From: Micractinium sp. NFX-FRZ
Taxonomy: Eukaryota; Chlorophyta; Trebouxiophyceae; Chlorellales; Chlorellaceae
Direction of reading: 5' to 3'
Assembly: GCA_029339195.1 (NCBI GenBank)
Contig: JAPTJF010000105.1
Location: 1 to 64,000, forward strand
Length of the DNA stretch: 64,000 bases
The notes under the pieces are model-generated. The model ran no database searches and was not told the DNA's origin. It was given only the letters and a program-made list of their open reading frames with translations. The position numbers and the translations under genes are program-made. Shown piece after piece: positions 1 through 64,000 of this stretch; position 1 is the first letter of the stretch, and each line of letters starts with the position of its first letter.

Positions 1-556
1 GTGATCTGACCTGCGGGGCGCTCCTGCGATGGGTGTGCGTGTGCTAGTGTGCCTCCAGCCTCCTGTTGCCTCCAGCCTCCTGTGCCACCACTCCCCTGCC
101 TCCCCCTCCTCCCGCCACTGTCCCTACACCGCCCGTCCTTCCGCCACTGCCGCATGCCTCTCAGCTTCCCATGTCGACACGTGCAGCAGCGTGAAACGCG
201 GCATAACTCCCACGCAGCTCTCCAACCTGCGGCAAACAGCGCCCACACGATGCATCCTGGGCTAGCCATGCACCAGGTTATGTCGTTGCCTGCGCCCGCC
301 GCCCACCTGTGCCGCCCACCTGTGCCGCCCACCCGTGCCGCCTGCCGCTGCGCCCGCTGCCCACCTGTTCCGCCCACCTGTGCTGCCCACCTGTGCCGCC
401 TGCCACTGCCTGCATGGACGCATTGCATCGCTGCAGTGGTCCCCCCCAAAAGCATGGTCGACAGGTGAGCCCTTGCTGCCATACATGAGGCTGGGCCCCT
501 CTGGCCCGCCTCCCCGTTGGGTGCTCATCGCTGTTCTTTCCCCCCAAACCCTGCAG

Positions 557-1790
557 GCCGGGCACCCAGCAGGGAGGCGGGCTCTGCCGCTGCCGCTGCC
601 GCCGTGGGCGGCAGCCGCAAGCGCAGCGCCAGCTCCGAGCCGCAGGCCGAGGCCAGCCAGGTGAGCGGGCTGGGACGTTTATCACTAATGGTTGCACCAG
701 CACATCCTGCGTTCAAGCCAGCAACACATGTGCATGCAGGGTACGGCAGGTGAAGCGGGGGTGTGCCTGCAGGCCTGTGCTCGTCCCGTACACAGCCAAG
801 GAAGCTGCCTGCTTTGCTCATAAAATCTTTGGCCAGTGGGATCAGTCCAAGCCTCACTCAAGTCTTTGGTCCTTCCCTCCCACCTGCTCCATGCCTGCAG
901 GCAGAGAGCAGCGGTGCCGGAGGTGCAGCTGCTGGGGGTGAACAGCTGGTGAGCAAGTTGCTATTGTATGCTTCCCGCCGCCAACTGGCAGCTGCACACG
1001 TCATGTGGGCGCTGCATGCGCAACAGCAGTCGGCACCCTGCCAGCACCCTGCCAGCGCTGCCAGCGCTGCTTCCAGCACAGGGCTGGACAGGCACGGCCG
1101 CCCTCAAAATGCAGAGGCTCCCCAGGCGTTCTGGTGGCCTGGCAGGAACCCGAAACGCAATCCCCTCCCGCGCACCCCTCCCCGCAGGAGTTTGTCGTGC
1201 GGCGCGCCCCGGGCAGCACCGGCGCGGTCTACACCAAGTTTGGTCCCGAGTGGGGCGGCTTCAACAATCACGTGGCCCTTGTGCTGGCCCCACTTGTAAG
1301 CCTCGACCCCGCGGTCCCAGCCTGCAGCCTGGAGGCCGCGGCCCGGGCAAGCCCCACCGGCATGCTGGGCCGCTCCGGCAGCCACGCCACGGCGGAGAGC
1401 GACGCAGTGCGCGCCGCTGCCCAGCACGACCCACGGCTGCAGCAGTCCCTGCGCTTGGTAGACACGGTCATCGAGCTGTCAGGAGGCAGCGTGTGGGAGG
1501 CGCCCGCCTCCCCCGGCTTTATGACGGGGTACGCCTCCGCCGCCGCCGGCGAGCCCCGCCTCGACTGCCAGCGCATGCACACGCACGGCGTGGGCGCCAC
1601 CTTTTGGACCGAGGATGGCAAACCGCGGGCAGGAGGTTGCACACAGCACATCACCTCCTTGCAGGTGGTACAAGTGTTCGCAAACCCAGACCAACAGTGT
1701 TCTTCAACACTCACAATATGGGAACTAGGCTCGCCCCGTTGGGGCGCACATTCGGGTGAATGGGCTGCAGCGGGGAGTTGTGGTCGGTAA
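557..1790 (+). CDS. Unrecognised gene, 3' part (5' end not resolved)
   Basis: I do not recognise the product. Three exons join in phase: 557-660 (cag acceptor, gtgagc donor), 901-948 (gtgagc donor) and 1188-1790, ending in TAA at 1788-1790. The first two encode an Ala/Ser-rich linker with a basic SRKRSASS patch. The last exon is well-composed coding sequence containing EFVVRRAPGSTGAVYTKFGP and later MHTHGVGATFWTEDGKP. A possible gtaagc donor at 1297 could split the last exon, but the frame stays open for 490 bases beyond it with protein-like composition, so I kept it whole. No convincing start codon joins in phase, so the gene probably begins left of the window or in an unrecognised exon between 1 and 550. 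Bases 290-412 hold degenerate repeats of an about 17-base cacctgtgccgcc-type unit, probably intronic. Confidence 0.45.
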
Positions 1791-2658
1791 TGGACGGCAC
1801 GGCCTCATTACTCCCCGTTACACAAAGTAAGCACGAGCCAAATGTATGGTTTGGAACGGGGGTTATGGGGGAAATGGCGGCTGCACCGGGTCCAGCTGAG
1901 GCTGCCTAGGCCTCCCATTAGTGCTCAGGTGATTGGAAATTTCGCTAGCATTACTTCTCATAAAACGCCCCTTTTCTTTTCGTATAGTAATTTGTAGTGC
2001 CGGGTGGCGCTGGGTTGACTCAACAGGGATGTGGGAGCTGGTTGCAACATTGACCCAGCGCCACCCGGGTGGCTGGCAGGGCCCTGCACCCCACCCTTGA
2101 CCCGACGTAGCGCGAAGCTGCAACCGCTGATGGCGGGCACGCTACAACCCACCCATCATGTTGTATGTTTTGTGCCAGCATTAGGGGCCACTGCAGCCAG
2201 GACGTAGTGAGGCCTGCATTCCAGCAGAGGCGCGCGTCGCATCCACAGCTAGTGCCTGCGCGGTGCTCTTACGTCTGCTTGTAGTGCGACGCAAGGCATG
2301 GCGGTGCATGGGATATAGGGGACCAAGCGGGGAATGCAGTGCGCACAGGGCATATCAATGGCGGGGGCAGGCACAGCAGTGCAGATCACATGGCGCCAGG
2401 ATGAGTACGAGGCGTGTCAGGTTCCGCTTGCTGGGTGCTGGAGGCCATGGCCAGTTGGTTGGCGTTGTGTAGAGGGCAACACGGGACGAAGTGTCAACCA
2501 AAGTGGATGTGGGGGAAGGACGCACTGAATGCTCCACAGCAAGCACAAAGTGGGGGCACGGCGGCACGCCCACGCAGGCAGTGCCAGGTGTAATGATGCA
2601 GCGAGCACGGGTCTGCCGGATGCGTGTCGTGACTGCTGGCTGGCTGCCATGCGTGCAC
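1791..2658. other. Convergent 3' region
   Basis: No convincing gene is visible. This segment separates the stop codons of the left-hand gene and the minus-strand amino-acid transporter, so it should hold both 3' UTRs. It includes a locally AT-richer patch near 1930-1990 and a perfect inverted repeat. Confidence 0.5.
2000..2068. repeat. 16-bp perfect inverted repeat
   Basis: The arm ccgggtggcgctgggt (2000-2015) is matched exactly by its reverse complement at 2053-2068, with 37 bases between. It could form a stable stem in either 3' UTR of the converging genes. No terminal duplication or transposase marks it as a mobile element. Confidence 0.7.
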
Positions 2659-5600
2659 TCAGCGCAGCACAGCTCTGGCGATGGCCACAGCTGCCAGCAG
2701 CACCCCAAAGGAGAGGAGGAGGAGGCCGGTCGCACCGTGCCTGCTGCGCACCCGCCAGCCTGCCAAGCTGAGGGCCAGCACGCCAGGTAGGATGCAGGCA
2801 ATGGCGGCTCCGGTGCTGGCCCCCAGCAGCTCCAGAGGGGTCCACACAGAGGGTGCCTGCAGCGGCGGTGGTAGCCGCGAGAAGAGGGGGAGGCGCTTAG
2901 GGAGGAGGGAAGGCAGGCGCGCAGCTGCTGAGAAGATGAGGTAGAAGGGCAGCACGAACAAGCATGGTGCCTGCCAGCGGGATGGGATGTGACGTGGCGC
3001 ACAGTTCGGCGGCGCTGGCAGCGATGCGCAGCGCAGCTCCCAACCTTGCATCCTCCCCTCGCCCACACGCGTACCGCTATGGCCAGCAAGCAGGCGCCCG
3101 CCAGGGCAGAGAGCGTCACAGCATGTGACCTCCACCCCTGCAGCTCCCCTCCCTGCAGGGCGGGCCACAGGCGGCGCTCGGCAGGTTATGAAGCAGGCAC
3201 AGGAGCGCTGCCTCTTGAGGGCACGCGCCTGTATGACGGGATAGGCCCCCCAACCAGCACAGTCCTGCCTCCCCGCCGGCAGCAGGTCCCGCTGTGTCGC
3301 CCTCCCGCACGTCTGCGCCTGCCCACCAGGCTGCCGGCTTGCCTGGCTCCGGTGCGACCCGTTGAGCCACCCAAGGCTGGCCAGGCTGTCACGCAGGGAC
3401 TGCATCTGCAGGGCAGTAGACAGAGAGGGGGCAGCACGTGCAGGTAACCAAATAGGCTGGCCTGGCGCGGGGCGGCCGTGCTGCACAGCAGTGTTTTGAG
3501 TGGCCCAACCCACATAAGCTGGTGTGGCGCGGGCAGCAGCACAGGCACGTGGGCCTCATCAGCAAAGCATGGGGGCGGCAACGTGCCTGCAGCGGCAGCG
3601 CGGCGAGTAGCGACAGCAGGTAGGCGCTGCGCGTGCCCAGTGCCAGGCTGGCCGCCAGCTGGCCGTGCTGCTTGTGCAGCAGCTGCCTGCATGTAGGGAG
3701 CAGGGGCACAAACTTGTTGGCGAGGGAATGCAGGTCCGTGCGCAGCCCCTTGCTCCAGGCTGTGTGGCCTGGCCAGTCGGCAGGAGGCCATCATCCCGCA
3801 ACAGAGGCCGTGTGCCTGCCCCACACGCCCAACATGCAACACTGCTTGCGGGGCGGTACCGCATTCACTGCCGCCTGCCCCCTCCCCAGCACCCTGGCAT
3901 TGCGTCCTATGCCCACCTGATCTGCTGCACGCTAAAGTTGCTCAGCACGTTGTCTTGGATGTCTGAGCCAAACACAGGCTGGCTGCCCAGCGCCAGCGCC
4001 AGCATGACCGCCAGGGCAACGGCCAAGGCAAAGCCTGCAAGGGGAGGGGAGCGGGCACTTTGCCAGTGAGGCGCCGCCTGCGTCGCCTTCAGGTGCTGTT
4101 TGCTGGCCATCCCTGCCTGCAGCGTATGAGGGTGATGTGCTTCGGGGAGATGTACAATCACAGCCACAGAAGCTGCCGACATAGCCGCCATTTTTGTGCC
4201 AACGCCGATGCATGCGGCCCCACATGCCCTGCACCGACGGTGGCAGCGCTGAAGGCGGCCCGTGCCTGCAACCCGAGCCATGCGGCGTGGCGATGCCGGC
4301 AGCTCCAACCGCTGCACGGCCGGAAGGAATGCCACCTGGCACCTGCAGCCTTGGTGTGGTAGCAATGAGGCAGGCGCTGCCACTCCACCGCCGATGCTCC
4401 AGGCATGGGGCGCGGGCAAGAAGTGGAAGAGGCACACACACAGCAGAGCCCGAAGCAATCTGGGGCTGTGCAGCTGCAGCAAGCGGGTGTCCTCTGCCAC
4501 CGCAACTGGACACTGCGCCCACCAGCCCCGCCCAGCCAGCACCAAGCTGTGGGCCCTCACCCCACGCCCAAGCGGCCCACGCAGCTGCTCACAGGCAGGC
4601 CACGAGGATGACGCCCAGAATCCCCACCGCTTCCGCCGCCGCCCGCTGCCAGGACCGTCCCTCCAGTAGCTCTGGCGCGGGCCAGGGGCGAAGGCCGTGC
4701 GCCTCCCCCTTTAGTTCCAGCACTGCCGCCAGGTAGAAGGTGGCTACCGCCCACACTGCCACTGCCGCCGTGCCCAGCACGCTGGCGGCGGTGCTGCTGC
4801 GCAGGCGCCTGCAGGACAAGCGTGGGGCCGAACAGCAGGCAGGCAAAGGGTTTAGTGGGCAGGCGACTGCAGGCCACCGGCAGGAGGCAGGAGTTGTGGC
4901 AGCGAGGCGACAACAGCGACGTGCTGCGGTCCAGCTGTCAGCCTGCCGAGAGGCATGCCCGGCCCTTGACGCTGATACCTCCCAGCCCTGCCTGGTGGTC
5001 AGGAGTGGCGCCAGGATCACTAGTGACATAGCCGCCAGCATGGCGGGCCGGCGGCGCAGCAGGGGCTCCAGCCAGGCGGGGGCGGCGCCGGCGTCGCAGG
5101 CGAGCAAGTCGCCGGCTGCGACGATGTGAACCGCCAGCAAGCCTGCAGCGGGTGCGAGGGGATTGGGGGAGGAGGGGAGGGGGAGCTCTGCATCCCAGTC
5201 GGCCAAGCCACCGCAGGCAGGACCAGCAGCCACAGAACCAGCACCGCCTCAAGCGGCGGCATGCTCTGCACAGATCGCCGCCAATGCAATCCCCCGGCAG
5301 TGCCCTTTGTTCCCACAAGGCTAGGCGCCCTCCTCACCCAGGCTGTTGCCTGCCGCAGCAACGTCCAGCGCCCGCGCTGCCCGGGGCCCCAGCTGCGCTG
5401 CCAGCACGCCAGCGTAGGTGGCCTGCCCCGTGGCTCGTGCACCGCCAGCCAGGCAGCGGCAGGCTAGGTGAGTGAGCGCTGCCGCAGCCAGGCAGGCGGC
5501 CGTGGCGGGGACGGCGCCCAGCAGATAGAAAGCACGGGGCAGTGCCACGAGCGCCACTCCGACCATGCGTGTGGACAGGGAGAGCGCGCATTCTGCGGGG

Positions 5601-6259
5601 CAGGCGGAGTATGGGAGAGCACAACTCAGATGGGCACTGGGTGGTCGAGTGCGGCATTTCAAGCACACAGTTCTGGGCAGGTGGATGGGAGGAGGGCAGG
5701 GACAGGCGGGACCCCACCCCGCCCCGCCCCGCTTGCCTGCTGTCCCCTTGTACTGAATGGGCTCGTGCTGGTCCAGCAGCGGCAGCAGCTCCTCCAGAAG
5801 CGGCGCATCGGTGAGGCTGGTTGGAAGGGGAAGGCGGGGGGGCGGCAGTGAAGGCGGGCACACATCAACCGCAGGTGTGAAGGCGTCCAGGGCAGCTCCC
5901 CCCAGCACCACGCAATGTGAGCGCTTTGACAAAAGGGCCGGCTTCTTTATTTGCCCGCCCTTGGAGGGCCACATGTCTCAGGCACCTTCCCACCTCGACT
6001 CTGGCCCCATGCTGACCGCCGTTTCTGCCCCTCCTGCCACTGGGCGGCGGGGCGGGGCAGCTGCCCAGCGGAGCGGCGTCCCAGGGGCCGCCCCGCCGCC
6101 TTGGACGGCGCTTGGCGCCGTGCTGGTGCCGGCCTCAGCGTCCGGGGGCTCAAGGGAGGCCTGGGCAGAGGCCAGGGCAGCCTCCCAGTACTCCTCCACC
6201 CGCCGCGCCTGGCGGCTGGCAAGCAGGGGGCCGCTAAACATCTGATGTTTGTGGCACAA
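2659..6259 (-). CDS. AAAP/SLC38-type amino-acid transporter
   Basis: Predicted membrane carrier of the amino acid/auxin permease (AAAP) superfamily, about 528 aa. Exons on the minus strand: 6259-5994, 5816-5737, 5592-5338, 5142-4992, 4808-4593, 4342-4266, 4034-3917, 3686-3587, 3405-3343, 3137-3075, 2856-2659. All ten junctions keep phase. Family landmarks are the first membrane helix with VGVALVALPRAFYLLG, AVHIVAAGDLLA, the loop QVAFLPAVQRLELPASPRRM, the SLC38-like FGSDIQDNVLSNFS, and the last helices ASTGAAIACILPG and GLLLLSFGVLLAAVAIA. The acidic, Ala-rich N-terminus is cytosolic by family rule. The next Met at 6241 is an alternative start. Introns 2, 4, 6, 8 and 9 begin with GC (first intron base at 5736, 4991, 4265, 3586 and 3342); GT alternatives break the frame or lose homology. 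Substrate and membrane are not predictable. Confidence 0.9.
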
Positions 6260-6576
6260 ACAGTGTAATTACTTTCCTAAAGACCGAAACTAAGATGAAG
6301 CCTTCAGCGTCACTGCATGCACACATGGCGCCACCTTGGAGTGCGCCCACTGCGCTGCGCCGCGAGGCGGCCCCGCCAGCTGGTCAGGGGACGCCCCTCC
6401 AGCTGGTCAGGGGACGCCCCGCCAGCTGGTCAGGGGACGCCCCCTGCCCATTTGATCGCTGGATTCTGCATTCAACTTCTCGTGGCTCCATATTCACTTA
6501 AAGCTCACTTAAAGCTCATCTCGAAACCCTTGAGTCGGTGTCGGACGACCCTGTCGGGTCCGAGACAGCCACAGCC
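6260..6576. promoter_or_regulatory. Divergent intergenic region (likely bidirectional promoter)
   Basis: The 317 bases separate the divergent start codons of the amino-acid transporter and the 250-aa helical protein, so both 5' UTRs and core promoters must lie here or in the adjacent exons. It contains three 23-bp repeats with CAGCTG cores (6375-6443) and a duplicated cacttaaagct (6495-6516). No TATA box is evident. Confidence 0.45.
6375..6443. repeat. Three tandem 23-bp units with CAGCTG (E-box) cores
   Basis: Units at 6375-6397, 6398-6420 and 6421-6443 differ only in the first base (g/t/g). Each carries the palindrome CCAGCTGG followed by tcaggggacgcccc. The position between two divergent genes suggests clustered transcription-factor sites; that role is inference. 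Confidence 0.75.
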
Positions 6577-9403
6577 ATGTTACAAGCATTGGCCGGCCAG
6601 CTAGCGGGACAGGTAGGCCTCCCACGCCAAATGCAGCTGCGACGCAAGCTCAGCGCAGGCCTCACAAACCCTCCGAGCCCAAAGCGCTTCACCGTGCTGT
6701 CCTTGAACCGCTCGTTCCCTCAGGCTCAGCCGATGCTGCGGGCGGCAGCTGCAGCCACTGCCACACGATTGGCGCCCGCCGCCGTGCAGCAGGTGGGTGG
6801 GCCTGTCGCTGGCGGTGCCGTCCCGCCACCTGGCTTTGGCAAATTGTGGCGCACACTTCACTGTGCTTTTCTCAGCGGCCTGCTGCTCCGCAGCTTATAA
6901 ATCCCCACCCCCAACACTTCAAAGCTGAATCCTGGGCCCACAGCATGCCTTCTAGCTCTGGGACTTACTTCCACCCCTCGAACCCTTCGCTCCCCTTTGT
7001 AGATTAGAACATGCATGACCCACCACAAGATGTGGACCAACCCCGAGCTTGGCAGCTTTGACCCCCGCCTGGTGGGGCCCGCCTCCACACTCAAAGCGCG
7101 CGCCGTGCTGCCCGTGGTGCGCCTGGGCTGCCGGTCACGGGGCTGGTGTGGAGTCTGCAGGGCAGCAGAGCCTTGGCAGTACGGCGGGCCCAGCCCACCC
7201 TCCCCCTTCTGCCTGCCACCCCCCGGGGGTGGGCCACTGGGCCCCTGCCAGCTCCTCCTGCCTACCGTGCGCAAGCCTACCCCTCCTCCCCTTCTCCTCC
7301 CCTCCTTTCTGCCTCTCCAAGGCCTTCCACTGCCCCCACCTGGCTGCCTCCCCCTCTGCATCCCGCGCCGCCACCCGCCCCAACTGCGCCCCCCCCGCTG
7401 CCCCACCCGCTCCCTCCCCCCGCCCCGGCAGGTGCACAGCGAGGACAACAAGGCCAGCGCCGGCGAGCAGCCGCACTCCCCCTATGCACAGGTGAGACGC
7501 CATCCCCCAGCCGGACTTCCCAGCAACCTTGAAAGCTCGGAGCTCGTGCCGCCGCACGCCGTGGTGCACCTCCGGTCGCTGAGCGTACGCCCGCATGCCC
7601 GGGCCGGCCCTTGCTCCCTCTCTGTCTGCCGCCTCAACTGGGCTGCTCCCCCTCCCCCTCCTGCCTGCGCCCCAAGGTGTTTGGCGGGCTGTGGCAGCAC
7701 GGCGATCCCCACAACGTCATATTCTCCGACGACCACTCCTCAATCACAAATGAGGTGGGGGGCTGGCAGGGATTGGGGGGGGCATAGAGGGAGGCGAGGA
7801 GGGAAGCCATTTCACGCCCTGCCCCACCCCCGCGCTTCACCCTGCCCCCCGAGTTCCCTGGCCCCGCACCGGCCGCTGCCCGCCCCCCCTCCCTGCAGGT
7901 GGAGAAGCTGCTGCAGGTGGCGCGAGAGCTGGGGGGCACAGAGGCGGTCCTCAAGGTGAGCCGCAGGTTGTGTGTCCCTCCTGGGTTGTGTGTGCCCCTC
8001 CTGGGTTGTGCCCCTCATGGGTTGCGCCCCTCATGGGTTGTGCCCCTTACGTGGGTTGTGCCCCTTACGTGGGTTGCCCCCATGGGTTGGCAAGGCGCGC
8101 AAGCATGCCCTGGCGCCGGCGGCGGGCCTTGCCCACCTGCCCGCCCCGCCTGCCTGGCCGGCATGCGGTCCAGTGAGCCCCAGCGGGCCCCGAGTGACCC
8201 ACCCCCCTCCCTCTCTTGCTCGCGTCACGTCACCGCAGGTGGTGGAGCAGTTTGGTGAGGGCCCCGGCTGGAGCGAGATGAACGTGGCCACCGCCTTCCG
8301 CTGCCTGGCGGTGGCGGCGGCAAGCATGCCGGACGCGCAAGTCGAGGAGCAGGTGGGCGGTCTGGTGCTGCTGTTCTGCCGGGTTGTGGCAGTGCACATG
8401 CAACCTGGGGCCAGAGTTGGTGGGTTGACTGCTGGGATGGACAGGCGGGTATGCAGGGACGGGCGGGGCAGGGCAGTGTGCTCGGCGGTGGGGCAGGAGG
8501 GGCGCCACTCCCTGCAGGCCCTGGCCACCCCTGCCCCTTTAGACCTTCTTTCTACCCTAAGTGCAGTGATCCCCCAAGCTGCTTCTCCCTTCACACTGCC
8601 GACGCTCCCCGCCCCCCCTCCTCCCCCCTCGCTGCCTGCAGGTCCTGGCCCATCCCTGCTTCCAGCGCCTGGTGGCGTCCGCCCACAAGCTGGCCTTCAA
8701 CATGAACGATGTCGAGCTGGGGGAGGTGGCGCGCGCCTGCGCCGACCTGCGCTACCAAGACAGCCCCCTGGCCGCCCAGGTGTGCTGAGCTGGCGAGCTC
8801 ATCAGCTGGATGCCCAGGCGTGCTGAGCTGGCTGCCCACAAGCCCTCAGTCGGCCCACGTGCATATGCCCGTCCCAGCCAAGCATACGCACACGGCCCGC
8901 CTGCCCGCCGCTGGTCCGGCCAGCAAGCTGGCGGTGGCGGGTGCATCCTCCTGCAGTCCCGCGCGGACCCACACACCCTGGCAAGGCAGCCAGCTGACAT
9001 GCAAGCCTGCTCAGGCAGCTAGCGCACAGGCCCACAGGCCCAGCAGCCAGGCAGATCAACTGCACGTGCAGCTGCCGCCTGCCCAGCTGCCAGGCATGCG
9101 GCGGCTACAAGGCCCATACCGCCCAATCCGCACCTTCCCTGTGCATCACTGCACCTCTGCTGCCCCTCCGAACCCCGCCTTTCCATCCGGCATTTCCGCC
9201 CTCCCATGCAAACCCACAATTTTGATGAGTTTTGATGTCCGCCTCCCCAGCATCCTCCTCTGCCCCCTCCCGCTGCCGCTCCCCGCTCTCCCCCTGCCCC
9301 CCACACCTCCCGCCAGGTTCTGTGGCTGGAGCTGAACAGCGGGGGAGCTCTGTCGCCTCCTGAAGGTACCACGACCGCAGAGTGCTTTGCCGGCGCCGTG
9401 TGA
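6577..9403 (+). CDS. Helical organelle-type protein, possibly FASTK/OPR-like
   Basis: Nine exons, all separated by phase-0 introns: 6577-6612, 6724-6792, 7003-7116, 7432-7491, 7677-7754, 7899-7955, 8239-8352, 8642-8779, 9317-9403; 250 aa. The N-terminus is Ala/Gln/Arg-rich and lacks acidic residues, fitting an organelle transit peptide. From about residue 95 it is alpha-helical: EKLLQVARELGGTEAVLK, then NVATAFRCLAVAAASM, then DVELGEVARACADLRYQDSP. These amphipathic pairs resemble the FASTK/octotricopeptide RNA-binding repeats common in green algae, but no complete repeat or RAP domain is present, so this is a weak call. If intron 8 is retained, translation ends two codons later (VC stop near 8785). 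Start chosen because it is the first ATG with an immediate in-phase donor. Confidence 0.55.
7977..8090. repeat. Degenerate tandem repeat in an intron
   Basis: About six copies of an 18-20-base unit related to cccctcatgggttgtg lie inside intron 6 of the 250-aa helical protein gene; two copies carry an inserted cgtg step (ttacgtgggttg). Confidence 0.7.
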
Positions 9404-10132
9404 CCAGACATGCATGGCTGTGTGACGTGCGGTCACCGCTGTGCACACATCATGCGGCGACGCCTCTGCCTATTTTACCTCCCGCGTTTTGCACCCCGCC
9501 CTCTCGTTTTCATGTTTCATTGCTCCCCTAGCTGTTTCATACACCGCCTTTCACTGTCGGCCGCCACTCTGTGCTTGTACCACTATTGAGTTTTCGTGGA
9601 TCGGTGCCCGGCACAGCCCGGCTATGTCGTGAGCCGCCAGGCCCGTTGGCCTTGGCCTGGCCCGCCTGGTACCACTCACGCCAGGCATGCCTTGCCACCC
9701 TAGGAAGCCCACATTCCAGCAGCGTCTTATATACCCAGCAAAACACTGAAGCCATTAGTTTGTATGCCCCCTTGGGAACTCGGCCCCCAGTTTTGGGGGG
9801 GCCCGGCCGCCCATTGTTGCCCCAAGCACGTGCTGCACCCCTGGCTCACCGCTGATTGTTGTTGCAGCCTCCGCTCTTCCCATGTAACTGGCGAGGAAAA
9901 GAGGGGCGTGGGAGCGCGGCCTGCCTGGGTGTGTGCACACGCCTGCTTGCCATGCGGCGGCGCCGGCGGCCCGGCGCCGCCTGCTGCCTGCTGCCAGGCG
10001 GCCTGTACTATAACTCAAGGGAGGACGGTCTTCGCCGACGTCCTTGCGAGCGCTTCATTACGCCGACGCACGCAACCTTAAAACGAGCACTTTTCCCGCT
10101 ACAAAAGCTGCTTCGGGCAGCAAGGCCGCACC
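9404..10132 (+). other. 3' UTR and intergenic spacer
   Basis: No gene is supported. The segment follows the TGA of the 250-aa protein and precedes the next plus-strand gene. A TGTAA at 9883-9887 could be the algal-type polyadenylation signal of the upstream gene, though it lies 480 bases past the stop. Confidence 0.4.
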
Positions 10133-11502
10133 ATGCTCGCGGGACGTCCTGCCGGCGGCTCCCTGAGATGCATGAGCGGGGCATCGCTCAAGAGCGTACA
10201 TGACTTTAACGGCCTGCCCGACAGCTGCACGTGCTGCGGAGGCTGGGAGAGTGGGGCCGCCGCCGCTCGCTCGGCGGTAAGGCGCACGCAGCCTCCTGCC
10301 GCCCCTCGCTGCTCTGCGCTCTCACAGCCCTGCACCCTTTACTGCGCTTTGCAGCCTCCACACCGAAGATATTCCTGTGTCTCATGCGTGCCCCCCTGGC
10401 AGGTGGGCCCGCTGCTGGCATTCCGTGGCGAGGCTGCCGCCCTGGAGGCCCCCTTTCGCGCTCGCTTCCATGCCACGAGGATGCCACAAGACCACCTCAC
10501 CCTGCTTGTCGTGCTTGGCTGCAACATCTTCCTTGCGCTCAAGATGGGCAGGCAGGCGCGGTGGACGGACGCGTGGCTGCTGCTGCTGGAGGTGGCCGCG
10601 GCTGCGGCGCTGCTGGCAGCCAGGCGCCGCCCGGCCTTCTACCTGCGCCACCGCTCCCTCCTGATCGGCGCCTTTGTGCCGCTGCACACATTTGTGAGCG
10701 CCCCTGGCTGGCTGGGCATCTTCTGCCTCCCATGCTCATTGGCTTCACTTCGGGCCTGGGAGGAGGGAGGGAGGGCATGCCAGGCGGAGACACCCAGCAA
10801 GACTCTCGGTGCCGTCAAGGCCCCCCGACTGCCCCACTGCAGCGGCACCCTGGGCAATTCTCCCCCCACCCTGCCTCCACCCCCGTCCCCGGCTTCCCTC
10901 CCGCCCCGCAGGTGATGACGCTCATCCAGCCCATCACCTTTTCCCCCACCTGCCAAGGCGCCTGGGCGGCCTGGTTTTGGTTCATGGAATCGTGGCACTC
11001 TCTAGTCCTGTGGAATGGCAGATTCATCTGTGACTTCCCCCTGCCCCTGCCACACATGCCGTGGGTGCTGGCAGCGGTGCTGTGCGTGGTGTGCCTGCCA
11101 GCACACCTGGCCCGGCGCCAACGCCTCGCGCTGCAGCTGTGCCCCGCAGCCAACGAGCGGTACAGCGGGGCAGCGCGGCTGGTGACTGCAGCAGTGGCCT
11201 GCGTGCTGCCGGCCCCGCTGGGCGGCCGCTTGATGGCAGTACGGCTCAGCGGTACCGCCTCGTTCTACCTCGTGAACATCGCCTGCCACCTGGCGCTCAG
11301 CGTGCTGGCACCCCTTGCCTTCCTGCACCGTCGAGAGTGGCTGCAGCGTCGAGATTATGCGCGGCAGCAGCACAGCAGGGCAGCTCTCGCCGGCCTGGCT
11401 GAGCGGCGGCAGCAGGCGGCGGGGCGTGCCGGCACGTGTGCACTGTGCGGGGCGCTCCTCTGGTCGGCGGCGAGCTGGCTGATCGGTGGCGGCGAGGCAT
11501 GA
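10133..11502 (+). CDS. Multi-pass membrane protein of unknown function
   Basis: Three exons, 10133-10276, 10403-10693 and 10912-11502, join at phase 0 and give 341 aa. The short N-terminal exon holds a Cys pair (DSCTCCGGWE). The rest shows about six or seven hydrophobic segments: LTLLVVLGCNIFLALKM, AWLLLLEVAAAAALLA, LIGAFVPLHTFVMTLIQP, a Trp-rich segment WAAWFWFMESWHS, WVLAAVLCVVCLPAHLA, VTAAVACVLPAPLG and FYLVNIACHLALSVLAPLAF, followed by a basic tail HRREWLQRRDYARQQ. I recognise no transporter or enzyme family. It looks like the lineage-specific membrane proteins common in chlorophytes. Introns are 126 and 218 bases with GT-AG ends. Start is the first in-frame ATG; an internal Met at residue 14 is possible. 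Confidence 0.65.
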
Positions 11503-12724
11503 CCGCCCGCTACCCTCCCTGCCCTGCCTTGTTTGCTCTTCGTCTCCAACTGCGGCGCCACGCCTCCCTCTGCCCTGCGGCTCCTCCTCTTGGTTTGACT
11601 TGAGTTGGTTATCTTTGCAATGCTCGGAGCGGTGCACACTGCTTTAATGGTGCGCCCGCGAATTGATCACACTCAGGAAAGGGCAGGCCGAGCAGAAGAC
11701 AAGAGGGAGGGGCAAGGGCACGAGGCGCGACTGATGGGTGGCGCGTGGCTGAAGGGAGCAAAGGTCCTGCCGCGGGCTGATGCAGGAGAAGTGGGAGGGA
11801 GGGCAGGAGAGTGAAGGGAGGGCCCTCGGAGCGGTTGAAGGGAGGGCAGGCGGTGCTGCGAAGTGGCAAGTTTGAAGCGGGTGGCAAGTGTTGGGCCACT
11901 GCAGGCACGGGCAGGGCTTCTCCAGGCGCACATCTTACTAAGCATGAAATCAAGATGGGGTGCAGACAGAGGGACGGCTGGGGCTGGCAGCAGCGCGAGG
12001 GGCACCGGCGGGGCCTGCATTTCTGAACACTGTGCCGTTCGAAAAGCTAAGGAGGCACGCGCTTGCGGTTCAACCAAGTTGGTGGAGGTGCAAGGCCCGC
12101 GCTTGCGCTTGGTGGTGGGCAGTTGGGAAACGCGCGGGAGCACGCGGGCTGGCAGGTTGATTCGGGGGGCGGGGCCATTGGTTGGGTGCCAGTATTAAGA
12201 TGTAGGGGAGGCTTCAAACATGAACAAAATGGATGCACGAAATGATGAGGAGGGGGAGAGAAAGGCGCAAGTTAAATATGGGTGAAGAGGTGTCCAAACG
12301 GGCGCCGGCAGCGCCGGGGGGAGACGACTACTATTGACGGGGAGGCGCATCATGAGGGGTTCATGCAGAGGAGAGGAGCGGGCACCCTCTAGTATAAAGG
12401 GAGGGAGGCTCTCAGGGAGGGCGGGACAGGCTTGAAAAACGACATGGTGAGTATAGTGCTAGTAGTAACTAGTAGTATACACATGTAGCATATCATTGCA
12501 CAAAGGGGGTGGCTGCCCCCACACCAGCGACAGGTAGGCAGGTAGGTAAGTGGGCGGTGGACCAGCAGGGAGTGTAGGATGAAGCGGGCACACAATGTGT
12601 GGTTGTCTACAGGGGGGAGAGCTGGGGCCACACCCAGGCAGTGTGCCGACTCATGGCAGCACGCCTTGCTGGCAGCGCCACCTGGCGGCGCCACCTGGCG
12701 GGGCCACCTGGCGGCAGCGGCACA
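11503..12724. other. Convergent 3' region without a gene
   Basis: Between the stop codons of the plus-strand membrane protein and the minus-strand fusion gene. Open frames here are short and differ from neighbouring coding sequence in composition. It presumably contains both 3' UTRs. Three adjacent cacctggcgg(c) repeats sit at 12677-12715, just past the stop of the fusion gene. Confidence 0.5.
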
Positions 12725-14890
12725 TCACAGAGCCTCTGCGGCCAGGCGCTCCCGGAAGCTGCAGTAGCTGGCCAGGGCGCAACCGCCGCCCAGCGCGGCG
12801 GCGAACCCCGCAACGAGCGGGATCTGCAGGCCGACGCCAGTGCTGCAGAGCGGGGGTAGGCAAAGAGAGGGTGGGAGGTTGAGTAAGTAGAACAAAGGTG
12901 AGAAGCAGGGCCGGGGCATGGCGTGGTCGCTCGGTGTGCTGTGGAGTGGACTGGGCAAAGCCGCCACGACAGCAAGCAAGGAGGGGAGGGACAGGTTTCC
13001 CTCCCCAAGCCGTGAATTCACACACGCACACGCGCGCGCGCACACACACACAGCAACGGCTCCCCACACCCGCCCTCACCTGATCATCAGCTGGCCAAAG
13101 CCCAGCAGCGTGCCCCACACGCTGCCCGCCAGCCAGAGCTGGTTGCTGGTCCACAGCGCGCGAGGGATGGTGAGCGCACTGGCCATGATGGCGAGCGCTG
13201 CCACGCTGGGCGACACAGCGGACACAGTCAGCGCCAGGCTGGCGGGCTGCAGCAGGAAGAAAGCGACCGCGGGCCAGGCGCTGCGCCGCGCCGCGGGGGG
13301 CAGGCCGGGACGGCCGGCAGTGGCCACAGCAACCAGGGCGGCGCTTCCGGTCACCAGCGCAAGCTGTGTGCTTGGCAGGGTGGCCAGACGTGCCTGTGCG
13401 GCGGGCCACAGCGCCTGCACGGAATGGAGAAGACGGCGCAGGGCGGGCAGGCGTGGAGTTACCGTAGTGCGGGACTAGGCTGGGCTAGGGCGGGGAGGGA
13501 GGGGAGGGGCAGGAGTGGAGGAGGCGCAAGGAAGGCGGGGGGGCACCTCCAAGCAGCACACACCTTGCAGGGGAGTCAATGCCTGACAGGGTCGTGCGAT
13601 CACTGGTGCTGCCCACTCACCTGTGCAGCGGCGGCCACCCCCAGAGTCCCCACCATGCGTGTCCAGGCCCCCTGCAGCCAGCGCCCCTCCGCGCTGCCGG
13701 ACAGCCGCTCGCTCAGCGTGGGGCTGGCAAACACGACCGCCTGCGACCGGGTGGGAGGGGGAGCAGGGGTGCAGGGAGGTTGGTAGGGCGACATGCATCC
13801 ACTGCCATAGCCAACCTGGCGTTCTGTGCGCCCAGCACAAACGCTTGCTGAGCATCACTAGCAGTGTACAGGGCATCGGATGCGAGATGTGTGCACCTTC
13901 ACATGAACACTGGTGGAGGCCGGCTGCTGGCCTCATGCACTTTCACCCCCGCGTGCAACAGATTGACTGATGCATCGGCAGCTGGTGGCACACCATTGGG
14001 ACGCACTTGCCCACTCTCCACGCCTCCCCCAGGCACGCCTCCGCCCGGCCCACCTGCACGCCCACCTGCACGCCCACCAGCACGGCCAGTGAGACCAGCA
14101 CAGAGCCGGGCAGGCTGCCGCCGATGCACAGCTGCGCCAGCGCGGCCAGGCCGATCATCAACCCCTGCCCCTGCACCGCGGCCGCGGTGACCTCGCCCCG
14201 GGTGGAGAAGAAGGAGAAGAGCAGAGCGCTGGAGCACACGCCGATGAGGGAGGCCTGGAGGGGGGATGGGGCGGGTGGGGGGAGGGCGGGAGGGAGGAGG
14301 AGGGAGGGAGGTGAGCAGGGAGGGAGGTTGCGCGGTGAGGGGGCAGGTGGGAGCAGGCGGAAGCAAGGGCAGGCGGTGGATGAAGCAGGTGAAAGGGAGG
14401 TGGCATGGCGGGGCAGTTGGGCATGGCGGCTGCTGTTGCATTGCATCCTCACCGGCAGCGCCGCCCAGCCGGCAGCGCCGACTGCAGCCGCGGAGGCAAG
14501 CTGGTCGGGCATGAGGAGGGGGAGGGAGAGGAAGAGGTTTGGGATTGCAGAGAGGGCGACCAGGCGGGAGGTGAAGCGGTCCCAAGTCAAGCGCATCGGG
14601 CGGCCAGGCGTCGCTGCCTTGCGGGTGGTGGTGGCCTGTGCTGGGGCAGGCGCCGGTGCGGGCGCTGGCTCGGGTGCTGAGGTGGCAAATGACGTGACGA
14701 CCGGCGTGGCCTCCGCCTCAACAGTCATCATGTTTGCGGCAAGGCTGGAAGCTGCAGGCGCGCTGGCCCGGGGCGCAGTGCTGCTCTGACCGGCGGTGGC
14801 GGCGCTGCAGCTGCTGCTGCTGGCGCTGGCGCTGCGCGTCGCCTGCACCTGCGCCTGCACCACTGCTGCCGCCGCCACTGTCGCCTCTGC

Positions 14891-14926
<36 letters not shown>

Positions 14927-17031
14927 CTGGGAGGGGGCGGCGGCCTGGGAGGGCGCTGAACGGTAGTCCATAACAACCACGCCCCCGCTCATCGCGACTG
15001 TGAAGTCGTCACTCCACGCCGAGGCGGCAGGGGTACGGGCAGGGGCAGGGACGGCGGCAGCGGCGGGTTGGGCCTCTGTTGAGCTGCTGGAGGCAACAGC
15101 CGTGGCGCTTGCGCTGGCGGCTGTGTTCAAATTGATGCTGACGTTAAAGCTGGTGGTGGCGTTTGCTGTGGCTGTGGCAGTGGCGCTTGTGGCGGCGCCG
15201 GTGGAGGCAGAGGTGGAGACTGCAGGCTGGCTGGCGGGCTGGGCTGGCCGGCTGGCTGCCACACTTGCCGCCTGGTGGTTTGCGCCGGCTGTGGCGGCGG
15301 TGCTGGGCTGCTGCTGCTGCGCCTCTGTGGGCACGCTGTGCGGGTGCGGGCGCGCCTGCTGGGCGGCGGGCGGCGGGGTGCTGAGGCGCGGCTGCGCCTT
15401 CACCTCCACCGCCTCTGCCCAGGCACGCTGCTCAGCCGAGGGAAGGGCCCCCGCTGCGGCGCCCCCACGCGACGCGCTGCTGTCCTGCTGCACGGCAGGC
15501 TCGGGACGCCACCAGCGCTCAGCGGGGGCCTCTGGCGCCGAAGCGTCCACCGCCTGTGCAGGGAGGGACGGCCGGGGGTGAGGGAGGTAAGTGGGGATGC
15601 GGGAGCGGGTGAGCGAGGAGGGCAGGGGAGGGATTCGCGGGTTGGGGGCAGCAGCGTGCCGCAGAAGGCAGGCTTGTGATGCCAACACGACAGGCAGGGC
15701 CGCCCGGCAGCGCCGACTCTTTTACGTCCTGCCCTCCACGGTCCCCCGCTGTTGCCTCCCACCTTGACAGAGTTCTCAATCTGCTGGGCCAGCAGGCTCT
15801 GGATGTCGATTGTCTCCCCGATGATGCACCTGCAGGGGGGGTGGATCTGGACTTGAGTGAATGCCACACCACACCACACCACAGGACAGGGAGAGGGGGA
15901 AAGCGCTTCGTAGGCACCGCTTGGCCGGTGTTTCCCGCCCGAACGGTCACAAGATTCGTCGCCCTCGGCATCTCCCCCGCAGCACTCGCCTTCCTGCCCC
16001 TGCCGCCTAACTTTGGACCGGAACCAGAGCTCGCCGCCCCAGCCGCCCTCGCATACCGCACACACCGTCCGCCCGGCTCCCCCCGTCCCACTGGCCCCCG
16101 CTTGCCTGACGCCCGGCATCTTCATCTGCACGTCTGCCAGGGCTGAGGGCAGGTCGGCGCCGGAGCTGCGGCTGCTTGAGAGCAGGTAGGGAACCACCAT
16201 CACCTGGAAACATAACAAACGGGGCAGGCTGGGATGAGATGTGGGTGCAGTCACGAGAGGTGGATCTGTGTGGGTGGGTGGGTGGGTGGGGTGCGTTGGA
16301 GGGAAGATCTTGCGGGCGCGGTGGGGTGTGGGTGGGATCTTGCCCCAGCCATGGCTACCACGGCTCCCTGCCCCTCCCCTGCACAGGTCACACCAACGCC
16401 TGCCCCGCCCTCCCGCAGCCCCACCGCACCCTGCTGGCTCCGTCGGCTGTGCAGCCGCGCACGGCGCGCTCGAGGGTGGCGGGGTTTGCCACGCTCACCA
16501 CCTCTCGGCGGTACGCGTGTCTGCAGGGGGCTCAGCGGGCGGGCGGGCGGTAGGGCGGGTCGTATTAGCCATCCATTTGGGCAGCGGATAACAGCTGGAA
16601 CGGCACAGGGTGTGTGGGTGAGCAAGTTGAGGGGTGGATGCGTGCATGGGTTGAGCAGGCGAGAGGCTGGGGAGACCAGGCTGGGCAACCACCCACCCAC
16701 CCACCCACCAACCCACCCACCCGTAGGCAGCCGCAAAGTCCAGGAGCAGGTCATCTCCCTCTGGGGTGTGCCTCCCAGAGTCCACTATGACCACTCCCAG
16801 CACCTCGTTGCTGCGATGGCGCCCAACAGCGGTGCTGGCGGACTTGGCTGCAGAGGCGGCGGGGCGCGGCGCCCCGACGCGCCCGCTGCGCCGGTAGGGG
16901 GGGGTAGCATTGCGCAGACGCGCGCAGCCCGGCGCTGATCGCGTCACCGGCTTCAAAATGCCGTGTGGGAGCGCGGAGCAGCAGCGGGGGCCTGCGCGAG
17001 GGCAGAGTAGGGTTCGGGAGCCCAGCAGCAT
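12725..17031 (-). CDS. CbiX-like domain fused to a MEX1-like transporter domain (813 aa)
   Basis: Nine exons on the minus strand, all in phase: 17031-16721, 16520-16430, 16203-16106, 15829-15763, 15553-14453, 14254-14054, 13740-13621, 13414-13080, 12842-12725. Residues 1-75 are a Ser/Arg-rich plastid-type leader. Residues about 76-190 match the sirohydrochlorin chelatase (CbiX/SirB) fold from EVLGVVIVDSG to IIGETIDIQSLLAQQIENSV. Both catalytic histidines are replaced: the VDHGS position reads VDSGR (Ser85) and the GRH position reads SRS (Ser147). The 367-codon exon 5 then runs unbroken through an Ala/Ser/Gln-rich linker with a Gln tract into the first MEX1-like helix (RLVALSAIPNLFLSLPLL). Exons 6-9 complete the MEX1-like part, with ALTIPRALWTSNQLWLAGSVWG. 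The PQ motif is lost (LPLL). Intron 3 uses GC. Exon 6 has two donors 12 bases apart. A chimeric model is unlikely because one exon spans the join. Function unknown. Confidence 0.82.
13019..13053. repeat. (CA)n/(CG)n dinucleotide tract
   Basis: Alternating cacacacgcacacgcgcgcg-type purine-pyrimidine sequence in the last intron of the fusion gene; such tracts can adopt Z-DNA. Confidence 0.8.
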
Positions 17032-17140
17032 GGCGGATGTGGAGGTTGGCCCAGCCCAGGGGCAGTCGTGCAGGAATTGGAAGTATCGGGGAAAGGACTC
17101 GAAATCTGACGAAGTTGTAACGCTTTACGGATTCTACGCG
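17030..17140 (+). CDS. Possible first exon of an unresolved gene
   Basis: An ATG at 17030 opens a 37-codon frame beginning MADVEVGPAQGQS and ending GFYA exactly at a strong gtgagt donor (17141). The exon contains a basic stretch (RNWKYRGKDSKSDE). An acceptor near 17421 (ttcgacaactccag) continues in phase, but that frame runs into the T-depleted segment where every frame is open, so the rest cannot be trusted. Without splicing the frame stops at about 17195. The ATG overlaps the start codon of the divergent fusion gene (shared CATG), so at least one of the two starts may be wrong. Confidence 0.3.
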
Positions 17141-17744
17141 GTGAGTGGTTGTGGCCAAATATGGGACCGTCTTGAAGGCAAAGCATACGCAGCATAACTC
17201 GCGGGACTCCTGTGTGAGTGGGTGTGTCCCGATGCAGCACGATCGCCGTTGTCGCCCGTTACAATCGTGAAAAGGGTGTAGGGGCAGCAGCGCAGACCCA
17301 TACGACGCCTCTGCGGCCGTCTACTATGCTGGCGCCAGGGCGCCGGCGCCGGCAGCATTAAGTGAGCAGAGGTGCACTGCTTGTAAGCTGCCCCGGTCTG
17401 TTTTTTTTTCGACAACTCCAGCCGGACCGCAGCGCTGTCCAAGACACCGACGCGCCCACCAGGCGCGGCCCGGGCGGTGGGGCGGGATCTCTCTTGGGCC
17501 GGTATCCCACAGCGGGTTGGGCACTGCCTGGCAGGGAAGGCAGGGCTGCCGGCCGGGCTGTCAGGGCTGCCCCCCCCACCCGAGCCAAGCAGTCCGCCGA
17601 CTCGCACAGTTGCGGTGTGCTTCCCCCCTGTGCTGGCCTTGTGGTCTCCCAGGGTTTGCTTCGCCTCCCCTCACGCCCCTTTGCCCCCGCTGCTTTGGTC
17701 CAGCCCGCTGTGCTTCCCCTGCTCTCCTTTCCTGCTTGCGCGCT

Positions 17745-18390
17745 CCACAAAAACAACAAAAACGAGCCGCGAGGAGCAAGGCCACACAGCACAGGCGCCA
17801 GCCACCCAGGGACCAGGGGGAAGCAGGCACAGCCACCGCCGCCACCCAGCAGCGCACACGAACACCGGCCCCAACCGCCAGGGCCGCAAACAACCAAGAA
17901 CACCAGGGACAGCGACAGCTCCGCCACACCGACCCACACCGCCACACACACACGGCACCGCCAACGCCCAGAACCGCCGGGGACGAAGGCAGGAGCAAGC
18001 GACAAACAGCCAGAGACAGCGCTTGCCCTGAGGGGCGGAGGGGGGCGGAGGGGGGAGGGGCGGGCGGGGCAGGGAAGGGGAGAGCAGAGAGGGCGCCGAG
18101 GGCACCCACCCCCCAGCAAACACCGCCCGAGGCAAGCCCCAGCACCAAACCAAAGCAAGCCCGGAAAAGGACTGGCAAAGGCACACTGGGCAGAGCGCAA
18201 AAGCGGAGGGGCACGCAGCGCCAGAGGCAGAGGCAGCACCCAAAGCCTCCGGCCCGCAGAGCAGCAGCGCGGCGCACAGGCACGCTGCAGGCAGCAGACA
18301 GGCGGGGCAGGGAAGCACACGAGAGCGGAGCAGAACAACAAAGCCCACCAACCCACAGAGCCAACCACCAAGCCCCCACACCCCAGCCCA
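17745..18390. other. T-depleted segment (8 T in 646 bases)
   Basis: The plus strand has only eight T residues here, at 17920, 18023, 18024, 18029, 18173, 18187, 18248 and 18286, with T-free runs of 175, 102, 143 and 104 bases. All three stop codons and their complements need T on this strand, so long open frames appear in most frames on both strands and say nothing about coding. In the longest plus frame the third codon position is often A, unlike the G/C-ending codons of real exons nearby. The boundary is sharp on both sides. Nature unknown. Confidence 0.85.
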
Positions 18391-19047
18391 TCCTGTTTGT
18401 AGCACAGAATGGATAATAAGTGATGCTTTTACACGGGAAGCAATTAGTGCTCACACCTCAGAGAGTTGGAAAACTTGGAAGGGAAGTACGGCCCCACAGC
18501 GGGGGTGGCGAGCCAAGCGGCACAACAGGCGAGGCAGGCCCGGAAGCACAGGGGGTGTGTGGGTGAACAAAATACAACGAAAGGGGGCGCTTTGGGAGCG
18601 GGTGTAACAAAACAACACTAGGAGGCGGGCAGTGAAGAGGCCGGCAAGTCTTCATGGAGTTGAAAGGCGCAGGAATTTGAAACGTCTGCGCAGCCAATAG
18701 GCGCAGACACCAGCGGGGGAGCGGCCATGAAATTTCCGAGGGGTGGGGAAGGGATGAAAGGGTTGGGGTCGGGGTTTGGGGTTTGGGGCTGGCAGTGACC
18801 TTGGGGTCTGAGCCGGGCACTAAAAATTTGAAAGCCAACCGATCAATCTTCAGCTTGGGGGAGGGGTTGGGCAGCAGGAAAAGGAAACACGGGAGGCCCA
18901 GCAAGGCAACGGGCGGTTGAGTTCAGGCTGCCGTCGCCGTGCGGCAGGCACGCGCGCAAGGCGCCTCAGCGCTGCAGTGTGGCGCCTCTTCAGCAGACCG
19001 GCACCTCTCCACTGCAGCCGTGAGGGGCTGCCACGCACGCACGCTCT
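18391..19047 (-). other. Likely 3' UTR of the ABCC gene
   Basis: No gene is supported. The segment lies just past the minus-strand stop of the ABC transporter. TGTAA on the minus strand (18433-18429) is a candidate algal polyadenylation signal, giving a 3' UTR of about 610 bases. A G-rich run with two TTTGGGG units lies at 18761-18787. Confidence 0.4.
18761..18787 (+). repeat. G-quadruplex-prone, telomere-like run
   Basis: The sequence ggttggggtcggggtttggg followed by gtttgggg holds four G4 runs with 2-3-base spacers. It resembles telomeric TTTGGGG units but has only two copies. In the ABCC transcript it would be C-rich. Confidence 0.6.
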
Positions 19048-21212
19048 CTACTGCAGGCTCAGGCCGCCGGCGGCGCCCTCCAGGCTGCGCCGGGTCTCGT
19101 CCAGGGAGGGCCGCTTCTTGAAGCCAATCTGCTGGCCGCGGATGCGCTCATCGGCAAAGTCGGCGGCCATCTTGCGCAGGGCGGCGGCGGAGGCGGCGCC
19201 GGTCTTGTCGACGAGGCGGGAGAAGGAGGAGTTGGGGTCGGCCAGCAGGACGGAGGGGGGCGCGATCTCGGCCACCACGCCGGCGTCCATGACGATGACC
19301 TGGTCGGAGCGGATGACGGTATCCAGCCTGGCGGGGGGGAAGAGGAGGGGGCACGGGAGAGGAGCGGGCACGGTGAGGTGCGGGCGGAGAGGGGCAGGGT
19401 GCGCAGGCAGGGAGGCAGGGAGGGCAGCGGGCGGTGGCTGGGCAGGTCTGCTGCTCATGCAGACACCCAGCAACGCATGCATGAATCGCATCCAAGCCCA
19501 GCCCGCCGGCAGCGCTCAGTATGCTCACCGGTGGGCGATGGTGAAGGTGGTGCGGTCGGCGAACAGGCGCTCGATGATCTCCAGCACATAGGCCTCAGTG
19601 TGGGGGTCTGCACAGGAGGAAGGAAGGAGCAAAGATGGAAGTCAGCGAATGAGGGAGGGGGGCAGGTGCTTGGGTGCACAGGCATGGAGGCAGCAGAGCG
19701 CAGAGGCAGCGGAGCGCACAGGCAGCGTAGCGCAAGGGAGCAGCCGAGTGCAGGGCGCACTGTGCTGTGCTGTGCTGTGCTGTGCGCTGTGCCACTCACC
19801 CATGGCGGCGGTTGCCTCGTCCAGGCACAGCACAGGCACCTTCTTCAGTGCGGCACGTGCCAGGCACATCAGCTGCTGCTGGCCCAGGGACCAGGCGGCG
19901 CTGGTGCCGTCCAGCTTGGCGTCCAGCCCGCCCACGGCCTTGACCTGGTCCTCCAGGCCCACGTCGCGGATGGCCTCCCACAGCAGCGCATCGGCGCCGT
20001 ACTCGCCGAAGGGGTCCAGGTTGGTGCGCACGGTGCCGGAGAAGACAACGGGCTCCTGTTGCAAGGGAGAGGGAGGGAGGGAAGGGTGAGTGGGGGGGGC
20101 AGGGCCAGCACCCTCGGTTGGGTTGGCGTCTCTCAGCCCCAGCCAGCTGCTGCAGCTGCATACCGACGCCCCCTCAACCTCAGGGCAGGCAGCCATCCCT
20201 GGACAGGCAGCCACCCCTGGGCAAGGCGTGCGTGCGTGGCCCACCTGTGGGATGACGGAGAGTCCGCGGCGCAGCTGCTCCAGGGTGAGGGTTGATACGT
20301 CGATGCCGTCCACCACGATGCGCCCGCTCTCCAGGTTGAACATGCGGTAGAGGGCCAGCAGGAGGGTGGACTTGCCGGAGCCGGTGCGCCCCACCACGCC
20401 CACCTTCTCGCCAGACTTGATCTTGAAGGAGACGCCGCGCAGGGCGGGGGGCAGGTGCGGGGCGTACTTCATCACCACCTGGTCAAAGGTGATGCCGCCG
20501 GAGCGGGGCCAGCCGGCAGGCACCTTGGGGGCCGCGGCCAGGGCCTTCTCGTGCTCGGCGCTCTGCGGGGTGAGAGGGCAAGGGGGAGGGGTGGCTGCTG
20601 AGCGGGGGAAGGGGAGGAGGCACGGGGCAGAGGCGCAGCGGCGGGTGCAGTCGGGCAGGTGCGCTTGTGCAGGCAGGCAGGCAGGCAGGCAGGCCAGGCC
20701 CAAGCTTCCCCCAAGCAGCCCCGCCTTGCCCCGCCGTGCCCACTCACGTCTGCGCTGGCCAGCTTCTTGCCGGCGGTGCTCTTGCCGGGGTTCTTGCCGT
20801 CGCTGCTCTGGCCGGGCAGGGTGGGGGGCGCGAGGCGGCCCGCCTCCTGGGGGGTGTGGTTGGCCAGCCAAGACATCTTCTCGGCGGCGCCAAACATGCC
20901 GATGGAGTCGGCCAGCAGGCGGATGGACCTGCGGCGGGCGGGTGGGAAGGAGGGGAAGTGGTCGGGATCAGCAGCTACGCAGGCCAGCGGGAGAGGAATG
21001 CGTTGGGTGTTGCTGGATCAGTGCCACAAGCGAAGCCTGCCGTGCCTGCGCTGTCGGGCAGTTGTGTGCTGCCCTTGGCACCCAGCCAGCCCCCCGGGGT
21101 CCCTCGCTCCCGCCTTCAAGCCTGCTCCCTATCAAGCCTATGCAAGGATCAATCAATCAATCAATCAATCGATCATTCAATCAAAGGGTCCCTCACTCAC
21201 CAGGTGTAGAAG

Positions 21213-21265
<53 letters not shown>

Positions 21266-24200
21266 GGATGCTCACCAGGTGTAGAAGACGAGCATCTGGA
21301 TGGACTGGGAGAAGGCGAGGCCGACGTTGGACGAGCCCAGGTCCCTCCAGCCGCTGATGCCGAAGCAGGCGACGGAGAGGACCATGGCGGCGCCGAAGAA
21401 GTCGCAGATGAAGGCGAGCCACAGGTTGAGGCACTCGGCGCCAAACAGGGCGCGGTGGGCGGCGTCCACGTGCTCCGAGGTGACGCGGGTGAAGTAGGCC
21501 TGCTTGTCGAATGCCTGGATCACGCCCAGGCCGTCGAGCGCCTCGGCAACCAGGGTGACCAGGTCGCCGGCAGTGCCCATGCGAAGCTTCTTGAGGTGGG
21601 TGGCGGCGGGGAGGTAGATGGCGAGCATGATGCCGGAGACCACGAAGAGGCCGCCGGCGAGGGCGGAGAAGAGGGGGATGGTGACGGAGACGGTGATGGT
21701 GGTGGCGCACAGGATGAGGCCGTAGATGCCTGCGGTTGAGAGAAGAGGGAGGGAGAGGGAGAGGAGGGGGCACGGGGCAGCAGAGGGGTTAGCAAGCAAT
21801 GGGATGGGTGGTGGCGGGCGGGGGAGGGGCAATGGGTGCCGAGCCGCAGAGCAGATGCAGCGCAGCAGCCAGCCAGTCGCAGCAGGCTCCCCCTGGCAGC
21901 GCAGTGCCCACCTGCGTAGTACAGGGCGTCGGGCAGCGCCTCGTCCAGGGTGTCCTGGTCCTTGGTGAAGGAGACGAGCAGGTCGCCCACGGGGGTCTGC
22001 GGGGCAGAGGCGGGTGGGGCAGGGTGGGGCGAGGTGAGTGCAGGGCAGGCGGGTGGGGGTGGAGCAGGGCGGGGTGCAACTGAGGTGTGCAGGCTGCTGT
22101 GGCCAGTGCACGAGCGGGCCGCACGCACGGTGAGGAAGAAGCCGAGGGGTGCGTAGAGCATGCGGTGGACCGACTTCTCGTGCATGCGCTGCGAGGCGCG
22201 CAGGGCCCAGGTGTAGAGGAAGGAGCCGCGGAAGACCATGAGGGTGAGGAAGCACAGGAGGCCCAGGATGCCTGCGGGAGGGCGGGGGGAGGGGAGCGGG
22301 CACCAAAGGGGAGGGCGGGGTCTGGTGAGCATCGCCTGGCAAGTGGCAGGAGAGAACTCGACAACAGCCATCTGGCTGTGGAGCACCAGAGAGGCGGGCT
22401 CCAGGCAGGCAAGCGCAGGTCCCAGAGACAGTGGTGCTCTGTGTGGTGCTGCAGGCAGTGCAGGCAGGCAGGCAGGCAGGCAGGCACTCACCGTAGTAGC
22501 GAACGTAGAAGATGGGTCCGCAGGGTTCGTTGTCGGGGCCGCACTTGTCGCCGTACTTGTTGTAGGTGTCGCGGGTCCACCAGCGGATGAAGTAATCAGC
22601 CAGCTGCGGGGAGGGGCAGGGTGGGGAGGGAGGGAAGGGGTGAGGCGAGTGTCTGGGTGCGGAGCAGAAGGGAGCGGGATGGATGCGTGGCACAAGCAAG
22701 GGCTGTGTTGAGCAGCAGCTGCGCAGCACGGTGCAAGTGCCTTTGTGTGTTGAGGGAGCGTCCCTGCTGGCCAGCCAACCCGGCCACCCACCCACCTGGC
22801 GGGAGGCCTGGGCGGAGAGGAAGAAGAAGAGGGAGCAGAAGAAGATGATCCAGCCGGCGTCGCAGCAGAACTCCCACATGGCGCCGGTGAGGGTCAGGGA
22901 GGCGGAGCGCTGCTTGGTCTTGTTCTCCTCCTTCTGCAGAGGAGCAAGGGCGGGCAGGCAGGGGGCAAGGCGAGGGGAAGGGAGGGGGTCAGGCACGGGG
23001 GCAGCAGGCAGAGAGGGCATCAAGTGAAAGAAAACAAACCCGCCGCTCTCGCTCTGAGCTGCGCGCCCTGCCGCGGTTCTGCCGCCCACGGCCGCAACAA
23101 ACCCTGCCGCCCTCCACCCCTGTGCCCCCTCGTGTGCCCCACCCGTCCTCACCTTCTCCTCCTGCTTGGCGGCCTTCTTGGCGGGCTTGCCCTCCTTGGG
23201 CTGCTCGGCGTTGCCGGCGGCGGCCAGCAGGTGGGAGGTGGGGAGGTAGCGGGAGAGGAGCTCTGCGGCCTCGTTGTTCCAGGGGCCAAAGTACATGCAG
23301 TTGCCGTCGTCCATGATGCACACCTTGTCGCACTGGGGCAGGAACTCGACCTGTGGGAGGGTGCGAGGTAAGAGGGGAGGGGACGGGGGCCAAGGGTGAG
23401 TGAGGATCGGCGTGAGGATGGGATGGGAGGGGGCCACGTTGGCAGGCAGGCAGACAGGCAGGCAGGCCTTGCTGCACGACTGTGATGAACCACAGGGGGC
23501 AGGCAGGTGTGGCTGTTCCAAGCACGCACCTGGTGGGTGACGAGCACGGTGGCCTTGTCGCGGAAGATGCCGCGCACGCAGTGCTGGAAGATGTGCTGGG
23601 CGGTGTGGTGGTCCACGGCAGAGAGAGCGTTGTCCTGCCGTGCGTGGGTGGGTGAGTAGTGGGGGTGGAGGGAGGGCGCGGAGGGTGAGCATGGGGCAGA
23701 CTCACATGGCAGGCAGGCAGGCAGGCAGGCAGGCAGCCACCGCTTGCACGCCAGCGCCAGCAGGAGCACTCACCAGGAGCACGAGGTCACCGTCGAAGTA
23801 GGCGGCGCGTGCCAGGTTGAGGCGCTGGCGCTGGCCGCCCGACAGGTTGATGCCGCGCAGGCCGGCCTTGGACTGGTCGCCGTCGGCCAGGATCTGGAGG
23901 TCCAGCTCCAGGGCGCAGGCGTGCAGGACGTTCTCGTAGCGGGCCTGGTCGAAGGGCTGGCCGAAGATGATGTTGTCCTTGAGGGACAGGTTCTGGCACC
24001 TGCGGGGAGGGGGAAGTTGAGGAGGCAGGGGGTGGAAGTTGAGGAGGCAGGGGCCGTGCGGCAGGGGATGGCTTGGGCTTGGCAGGATGGTGGTGGCGGG
24101 AAACTGGGGGCCCCAGGTGCTGCTGCCACATGAGCTGGCGGCCCGGCTTGGCCTGGCCAGCACAGCAGTGCACAGCAGGCGGCGGGGCAAGGAGCTGCAA

Positions 24201-27200
24201 GTAGGCAGGCAGGCAGATTCATTGTGCTGTGCTCACCAGGCGACCTGGGGCACGTAGGAGATCTTGCCGCCAGAGTGGCAGGTGCCCTCCTGGAGGTCCA
24301 TGTTACCCAGCAGGGCCTGCAGGGGGGGAGGCAGGGGGAGGGAGGGGAGCAGAGGCATGGTGCGTGGTTACCGACAAGTGGGGGACGCATTCTGCCGGCA
24401 AGGTGCTGCCGCCGTGCCTGCTGCCGCATCGTCACAGCGAAACAGAGCCTGGCGAGAGCAGGGTGGGGGGCGGGGCTGGCAGCAACCGCGTCTCTATGCA
24501 GCGCCCAACACGAGCGACCGGCTTACGTTGAGGAGGGAGGACTTGCCGGCGCCGACACGGCCCACGACGGCCACCAGCTCGCCGGGGCGGACAGAGAACT
24601 CGGGGACGCGCAGCTGGAAGCCAGAGTTGTCCAGGGCGTGGGTCAGCACGGCCTGCAGGCAGGCAGCAGTGGGCCAGGCACACGGTGGGACGTCAGGTGG
24701 GGCGGGGCGGGGCGGGGCGGAGGGGGCGCAGCAGCGCAGGGCGGGGCGGGGCGTTGGGCGGTCAGAGCGGCAGCATCACAGCACAGCACAGCGCAGCACA
24801 GCACGACGCAGCGCAGCATGGCACAGCACGCAGCGCACCTTGTTGAGCTCGCCGCCGGGGGCGCCCTCGGTGTCCTGCTTGGGTGCGGCGGGCTCGGAGA
24901 GGAACTTCTCGAGGTTGGTGGAGGCGTTGAGGGCCTCGGACACGCAGCGCAGCGCCTTGGGCAGCACCACCAGGGGGAAGCGGAGGACGTTGAACAGGGA
25001 GAGCATGGTGAAGGCGGTCTGCGGGGGCGGGGGCGAGAGGGTGGGGGAGGACACGGGGAGGGGAGGGGGGGCGGGGGGCAGGGGGAGTGTCGAGGGGAGG
25101 GTGAGGTTAGGCGAGGCAGTCCCGCCACAAGCAGCATCTCACTGTGGCACCCACGCCAGCCTGCTTGGCCCGTGCCACGTCAGCGCCACCGCCCCTGCCA
25201 CGTCACCCCTGCGGCCACGTCACCCCGGCAGCATCACCTGGGGCTTGATGAACACCGTCTCCTGGCCGTCGTAGTGGGACAGCTCATAAGGGACGAGGAC
25301 GGCAAAGAGCACCATCGGGGGCACGCCAAACACCATGGTCACGTTGATGGTCTTGATCACAGCGTTCCAGAACATCATCTTGCGCTCCTTGGCGCGCACG
25401 TCAGCCACCTGGGGTGGGGGAGATGGGGGGGCAGGGGAGACGGTTGGGCGCGGGGGCAGGGGGGTGGAGGGCAGGGGTCTAAGGAAAGACGGCAGTTTTG
25501 GGCAACAAGCAGCACTTGAGAGTAGCAAGCCGGCTGCAACCCTTGCCTCTGCTGCCCCCTCCCGAGCCCACACTCCCGAGCCCACACCGGCTGCCGGCAC
25601 ACAGGCGGAGCGTCGCTGCCAGGAGGAGGAGGGAACTCACGTGCTGCTCGAAGAAGCGCTCCCAGGCGTAGTACTTGACAAGCTTCATGGCGGGCAGGAT
25701 CTCCTGGATGATGGAGTAGCGCTCGTTGGTGTTGGGCTGGTTCTTGACCTTGTTCCGGATGATCTTCAGGCCAAAGTAGTACTGCAGGGGCAGGGCGGGG
25801 CGGCACGGGAGGGCGGGGGAGGGGTGGGTGGCGGGCGGGCGCAGCAGCAGCAGGGGCGTGCCTGCGGCGGGGCCACATGCGCAGGACAGTGCACACACAC
25901 GCACAAGAGAGCTGCCGTTCCCCAACTGGTGTGCAGGCAGGGGCGGTGCAAGTGCAGGTGCAAGTGCGCAGCGCAGCGTGTTACCTGGGCGGGGACGACG
26001 GCGCAGACGATGCCCACGCCGGGGAGTGCGTAGATGCCCACCAGGGTGGCCAGCAGGGCAAGGATGGCGGCAGCCTCGATGGGGGCGCCCCTGCAGGCTC
26101 AAAGAGGGGGGGGCGCGGGCAGGGGCAACTTAGTGGGCAAGGAAGGGCGGAAGGAGCGGGCTGGAGGGGTGGCAGGCGAGCAGGGCAGGGCGGGCCAGGC
26201 GCGCCTTTGCTGTACAGGCCAATAAAGCAGGCAGGCAGGCAGGCCGTGTGGCTGTTGTGAGGCTCACCAGAGGTAGTGGATCTCCTGGATGCCCTCAAAG
26301 ATCTTGTTGATGTCGTTGGCAACAAAGCCCACGGCCTGCAGGGGGGGCGGCCAGCGGAACGCGGGTGGTCAGAAACCAGCGGGCAGGCTGCCTGGCCAGC
26401 CGGCCAGCGCACGCGAGCAGGCCTTTTCGCAGCAAGCAGGCGGGCGGGCAGGGGCTGCAGAGGCAGGCAGGCGGGCGGGCAGGTATGCGCCCACCTCGGC
26501 GGCGGTGTCCTTTGTGAGGTGGGCCATGCCGTAGCACTTGCGGGAGATCATGGTGATGAGGGCGGCGCGGGCCCGGATGCCCACGGACAGGCAGCCATAG
26601 CCCATGCGCTGCAGGGCAATACCTGCGAGCGGGGGAAGGGAGGGCACGGAGGGGGGCGGTGAGGGCAGGGAAGAGATGCGGCATGGGCAGCGCCGGGGGT
26701 TGATGCGCGCAGGGCGCTAAGCGGGCTGTACTGCCTTGCTCCTGCCCGCAGCCTCTTGCCGCTGTGCTTGCCGCTGGCGAGCTGCCAGCTGGCTGGCCTG
26801 CTGTGCGTGCTGGGCTCACCCAGCAGCCAAGCGTCGAGGAAGAAGAAGCCGGAGAGCACCCAGCCCTTCCACTCGGTGTCGTAGGGGGAGTTGTCCTTGC
26901 CCTCCAGCGTGCGGATGCACAGCAGGATGGAGCGGGTGAAGAAGTAGGCTGCACCAGGGGGGAGAGCGGGCGGGCAGAGGCGGGGGAGGCAGGTGGGGTG
27001 AGGGAGGGTGGGGAGCGGGGCGGCTGCAGCGCAGAGGTGCGGGGGCAGGAGCAGGGAAGCGGCGGGAGGCGGGAGGGCACGGCGGGCGCTGCGTTGGAAG
27101 GGTCACGCTGCTGCCGAGCGTGTATACGCTGGCAGCCCACTGGCGCCCGCACCTCCGAGGATGACAAAGATGGACCACATGAGTTTGAAGATGCCGGCAA

Positions 27201-27985
27201 TCATGAGGTCCTTGCCGTAGGTCTTGAGCAGCACCTGGAGTGGGGCGGGCGGCAGGCAAGGTTGGCGGGGTGAGGCTGAGGCATGCAGGCGGTGCCCGCG
27301 GGTTGGAGGGGTTGCCTGCCAGGCCCGTGCCCCATGCTGCCAACCCAACCCCTCCAACGCGCACCCCTGCGCGGCACGGCGCACGTGTGCAGCCCCTGGC
27401 CGGCAGCGGGCCGCGCAGCAGCAGCTGGGGGCACAGGAGCGCGCTGTAGCCAAAGGCGAGACGTGCGTGCGATTGTAGGGTTTTGCAGTGGCTGCACGTC
27501 ACACCCCGCCGCCGCCCCCACCCTTGTGCTCAGCACCCACCTTGAGCAGCTTGGGCTGCTTGCCCCCCTTGCCGGCGGCCTGCACAGCAGTCTCCCAGTT
27601 GGTGCGCAGCTGCTCGTAGGCAGGCTCAGCCTGCTGAGCCTCAGGCAGCGGAAGGTCATCCACCGTCAGCGTGCCCTTGCGGGCGGCGGGCACCACCCTG
27701 CGGGGGATCAGCAGGAGGCAAGCACTGGGTCAGTTGGGGCGGGAAGGAGGCCAAATTGGGCCGAGCAGGCTGCGGAGGAGGCTGCAGGGGTGCGAGCAGG
27801 CACGGGGCGCCTCCCACCCCGTCCCACAGCGCCTCTTGGGACGGGCCTGTGTTGGTGTCTTGCTGGAGCGCTTGCAGCCCGCGCATTGCGTGTTATAGAT
27901 CGCACCTGTACATCCATGAGAAGGAGAGCTTGTCGAAGAAGCCCCACTTGGTGGGGTCCTGGCCCTTGAGCCGGGAGGCGACCAT
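19048..27985 (-). CDS. ABCC (MRP) family ABC transporter
   Basis: About 25 exons give roughly 1,360 aa. The order is N-terminus (FFDKLSFSWMYR), first membrane domain (FTRSILLCIRTLEGK, ISRKCYGMAHLTKD, LVKYYAWERFFEQH), NBD1 (Walker A GRVGAGKSS, signature LSGGQRQR), linker rich in Lys/Glu, second membrane domain (LADYFIRWW, FLYTWALRAS, GVIQAFDK) and NBD2 (Walker A GRTGSGKST, Q-loop VIPQEPVVFSG, signature WSLGQQQ, LCLDEATA, H-loop IAHR). There is no TMD0, as in short MRPs. The residue after the NBD1 Walker B Asp is Asn (LVLLDNALSAVD) where the family has Asp; NBD2 keeps its Glu. The family exports glutathione or glucuronide conjugates, mostly at vacuolar or plasma membranes; the substrate here is unknown. 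Start is the ATG at 27985 just before the conserved N-terminal block. Confidence 0.92.
21149..21264. repeat. Two (AATC)n blocks flanking an exon-end copy
   Basis: AATC repeats at 21149-21184 and 21214-21264 lie in an intron of the ABCC gene. Between them, 21199-21215 repeats the exon boundary found at about 21274-21290 (minus strand gtcttctacacctg followed by gtgag). Confidence 0.85.
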
Positions 27986-29152
27986 CGTGCCGGAGTGCTA
28001 CTACCTGTGCGTGCGTGTGCGGCCTAAGGTGCAGGAACACCTGGCCAAACTCCCTGAAGAGGGAGGGGCAGTGATGGGAGAAATGGAGTACTCAGTCGGA
28101 GGAGCGAGCCCCCTTTGTAGGTCGCAGATGGCCACGTCAGCCCTCTACAATTTCGCTTGGCCGGTAGGGGTGGTAGGGTCTCGCACGGCCTCCTGGCGCT
28201 TGCAAACCCCCCTAAGTGCAATAGTATGGCATTTGAAAGCTTGCGCTGCTGCGATAGCGCCTGTGAGTGCGTGTTCCGTTGAATCTTGCGCCCCAATCTC
28301 AGTACCCTCCCCCTACCATGCCCCTCCCACATGGGAGTATCTTCATCTGAGAATTTGCCCGGAGATGAGCCTCTCCCACTCCTCTCCTACACCCCTCCCA
28401 CCTCCAACGAGTAGCTTTGCAGCCGGCTTACAGAAGGTGAGACGTCAATGCCCTGCAAATCCGCTGCCCTGGACGTGCCAGCCAGCGGGGAGAGCGGGGG
28501 CAGAGGAGGCGGTAGTAGGGGCGGGGGCAGCGCCAGAATCGGCAGAGGAACCCACAGCACAAGGTGGAACGGCAATGAATGCGTGGCCTGCAGCTGGCTT
28601 GGTAACCGCGGGGCCGGGTGCGCAGGGCAGGGGTGCGCGCAGGGCGCGGCCGGGCGGGTGCGTCTGTGGGATACCAATAGCCACAGGTGAGGGTGGGAGG
28701 CGTGCGTGGGTGTGGGTGAAGCTGTGTGGGTGAGCATCGGCAGGGCAGGCCCAGGTAGGCGCCCCGCTTGCCTCTTGTACAGGGTAGGGACCCCAAGACA
28801 GGGGATGGGCGGCCGGCACACAACGTGGGAGGGAACGTGGGGGGTGGCGGCCCCGGGGGAGCGCGCAGCTGCCGGGCCCGGGCGGCCGGCGTGCGCCGGC
28901 TGCCACCTGGGCGAGAGTCAAGCGGGTGGGTGGGTGAGTGACAACAGTGCAACAACATGATGTGGAGCAGAAGGTCAAGTGCTCATGAAATGATATGCTA
29001 CAGGCAGGATCGGGAGTTGCTACAACGTCCGCACGCCGGGCCCGCCGGTGCCCGCCGGTGCACGGCGGCATGGTAGGCGCCGCGGCAGGCGCCAGCCCCG
29101 CCTGGCAGCCACTTTCCACCTGGTGCAAGGCTGCTCTCCGGTGCACGGCACG
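27986..29152. other. ABCC promoter region and 3' UTR of the upstream gene
   Basis: Both neighbours are on the minus strand: the ABCC start is at 27985 and the stop of the plastid-type membrane protein at 29153. I see no supported gene. Open frames are low-complexity and lack family resemblance. Confidence 0.4.
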
Positions 29153-31701
29153 TCAGAAGCCCTTGGGCGGGCCGGTGAGGCCCAACGCTTTGACCGCCAG
29201 AGACAGGTGCAGGGGCTCGCTGTTGCCCAGCGCCGCCGGCGTCAGGCCGGGCCACAGCTCCCGCATGCGGCACAGCCCCACTTGGAGGGACTGCACAGGT
29301 TCAAATAGTATGAGGGGGTCCTCCTGCTGGCCAGAGGGGGTGGGGCAAGCGGCGGGCGCGGGGCAGGCACTTCAGGGTCAGAGGCAGAAGCACGCGCCAC
29401 ATGCTGATGCTCCAGGCGCCGCTGCACCTGGCATGCCCACCTCTCGTGTGCTGCCCCACCCCTTGAGCGCATGCCTGGCGGTGGCATTGCGGGCGCGCCT
29501 GCCCGCCCTCCTGCCAGCTCAGCACCCGCTGCCCACCTGGAACATGACGTCCAGCTCAGCGCCCGCCAGCTCGGCACGCAGCAGGCAGCTGGCGTCTGCC
29601 AGCTGGCGCTGCGTGGGCGCCCAGGCGCCCTCCAGGAAGTGACCTGGCGCCAGCTCAACCATGCGTGCCACGTCAGACCCGGGGAACAGCTCCTGCCCAG
29701 GATGTGCAAACAACATGTCAGGAAGAGAGGGAGGCAGGAGGTAAGGCTAGGGGGGAAGGGCAGTGGCCTGGCGCCAGCTCAGCAATGTGTGCCACGTCAT
29801 ACCGGCAGCCCTCCTGCCCAAAGGTATGCAAAGCTGTCAGGGCGGGAGCAAGGGGTAGCGTGGGGAGCTCCGTGAAACAAGGTGGCGTGAGTAGCTGTCG
29901 TCATGGCCTCGCCAAGCAGGCAGGCCGGAGGGTAAGCTGGCCACTTTGTGCACACCGCCGCCACACACAAACAGACCAGCGGTGGGCGCTGGTGCCGCTC
30001 TGTGTGTGCACACCACGGCAGGTGGCGCAGGTCGACACGCAGGCATGCAGAGCCCTCCCCTCTCCCCCACCCTGCCCGCTTGCCCTGCCCACCTTCATGC
30101 CCACCAGCCGCTCAATCAAGTCGCCCCGCTCCATCTCCAGCATGCGGGGGCACCTGCAGCAAGTGGTTTAACGATTGACTCAACAATTGATGCAGCAATT
30201 GGTTCAATTGAGTTGATGTGACAGTTGGTCAACTCAACCCGTAAACCAGCAGCTCAATCAGACCGCCCCGCTCCGTCTCCAGCACAGAAGGAGGCCCGCA
30301 GAGGTAATTATCCGTGAAGGTTTTGTCTCAAGCATGCTTGCGGCACGTGCAGGCACACCAGCTGCCCAGCCCATAACATCCAACGCCGAGTGCTGTAAGC
30401 GCGCTGCACGCAGCTGAGCCAGGCAGGAAGCGCCGCCCCATTTCTCCACCAAACGGGCCAGGCAGCTGGCGGCACGTTGGTGCTTGAGGCACAGGCTTTT
30501 GACAGCGGAGCCATGTTGCCGTGCACAGGGCACCGCAGGCATGCTGAGGCCCCTGTTCCCCAACCACCCTCTCAGGCAGGACTGCATGCACCGCTGATCA
30601 GTCAGCTGTTCCCCAGCCACCCTCTCAGGCCGGACGGCATGCACAGCTGATCAGCCTGCCAGCCAAGCCAGCCGAAGAGCCAGCCGGTGAATCACCTGCG
30701 TATGAGGCGGACCGTGGAGGCCCGGCTGCCCAGCAGGAGTGCCTGCAGCTGCTGCACCGCCGCCGGGTCGAGCTGCGGGGCGGGGGTGGTGGCAGACGGG
30801 AGGGGCTTGGGGGCCACCTGGGGTGCTGCGCCAGAGACGGCGGCGGCGGCACGTGCAAGGGCTGCCGCAAATGCATACTGCTGTAGGACAAGGTGCGCTG
30901 CCAGGACACCTCCAAATGCCACATGAAACAACAATAAAAAGAGCAGGCCTGCCCAGCCTGCTCTATGTAGCAAGCCCCAACACACATGCGGCCTCACATC
31001 TGAGTCATCGAAATCCAAGCTACTGCTGCTGCTGTCGCTGCTGCTGCTGCGCGTCGGCGCGCCCCGCACCAGCCATTTGTATGCAGCCTGACAGAGCAGG
31101 GGGGCGGCAGGGGTGGGCAGGAGGCAGCAGGTTTTGGGTGGGTAGGCGGGTGGATCCTGAGAGGAGACACCAGGCGGGAGTGTGCAGCCAGGCAGCAAAG
31201 GCCGCCGCTCGGGGCGAGGCGCGCAAGCAGCGGGCTGGCGGGCAGCAATTGATCCAATGCTCGGCACTGCCACACTGCGCCTGGCCACACCGACAAGGGC
31301 GGGGGCCTCACCTGCAGCGGTGACGCCGTGCTGCTGGCTGAGTTGGCGGCGGCGCCCAGCCAATTGATGAAGCCAGACACCCAGCCACCGCTGCCGCTGC
31401 TGCCCTCCCCCCGCTCCAGAGCCTCCCTCAAGTCGTCCATGCTGCGGTATGAGGCGGGGTCTCGCTGCCGGCGCTGCGAAGCGCGGCAGGTGACCAGGCA
31501 GCGGCGGCAGAGCGGCGGCGGTGGAGGGCGCCGTCCCGCCCGGCGCTGCGCGCCCAAGCTGTCGGGCACTGTGGCTGGGGCGGGTGGAGCGGCTGTCGCC
31601 CAGGCACCATGTGAAAGGTTTTTAACCAGCGGCTGCAGCTGCCTGCCGAAGCGTGCTGGCGGACAGCCCGTGCTGCACTGCGCTGCGCACGTCGCTTGCA
31701 T
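29153..31701 (-). CDS. Plastid-type membrane-anchored protein with helical C-terminus
   Basis: Five exons on the minus strand: 31701-31312, 31087-30696, 30153-30093, 29692-29537, 29323-29153; 389 aa with all phases consistent. Residues 1-60 resemble a chloroplast transit peptide (MQATCAAQCSTGCPPARFGR). A Ser/Asp-rich patch (SSSSDSSSSSLDFDDSD) precedes a probable membrane helix (WAGLLFLLLFHVAFGGVLAA). The C-terminal about 130 residues have two related helical units, RLVGMKELFPGSDVARMVEL and LCRMRELWPGLTPAALGNSE, loosely reminiscent of mTERF-type repeats but without a full mTERF array. Function unknown. An upstream in-frame ATG at 31779 is an alternative start. If the nearer acceptor before SLQVGL is used, the last exon loses eleven codons; EDPLILFEPVQ reads as genuine coding, so I kept it. 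Confidence 0.65.
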
Positions 31702-31887
31702 AGGGTCACAAATGTATGGCCGGTGTGATCCAACGGGCTCAGGGCAGTGGCAGAGCCCGATCATTGAGGGGATTTTCATTGCCACGTGGCAAGGAGGCTT
31801 GGAAGTCTTGGGAAGCCCGTGGTATTCATGAACACAGTACCCAGTTGTGGCAGAGAAGCTGCAGCACGCTAGACGGCTGTGGACATC
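31702..31887. promoter_or_regulatory. 186-bp divergent promoter
   Basis: The start codons of two plastid-type proteins face away from each other across only 186 bases, so their promoters and 5' UTRs must overlap. This suggests co-regulation, which is inference. No TATA box is evident. Confidence 0.4.
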
Positions 31888-34062
31888 ATGGCCGCCGCAT
31901 GTCGGAGCCTCCTGCCGCTGCCAGCAGCGCCCCTGTCGTTGCTGAACCGGCCGGCATGCGCTCCCATGTCGCTAACAGCAGCTCCACAATGTGGCGGTCG
32001 CCGAACCAGCCGTGCCGTGCAGGCCGCTGCTAAGCGCGGCGGCAGCAGTGGCGGCAGGGGCGGCGGCGGGCAGCGCGGGAAGAGCAAGAAGCAGGCACAG
32101 CTCGAGTGAGTTGGCTGGGCTTAGACGTTGTATTTTGAAGATGGCAGTCTTTTAAGGAGCAACATAACTTTTGCCAGGAAGCAGCCCTGCACCCCCCCTG
32201 CCGCCTGCTGCCGCCCGCCGATGCTGGCTTGAATGCTCCCCAAATGCTGGCCGCCCGCTCCCTGCGCTCCTGCTCCCGCCCCTGCTTGCTGCTGCTGCTG
32301 CACACGCTCTCCACAATCAGGTAATTCGGCCGGCCGACACTCATCTAGAGACAGCACACTTGTGATGACACACACACTTCTGCTGTGCCACCCACCGGAG
32401 AGCCGAGTAGCTGAGCACGCCATGTCACACCCCTGCTGAGCCCTGCCCTCCCTCCCTCCTTTCTCTTTGCTGTGATGCCTGCAGTGAGGTGGCCCTGTTT
32501 GAGCAGCTGATGGAGGACTGGGATGACGCTTTTGCCGCCGACTGCGACGACACAGAGAAGGCGGTGGTGGTGGCGCGCCTGGCAGAGGAGGGGCACCGCC
32601 AGCACGGCCGCGGTGGGTGGGGGGCGGGCGGGGCCGGAGCGCGGGTGGGCGGGAGAGTGTGTGTTTGCCTTTGCGGCTGGCTGTGGCGAAGCAGAGAAGG
32701 CAGCATGGGTGCGGCGGGTGGTAGGGCAGCTTGAGTAGGTGGGTGGGTCGGGTCAGCGTCGACCAAGAGGAGGAGGCTGGCTGCTGTGGTTATGGCGGCC
32801 CACCTGCCGGGCCAGGGGCAGGGGCGCCCAGGGTGCCTGCCGCGAGTGGTGGTTACGTGGTTGGAGGGCTGGTTGCGGGGGGCTGCTGCAGGGCAAGCCA
32901 AGGGCCGGGGCAGCTGCGTTGCTGGTGCTTGGCCTCAGCTTGGATTTCTGCAGCTGAGCTGAAGAGGCACACCACACATAGCGTGCTGCTGCCCGGTAAA
33001 CCAGGCCCCTGCCACCGCCTGCCTCTGCAACCCCGCATCCATCCCACACCCATGGTACCCTGCCCCTGCGCCCTGCTGCACCGTGTCCTGTGCAGGCTTT
33101 GTGTTTGTGCGCAGCGAGCTGGAGAGGCAGAGCCGCAAGGCCAGCAAGTACGGTGCCGCCAGCGCAGGCACCGGCCCCAAGGGCTTTGGCGCGACGGCGC
33201 AGCGGCCAGCTGACCCAGGTGGGTGGGGGCACGCCGTGGCGCAGCATAGCACAGCAGGCAGCGTCGTCCAGCTGGGCTTGCACGTGTGGCAGGTCCCCTG
33301 GGGTTGGGGTTGCTGTTATGTACCGCGTGTAAGGCGCACGCCAGTGGGTTCGTGCCCTGCGTGAAGGCACCTGCTGTGCCTGGGCAGCGTGACCAGGTCG
33401 TGTCACCCGCCTGCCCACCCGCTGTGCTGCCTCGTGCTGCCGGCCCCCCTGCAGGCACGCCGCTGACCACCAACCCGCAGCTCCTCCTGCTGAGCTGGAC
33501 AGCCACGTTCATCCCGGGCAGCCTCCTGGACAGCCTGGGGGGCGTGTTCACAGCAGCAGCAGAGGGGGGCAGCGCAGCGCTGCTGCCAGACAGCGGCACC
33601 CTGCTGGCTGGCAGCAGCGGCAGCGGCAGCGGGGCGGGCGGCGGGGCGGCTGCTGTTGAGGAGCTGCAGCGCGTGATGCGGGGGCAGGACACCTCGCAGC
33701 TGCGTGCCTTGGTGGGCCTGCCGCCCCTGGCAGCCGCCTCGCCCAGCAGCAGCTTCAGCGGCAGCGGCGGCGGCGACGCACAGGCTGCACCCGCGGCGGC
33801 GGCCGCGGCAGGGGCGGTGGAGGCTGATGCAGCAGCAGCAGCAGCGGCGGCGGCGGAGGGGGAGGGGGAAGACGATGGGGGCATGATGGGTGTGCGGCGG
33901 TACGAGCCGGAGGCTGGGGAGCTTGTAGTGCTGCTGTCCTCCCGCGTGGATGGCAAGCCGGTGCTGGGTGCTGAGCTGCTGGTGGTGGCGCAGCAGGAGG
34001 ATGGCAGCACCGTGCTGCAGCTGCCAGATGGCTGGGAGGAGGCGCTGGCAGCGATGGCCTGA
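31888..34062 (+). CDS. Plastid-type protein of unknown function
   Basis: Four exons, 31888-32105, 32485-32612, 33096-33218 and 33455-34062, join in phase to 358 aa. The N-terminus (MAAACRSLLPLPAAPLSLLN) followed by a Gly/Arg/Lys-rich stretch (RGGSSGGRGGGGQRGKSKK) fits a transit peptide with a basic linker. An acidic helical block follows (FEQLMEDWDDAFAADCDD, EKAVVVARLAEEGH), then FVFVRSELERQSRKASKY, a hydrophobic stretch with LTTNPQLLLLSWTATFIPGS, poly-Ala and Gly/Ser linkers, and a conserved-looking C-terminus MGVRRYEPEAGELVVLLSS. I know no family with this arrangement. It is divergently paired with the plastid-type membrane protein across 186 bp. The last exon is rich in GCG/GCA repeats encoding Ala runs. 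Confidence 0.65.
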
Positions 34063-37000
34063 CCTGCTGGCTGCTGTGCATTGTTATTGCAGAGGAGCGG
34101 TGGCATCTCTTGTGACCCATCCGCAATGCAAGGGCTTGGGGCAAGCTGTTGCGAGGAGGAAAGGAGCCCTCACGCCGTTGCGGGCTTACGGGGCTGGGTG
34201 CTGCGCTGCTGGTGGCCGGGCGGCACAGCAGGAGGGCGGCAGCACCACACTGCAGGCGCAAGACGGCTGAGGCGCTGGCTGGCGTGGCTGGCAGGGACTG
34301 CAGGAAGGGCAGGCAGGGCTGCACACACAGCCCCCCGCCACGCCGCTCCACACGCAGGGCGAGCAGCGGACTCACAGTTTGCACCAACCAACACATGCAA
34401 ACACCGCAGTACCGTACGTTGCTTGGCTGCTGCTTGCCTGCCGGGCCTTGTGGCCTGCTACTGCGTGTACTTGTGTTGCGGTGTTTACAGGGGCGGTGAC
34501 ATGTGCACAGATGAAGATTTTCAGTCACTGCTGCCTGACGCTGCCTGACGGACGACGGGGCTTGGGTCTTCAAAATAGTGTGCGGCTGCTTGGTTGCAAA
34601 GCAGCTGCTCGGTTACAAAATAGTGGCTGGAACAGAGCCTGCAGTGCACAGGGCAGACAGGTTGGCGCTGCGGTCAGTGAGCCGCCTGGGGGACAAAACG
34701 CAGCGGCGCAAACTGCAAACGGAGAGGCGGCGCAGGCTGGGCGTGCGGGGGCTGGGTGGTGTGGTCAGAGTGGTGCATGATTCAGAGTATCACCATGGGA
34801 GGCATAACCATGCCCCCTCAGAACAGGTCTGTGGTGAATGATTCTCATCGCTCCACACCACCGAGCGCCCCGGTGCGCCGCAGACAGCAACAACAACCAA
34901 GACGGGCACAGCGCAGCGTGCATAGCGGGCCGTGCAGGCATGCACTCGTGCGTAGCCAGGAAGGCCAGCAGGCGCACCAGGAGAGGGAGGGGCACCCGGG
35001 CAGGTGTGCCGGGAGTTGCTTGTGCCACTGGGAGGAGGGCCGCAGCCTCCGGCTGAGCAGCACGTCGCCACGAACTGTAAGGGGTGGGTGGGGGTGGGGG
35101 GTTGTAAGGACGTCAGCGCGAGAGTAAGCCCCGTTGTGTTGGCTCACGAAACCGCTCAAGAGCGGCCCGCGGCCGGCCACATAACTGTGGTTATGGCGAG
35201 CTGCCCCGCCGCCAGACGCTGCCCAGAGGGCAGGGGCGGGCGGGGGTCCTGCCCTTTCGGGCTGGCACTTTCTGCCTGGTCGCCCGGGGACTTTCGCCCA
35301 GCAGCTTGGCAGGGGGAGGTGCGGGAAGCATGGGGGTGCTGAGGTGGCCCTTCGCGCTGCGTCCTTACCTAGGGGGACTTTGAGTGGGCGTGGAGGAAGC
35401 TGGAGAGTTGATGCTGCTGGACGCGTGCACCTGCATTGGGGGCAGTGAGCAGCGGAGTCACGTCAGTTGATGGCGAGGGCAGGGCGAGGGTAAAGCAAGG
35501 TGGTGTGATGCAGTGCAAGCACTGCTCGACAGCCCAGTACTGACCGGCAAGAGAGCCAGAACAGCGGGTGGCAGGAACGCACCCTGGCGGGCTAGCTATC
35601 TTCATGGCAGCATGACAAGGCAAGGGGGACGAAACAACTGCTCGACAGCCCAAAACTGACCGGCAAGAGAGCCAGAACAGTGGATGGCAGGAACGCACCC
35701 TGGCGGGCTAGCTGTCTTCATGGCAGACACAAAAAGAAAAGAAGCAGGCACGAAAGGCGGGGGAGCGGGGCGGCCGGCGGCCAAGCAAGCCATCAGATAG
35801 TGGTGCATGTAGAGTTTCCACACGAGTTGATTCGGTGGTTGGTTGGTATGGATGTGTTTTCATCGTGTGGCGACGGCCGCCGGGCCGCTGCTGCTGCGCA
35901 CCGGGGGTGCAGGCAGCAGCGCAAAAGGGGGGCAGGGGAAGAGGACAGTGCAGCGTGGTGCATGAGGCAGGCTAGCGAATCAACAACGCAAAAGGGAAGC
36001 AAGACGCTGTGGCCCTTCTGCCCACCTTGGAACGTCGCCGCCTGGCGTGAGGGTTCTGAAAAGGCCAGGACCAGGAAGGTGCAGGAGAAGGCTCAGGGTA
36101 GGCTGGGCCAACTGCAGAAGAGGGGAGCAGAGCAGCATGCGTCTGTGAGCTGCACTGCACGTTGCCGGACGCTGAGAGGGTGCAGGTGGGGTGGTGCAGG
36201 CGTGCGTGGTGCAGGGTGTGCGTGTGCCGCCAAGGATGGCAGCGGGGTGCATGGCGCGCGCAAGTGTGCTCTCAGTTCAGGTCTCCAAAAACTGTTTCAC
36301 CACAGCCGTGAGGCTCACTCGGTAGAACGAAAGTTTTTTTGTCACATCGTCGAGCACAGCGCGCGCAGCGCGGCACAGCGCCAGCAGGGCACACCCCAAG
36401 GGATGCATGTGGGTGGATGGATGCATTGGAGGGGCAGGTGGCGCGCAGGGCGCTGCCCCGTGCAGGCAGGGTGGCGTGCGCGGTGGCAGGCAGGCAGGCA
36501 GGGCGGCAGGCGGCGGCGGCAGGCGGGGCAGCGTGCAGGGTCATTTGGGCGTCAGGATATCGTGAATTTGCCATGCCCGAGTTTGGCGTCTCGGTTGCAA
36601 AGGTGTCCTTAAGATATTAATTTTTGATCATCAACCGCCAACCCATATGCAGCAAGCGCAGGCAGCGGCGGCCGGTGGCTGAAGGTCGGAAAGAACGCAG
36701 CGATGTTGTTGTCTCTTCAGGCAGGAAGCTCAGAAGTGTGTGATTGTAACATGGTTTCGTCACCCCTTCAGCCAGCCAGGCCAACTAGCCCGACAGGGCA
36801 GCAGAAAGAGGGGCTTTCACACAGGCTACACACACACAGGAGGCAAACAACTCACCAGGTGGGCGAACCCTGCGTAGGCGGCGGTCTCAAAAGCGACGCC
36901 AGGTCTTGGCGCAGTTTCGCCGTTGTCGCCCGCCCGCCGCCCTGCACAGCATCACCAGCAGTTGTGGCATGATGTCAGTGGCAGGCAGGAGGGGTGTGGG

Positions 37001-37920
37001 GTGGGGAGAGGTGTGTGTGCATGCAGTGGGGGATATCGCCCCGCTGCTTGACCAGCCATCAGAGGCGGTCCGGCCAGTTCAATAAACGGGGCGTTGTTCT
37101 CCTCGGGAGTTAACGGGGCGGTGTGTCTCCACTGACGGAGGAGAGCCGCACGGAGGATGGACCGAGTTGTGGGGCTAGTGGTGCATATGCATGCTGGCCC
37201 AAGGGTTAGCAGCGAGCAGGGCAGGCGTGTGCGGCGTGCAGGTGCGGTGTTGCGGCGGTGCGGCGACCCTCAGGATTGCTTGTTGTCCACCTTGGGGTTC
37301 AGTTCTCAAAGATTGATTGCCATCACCGGGCAGGGCACCGCCGCAGCAGAACACCACCCATAGAAGACCAGTCTCACCTGCGGGACGGCGGGCAGCTTGC
37401 GAGCTTGCGGAATAGCCTGGCGGAGCCACTCGGGCCCTCAAGAGGAGTTCAGCCCGACTTTCCAGGCCCGGGTCCCCATGCAGCCACTTCACTCGCCCAG
37501 GGCCCTCTGCAGCCCCATCTGGTGAGCCGACAGCTCGATCGGAGGCCCACTTGCCGGATCGGAGGTCTGAAGCTCTTGGGTGAGCACCCCCGCTGCCCTC
37601 AACTTCTCTGCGCTCGCTTCTCTGCGCCTCTGTTTTGCGCAGCCTGCTTCGTTGCACCCAGATGTGCTTGTCGCAGGGCCCAGTGACTGCCGGAGCGCCG
37701 TCCTCACCTCCGCCTGCTGCCCTGCCCGCCGCCACCCGCGCCGCTCGGCCCCGCCACTGTGCTCCCTTCCTGCTGCCCCATTCGAGCTGCCCGCGACGTT
37801 TCACCATCCACCAGTGCAACTGCGGCAATTGGTTCACTTCATATAGCCTGCTGTGCTCCCCACGCTGCCTGCAGCGAGCGCCGAAGAACGCAGGCAGGCA
37901 GGCAGGCAGGCAGAGCAGCC
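34063..37920. other. 3.9-kb unresolved region
   Basis: No confident gene. The left part should hold the 3' UTR of the unknown plus-strand gene; TGTAA at 35076-35080 is a possible distal signal. The region includes a 90-bp direct repeat (35521/35637). On the minus strand some blocks look exon-like, with acceptors, donors and protein-like composition: 37707-37493 (EKLRAAGVLTQELQTSDP), about 37437-37378, about 36956-36860 (DNGETAPRPGVAFETAAYAG), about 36607-36500, and about 36117-36021. The first three can be joined in phase. I recognise no family and cannot find a start or stop, so no gene is called. Confidence 0.35.
35521..35726. repeat. Direct repeat, two 90-bp copies
   Basis: Copies at 35521-35610 and 35637-35726 match at 85 of 90 positions, with 26 bases between them. 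Both begin actgctcgacagccca and end cttcatggcag. In the one frame that looks protein-like, all differences change amino acids, which argues against selection on a protein. Confidence 0.85.
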
Positions 37921-39137
37921 ATGGCGGCGGCGCCCCAAGCAGCGGGTCGGCAGGTGCTGGGTGCCCTGGGCCGCGTCGCCCCCTCCCAGGCCTCCATGAA
38001 GCACCAGGCAGCCAAGGACTTTTTCGTGGAGGTGCGCACACGCCTGCCTGCCTGGGTTTGGCAGGCTGGCTGGCAGCCAAACTCCTGCCTTTGCACCGTG
38101 CAGTGCCGCTCAGTCAGCCGAGGGGTTAAGGACTGCAAGAGGGGGCAGGCCATTTCGTTTCCGTCGTGTGTGTCCTTCTTCACACAACGCAAGCAGCATG
38201 ATTCCCGGCAGCGTGTGGCCGGCCGGCCTGCCGTGCCGCGCGTCGCCGGCGCACGCACACCTCATGCCATGACGCCTTACCGTGCGCGTGCCCCCGCCCC
38301 CGCGCGCCCCCGCCCCCCTGCAGGTCTGCCGCTGCCTGCCGTGGGTGCTGAAGAACTACCACCTGGAAGAGCTGACGACGGTGCAGGAGCTGCGGCGCAA
38401 CGTGGCCTCCCTGTTCCGCAAGTACCAGGACGTGGCCACCCCCGAGGTCGTGGACCTGCTGGTGTACAAGGGGCGGGAGGAACTGGAGGTGAGGGAATGG
38501 GGGGGAGGGGGAGATAGAGTGTTGTCTGGGAGACTGAGGTCGTGGACCTGCTGGTGTACAAGGGGCGGGAGGAGCTGGAGGTGAGAAGGGGGTGTATGAG
38601 GGGCGTGGGGAGCTGGAGGTGAGGGGCGGGAGGAGCTGGAGGTGAGAAGGGGGTGTATGAGGGGCGTGGGGAGCTGGAGGTGAGGGGCGAGGGCTTCTGG
38701 TGGGCCTGCTGGTGTACAAGGGGTTGGGCCTGCTGGTGTACAAGGGGCGGGAGGAGCTGGAGGTGAGGGGACGGGGGGGAGGGAGGGCGGGGTGGAAGGT
38801 GCCGCGCAAGGGGTGGGTTGAGGACGCAGGATGAGTCACACCGCAGTGCACCCACAGACAGGCCCTGCTCGATGCCGCTGCCTGCACTCTGCCTCTCACC
38901 GGCCTGCCTGCCTTTCTTCTCCTTTCTGCCTGCTCTCTCTCCCCAACCTCCCTGCCTTTCACCTGCCTCTGCCTGCCCTCCTCCTTCTCCCCCCACCCCC
39001 GCCCGCAGATGATCCTGATGCAGCACAAGCAGCGGCACCACGTGATCACCCAGTACGTGCACAACCCCGCCAAGGACCGCATGCAGAGGCCCCCCACCAT
39101 GAGCCCCTTCCTGGAGGCATTCTACAAGAGCAACTAA
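37921..39137 (+). CDS. NDUFA6: NADH:ubiquinone oxidoreductase subunit NDUFA6 (B14), LYR family
   Basis: Accessory subunit of mitochondrial complex I, on the matrix side near the peripheral-arm joint, where B14 binds the mitochondrial acyl carrier protein. Three phase-0 exons, 37921-38031, 38324-38488 and 39009-39137, give 134 aa, the usual length. The LYR-like N-terminal helix holds ASMKHQAAKDFFVEVCRCLP; the central helices contain TVQELRRNVASLFRK and PEVVDLLVYKGREELE; the C-terminus has the diagnostic MQHKQRHHVITQY. The Leu-Tyr-Arg triplet itself is replaced, as in some plant homologues. The ATG lies directly after a (GGCA)n run. A TGTAA polyadenylation signal is 120 bases past the stop. Intron 2 contains repeated copies of the end of exon 2. 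Confidence 0.93.
38536..38790 (+). repeat. Tandem copies of the exon 2 end and its donor in NDUFA6 intron 2
   Basis: Bases 38536-38580 repeat exon-2 bases 38444-38488 at 44 of 45 positions, including the following gtgag donor. Further truncated copies of ggggagctggaggtgag and ctggtgtacaaggggcgg continue to about 38775, giving about five extra donor-like sites downstream of the real one. Confidence 0.85.
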
Positions 39138-40092
39138 CTGAGCAGCTCAGCCGCTGAGCCGAGCTGGCACCCGCGCCCGACACCTCAGCGCCATGCCCAA
39201 CGCAGCCGGGCCTGCAAGAGGTCCCCTTTCACAGTGTCACACTTTTTGAGGCGTCCTGTAAGGGGGCACAGGCTCGTTCTCTTGACAAGGTCGTGTGTGC
39301 GTTGCTCTTAGCCGTGCTCCTAGCTGGCGCCAGCCGACCCCCCTCCCCTCCTTGCTGCTGCACCCTTGCTTCCAGTCCTGCTGCTTCCGTTGCCTCGCCT
39401 CCCCGCTCCCCCTGCTGCACCACTCCCCTTCCCCCGGATCAGACCTTGCACCTCGCTGCCTGAGGCAGCCCTGCACCGTCCTGCGCCCGCTGTACACCAA
39501 CCCCTCAACAATCGCTGTGGCTGTAAACACAAACCGTTGTCTCCCTTTGTCTGCTTGCGCCTGGATGCTGCTAGGCACATCGGTGCCCCAGATGATTCAA
39601 GGTCAACAGGTTTCTGCAGCGCTGGGCGGGCAGAGACCGAGCAGAGCGGAGCGGGCAGAATGCAGCAGCGGGAGCGGGAGGGACAGCGCAGCAAGCAAGG
39701 CGGGGGAAGCAAGCGAAAAGCATGGAAGGCAACGCGGACAAGCAACTGGGGAGGGGCAGGGGGAGGATACATTTGAACGCATGAATTCAGGGCAGTGCTG
39801 GGGAGAAGGAGGACGGGAGGGGGAGGGAAAACTGGGTGGGAGGAGTCAACAGGAGCAGGGGCAGCGACACAGCACAGGAGAACAGAGGAGCTGCCAGGCT
39901 GGCACGGCCTCTGCCCAGAGCGCTGCCAGGCCTGTAGGAAACAACGGCACGGCACAGCCGCCTAACGGCATGCACCCGAGGCAGAGCGTCGCCGTGTGCG
40001 CCGCTGCGGCAACATTGCCATGCCGTGACAAGACGGCAGCAGGCAGGCAGGCAGGCAGGCCGCGAGTGCTGCCCAGGAGGAGGAGGAGGGGG
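39138..40092. other. Convergent 3' region
   Basis: Between the stops of NDUFA6 (+) and ZNHIT1 (-). No gene is supported; it should hold both 3' UTRs. Confidence 0.45.
39257..39261 (+). terminator. TGTAA polyadenylation signal of NDUFA6
   Basis: TGTAA is the usual polyadenylation signal in green algae. This copy lies 120 bases after the NDUFA6 stop codon, a reasonable distance. Confidence 0.5.
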
Positions 40093-41721
40093 TCACGCCA
40101 TGAACTTGAGGCACCGCGTCTCCGTGTGCACGGCGTGGCAGCGTCGCGAGCAGTAGCGCGACCCGCAGCGCGTGCACGTGTATGTCGACATGTCGCCGCA
40201 CACGGAGCAGAACTTGCGGGTGGCCGAGGTGGCCGGCGGGCCCACGGCGGCGGTCAGGTAGCTGGGCACCCCCTCCGGCAGCCGCTCCAGCTCAGCCTCC
40301 TCCACATAGTCCCTGCGGGGGGGAAGGGGGCGGGGAAGAAGGGAAGGGTGGGGGTGCTATGTGTGAGTGGTGGCTAGCAGGCGGTCAGCGGAGGGCAAGT
40401 AGAGAAGTAAGCAGCAGCTGGTGTGGTTCCGTGGCACTCAGATGGCTGTTCATAATTATATGGCTGTTCGTAACACGCCTCTGAACACGAAGTAGCAACA
40501 TGTGAAAAGAACACGACGCACACCTGAACACTTTGGGCCCCTTTGTCTTCTCGGCTATCATCCCGCGCGTCTTCCGCATGCCGCCGCCCACCTTGACCTT
40601 CTTCCGCTTCCGCCCGCTGGAGGGCCCCCCTTCAGGGTCTGCGGCCGAGCAGGAGAGGCGGGAGGCGTGGCGGGGGGAGCAGAGAGTGCATAGCTTGTTA
40701 GACAAGGGGTAGCCGGGTGGGGCAGCTTCCACCCGTGCGTGCCAGCAGGGGCGCGGGAGGACAGGGGCAGGGAGGAAAGAGCCGCCCGCTTGCCTTACAA
40801 GCCCGCCTGCATTCCCTATGGCGCGCCCCACACAGCAGGCCGGCACGTAAAGAGCAGCAGCAGCAGTAGGGCAAACCACGAGCCGTCTTTCCATCCCAGG
40901 GGCATAGGACACTCAGTTGCCATGAGGCTGCGTAGCTACTCTGAACCAGCAAGCTCTCAGCCCATCTCAAAGTACAGTTACATCTACCTTGAGCCCACTT
41001 CTGCCTGAGGGCAGATCGCGCTCTTCAATAGCGACCCGCCCTGGCTGCCAGTACTGAGGAGGCACCCGTCAGTCGGGCAACAACAAGGGCAACTCCACCC
41101 GCGCCTCACCTTCGTCCGAGGGCAGCTCAAACTCCTCGTCATCCGATCCCGCCGCAAAGTCGTCCTCCTTGTGGTTGTCCTCCTCCAGCGCCGCCAGGCG
41201 GGCCTGTATGACCTGCAGCGGCACAGCAGGCAGCACAGCAGGGCAAGAGGGCAGGTCGGCAGTTGAGCAACGGAGAGGAGCGCGAGCAGGAGCCAGGGCA
41301 GCAGTTGTTGCAAGTCAAGAGGAAACAAAGGGGAGCGTCAGGGGAATGTGGTTGAGCGCCCTCCTCCCAGCACAGTCAGACGGCCTGATTATGACCTGCC
41401 CAGCGCAGGCAGGCAGGGTTCAAGGGGGCAGAGGAGAGGGCGGGGAGGTGTGGAGCGAGCAGCGGAAAGGGGCGGGGCGGCAGGAGCAGTGGCAGTGGCG
41501 GGGGAGCAGGCTTAGCGAGAGGCAGTCCAACCTGTGTGTGTACAGGTCGCCTCTGATACAACCCTACGTGAGGAACAGATGCAACTGTCACAGTCAACGG
41601 CGGGCAGGCTGCTTCTGTGCAGGGCAGGCGGGCGGACGCTCACCCGCCGCCGGTCTGCCTCGTCCACCACCGCCATCCGCTCCGACACCTTGCGGTTGCG
41701 CGTTTGCCGTTTGTCCGCCAT
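40093..41721 (-). CDS. SWC6: ZNHIT1/SWC6 (VPS71) zf-HIT subunit of the SWR1 chromatin remodeller
   Basis: Nuclear protein; its family is part of the SWR1/SRCAP complex that loads histone H2A.Z. Four exons on the minus strand, 41721-41644, 41212-41110, 40638-40524 and 40312-40093, give 171 aa, matching family length. The N-terminus is basic (MADKRQTRNRKVSERM), then an acidic middle (DDEEFELPSDE), a Lys/Arg-rich nuclear signal (SGRKRKKVKVGGGMRK), the conserved VEEAELERLPEGVPSYLTAA, and a complete HIT zinc finger: KFCSVCGDMSTYTCTRCGS followed by RYCSRRCHAVHTETRC, with all Cys/His ligands in place, ending KFMA. All introns are GT-AG. It shares a 570-bp divergent intergenic region with the LUC7 gene. 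Confidence 0.92.
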
Positions 41722-42291
41722 GGCTCCCCGTCACACTTTGCCTGCCGCCGGCAGCTGGGGAGGCCTCCAGGCCTCTGGCTGTATCGCGGCCGCGAGCTCA
41801 GGGGCGCCGGCTCGCCTACTCTGTGCCAATCATGCAGCAAGGCTTTCGGGCTGTCCAGCTGAATGCGCAGGCGGTCCGTCCTTCCTTCATTTCTCCTGCT
41901 GCGCTTCGTGCGGCGCGCCAACGGGGCAGGGAACGCAAAGTGTTTGCAGGGCTACCTCTCGCCTGATCACTCCGGCTGCACTGTCCAAAAGCCTGCCGGC
42001 TGCCCACACAACCCTCTCGAGAGGGCGGCCATCTGCACGGCGCTGCCACTCGCTGTGCAGCAAGGCGGGGCAGGATGGAGGACATCCGGGCCACCCTGGA
42101 TGGTTAGCCGAGCCAGCGGGGTGCCCCGTCCAGGCAGTGCTGAGGCGCCGGTGCCGCCAATGTTGCCGGCGGGGCGGTGCCAGCGGCGGCGGCAGCAGGG
42201 CTGGCCTCCTCCCCGCTGTTTGTTATGTAAAGCCAGGCCTTATCTCTGCTGAGGCAAGGAATGCTGAATGAATTCCTTGCTCCCTCCTCCA
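41722..42291. promoter_or_regulatory. Divergent promoter region of ZNHIT1 and LUC7 genes
   Basis: The 570 bases between the two start codons must contain both promoters. Both products are nuclear (chromatin and splicing), so co-expression is plausible but unproven. Nothing else is recognisable. Confidence 0.4.
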
Positions 42292-45200
42292 ATGGCTGCA
42301 GCCCTGATGGGCGCTGACCGCAACGTGCCGCTGGACGAGCGCGACAAGCACAGGTGGGCACAGGGTGCTAGGGCCTCTGCTCGTTACAGAAGCTGTGGCT
42401 CTGCCATGTTGACCCTAGGCTGTTGATTCAAAAAGGGGGCGCATAGTTGTGTTATTTGGTGCTTTGCAGGAGCGGAGCGATGGGTGTCTGCTGCCGCTGC
42501 ACTCCGCACATGCCTACCCTCGTGCCTCCCCGCCCAACCCTCCCCTTCTTGGCTCCGCCACTCCTTGCGCCCGTCTGCCCGCACCGGCAGGAAGGAGGGA
42601 GCGCAAGTTTAGCGACGGAAAAGTGCTCCACCCTCTCCGCATTTGCAACGTGCCACTTTGGTCTTTCCTGCCTCCTTGGCCAACTATTTTGCACTCGTCA
42701 CCTCTAGGATTGGATGCAGGAGCAAGCGCTGGGTGGGAGACAGGCAGGCGCCTTGCCCTCCCCACCTGCACCTTGACGCGCTCTGTCCCACCACGCCTCC
42801 CTGGTCGCAGGAAGGAGCGCAAGTTCAGCGACGAGGAGGTGTGCAAGTACTACATCTGCGGCTTCTGCCCCTACGAGGAGTTCCGGCGCACCAAGAACGA
42901 CTGCGGCGACTGCCCCTGCGTGCACGACGACGGGTGCAGGGCGCAGTGGGAGGCGCTGGACGAGCGGGCCAAGGAGCGCTACGGGTGAGGCCCGCTTCTG
43001 CCACCCGTTCCACCGCATTTCTGTTCGTTTGTGTTTGTTGGCACTTGACAACAGCAGTGGGAGGCGCTGTGCACACGCTGCAAGAGCACGGGCGCAGGTG
43101 AGGGCGGCTCCCTGTGCCGGTACTTGGTGTGCCCATCTGGTCCCTTAGTGTGGCCCCCTGTGTGCCTAAACCATCGGTTCAAATCCCCGTCGTGGCTTGT
43201 TTCATTACACGTCCTGCGCCTGCACCCAAAACAACAAGGCCCACCCGCTCAGCGGTCCGCTCCGCCTGCTGTTCAACCCTTGCAATCTGAACCCAATCTC
43301 ATTTCCCATCTGCGTCCCCTGTCTTCAAACCCATGCGCAGCTATGAGGCCGACCTGCTCAAGTGGTTTGACCGCCTGCTCATCGACCTGCGCAAGCGCAT
43401 CGACGCCAACAGCCGGCGCCTGTCCAGCAGCGACGCGCCGGTGGTGAGCTGCTGGCGCGGGAACGGGAGGTTGCTAGGCGTGGCTCGCGGGGAGGGGGCA
43501 TCAAAGTGGGGCCTGCCCCAGCAGCGGTGCGCCGCGGGTGTACCCACTTTTTGTGGAGGGCCAGCAGCGGCTGGGCGCCACGGCCCGGCACGTCGCATGA
43601 ACGCCACAACTTGCCTGCCGTCACTTCGTGTTGGTTGCCCTGCAGACCCTTGTGGAGGCTCAGCAGCAGCTGGACAGTACGGCTGGCGAGTGCATCAACC
43701 TCGCCACCTTCCTGCCGCTCGCTCCTTCCTCTCTGCAGATCCTTGTGGAGGACCAGCAGCGGCTGGACAACATGGGGCAGCAGGTCAACGAGCTGCTGGC
43801 ACGGGCAGCGGTGAGTGCTGCATGGGTGCCCTCGCTTGCCGCCTTCCCTCCGCTCGCCCTGCCTGTGTTCCTCTGCTGCCTGCCGCCTGGCCCATCCCTG
43901 GCCATGGCATGGCACAGGAGCTCAGCAAGCTGCCGGCGCGTGCACCTGGCGGTGGGTGTTGCGTCAGCTTTGCTTCCATACCTCCCGTGTGTTCCTCCTG
44001 GGTGGTTGGCGTGCGTGCACGCGGGCGGCCGACCCCCTACTGCATCTAGCGGTCGGCCACACAATGGGCAGTGCCCGGGAGACACGGCAGCTGGGCACAT
44101 CAAGGGGACGTAGTCTCGCCCCTGCCGCTTCCCTGCAGTTCACAGGTGCTGGGGAATTGGGGCCACGCGTCCCACCTCACCCGTAACCCCACCCGTCTGC
44201 CCTCCCCCCTCCCCCCCTGTGTGTGTTTATTGTCCCCTGCAGCTGCTGGGCGAGCAGGGCGACATTGACGGGTCGCAGGCGGCGGCCACGGAGGCTGAGC
44301 GCCTCAAGGCGGCGCGCATCGCGTTTGAGCAGGGGGCGCAGGCGCGGGCGAGCAGCAGGCTAGGCAAGAACCTGAACCAGCAGGCGAGCGGGGGGCGGGA
44401 GGAGGAGGGGACAAGGGGGTGGGGAGGGGTCATGCTTTTATAGCCGTGGGAGCAGTTGCGGCCTTGTGAAGGCCACCTGCTTGTTTCAACTCAACAGCTG
44501 CCACTCCCGCCGCTGCTGGCGCCACAGTGACCCCCCTGCTGCTGCCGTGCTGGCACCGCCCCTCCACGCAGCAGGTGTGCCCGGTCAGCAGCGCCCTCTG
44601 GAACCAATGCCCCTCTACTTTGTGAATAGCCGCCATAGTGACCCCCCTGCCCCTGCCCTGCTGGCACCAACCCTCCACGTGGGCGCGCTGCAGGTGTGCC
44701 AGATCAGCGGCCTGATCATTAACAACGAGGAGAGCCGGCTGCAGGACCACTACGCGGGGCGCAACTACAAGTGAGCCCTGGTGCGGTCGGTGCGAAGGGG
44801 TTTGATGGACGAAAGTTTTAGAAGCATGTTGCACATTGTGTGTTGCGGCGAGTCGTTGGTGGATGTTGCGTGGTACAACCATGCAGGCGAACGCGCACCT
44901 GGGCTGGTGCGGCTGCCAGCCGCCACGCGGCCAGCACACAATTTGCCTGCCCTGCCTGCCCATGTCCTCCGCCCTGAGCGACTCAGAAAGTGCAACAGCA
45001 CTTCATGGCTCGTGTGTGTGCCCGACTTGGGGTGCTCCGCTCACAAGCTGCGGCACACAGACGCACGACATGCGCGCCAAGCGGCTGGAGGCACACATTG
45101 ATCGACATTCTAACTGGAATGCTAATCTCCATGCCCATCTCCATGCTTTTCCCTCCGTGCTCTCTTTCCTCTGATCTGCACAGTGGAAGAAGATGCACGA

Positions 45201-46466
45201 AATGCAGGCCACGCCTGCTGGAGGTCCCACTTTGATTACACCTGGGTTAACCCGCCCCTCTCCCTGCTTTCCTCCCTGCTTTCAGCTCTTGGAAGAAGAT
45301 GCACGAGGTGCAGGCCAAGCTGCTGGAGGTGCAGCGGCAGCGGCGCGCCGGCAGCTACGGCGGCGGCAGCCGCGGCGCCGACGTGCGCAGCAGCAGGCAA
45401 GCCAAGCTAGTGCGGGGGGGAGGGGGGGTCGGGGCGCCGCACTGGGGGAGGCTGTTGGCATCAGCAGTGCCGCCGGCGGGGGCGGCACTGCCGCCTGCTC
45501 TGTGCCTGTGGGCAGCCACAGCCTCAGGAGATGTGTTGAGCCTGGGACATGAGGCCATCTGATCCTCAGCCCTGAGCCCGTCCATGCATGCCTCTCCCAC
45601 CCTGCGTGCGCCCCCACCGGCTCAGCTGCCGGTGCAGTGGGCCTGGTTGGGGCTGCAACACAGGCGCAGGATCCAGCGCACCAAGTGCACACGCTGTACT
45701 CAACCCCACGTGCCCTCCCCTGCCGCTCCGCCTGCTGCAGCTACCGCGAGCGCGGACCTGAGCGGGACCGCGGGGCTGACCGGGAGCGGGAGCGGGACCG
45801 AGGGTACGACCGGCGTGACTCCGACCGGCGGCGGGAGCGGGACAGGTGCGCGACGGGTTGGCTGCGGGCCAGGATTGTTTCCGCTGGGTTGATTGAGCGT
45901 TGGAGGCATGAAGGGATCGCCCTGGCACTGGTGTTGCTACACAGGCGAGGGCCTCGGGTGCTCATGCGCCTGCTCGTCTTTTGGGTCGGGAAGGGGCCAT
46001 GCTTCCAGCTCTGCCCAGCCGCGCGTGTTGCCAAACACATGGCTCACACCAACCAGTTCTTCCACACATTGGTTTTGACTGTTGCTGCTGTTCTTTCTCT
46101 TCTGGATGCAGGCTTTTGGACGACGAGGACCGGAGCGGCAGCAGGCGGGAGCGGGAGCGGGATGGGGGTCGCGACGGGCGCGACCGGCGGCGCAGCCGCA
46201 GCCGCGACAGGCGGCGCAGCAGGAGCCGCGAGCGCCGCGACCGGTGAGCCCTGCCCGCCTGCCCGCCCGCCCGCCTGCCTGCCTGCATTGCCAGGAACTC
46301 GCTGCGCATGTGCCTGCTGCCAGCAGCCCTGCTCTTCACACCCCCATATCCTCACCCGCGTTGCTTGCCACTGTTGCCACATGCCCGCAGGTCTGGCAGG
46401 GGGACGAGCAGGGATGGGCCTCCAAGGGCTGAGGCAGCAGCGGCGGCGCCACCTGCCCCAAAATAG
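42292..46466 (+). CDS. LUC7-like U1 snRNP-associated splicing factor
   Basis: Nuclear protein of the LUC7 family, which binds U1 snRNA and helps select 5' splice sites. Ten exons: 42292-42353, 42811-42984, 43341-43443, 43739-43810, 44243-44383, 44694-44770, 45286-45396, 45741-45845, 46112-46243, 46391-46466; 350 aa, all in phase. The first zinc finger is KFSDEEVCKYYICGFCPYEEF with DCPCVHDDGC; a coiled coil follows (AEAERLKAAR type); the second zinc-binding region is VCQISGLIINNEESRLQDHY. The tail is an Arg/Asp/Glu repeat (ERERDRGYDRRDSDRRR) and an RS domain (RRRSRSRDRRRSRSRERR). Intron 5 (GCGAGC donor at 44384) and intron 7 (GCAAGC donor at 45397) start with GC. Several introns contain degenerate copies of neighbouring exon ends. 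The second finger seems to have only one of its expected first Cys pair (VCQISG for VCEVC). Confidence 0.92.
42587..42630 (+). repeat. Copy of exon 2 start in LUC7 intron 1
   Basis: The sequence gcaggaaggagggagcgcaa gttt, 220 bases before real exon 2, repeats the real acceptor and first codons (gcaggaaggagcgcaagttc), then decays. Confidence 0.75.
43548..43690 (+). repeat. Two copies of exon 4 start in LUC7 intron 3
   Basis: Bases 43640-43690 repeat the exon 4 acceptor and coding start (ctgcagacccttgtggaggc against ctgcagatccttgtggagga at 43733). A weaker copy lies at 43548-43580 (ttgtggagggccagcagcgg). Confidence 0.75.
44524..44712 (+). repeat. Duplicated acceptor region of LUC7 exon 6
   Basis: Bases 44524-44596 and 44634-44712 are related copies (gtgacccccctgctgctgcc and gtgacccccctgcccctgcc), both running into gcaggtgtgcc. 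Only the second continues into exon 6. Confidence 0.75.
45047..45335 (+). repeat. Copies of exon 7 start in LUC7 intron 6
   Basis: The block tggaagaagatgcacgaaat at 45182 matches real exon 7 (tggaagaagatgcacgaggt at 45290) and continues through caggcc and ctgctggaggt. A more decayed copy lies near 45047-45095. Confidence 0.75.
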
Positions 46467-47440
46467 ATGCGATCGCAGCCTGCAGCATCTCCCGGGGTCT
46501 TCACGCCAATGTGCCGCTGCAGCAGCAACTCCAGAAGACGGCGGTGATGTCAACAGCTGTAGTGGGCACATCAAGAGCGTGCCGGCACGGCCTGGCCAGT
46601 TGGCCTGGGCCATTCCACCATCTGCCTGTTCTATTTCATTCGTCGTCCTGTTTGTTCACATACACCCGCCTGCTTTGCTCTGCGATGTACCATGGCTTGC
46701 CAGGATCCATTGCTTGGCTGTCCGGACATGACATGTCCTCCCACGCATCGTGGGTGCTCTGGTAACTGGGTGCTGGCACGCTGTCAGCCTTGACAGCAGC
46801 ATGAGCGGGCCCAGCGTAAGTGGTGGCGTCATCAGCCTGGCTGAATCGTTAGCTCCTGCTTCATCGCTATGTAGCATCCGCAGCCGCACAGCTACATCTC
46901 CAAAGGGTGTCAGATCTGGAGCCAGGCTATCCCTTGAATCCAGCACGAGCAGATGCGTGTGCCAAGCTAGAACGGAGTGCCTCCAACCCCTAGAGGGTTT
47001 GAGAGAGCTCCCAAAGACAAGGCGGCGCCTGGCGGTGGTCGTGGTCGTGACGGCGTGGGCAAGTGGATGCGGCATGCCGCCATTGTTTTCACACTCACAT
47101 TGGAGTGTGCTTCCTGGAGGCTCCCTGCCTTGAAGGAGGCACACAAGCGGGACAGCCGGCGCCAACGTTGGCAAAGTCAAGCTCCGGTCAGTCGTTGCTG
47201 TCATTATTCCGATGAATGTGCCAATTTAATCTGCTCAAAAAAACAAGGAGCCGGGAGGGGGGCGTCTCACAGCGCTGCGCAGCCCAGCAGGCCGCAGCAG
47301 ATGATGGGATGGCAGCAGTGGGCGAGTGCGCAAAGCGGCAGTTGCATTTCACTCAAACCTGCCTCCGGTGCCAATTTGAACCGTCGGGAAGAGCCGAGTT
47401 GCACCACCGCTGATCACTGCTGTAGGGCCGGCGCAGCAGG
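46467..47440. other. Intergenic region between LUC7 and PheRS beta genes
   Basis: Should hold the LUC7 3' UTR and the PheRS promoter. Open frames exist on both strands (for example minus 47204-46656), but none has recognised motifs, and codon use is unlike neighbouring exons. Confidence 0.4.
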
Positions 47441-50400
47441 ATGCCGGTCGTGGGCGTGAACCGCGACAAACTCTTCGAGGCTCTGGGACAGACATACAGT
47501 GAGTGGGAGCGGGCATCGGCGGGGCATGCGGTGGCCTTCTCTCCGACGCTTGCAGGCCCGCCTGACGCCCCCCCGATGTTCCTCTGCAGCCGAGGAGGAG
47601 TTTGAGGAGCTTTGCTTCGAGTATGGGATCGAGCTGGACGATGTGGTGCGTGCTAGGGGCAGGGCCGGCCCGCCGCCGCTCCGCTGCTGCCGCCACTCCT
47701 GCCACCGCCAGTCGGCGCCACCACTCCAGCCCGCTGTCGTGCACCTGCCTGGTTTGACTGCAAGCCGTCCCTCATGCTCCCACCGGCCCCCTGGTATATT
47801 TGGCCCGTGTTGCCATTTGCAAGACATGGTGCACTGCCCCATTAGCGTCACTGCCTGCCATGCGCCGCCCACCCTTCATCCTGGTACTCTGTGTTTTCTT
47901 CATGCCCGCCCCGACAGACCAGCGAGAGGGAGATGATGCGCAAGGAGCTGTCGGGGCAGGCAGCAGCGGACGTGAGCGGCGCCAGCGAGGAGGTAGGCGC
48001 ACGCTGGCTGACGGGAGGAGGGCTGCTGGTCAACGCCTGCTGGTCAACGCCGCTGCCGTTGGGTGCTGCCTCCGCCAGCGCTCGTTGGGTGCTGGGCGGT
48101 GCTGGGTTGGCCGGTTCATCATGGGGCCGGCACTGCAGACGCTGCAATGGAGTGGCAGATGTGCGGTGAGGTGCAGTTCTGGAGCCAGCAAGACGTGTCA
48201 GCTGTCTGAGTCTGCACAGGCCTGCTTCTGCTGCGGCGCTCGCTCGTTGGCCAGCCTGCCCTCATCTCGAAATCCCATGGGTCCACCACAGTCAACAGCC
48301 ACGCCCGCACCTGTCACACGCGTGTTTCGAAACCTGTACTGCGCTGTCCTGCCTGCGCTATTTCCCTTGGTGCCAACAGGTCATCTATAAAATTGACATC
48401 CCCGCCAATCGCTACGACATGCTGTGCCTGGAGGGCATCGCCCGCGCCCTAAACATCTTCCGGGGGCGGGAGGCGCCGCCGCGCTACACGCTGGCAGACA
48501 TGAGCGGTGGGTGCTGTTACGGGCTGTCGTTTCTCTCTGTTGCAGTCGGGTGGGCAGCGCCGCTGCCGCGCACTGCCAGAAAAGGACCGGAGGGTGCAGG
48601 GCCGGTGTGTCGTGACACTGCTGCACATCCACTCTTGCGCTCGGCAGGTGCGTGCAGGGTTGCCCTGTTCCTCCCCCGCCTCCCTTGCCAACTTATTGCT
48701 ACCTCCCCTCTCTGGACGTGCGCACCCTCCACACCATCCCTCCCTGCAGGCAAGCAGATGCAGCGCATGGTGGTCAAGCCGGAGACGGCGCTGGTGCGCC
48801 CCTTTGTGGTGTGCGCCGTGCTGCGCGGCATCCAGTTTGACCCCGTGCGCTACAACTCCTTCATCGACCTCCAGGTCAGCAGCGCCAGCGTGGCGTCAGC
48901 GTGGCACAGCGTGCATGCAGTATACGCTGGGCACAGAAGCGGCTCCCCTGCGTGACCCTTTGCATCTCTTTGAGTAATTTGGTGCAGCACAAGCTGCACC
49001 GGAACCTGCCAGCTTGTGCAGCGCAGCACCCCTCAGCCGCACTCTCCTTCCGCCCACCCAACCTCTGCGAGTGGGGCCTGTGCCGGCAGCGCACCCTGGT
49101 GGCCCATTGCCACACACTTTACGCCCCCTTCCGTCACTCCTCTGGTTCACTGCAGGACAAGCTGCACCAGAACCTGTGCCGGCAGCGCACCCTGGTGGCC
49201 ATCGGCACGCACGACCTGGCCAAGGTGCAGGGTCCCTTCTCCTACGAGGCGCTGCCCCCGGAGGACATCAGCTTTGTGCCGCTGAAGCAGAGCCGGGAGT
49301 TCAACGCGCGCGAGCTGCTGCAGGTGGGGGCGGGCGGGCGGCTGGTGGTGGGGGTTGTGGGTGTGAGGTGGTGGGGGTTGGGGTGTGTCGGATTAGGTGG
49401 TGGTTGGAGGGAGGAGAGCGGAGTGGAGTGGAGCCGCCAGCTGTGCGGTGCGCTCGCGCTGAGCTGCCCAGTCGCTTGCGCTGGCCTGCCCAGCTGCTCT
49501 CTGCACTATGTCCCACCGGTTGCAGAGGCTGACGAAATAGTATTACACAATCTCCAACTGGTTTGTTACCGCACGCCCCCTGCAGCACTACCTTGCCAAC
49601 GACCAGAAGCTCAAGAAGTTTGTGCCCATCATCCAGAGCAGCCTGGTCTACCCCGTCATCTACGACGCCGACCGCCGCGTGCTGAGGTGGGCTGAATATG
49701 AACTGCCTCTTTGTGTCTGGCATCGGGGGGTGGGCGCATTGCAGAGGGGGCAAGCAAGCAGCCTCCTGGTCCGCCCCACCAGATACTGGGGGAGCACCCC
49801 GTGCGAGCCCCCTCACCTTCCCTCACCCCCATGCATGCTCCATGAATCCACCCCACACGACCCACCACGCCCCCTGGTGCAGCCTGCCCCCCGCTTCCCT
49901 TGTGTGTCATGCATCCCCCCATGCAACCCACCACGCCCCCCTCACCTTCCCTCACCTCCCATGCTCCTTACATCCCCTCCGCACCGCCCGCGCCCTGGTG
50001 CAGCCTGCCCCCCATCATCAACGGCCAGCACTCCGCCATCAGCCTGGAGACGCGCGACGTCTTCATCGAGTGCACAGCCACCGACGTCACGAAAGCCAAG
50101 ATCGTGCTCAACACGGGTGGGTGCGCGCGCTGTGTGTCCTGTGGCTTGTTGTAGCCCAGCTGCTTGGGCATGAAAGATCGGTTGCCACTGACCTCACAAC
50201 AGCAGAGGCCGTGGTGCGGGTGTGGGGAGCGGCAGCGGGTGGGCAGGTCGGGATGACACAGGTCGGGAACAGGGTTGGCGAGGGCTTCGTGCATGCTGTG
50301 CTGTGCCGTGCTGTGCCTTGCCGTGCTGTGCTGTGCTGCATGCTGTGCATCCTGCTGGGCTGCCTCCCTGGGCAGAGAATGCTGGGCATGTGCGCCGGCC

Positions 50401-53400
50401 TCAAAGCTTCTCTTCCGCAGCAAATAAGCCGGTGTGCCGGCCCCCATCATGGCCGGGACATGACTACTCGCTGCGAACAGCAAACCCACCAGTGCCGCTG
50501 TCTGGCTGGCGGCGCTCCCCACCCTGAGCCACCGGTCCTGTGATGTCTGCGCATATTCCCATCCCCTCAATAACATGGCATCCCTTGTCTTTTCTCTTCC
50601 CTCTCGTCCTTTTACATCCACCCACTGTGCCCGCCTCCCTGCATCGCCGTGCCGCCTTACCTTCCCCGCCTCTCGGCTCACAGCTTGCCCTGTGCTCCCC
50701 CTGCTGCGCCCTGCTGTGCCCTGCTGTGCCTGCTGTGCAGTTGTGGCCATGTTCTCCCAGTACTGCGAGCGCCCCTTTGAGGTGGAGCCGGTGGAGGTGA
50801 CGGATGCGCTGGGGGCCAAGCACAGTGAGTCTAAGCCTACTTGATTGAGTGTTGGGGATGAAGAGAGGTGGGGCCGGTGAGAGGCAACAGCCGTGCTGGG
50901 GCAGACGCACCCGGCGGGTTCCTGATTTTGCTTGGTCTGACTTGGGGCGCATGCACGAACGTGCAGTGGACACGCTGCGCAAGAAGCATGGTGAGTGGGC
51001 AGGTCTGTAGAAAATGCTGAGAAGGCAAGTGCCCTCCTCCGATATGGTGCACTGTGTGGGTGACTGGGAAGCAGGTGGGTAGATGCGGCTGCCTACGGCC
51101 TGCGGTTCTGCACTCTCCTTTCCTCGTCACCTTTTGCAATTGCGGGCAGCCCCTCCACACGGCCCTACCGCAGCAAATAAGCCGGTGTGCTGGCCCCCAC
51201 CATGGCCGGGACATGACTACTCGCTGCGAACAGCAACCCCCCAGCGCCGCTGTCTGGCTGGCGGCGCTCCCACCCTGAGCCGCCGGTCCTGTGATGTCTG
51301 CGCATATCCCCAACCTCCTCTTCTTGTACTGGGTGGGGCCCTGCCTGCACCTCCTCTCCCCGTCCTCCCCGGTGCAACGTCCAACCCCCACTCCGCTCTT
51401 CTGCTCGCTCTGCCTGCCTGGCCCCGGCTGCCCCTCACCTCCTCCGCACGCCGCCCAGCAGCCCAGCTGGCTGACTGCCACCTGCATCCCTCCCATCATC
51501 CCCTCTCCTCCCTCCTCCCCTCCTTCCCCGCCCCCAGTCTACCCCCAGCTGGACACGCGGCAGATGGAGGTGGAGGCGGCGTACATCAACGGATGCATCG
51601 GGCTTGACCTGCCGGCAGACAAGGCAAGCTCCTCTTCTCTTCCACTCTTCTTGAGGGCAGGGGTTCCAGGGAGCAGGGAGTTGCGGTGGGCGGGCAGCAG
51701 GCCTGGTTGTGGCGGGTGGTGGGCAGGCGCAGACGGAAGCGGGCAGTGTGGGCCACACCAATGGGTGTGCTGCATCAGCCTGCACCTGCTCGCAAGGTGC
51801 CTTGCAGCTGTTAAGAGAAGACTCGGGAGCTCTGTGCTGGGCAGAGGGCTGTGTGCAGCTCAAGCTTCGCGCCGCCGCACCGACCTGCTACCGCCCCGGT
51901 GCACCCTTGTGCCTCACTGCCCACTGCCTGCTACGTGCCTCACTGCCCACTGCCTGCTACGTGCCCCACTGCCCACTGCCTGCTACGTGCCTCACTGCCC
52001 ACTGCCTGCTACGTGCCTCACTGCCCACTGCCTGCTACGTGCCTGCCTGCCTGCTTACCTCTCCATTGTTCTGCCACACGATCCGCCTGCCTGTCTGCCC
52101 GCAGATGGCGCAGCTTCTGAGCAAGATGCAGCTGACGGCGACGGCGACGCCGGATGGCAGCAAGGTGCTGGCGCAGGTGCCCATCACCCGCAGCGACGTG
52201 CTCCATGGTGGGTGGGGCAACGCGCCGCTCTGAGCACTTTTACGTCTCTCTCTGCCCCGCCCCCTGTCTCCTTCTCCCTCGCTGCCAGGCGTTGGGGCAG
52301 GTTTGGGCAGGGTGTGCCGAGTGCGTCGGTGTACGCTGCTTGGACATCCAAACACTCCCAATGGGGTCTGTGTGTGCATGTGTGGGCACGGCACTGGCTA
52401 ATGATTCGAAAGCAAGACTGAGCAAACCCTGATGGTTAAGATTAATAACATGAAGCCAGGGCCACCCCGTGCACGACACACCAACCGCAAGCATGTGTAC
52501 CATCTCACCTCCCACCAGCCACATGCATATGTGTGTGATGCCGGCTGATGATTCGAAAGCATGACTGAGCATACCCTGATGGTTAAGATTAATAACATGA
52601 AGCCAGGGCCACCCATGCATTCGCCCCACCTGCAACCACATCTGCAACCCCACATGTCCTGTGTTCACCTCTTCTCTCTCCACCCTACAGCCTGTGCCCT
52701 CCCGGTTCCCAGTTGTTGCATGTGGCCTTCTGTCGCTCCCTCTGCACACGTTGCATGCGCCACTTACTTACTTTCAAGGGCCTCGCTCCCGAGCCCGCGA
52801 CGTGATGGAAGGGATGCCCTTGCCTATCCTCCCAGCAACTCCGTTCCCCAGCTGCCCTCGTGTACCTTCCCACCCCCTGCACTCCATCCACCCAGTTCAT
52901 CCCCTCCCCGCCCCCTGCAGCCTGCGACGTGATGGAGGATGTGGCCATCGCCTACGGCTTCAACAACCTGCAGACGCGCGTGCCCAAGACGGTGACGATT
53001 GGGCGGGAGCTGCCGTTGAACCAGGTGGGTAGGGCTGGTGGGTGGGCGCAAAGAGTGGGGCTGAGAAGGGTGGTCTGAGGGCTGGTGCTGAAACGGTGGG
53101 TGGGTGGGTGGGTGGGCGGGCGGGCGGGCCTGAAGGGAGAGCCTCGGGGCACGCTTGGCGGCGGCTGGGTGGGGCTGCCCAGGCCCTGGCAGGAAGGCGG
53201 GCTGCCGCAGGGCTGCCGTGTGCTGTGCTCTGCGCTTCACTTGTCAGCCTCGCCGCCTCCTTCTCTCTCTGCACTCAGCATCACATCCTCACCCACGTAC
53301 CTGTTGCGGCCCCACCCCGTGCAGATGTGCGAGCTGCTGCGCGGGGAGTGCGCGATGGCGGGGTTCACCGAAATCCTGACCTGGGCGCTGTGCTCGCACG

Positions 53401-54140
53401 CAGAGAACTTTGAGCAGCTGCGGCAGGTGGGCCGCCAGCGTTTTGTCTCAAAGAACGTGTGGTGTGGCACGGAGGAGGGTGCGGTTGGAGGGTGTCCGGG
53501 GCAGAGAACTTTGAGCAGCTGCGGCAGGTGGGGTGTGCATGCGTGGCTGTGCTTCCGTGTTGTGTGTGTGGCGGCACAGAGTGTGTGCATGGAGGCTGGC
53601 GGGGATGCGGAGATCGGTGAGCAGCTGTGGGAAAGTGGGTGTGCGTTCTTGTGCCTCCTGTCACAGATTTTGTTCCGGAAGCATGGCAGGCTGTGGGGAG
53701 GGCCAGCCACCTGCAGTGGCTCTGCAGTGGGGCCATGCTTCAGCTCCAGCAAGCGGAGCGCCCTTCCCCCCGTGCGGCAGGCGGGGCCTCCGATGGCATT
53801 CATGCCTGCATTGCCGCCCAAATTCCGGGCCAGGGTCAGGCTCTGTCATGCTGCTGCGCTGCTCCCTCCCGTCGCGTGCCTAGCCATCACTCCGACAGGC
53901 ACACCACCTGGCCCGTACCCGAATTCCGCCCTCCTGCCCACGTCCCCTCCTGCAGCAAGACGACGGCACCACGGCGGCATGCATAGGCAACCCGGCAACA
54001 GTAGAGTTTGAGGTGTGCCGCACCTCCCTGCTGCCGGGCGCCCTCAAAACGCTAGGTGCGTGCGCGGGCCCTTTTTGCATGGATGGAGCAGGGGGGAGGG
54101 GCAGGCACGAACAGCAGAGGGCAGTAACAGCAGTAGCAGT

Positions 54141-54174
<34 letters not shown>

Positions 54175-56094
54175 CCAGCAGCAGCAGCACCAGCAGCAGC
54201 CTGACCTGATGCCAGCCCTCGGCTCTCCCCTCCTCCTCTGCCAGCCCTGCACACTGGCATCCTATCCTTGCCGCCCAGCTGCCCTTCAAGCGCTGCCACC
54301 GCTTCCCCACCCCGTCTGCACCCCTGCCACCGACAAAACAATGGGCCCCACCGCTTGTACCAACACAGACTCTCTGCGTCCAGTGCGCCAGTGGCTTGCT
54401 GTTGTGAGCGATGTAAAACCCCTCCCTGCCCCTCCCTTTCTCCCCCACCTCTGCATCGCACCCCTGTACACATCACGTCCCTGCCTCCTCCCGCTCGCTT
54501 GCAGGCGCCAACAAGGACGCCCCGCTGCCGGTGCGCCTGTTTGAGGCCAGCGACGTCATCCTGCTCTGCCCGGACAAGGGGTGCGGCGCCCGCAACTCCC
54601 GCCGCCTGGTCGCCGTGCACTGCGACCGCTCCGCCTCCTTTGAGGTCATCCACGGCCTGCTCAACCGCGTGATGGAGGTGCTCTGCGTGCCATACACCGG
54701 TGAGTGAGCCGCTTCAAGAGCCCATCGTAAATAAAGCTGAGGCCGTGGGTTGGGCGGTGCGTGTGTGCTGCGTTCAGTCACTCCCTCGTGGCCTGCGTGG
54801 CGGGGTGATGGGGGGTGCTCAGCGTGCCCTACACGGGCGAGGAAGCCGATGTTATAACTTAGCATTAATCAAGCGAAGGCTGTGGGTTGGGCAGGGTGTG
54901 TGCCTCTTCCAGTCCCTCCCTGACGGCCTGCTGAGCGGGGCGGCGGCGGTGCCGAATGTGCCCTACACACAGGCGGGCGCTGTGTGCAGTTCACTCCTTG
55001 CTGTGCTGTGGGTGGGAGAGGGGCAGAGGCACTTGTACCGCTCAAGGGCGTCTTCACACACTGCCGACCAGAGCAGAATGCGCGGGCAGTGGTGGGCGTG
55101 CTGGGAGTGCACAAGGGGAGTTGATGGGGCGCCCCCTTCTTCCGACTCTCGAGCGCTCCCCTTGCCTCCCTTCCTCTCCCTCCCCGCTCAACCAACCATG
55201 TGCAGGTGATGCAGACCCCGAGGCGGAGCGCATCCGGCAGCAGCTGGGCGGCGGCTACGAGTGGCGAGCGGACGACAGCCCCACTTTCTTCCCTGGGCGT
55301 CACGCATCCGTCTACTTCCGGGGGCAGCGGGTGAGGCGGCGCCTGTGTTATGTGTTGCGTTATAGTTGGTATTGTGTCCACAAGTTGGCGATGTACGTGG
55401 GCAATGTGAATGCCAGCAAGTTTGGCACTGTCCCGCGCCTCTGCCCCAACCTCCCTCTCCTGCCTCCCCATGCGCTCCTCCCCCAGGTGGGCGAGTTTGG
55501 CATCATCCACCCCGATGTGCTGGCAGCCTTTGACATCGTCAACCCAGGTGCGCTGCGCTATGCATGCTTTCGACAACTTAGGACAGAGGGTCGGTTGGGG
55601 TGGGAGGCTGGAGGTGCACACAAAGATCTCCCCGCCCCGCCTCGCTCCAAGCCATCAAAGCTCACCTCTAGTCTGATTCCCGCCGCCCCCCCGTCTTCTA
55701 ACCCTCCCCAAAATTGCACGCTGCCTGCCTGGGGCCCCCTCTCCTGACCCTTCCCCAATCGCGCACTGCACTGCCTGCCCCCCCTGACCCTCCCCCAATT
55801 GCGCACTGCCTGCCCGCCCCCCTCATTTATGACCCTCCCCCAATTGCACATTGCCCTGCCCTGCCTGCGCGCCCCCCTCTCTTCTGACCTCCCCCGCTTG
55901 CACGCTGCCCGCCCGCAGTGTCTGCCCTGGAGAGCTGGAGCCTTCGCCGCCTCTCCAAGCTCAGTTCTTAAGTCTAATGTGCCGCCCACCTCTCTTCTGC
56001 CCCGCCCTGCCCCGCAGTGTCTGCCCTGGAGCTGGACCTGGAGCCCTTCTGCTTCGACCAGCACTTCAAGCCGCTCAACACGCAGATCCTGTGA
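47441..56094 (+). CDS. FARSB: Phenylalanyl-tRNA synthetase beta subunit (cytosolic)
   Basis: Beta chain of the alpha2-beta2 enzyme that charges tRNA-Phe in the cytosol. Eighteen exons, from 47441-47498 to 56018-56094, all join in phase to 619 aa (human about 589). The start [20 protein letters not shown] is the eukaryotic beta N-terminus. Then come [31 protein letters not shown], the B3/B4 editing-domain segment with [20 protein letters not shown] and [12 protein letters not shown], the B5 domain ending [20 protein letters not shown], and the catalytic-like core ([50 protein letters not shown]). Intron 10 starts with GC (AAG then gcaagc at 51624). A skippable pseudo-exon near 50965 would also fit phase, but direct joining matches the family better. 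Introns carry numerous repeats and exon copies. Confidence 0.95.
48982..49113 (+). repeat. Copy of PheRS exon 6 start in intron 5
   Basis: gtgcagcacaagctgcaccg at 48983 and ctgtgccggcagcgcaccct at 49079 repeat the two halves of the real exon 6 start at 49151 (ctgcaggacaagctgcacca, then cctgtgccggcagcgcaccc), now separated by inserted sequence. Confidence 0.8.
50416..51317 (+). repeat. About 150-bp direct repeat in two successive PheRS introns
   Basis: Bases 50416-50566 (intron 8) and 51169-51317 (intron 9) are near-identical copies beginning cgcagcaaataagccggtgt, sharing ggccgggacatgactactcg and ending at tgatgtctgcgcatat. Exon 9 lies between them. Confidence 0.85.
51915..52044 (+). repeat. 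Five tandem 26-bp units in PheRS intron 10
   Basis: The unit starts cactgcccactgcctgctac and ends gtgcct. Five copies run without gaps from 51915 to 52044, with a single base change at the end of copy 2. Confidence 0.9.
52397..52616 (+). repeat. About 75-bp direct repeat in PheRS intron 11
   Basis: Copies at 52397-52471 and 52543-52616 share ggttaagattaataacatga and flanking sequence. They are AT-richer than the surrounding intron. Confidence 0.85.
53501..53533 (+). repeat. Exact copy of PheRS exon 13 end in intron 13
   Basis: gcagagaactttgagcagct and the following gcggcaggtggg repeat the last 27 bases of exon 13 and its donor (53400-53431), 101 bases downstream. Confidence 0.85.
54122..54203 (+). 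repeat. (CAG)n trinucleotide tract in PheRS intron 14
   Basis: Interrupted CAG/GTA/CCAG repeats with an uninterrupted core of about eleven AGC/CAG units at 54139-54174. Confidence 0.9.
54778..54975 (+). repeat. Two copies of PheRS exon 15 end in intron 15
   Basis: The exon end (cacggcctgctcaaccgcgt, gatggaggtgctctgcgtgc, catacaccggtgag) reappears degenerately at 54785-54842 (ggggtgatggggggtgctca, cgtgccctacacgggcgag) and again at 54910-54975 (gacggcctgctgagc ... gtgccctacacac). Confidence 0.75.
55911..55945 (+). repeat. Copy of PheRS exon 18 start in intron 17
   Basis: cccgcagtgtctgccctgga at 55912 repeats the real acceptor and start of exon 18 at 56011, then departs (gagctggagcc). Either acceptor would splice in the same phase at first. 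Confidence 0.8.
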
Positions 56095-58127
56095 AGGGGC
56101 CAGTCGTGACGCCGGGCAACACAGAGTGGCTGCCCGCACGGACCCTCTTGACCGGATTTTTCCTGCATGGGGGACAGTCATACTTCAGCTGACGAGCTGC
56201 CCCGCTCGTGTTCAGCCTACCAGCCTACGGGCAGGTGGCCCAGCGGACCCTGTGTGTGCCCCCTTGCCCCGTGCGCCTCACTGCTGCCACTGCCCCTCCC
56301 CCCCTTGTGCACCCCTCTGTGGCTCGCTGCTTCATCGCTTGCAATTCCATTCTTTGGGCGTGTGGGTGCCCGAAAGAACAGAGCCAAGGAGGGGACGGGG
56401 GTGCACCGCTGATGCGAGACAGGAACGTGGGTGAGGGACGGAACTGTGGACAGAGGCAGGGCAAAGGCTGCAAGAAAGAAAGACGGGGGAAAGAAGGGCG
56501 GAAGGCACAGCAGGGGGACGCCTGTTCGGACAGAGGACAGGGTTGGGAGGGCGTTGTATACGTGCACACAGGGGCGAGGGCTGCCGGGCGGGACATCATG
56601 TGCCGGGCGCAGGGACGGGGCATTGGTTGGCGAGCTAAGGGGCATGCATGCACAAACGGCACTATGGGCATGAATAAACAGACGGGCACTAACAGGCACT
56701 GCGCATGTGCGCTCCCGAGGCATATGAGGCGGGAGGCAGCAACTAGGGCTGGGAAGGGGGCAGGGAGGAAGGACGCTAGGGGATGAAGGGGGGCACGGCA
56801 CGCCCGGTGTGCGCTAGGGGGGAGGCTCCTGGCGGGCACTACGAGGGAGGGACAGCTGGCAGGCACTACGGGTGGGGGAGGCGCCGCTGGACGGCACTAA
56901 CAATGAAGGGCACGTGTTGACTGCGTGTGCGGGCCCAGGGCATGAGGAGGGACGCAGCAACTAGTGGGGAAAAAGGGACACTGGGTGGCAAATGAAGTCG
57001 ACAGGGGCACAGCACAGCTTGTGGCAACTCGGGGGGAGAGGGGGACAGCTACGGCCGAGGAGGCTTGAGTTCACACACACACAGCAAAGACCGGGCAAGG
57101 ACAATACGGTAGGCTCGAGACAGGGGGGCGGGGGAGCAGATGGTGAGGTTCAGCGGGCGAGACAGGGACAGGGGGCGGCGCGCAGGGGCGGCGTGCACAG
57201 CGCGGAGGAAGCAGGTGCAGGGTAGGAGCGCAGGCAGCAGGGCTGGGGAAACAGGGTTGGGAATCGTCTGGTAATGAGGTGGCCAGGCAAGGGTACAATG
57301 TAGCGAGTGTGTGTGTGTGTGGGTGCACGCCTTTAGGTGGTGGGGGAGCACGGTGCTGGTCCCAAATTGGGACAGACCGGGGGGCCGCGCGGCGGCAGGG
57401 CGGCGCCAATGAAAGCGAGTGGGCTGAAAATAGCATGCGTTGCTGTTTGATTGCGGGGAAGAAGGGGCAGTTTGGTCATTCGTTTGGTGTTGCAGAGAGG
57501 CGTGCAGGCTGGGCAGGAGGGGGGTAGGAAGTGCAAGCAGGCTGGAGGAGCGGGGCATGGCAGGGAAGCAAGGGAGAGAGCAGTGAGGAGGTGGGGGATA
57601 GGGGCATTAGGGCATGCCTCACACGGGCAAGGGGGAAAAGAGGGCACCGGGACAGGTGTTGGGGCCACTGCAGCAGCGCCATTTAGGGCGTGGCAGCGCT
57701 GTCGTGCCGAGAAAAGGCAAGGGGGTTTGGGCAGCAGGAAGGCGCATCGAAATTGGGGGACAGCACGCGGCAATACTGCTGGCGTGGTGGGCTGCTTGGT
57801 TGGTTAGATGGATGGATGGTCGATTGCGCTCCACCCACGGAGCATGGGGAGGCAGCTGGTGCGCCCGCCTCGGGGTGGCGCCTGGGGCTCTCTCGGGCAG
57901 TGAATGGCTGCCCACGCTGCCCGCTCAATCAGGATTCAAGTCGACACACGAAGCGATGCAGCCGGCACACAGCGGCGTTCAGATGACCGCGGCGGGCGGG
58001 CCAGCAGGTGCCATCTGGCCAACGAAGGCAGGCGCACAGTCCAAGGCGAATGCGCTGCGCACGCGCTCACGAATCTGAAGCCTGCGCCGCCTCGACACAG
58101 GCAGGCAGGCGCGGCAGCCCACGCCGC
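56095..58127. other. 2-kb convergent region without a gene
   Basis: Between the stops of PheRS beta (+) and the MEX1 gene (-). Purine-rich on the plus strand. Short related blocks recur (cgggcactaacaggcact near 56683, ggcaggcactacgggtgg near 56858, gcagcaactag near 56738 and 56956), which look like degenerate duplications. Candidate 3' UTRs; nothing else identified. Confidence 0.45.
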
Positions 58128-60513
58128 TCACGCTGTGGCGGCCTTGCGGCGTGCGCGCGCGTCTTGCGTGAAGGTCAGCGCAAACCAGGCCCACAGGAGG
58201 ACGGTGGCGCCGGCAAACAGGGGGGTGGGCAGGAAGCGGAGGCCGGTGGCGGGTGAGCGGCCCAGGAACATGCTGCGGGGGATCAGGGGAGGGGCGGGCG
58301 TGGGACGGGGCGGGTCAGACAGCGACAGGGCAGGGTGAGCGGGCCATCCGGCCATGAGCACAAGCACGGCACGGCACGGACAGCATGGCCTGCTTGCCAC
58401 ATGTGGCGGTGGGATGCGCGCCTGGCTCCCGCCTCGGCCCCCTCCGCCGGGCTGACCAGCCACTCATCCCCACCGCCTATTTTCCTGCCCGACAGCCTCC
58501 CCAACACCATCCCACCCCACACGCACACCCACCTCAGCAGCTGCGCCCAGCCAAAGAAGAGGGAGCCCCAGAGGGAGCCAGCGAGCCAGACCCAGTCGCG
58601 CGTCCACAGCGCGCGCGGCACCATCAAAGCGTTGCCCGCCGCCGCCAGCAATATGGTGGCCAGCGAGAGGCCCTGGAGGGAGGCGGGGTCCGTGAAGTTG
58701 ACCACCAGCTGGCTGACGGGCTGCAGCATGAAGAGGGCGGTGGCGGTCCAGGCAGAGGCGGCGGCCCAGGCGCCGCGCAGCGCGGGCGGCAGCCGCCCCG
58801 CCGTCTCCGCCGCCAGCACGGCACACCCCGCCGCCAGCGTCAGCTGCCCCGGCAGCAGCGTGGTCGACTGCGGGCTGAAGGTGGCCCACAGCACCTGAAG
58901 GAGGTGGAAGAGGAGGAGGGGGGGGGGGGGGGGGGGCCGAGAAAGGCGAGCAGGGTTGGGGTAGGCTCATTGGGTGGGCAAGCCCGTGCGGCGCGCGCGC
59001 AACAACACCTGGGACGGTCGATGCTGGCTGGCCACCCAAATTTTGCACGGCACTAGAAGCATGCGCTGTTGCCGCAGCTGGCACCATGCGCCCAAGGCCT
59101 TCACTGTTTCACTCCACTTGGGCTGCCACAATCTGGGCAGCTGCCCGGCAAGTGCACCCACTTAGGGGGCGAGCGCCCTTCAGGCCCGAGGCACTCTTGC
59201 CAATCCCCCTTCGCAGGCCGTGCTGTGCCGCCTCTCTACTCTGCTCCTCTACGCCCCAGGCCCAGTACTAGCGGATGCTGCACCCGTGGCCCACCTGAGG
59301 CACTCCTGCCAGCCCCGCCAGCCCCAGCAGCTTCTGCCAGGCGCCCCACAGCTGCTGCCGCTGCTTGCTGCCCTCCAGTCGCCCGCTCAGCTTGAGGCCC
59401 GTGAGGATCGCCTGCGGGGGAGAGAGGCAAGGAGAAGGGGGGTTTAGGGGGCGCTGGGATGTCAGGATGGGCAGGAGAAGCTTGCGTGTTGAACTCTCAA
59501 CTCTTAGGGAGCACTGCAGTTGCCTCGGGACAGGCAGGCAGGCAGGGCAGGGGGGCAGGACGTGCGCCGGACAAAGCGCGGTGCACAGCGCCTGGCGCAC
59601 ACCATGGCAGGCCAGCCCAGCCGGGCTGCCCGCCCCGCGCCCCGGCATGCACCCACCTGGAGGCCAACGAGCGCGGCGAGCGCAGCGTACACAGCGCGCG
59701 GCATGTGCCCCGCCACGCGTATCTGCGTCAACACGGCAAACGAGGACAGGATGCCCAGCGCCTGCACCACCACCGCATTGCCCTCCCTCTTGGTGGCAAA
59801 GTATGAGAGCAGCAGGGAGTTGCCGCCCAGGCCTGTCAAGTAGCCCTGCACGCGCGGGGACGGGGCGGGAAGCGGGGGTAGAGGGTTGGCGGGCGAAGGC
59901 CATGCGGAGGCCCATGCAGGGCGGGCAGGCCACTGCTGCCGCAGTCACTGCTGCATGCCTCATCCCAGTGGAGATGTCGGCCCAATTATCACCAGGGTGC
60001 TGAAGTATGAGTGCAGCGACCAAGTATGGGCGGGCAACCAAGTATGGGCGGGCAGGCAAGTATGGGCGGGCAGGGACGGGGGCGGAGGCGGCTCACCAGC
60101 CAGGAGAGGCCCGCCAAGATTTCGGGGCGGCCCGCCGACAGGGCGGCGTGGTTCTTGAGCAGCTGGGGCAGGAAGAGGAAGAGGAAGGGGATGGTGGAGA
60201 CGGCCACCATGCGGGTGGTCAGCTCGCCCCAGTCGGAGCGGCGCGGCGCGTGAGCGACCACGGGCGCGGCTGCGGCGGTGGCGGGTGTCGGCGGCGCTGC
60301 GTCGCCGGCCGCGGCGCTGCCCGCATCGCTCGCTGACCCGGCGCGGATGAGCCCTAGCAGCGAACGCCGCGAAGGTGCGCTAAATCCAGCAAACTGGCTG
60401 CGTGCCGGCGCGGCGTGGGCCTTGCTTCGCCGGCAGCTGGCCGGCGCAGCATGCAGCTCCTCTGCGCTGTCCACAAGCCTCATGCGGCTTGTTCGGTGCA
60501 GGCCTAGACTCAT
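58128..60513 (-). CDS. MEX1: Maltose exporter 1-like protein (MEX1), plastid envelope
   Basis: In plants MEX1 exports maltose from starch breakdown across the inner chloroplast envelope. Five exons on the minus strand, 60513-60097, 59845-59657, 59411-59295, 58894-58533 and 58272-58128, give 409 aa, the family length. Residues 1-80 form a basic, Ser/Ala-rich transit peptide (MSLGLHRTSRMRLVDSAEEL). Family signatures are IPFLFLFLPQLLKN with the PQ motif, GYLTGLGGNSLLLSYFATKR, the central VLWATFSPQSTTLLPGQLTL, ATALFMLQPVSQLVVNF, and ALMVPRALWTRDWVWLAGSL. About nine or ten membrane segments are visible. All introns are GT-AG, and their four positions and phases match those of the MEX1-like half of the fusion gene at 12.7-15.5 kb, showing the two are paralogues. 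Intron 3 contains a 19-base G run. Confidence 0.93.
58918..58936 (+). repeat. G homopolymer, 19 bases
   Basis: Uninterrupted G run 24 bases beyond exon 4 of MEX1, within intron 3 (C-rich in the transcript, so it acts as part of the polypyrimidine tract before the exon 4 acceptor). Confidence 0.9.
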
Positions 60514-61702
60514 TTAGGGCATCACAGCAGGCGCGCAGGGCACCCGCTGAACGGACTGAACACAAGGGCACCCAAGGAGCCTAGGGCGAAGCGTGCCAGT
60601 GCGCTAAAAGCGATGATCGGGTCAAAGCGAGAGTGTTCAGCTGACTTGACCAAAAAGAGCCCCCAAATCAGGCGTCCACCTGTGCAATCTGGCCTCTTGT
60701 GGCGCCCCACAGAGTGTATCCAGCACCGTTTGACTTGTCAATCACAGCTTACATTGAGCTGGACCTCAGATCAAAACTCCACAGCCTCTACTAGTGGATG
60801 GATGAAGGGGGACGAGGGGGGGAGGTAGCAGCAGCGAACGGGTTCTTCCCCACGTAAGGGGCAGAGCCCACGGTACAGTAGGGTCGGGTCGGGCCAGGTC
60901 GAGTGAAAGTGGTGAATGGAAGGCAGGGAAAGGGGGCGCCAAATGCCGGGCGTCGCAAGGGAAGCTGAGGAAATGAACCAAGTGTAGAAAGGGAGGGTGT
61001 ATCGTGCGAGTGCGTCAGGGGGTGGGAGGGAACGAGGTGCACAGGTTTGAATGAAATGAGTGGACCAGGTGGTGTGAGCGTGCAAACGCGTGCAGGTGAA
61101 TGCGTCACACGAGGGGGTTGTTTAGCGGGGGTTAGCAGGAGGCCTGAGCCTTGCTGACGGCGCGCTGACAGGCAAGGATAGATCAAAACGAGGCTAGGGA
61201 GAGGGGGACGAGTGGGCAGGGGCGTCGAAGCAAAGTAACGGGGTGCTTTGGAATGGCATGGGGGCGGGCAGGGCATAGAGGGACGTGTGCTTAGCGCACG
61301 GCAGCGTGGCTCGCAAGAGTTGTGCCGCTAGTGGAAAGCGCAGCCCTAATTCTCAAGCATGGGAGAGAGGAGGAAGATGAGCAGCGTTGGCCGATGGCGG
61401 CGCAGCGCTGCCGCAGGGGCAAGCATGCAAAGGGGGAGAGATGCATGGGCAGTCGGGTGAAAGAAAACGAACAGAGCGCAATCGCTCCACTGTGCATTGA
61501 GGACCAGGGAGGGAGAGGGTGGTAAAGAGGACAAGAGGGCAAGAGGGGGTGGGAAAAAGCAGGGGAGTACGCACGAGCCCGTCTGGAAGAGGTGCTCGGA
61601 AGTGAGAGGGACGCAAGTGGCCAGGCAGGCCAGCGGCGCTGAGCGTGCATGACGGCGGCCCAGCACATGTGTGCTACACCTTGGCACGGCACCATGCCGG
61701 GC
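60514..61702. other. MEX1 promoter region and 3' UTR of the bZIP gene
   Basis: Both neighbours are on the minus strand: MEX1 starts at 60513 and the bZIP stop is at 61703. No gene is supported. TGTAA on the minus strand at 60753-60749 is a candidate signal for the bZIP transcript, but it is 950 bases past the stop. Confidence 0.4.
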
Positions 61703-63810
61703 TCACAGCACCACGGTGCGTGGCAGGGCGCACGAGTAGGTGACATACTTCTCAGAGGGGTGGAGGAGCACCACAAACACCTTGTCGATTGCGGCCAGCT
61801 GAGGGCCGCCGCTGGCGCTGCTGCGGTTGCCGCCGCCGCTGGCGTTGGCGGGCAGCAGGACGGAGACGAGGACGGGGCCGCCAGAGGCGCTGCTGGTGGG
61901 CAGCAGCGCGCCGGCGCCGGCGCCAGCGCCACCCACGTCACCATCCTCCCCAGCCTCCTCGCCCACCTCCTCGATCCGCACCGTCGCCCCCGGCCGCTCC
62001 GCCCCCTCCACCCGCAGCGCCTGCGAGCCAGCAGCAGGCAGCGCGCCCGCCAGGCTCCGCCCCCGGAAGCCCGTGGCCCCCAGCACGTAGCGCTCCAGGC
62101 TGCGCCGGCTGCGGGCCGCGTGCGGCACCGAGGCGGCGTCAAACTCCAGCACCTTGTGGCACATCTGGGGCACCTCCAGGCCCGCCCCGCCAAACAGCTG
62201 CTCTGCAGGGCGGGGAGGAAGGAAGGCGGGAGGGAAAGCAGCGCGTGGCGGCAGAGGTGAGCGTCAAGTGAAGCAAGGCAGCAGAAGGGGATGCTGCAAA
62301 GGCACTTCGAGCTGCAAGCAAGCATGGTGGCCGACTCCGGGTGATGGGCAGGCAGGGAGCCTCCAACCAGCCCCGCCAACCATCACGCTGCCCAGAGCGC
62401 CCCGGTCGCACCTGCCAGCTGTGGGAAGGCGACCGAGGCTGCCAGCGGGTTGCTGCCGGCTGCTGCACCCGGCACATCCGCATCCAGCAGCAGCGCCACC
62501 GGCCCCAGCTCCTGCAGCCGCTGCAGCGCCGCCGCCTCCAGCTGCGCGTTGCCCGGCTCCTCCAGCAGCGCCTGCAGCGTGGAGTTGAGCAGCTGCTGCA
62601 GGCGGCTGCCGCCCACCGCCCCGCGCGCGTCTTCCCAGGCAGAGCGCAGGTTGCCCAGGTCCAGAGGCCCGTGAGGCGGGCGCTGCAGCGGGCCCAGACT
62701 GCTGCCGGCGGCACCGGCGGCGGGGGAGGCGTCGGAGGGGAGCGCAGGCAGCGTCTGAAGGCTGCGCCCCGTGTGCTGCAACCCGCCGCCGCTGCCAGTG
62801 CTGCCTGAGTCGTCGTCAATGCTCAAGAGGTGCCTGCCACCTCCTGATGCCGCTGCCGCTGCTGCTGCCGAAAGCGCTGGGTTGGGGAGGGCCTGCAGCG
62901 AGCGCTGCGGGCCGGCGGTGGCGAGGGTGGTGCTGGCGTCGCCGCTGGCGGGGAGGGAGAGCGGCGGCGGGGAGAAGGGCCCGGCAAACATGAAGAGGGT
63001 GAAGAGGGCAAGGAAGGCGGTGCTGGCGCCGGCAGCGGCGGTGCGGGCACGCTTGGGGGCACGGCCGGCCGCCGCAGGCGCGGCTGCCGCCGGTGCCGCC
63101 TTGGGCGCCGCAGCTGCTGCTGGCGCAGGTCGAGGCTGCGCTGCCGGCGCGGCGGCCGGTGCTGGGGCGGGCCGCTTCTGCTGCTGCTGCTGCTGCTGGA
63201 TGGGTAGGTTGACTTTTGGGAGGAATTGGGCAAAGGGCATGAGGGGCCACTGCGGAAGCAGGCCCCGGGCTGCCACCGCTGCTGCTGCTGCCGTCGACGC
63301 CGACGTCGCCGTCAGCGTCACCGGCCGCCCGACAGCGCTCGCAGCCGCAGTGGCGGCCTTGGCAGGCTGTGCCGCGGGCTTGGCAGCCGCTGCTGCAGGC
63401 GTTGCTGGCTTTGCCGCCGGCTTGGCAGCGGCCGTGGCGGGGGCGCCAGCAACTGCCGGCTTGGCCGCAGGCGCCGGTGCTGCTGCCCCGCCGGCGGGCT
63501 TTGCAGCTGTCCCAGGCTTGGCGGCTGCGCCAGCCACGCCGGGCTTGGCAGGAGCCGAACCAGCGGTGCCAGGCTTGGCTGCGCCCGCCTTGGAGGCGGC
63601 AGCCACCGCTGCGTTGCGCCCTGCCTGGTGGCACACAAGCGCCAGCTGCTGACGGAGCGTCGCATTCTCCGCCGTCAGGCGCTGCACTGCCCCAGTGAGC
63701 TGCGCGTTCTGCTGAGCCAGCACAGCGCAGCGCCCCTCCAGCTCTGCCATCTGCTGCTTCTTGCGCTGCCGTGACAGCTGCGCATTCTCCCGGTTGCGCT
63801 GCATGCGCGC
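61703..63810 (-). CDS. Membrane-tethered bZIP factor, bZIP17/28 type (5' end outside window)
   Basis: ER-anchored transcription factor of the plant bZIP17/28/49 class; family members move to the Golgi under ER stress, are cut by S1P/S2P, and the freed bZIP domain activates chaperone genes. Two exons are visible, 63810-62412 and 62202-61703, 632 aa in phase. The basic region is complete (RNRENAQLSRQRKKQQ, with the Asn-x7-Arg pair), followed by the zipper up to LTAENATLRQQLALV. Next is an about 80-residue Ala/Lys/Pro-rich stretch, a Gln run and a nuclear-type KRAR. One membrane helix (STAFLALFTLFMFAGPF) separates a lumenal part with RxLx/RxxL sites suited to S1P (RHLL, two RSLQ). The end KVFVVLLHPSEKYVTYSCAL matches the lumenal tail of bZIP28. 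Upstream activation-domain exons lie right of the window. Confidence 0.92.
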
Positions 63811-64000
63811 CTGCAAGCAAGGCGTGGGGTGGGCAAGCGGGAGGGTGAGCGAGCACGGTGTGGCGTGGGGTCCTGAGAGGGCCAGGGTGGGGCTACACGG
63901 GGCAGGGAGCAGGCAGGCGCCGACAGCCAGCACCTAGAATCAAAATACTGTCCAGATGCAATGGGTCATTGGGCCTGGTTACAGCACGGGCGTAGCAAGG
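63811..64000 (-). other. Intron of the bZIP gene at the window edge
   Basis: The acceptor (ttgcttgcag on the minus strand) is at 63820-63811. No upstream exon or donor is identifiable in the remaining 180 bases. Confidence 0.6.

Follow-up and report, generated by a model that had tools for sequence, protein, structure and literature searches.

Structure of the fusion gene

The window (the whole stretch of 64,000 nucleotides analysed, from Micractinium sp. NFX-FRZ contig JAPTJF010000105.1) carries on its minus strand a gene of nine exons (17031-12725) in which a CbiX-like domain is followed by a linker and a MEX1-like membrane domain. A first, sequence-only reading of the locus had placed the nine exons in consistent phase and had drawn one of them as a 1,101-base exon at 15553-14453, and both features hold in the gene model, which stays open for 809 residues without an internal stop. 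An in-frame stop lies 96 nt 5' of the ATG.

Exon 1 (16721..17031; this and all exons below on the minus strand) contains the ATG, a putative plastid transit peptide suggested by the composition of approximately residues 1-70, and the first CbiX-like strand. The CbiX-like domain continues through exon 2 (16430..16520) and exon 3 (16106..16203), the donor of which is GC, and ends in exon 4 (15763..15829) with CIIGETIDIQSLLAQQIENSVK. The long exon 5 (14453..15553) runs from the ERWW family linker through low-complexity sequence, the WSDDF...VVMDYR motif and a second low-complexity part into the first MEX1-like helix, and exons 6 to 9 encode the remainder of the MEX1-like half. The donor of exon 6 (14066..14254) falls among the 12-base units of a tandem repeat (14048-14088), which leaves the end of this exon ambiguous by whole codons. 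Exon 7 (13621..13740) is followed by exon 8 (13080..13414), in which PRALW and WLAGS are retained, and by exon 9 (12725..12842), which includes the stop codon. The polyadenylation signal TGTAA occurs neither in the fusion gene nor after its stop, and is also absent after the stop of the window's MEX1 gene.

The MEX1-like half

MEX1 is the maltose exporter of plastids. Besides the fusion, the window carries a MEX1 paralogue that is not part of it (58128..60513, minus strand; five exons, 409 aa); this gene is real and retains its PQ motifs, as had been claimed, and it is 36% identical over 359 positions to Arabidopsis MEX1. The one PDB sequence match of the window's MEX1, to a vacuolar sorting protein (E = 0.31), was taken as chance. 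The transporter half of the fusion by itself matched no Pfam family in a profile search. The whole-genome search with this half, which like our other eukaryote genome searches covered the window's own genome, returned the window's MEX1 (best exon E = 2e-11), and in a two-sequence comparison the two were 41% identical over 276 positions (E = 2e-31). The alignment extends from the first helix through the C-terminus, and four introns are common to both. Hydropathy peaks were present in the MEX1-like half of the fusion only and in neither SirB nor the unfused paralogue described below.

The fusion differs from MEX1 in having a pseudo-chelatase and linker as its N-terminus and in both PQ motifs. 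At the first, PQ has become PL (residues 534-535; 14516..14521, minus strand; LPQ to LPL), and at the second, at the end of exon 7, it has become AQ (residues 658-659; VPQ to AAQ). The reported loss of "the" PQ motif is therefore correct but understated, since MEX1 has two and both are altered. Among the 113 columns common to the window's MEX1 and Arabidopsis MEX1, the fusion has kept 54 and changed 59, and strongly polar columns were not lost significantly more often than others (5/15 kept versus 49/98, Fisher p = 0.28). The description of this half as degenerate accordingly fits its PQ motifs but not its strongly polar columns. Divergence from the window's MEX1 is high at nonsynonymous sites (dN 0.56, dS 0.73), which fits relaxed selection and a new role equally well.

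Because polar columns are not preferentially lost and nearly half of the shared columns are kept, transport may have been retained. The MEX1-like half might thus still carry sugar, in which case the dead chelatase and linker would regulate a functional carrier or act as its sensor, and the extent of the alignment to the paralogue and the similarity of helix 1 to that of a metagenomic relative, P0003 (36/44 residues, 82% identical), are both consistent with such a protein. Nevertheless, we consider it possible rather than likely, as both PQ motifs are altered, the alignment to the window's MEX1 contains a 7-residue gap opposite approximately VNFTDPA, the change from LPQ to LPL recurs in P0003 and a MEX1 with intact PQ motifs is encoded in the same genome.

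Relatives and the joint in exon 5

The four introns on the chelatase side of the fusion correspond in phase and aligned place to those of a paralogue without a MEX1 part on another contig of the same genome (C50), and the four on the MEX1 side correspond in the same way to those of the window's MEX1, one of them adjoining a 2-residue alignment gap. This agreement of introns on each side with the corresponding paralogue indicates that exon 5 contains the junction of two formerly separate genes.

Two metagenomic pieces from ENA represent a relative. P0001 carries the dead first chelatase block (LDAGR), and P0003 carries the linker and the first MEX1-like helix in one frame. Neither piece matches Pfam by itself; both records give 54,798 bases for the longest contig, and the two pieces probably lie on one contig. 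The four blocks of the fusion compared with P0001 and P0003 are 81-88% identical (20/23 residues in the motif block), whereas the linker parts have diverged (55/126 identical, 44%; 35/102 in the gap, 34%).

Protein searches for relatives covered 0.55-1.75 times the query length, a range outside which full-length fusions (~800 residues) fall, and in two of them the best 8,000 candidates were scored. Viral contigs yielded no confirmed relative of either the dead domain or the MEX1 half, and prokaryote genomes none of the dead domain, in sets from which records near the window's genome were possibly left out. The literature searched yielded no description of a pseudo-chelatase/MEX1-like architecture among the matches listed.

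Could exon 5 instead be a read-through that merges two adjacent genes, or the two proteins of a bicistronic mRNA? According to PMC11291117, transcripts that are exclusively bicistronic are prevalent in green algae, and the in-frame Met codons 464, 465 and 509 of the window's gene could serve as starts for a second protein. Open frames as long as this one are also not very rare at this G+C: in the window, 40 of 3,400 segments 1,101 bases long are open, as are 628 of 3,440 at the size of the 122-residue gap, so the open frame by itself is weak evidence. Against such a merger, no stop separates the halves and the joint interval measures 129 residues in the window's fusion and 116 in P0003, but we mostly reject it on P0003 itself, which crosses the joint in the same frame and has no Met between the motif's own Met139 and position 304, where the exon ends. 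Any additional start within this exon would therefore have to lie within the motif or earlier, and with no start codon between motif and helix the two-protein interpretations are very unlikely.

The pseudo-chelatase family and the possible role of the fusion

CbiX and SirB insert metal into sirohydrochlorin in plastids. The front of the fusion matched the PF01903 (CbiX) profile over most of the domain, at 37.0 bits for residues 1-189 and 34.2 bits for the whole protein (gathering cut-off 22), a score that points to a CbiX fold, and its first chelatase-side intron is shared with the genome's own SirB. SirB binds metal through His10, Glu43 and His76 in the B. subtilis numbering, and in CfbA enzymes the His pair is strictly conserved but the Glu is not (PMC11301274). 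Alignment to the genome's own SirB, which retains its ligands, showed that all three are absent from the fusion, a protein that differs from SirB also by its extra linker and membrane half. Ser85 (16779-16777, minus strand, exon 1) and Ser147 (16167-16165, minus strand, exon 3) take the places of the first and second His, as had been proposed, and the Glu is gone with a deletion of four residues (HMEL) in exon 2 near 16487, contrary to the earlier claim of a gap-free alignment for the remainder of the fold.

The paralogue C50, which scores 46.8 bits against the CbiX profile, has the same ligand losses and the same 4-residue deletion, and Chlorella ohadii P0004 (COHA_003190, annotated as "hypothetical protein") has the same dead domain, four-residue deletion and linker motif, also without MEX1. 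Against the CbiX profile, P0004 (14.8 bits) and a further relative's piece, P0002 (20.8 bits), both remained below the cut-off of 22. Two linker motifs, ERWW/F and WSDDF...VVDYR, are common to the fusion, C50 and P0004; the WSDDFTVAMSGGVVVMDYR motif of the fusion (residues 369-387; 14960..15016, minus strand) recurs in all of these and in P0003. Besides C50 itself, a genome search with the C50 linker returned the fusion (E = 3.4e-5) and two weak matches, at E = 0.038 and E = 0.158. The dead chelatase domain belongs to a family of its own in Chlorella-like algae, the unfused members of which lack a membrane half and end, where the fusion has its MEX1-like part, in their own C-terminus, likely a coiled coil as judged by eye. 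As unfused C50 has the same ligand losses, the dead domain is probably older than the fusion.

Sites fixed among the pseudo-chelatases yet unlike the genome's own SirB are numerous in both the exon-1 block (10/21, six sequences) and the exon-3/4 block (13/23, four sequences), which argues for constraint rather than decay. That the locus is a decaying pseudogene, as the lost catalytic ligands and the high dN of the MEX1 half might suggest, is extremely unlikely given nine intact exons free of internal stops and blocks that have remained far more similar to P0001 and P0003 than have the linker parts. We give almost no credence to metal insertion through new ligands. The fold profile is kept, but all three ligand positions are lost, and what stands in place of the two His varies across paralogues and relatives, with Ser or Ala for the first and Ser, Glu or Gln for the second. 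NCBIfam chelatase models score no higher than 13 bits (cut-offs 120), and the genome has a ligand-bearing SirB.

The core proposal of the sequence-only reading, in which a CbiX-like domain that has been inactivated is fused to a MEX1-like membrane domain that has been altered, is thus well supported at the level of sequence, where gene structure, domain homology, ligand loss, introns held in common and a relative with the same joint can be seen directly, although that reading overlooked the family to which the first domain belongs. Its "sensor, scaffold or regulatory" role was a conjecture. With somewhat better than even confidence, we favour a single nuclear-encoded plastid-membrane protein composed of a putative transit peptide, the dead class II chelatase domain, a low-complexity linker bearing the conserved motif and a membrane domain derived from MEX1. 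Such a protein would have arisen when MEX1 and a pseudo-chelatase gene that was already dead had each been copied and the copies became joined in one exon, the MEX1 part replacing the C-terminal end of the unfused family. Most likely, the pseudo-chelatase domain would act together with the linker motif by binding a partner in the stroma or a tetrapyrrole without inserting metal, and the MEX1-derived part, its transport presumably lost, would anchor the assembly at the inner envelope of the plastid. The fusion is then best read as the membrane-bound plastid counterpart of a soluble pseudo-chelatase adaptor, with plastid location and function both predicted. A more specific proposal, in which the dead domain reads a siroheme precursor at the envelope and acts through the linker motif to gate or recruit carbon export, is distinctly unlikely; if true, it would couple siroheme-dependent nitrogen and sulfur assimilation to the export of starch-derived sugar.

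Two old chloroplast parts, a dead enzyme and a transporter copy, have apparently been turned into one new plastid membrane protein by the joining of two genes inside one exon, and a close relative of each part remains in the same genome for comparison. The locus also reveals that Chlorella-like algae have a family of pseudo-chelatases that share a conserved linker motif; among the members found, the only named one is listed as a "hypothetical protein". If the domain still binds tetrapyrroles, it would give access to the way in which plastids sense siroheme precursors.

Gene structure and the chelatase-like half

The window spans bases 1-64,000 of contig C105 and has a G+C content of ~66%, in a genome that comprises 66.07 Mb in 838 contigs. 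Gene style and the recovery of a Chlorella ohadii protein as one of few relatives both suggest a green alga similar to Chlorella or Micractinium; an excerpt of PMC9922002 gives the nuclear genomes of M. rhizosphaerae and M. conductrix as 68.3 Mb with 65.3% G+C and 60.8 Mb with 67.4% G+C, respectively. The fusion gene, which joins a CbiX-like half through a linker to a MEX1-like half, is located at 17031-12725 on the minus strand and was modelled as nine exons encoding 809 residues with no internal stops. All acceptors are AG and all donors are GT save for one GC donor after exon 3, and a stop codon lies in frame 96 bases upstream of the start. Two GC-AG introns were seen, one after exon 3 of the fusion (window 16106) and one after exon 2 of a paralogue on contig C50 (L017:3511). 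The end of exon 6 is uncertain by whole codons because its donor falls within a 12-base tandem repeat (3.4 copies, window 14048-14088) that yields several in-frame donors; the end we chose matches that of the MEX1-like paralogue at 60513-58128, hereafter window MEX1 (VGVQ/A in the fusion vs VGLQ/A in MEX1).

Residues 1-189 of the fusion matched PF01903 with 37.0 bits and the entire protein did so with 34.2 bits (cut-off 22), while NCBIfam chelatase models scored far below threshold (13 bits vs a cut-off of 120). The genome also encodes its own SirB with ligands present (contig C27, 110 bits) and a second dead chelatase copy, that on C50 (46.8 bits). The metal ligands of B. subtilis SirB are His10, Glu43 and His76 according to an excerpt of PMC11301274. 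CfbA chains from the Protein Data Bank align with the genome's own SirB across the ligand positions, with the Glu of its HMEL block corresponding by counting to CfbA Glu42. In alignment with own SirB, C50 has Ala, a deletion of this block and Glu at the three positions. The fusion has Ser, the identical deletion and Ser, bearing out the sequence-only reading that both chelatase histidines are replaced; its further claim that the remainder of the fold aligns without gaps fails at the HMEL deletion. The fusion thus resembles SirB/CbiX chelatases in its profile match but differs from them in having lost the His/Glu/His ligands.

Sites of the dead domain look constrained at the sequence level. Six pseudo-chelatases agree at 21 of 30 positions of the exon-1 block (10 of these 21 unlike SirB), and four agree at 23 of 55 positions of the exon-3/4 block (13 of these 23 unlike SirB). 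NG86 estimates, in which gapped codons were excluded and dS is rough for copies this old, were dN 0.26 and dS 0.90 for the chelatase domain vs C50 (123 codons) and dN 0.56 and dS 0.73 for the MEX1 half vs window MEX1 (296 codons). Together with the fixed sites, these values suggest that selection has maintained the dead domain, with the MEX1 half evolving faster following duplication.

The MEX1-like half and the joint

The transporter half matched no Pfam family. Across 276 positions it shares 41% identity with window MEX1, its sole other relative in a search of the genome (best exon E = 2e-11). Window MEX1 itself is 36% identical over 359 positions to Arabidopsis MEX1 and matched the Pfam PQ-loop family weakly (14.4 bits, cut-off 22). 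The two paralogues differ in both PQ motifs, which are replaced in the fusion by LPL and AAQ; LPL is also found in P0003, a metagenomic relative. Among the 113 columns that are common to window MEX1 and Arabidopsis MEX1 and aligned to a fusion residue (columns gapped in the fusion being omitted), the fusion keeps 54. Strongly polar columns were kept in 5/15 cases vs 49/98 for others (p = 0.28), so that selective polar loss is not supported. The transporter half is altered. Window MEX1, the sole further MEX1 relative recovered from the genome, is encoded on the same strand as the fusion at a distance of 41 kb, a position that hints at a local duplication.

Four chelatase-side introns match C50 in place and phase, as do four MEX1-side introns with window MEX1, the first of which adjoins a 2-residue alignment gap. 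Exon 5 sits between these two sets. A genome search with the C50 linker relates its first part to the fifth exon of C50 (E = 3.4e-5), and its last part shares homology with the initial coding exon of MEX1, which places the predicted joint in or near residues 388-509, a low-complexity stretch of 122 residues. A CTG/CAG repeat (window 14891-14929) encodes a polyglutamine run in the linker; P0003 has no such run. Weak matches to the linker region were found at G000:C13:311402-311650 (E = 0.038, with internal stops) and G000:C181:49620-49787 (E = 0.158).

One protein or two

The open frame across exon 5, taken alone, proves little because 628 of 3,440 stretches of the length of the low-complexity gap are likewise open in the window. 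Stronger evidence for a single predicted protein is provided by P0003, in which one frame runs from the linker through its motif and the first MEX1-like helix to an apparent intron (by alignment) and on to the start of exon 6. Its identity to the window is 55/126 in the first part of the linker (37 unpartnered window residues excluded), 20/23 in the motif block (0 unpartnered), 35/102 in the gap (18 excluded), 36/44 in helix 1 (1 excluded) and 25/31 at the start of exon 6 (0 unpartnered). P0003 has Met at 1, 72 and 139 (within the motif) and none between 139 and the exon end at 304, and therefore offers no site between motif and helix at which a separate transporter could begin. P0003 is listed with PF28566.1 as a precomputed Pfam domain; the Pfam copy used here gave none. 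A further metagenomic relative, P0001, carries the dead first block (30/34 identical to the window, with 25/69 in the transit part), and the longest contig listed for both P0001 and P0003 is 54,798 bases, which suggests that they represent one locus.

The best rival to a fused product was that two proteins are made from a bicistronic mRNA. An excerpt of PMC11291117 describes bicistronic transcription as prevalent among green algae. Such mRNAs have an independent stop and start, both of which are absent at the fusion; on paper, Met codons 464, 465 and 509 in the window would allow a later start.

Unfused relatives and a proposed role

The protein search for relatives was limited by length, and the genome sets besides the organism's own were prokaryotic. 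The first ligand site only is visible in P0001 and P0005-P0007, and the second only in P0002 and P0004 (Chlorella ohadii); P0004 also carries the HMEL deletion, and its second site has diverged (SLEFQ). Searched on its own, P0001 had no match in Pfam; P0002 and P0004, likewise taken singly, scored 20.8 and 14.8 bits to CbiX, both below the cut-off. The ERWW/F motif is common to the fusion, C50 and P0004, and WSDDF...VVDYR to these and P0003, which starts downstream of ERWW. After the linker, C50 and P0004 run not into a MEX1-like half but into a C-terminus of their own that includes, by eye, a probable coiled coil. In the C50 paralogue (L017:2924-5537), the linker contains SSWGGDG-type repeat units and the probable coiled coil lies near the C-terminus. 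In databases, the unfused family is represented at least by P0004, entered as 'hypothetical protein COHA_003190 [Chlorella ohadii]', whose gene model begins at exon 2 of its relatives and is probably missing the first exon. P0005, P0006 and P0007 are unnamed proteins representing first-exon pieces of additional pseudo-chelatases, and may by eye be of the unfused type because their pre-domain SWAQSNAVG is nearer to that of C50 (SWAQSTAVG) than to that of the fusion.

No description of this architecture was found among the matches listed in the open-licence literature. Gene fusions incorporating a pseudoenzyme are an already known type, of which we rate this architecture a new form. The C50-type layout of dead chelatase domain, motif-bearing linker and coiled coil suggests an adaptor, and the fusion shares its front end, with a membrane half in place of the C50 C-terminus. 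The main rival explanation is that the fusion is a working but regulated carrier. We instead consider it most likely that the fusion would be a C50-type front end mounted on a membrane domain, in which the front end would bind a stromal partner or ligand and the MEX1-derived part would anchor it in the inner envelope, where an excerpt of PMC13222026 locates Arabidopsis MEX1.
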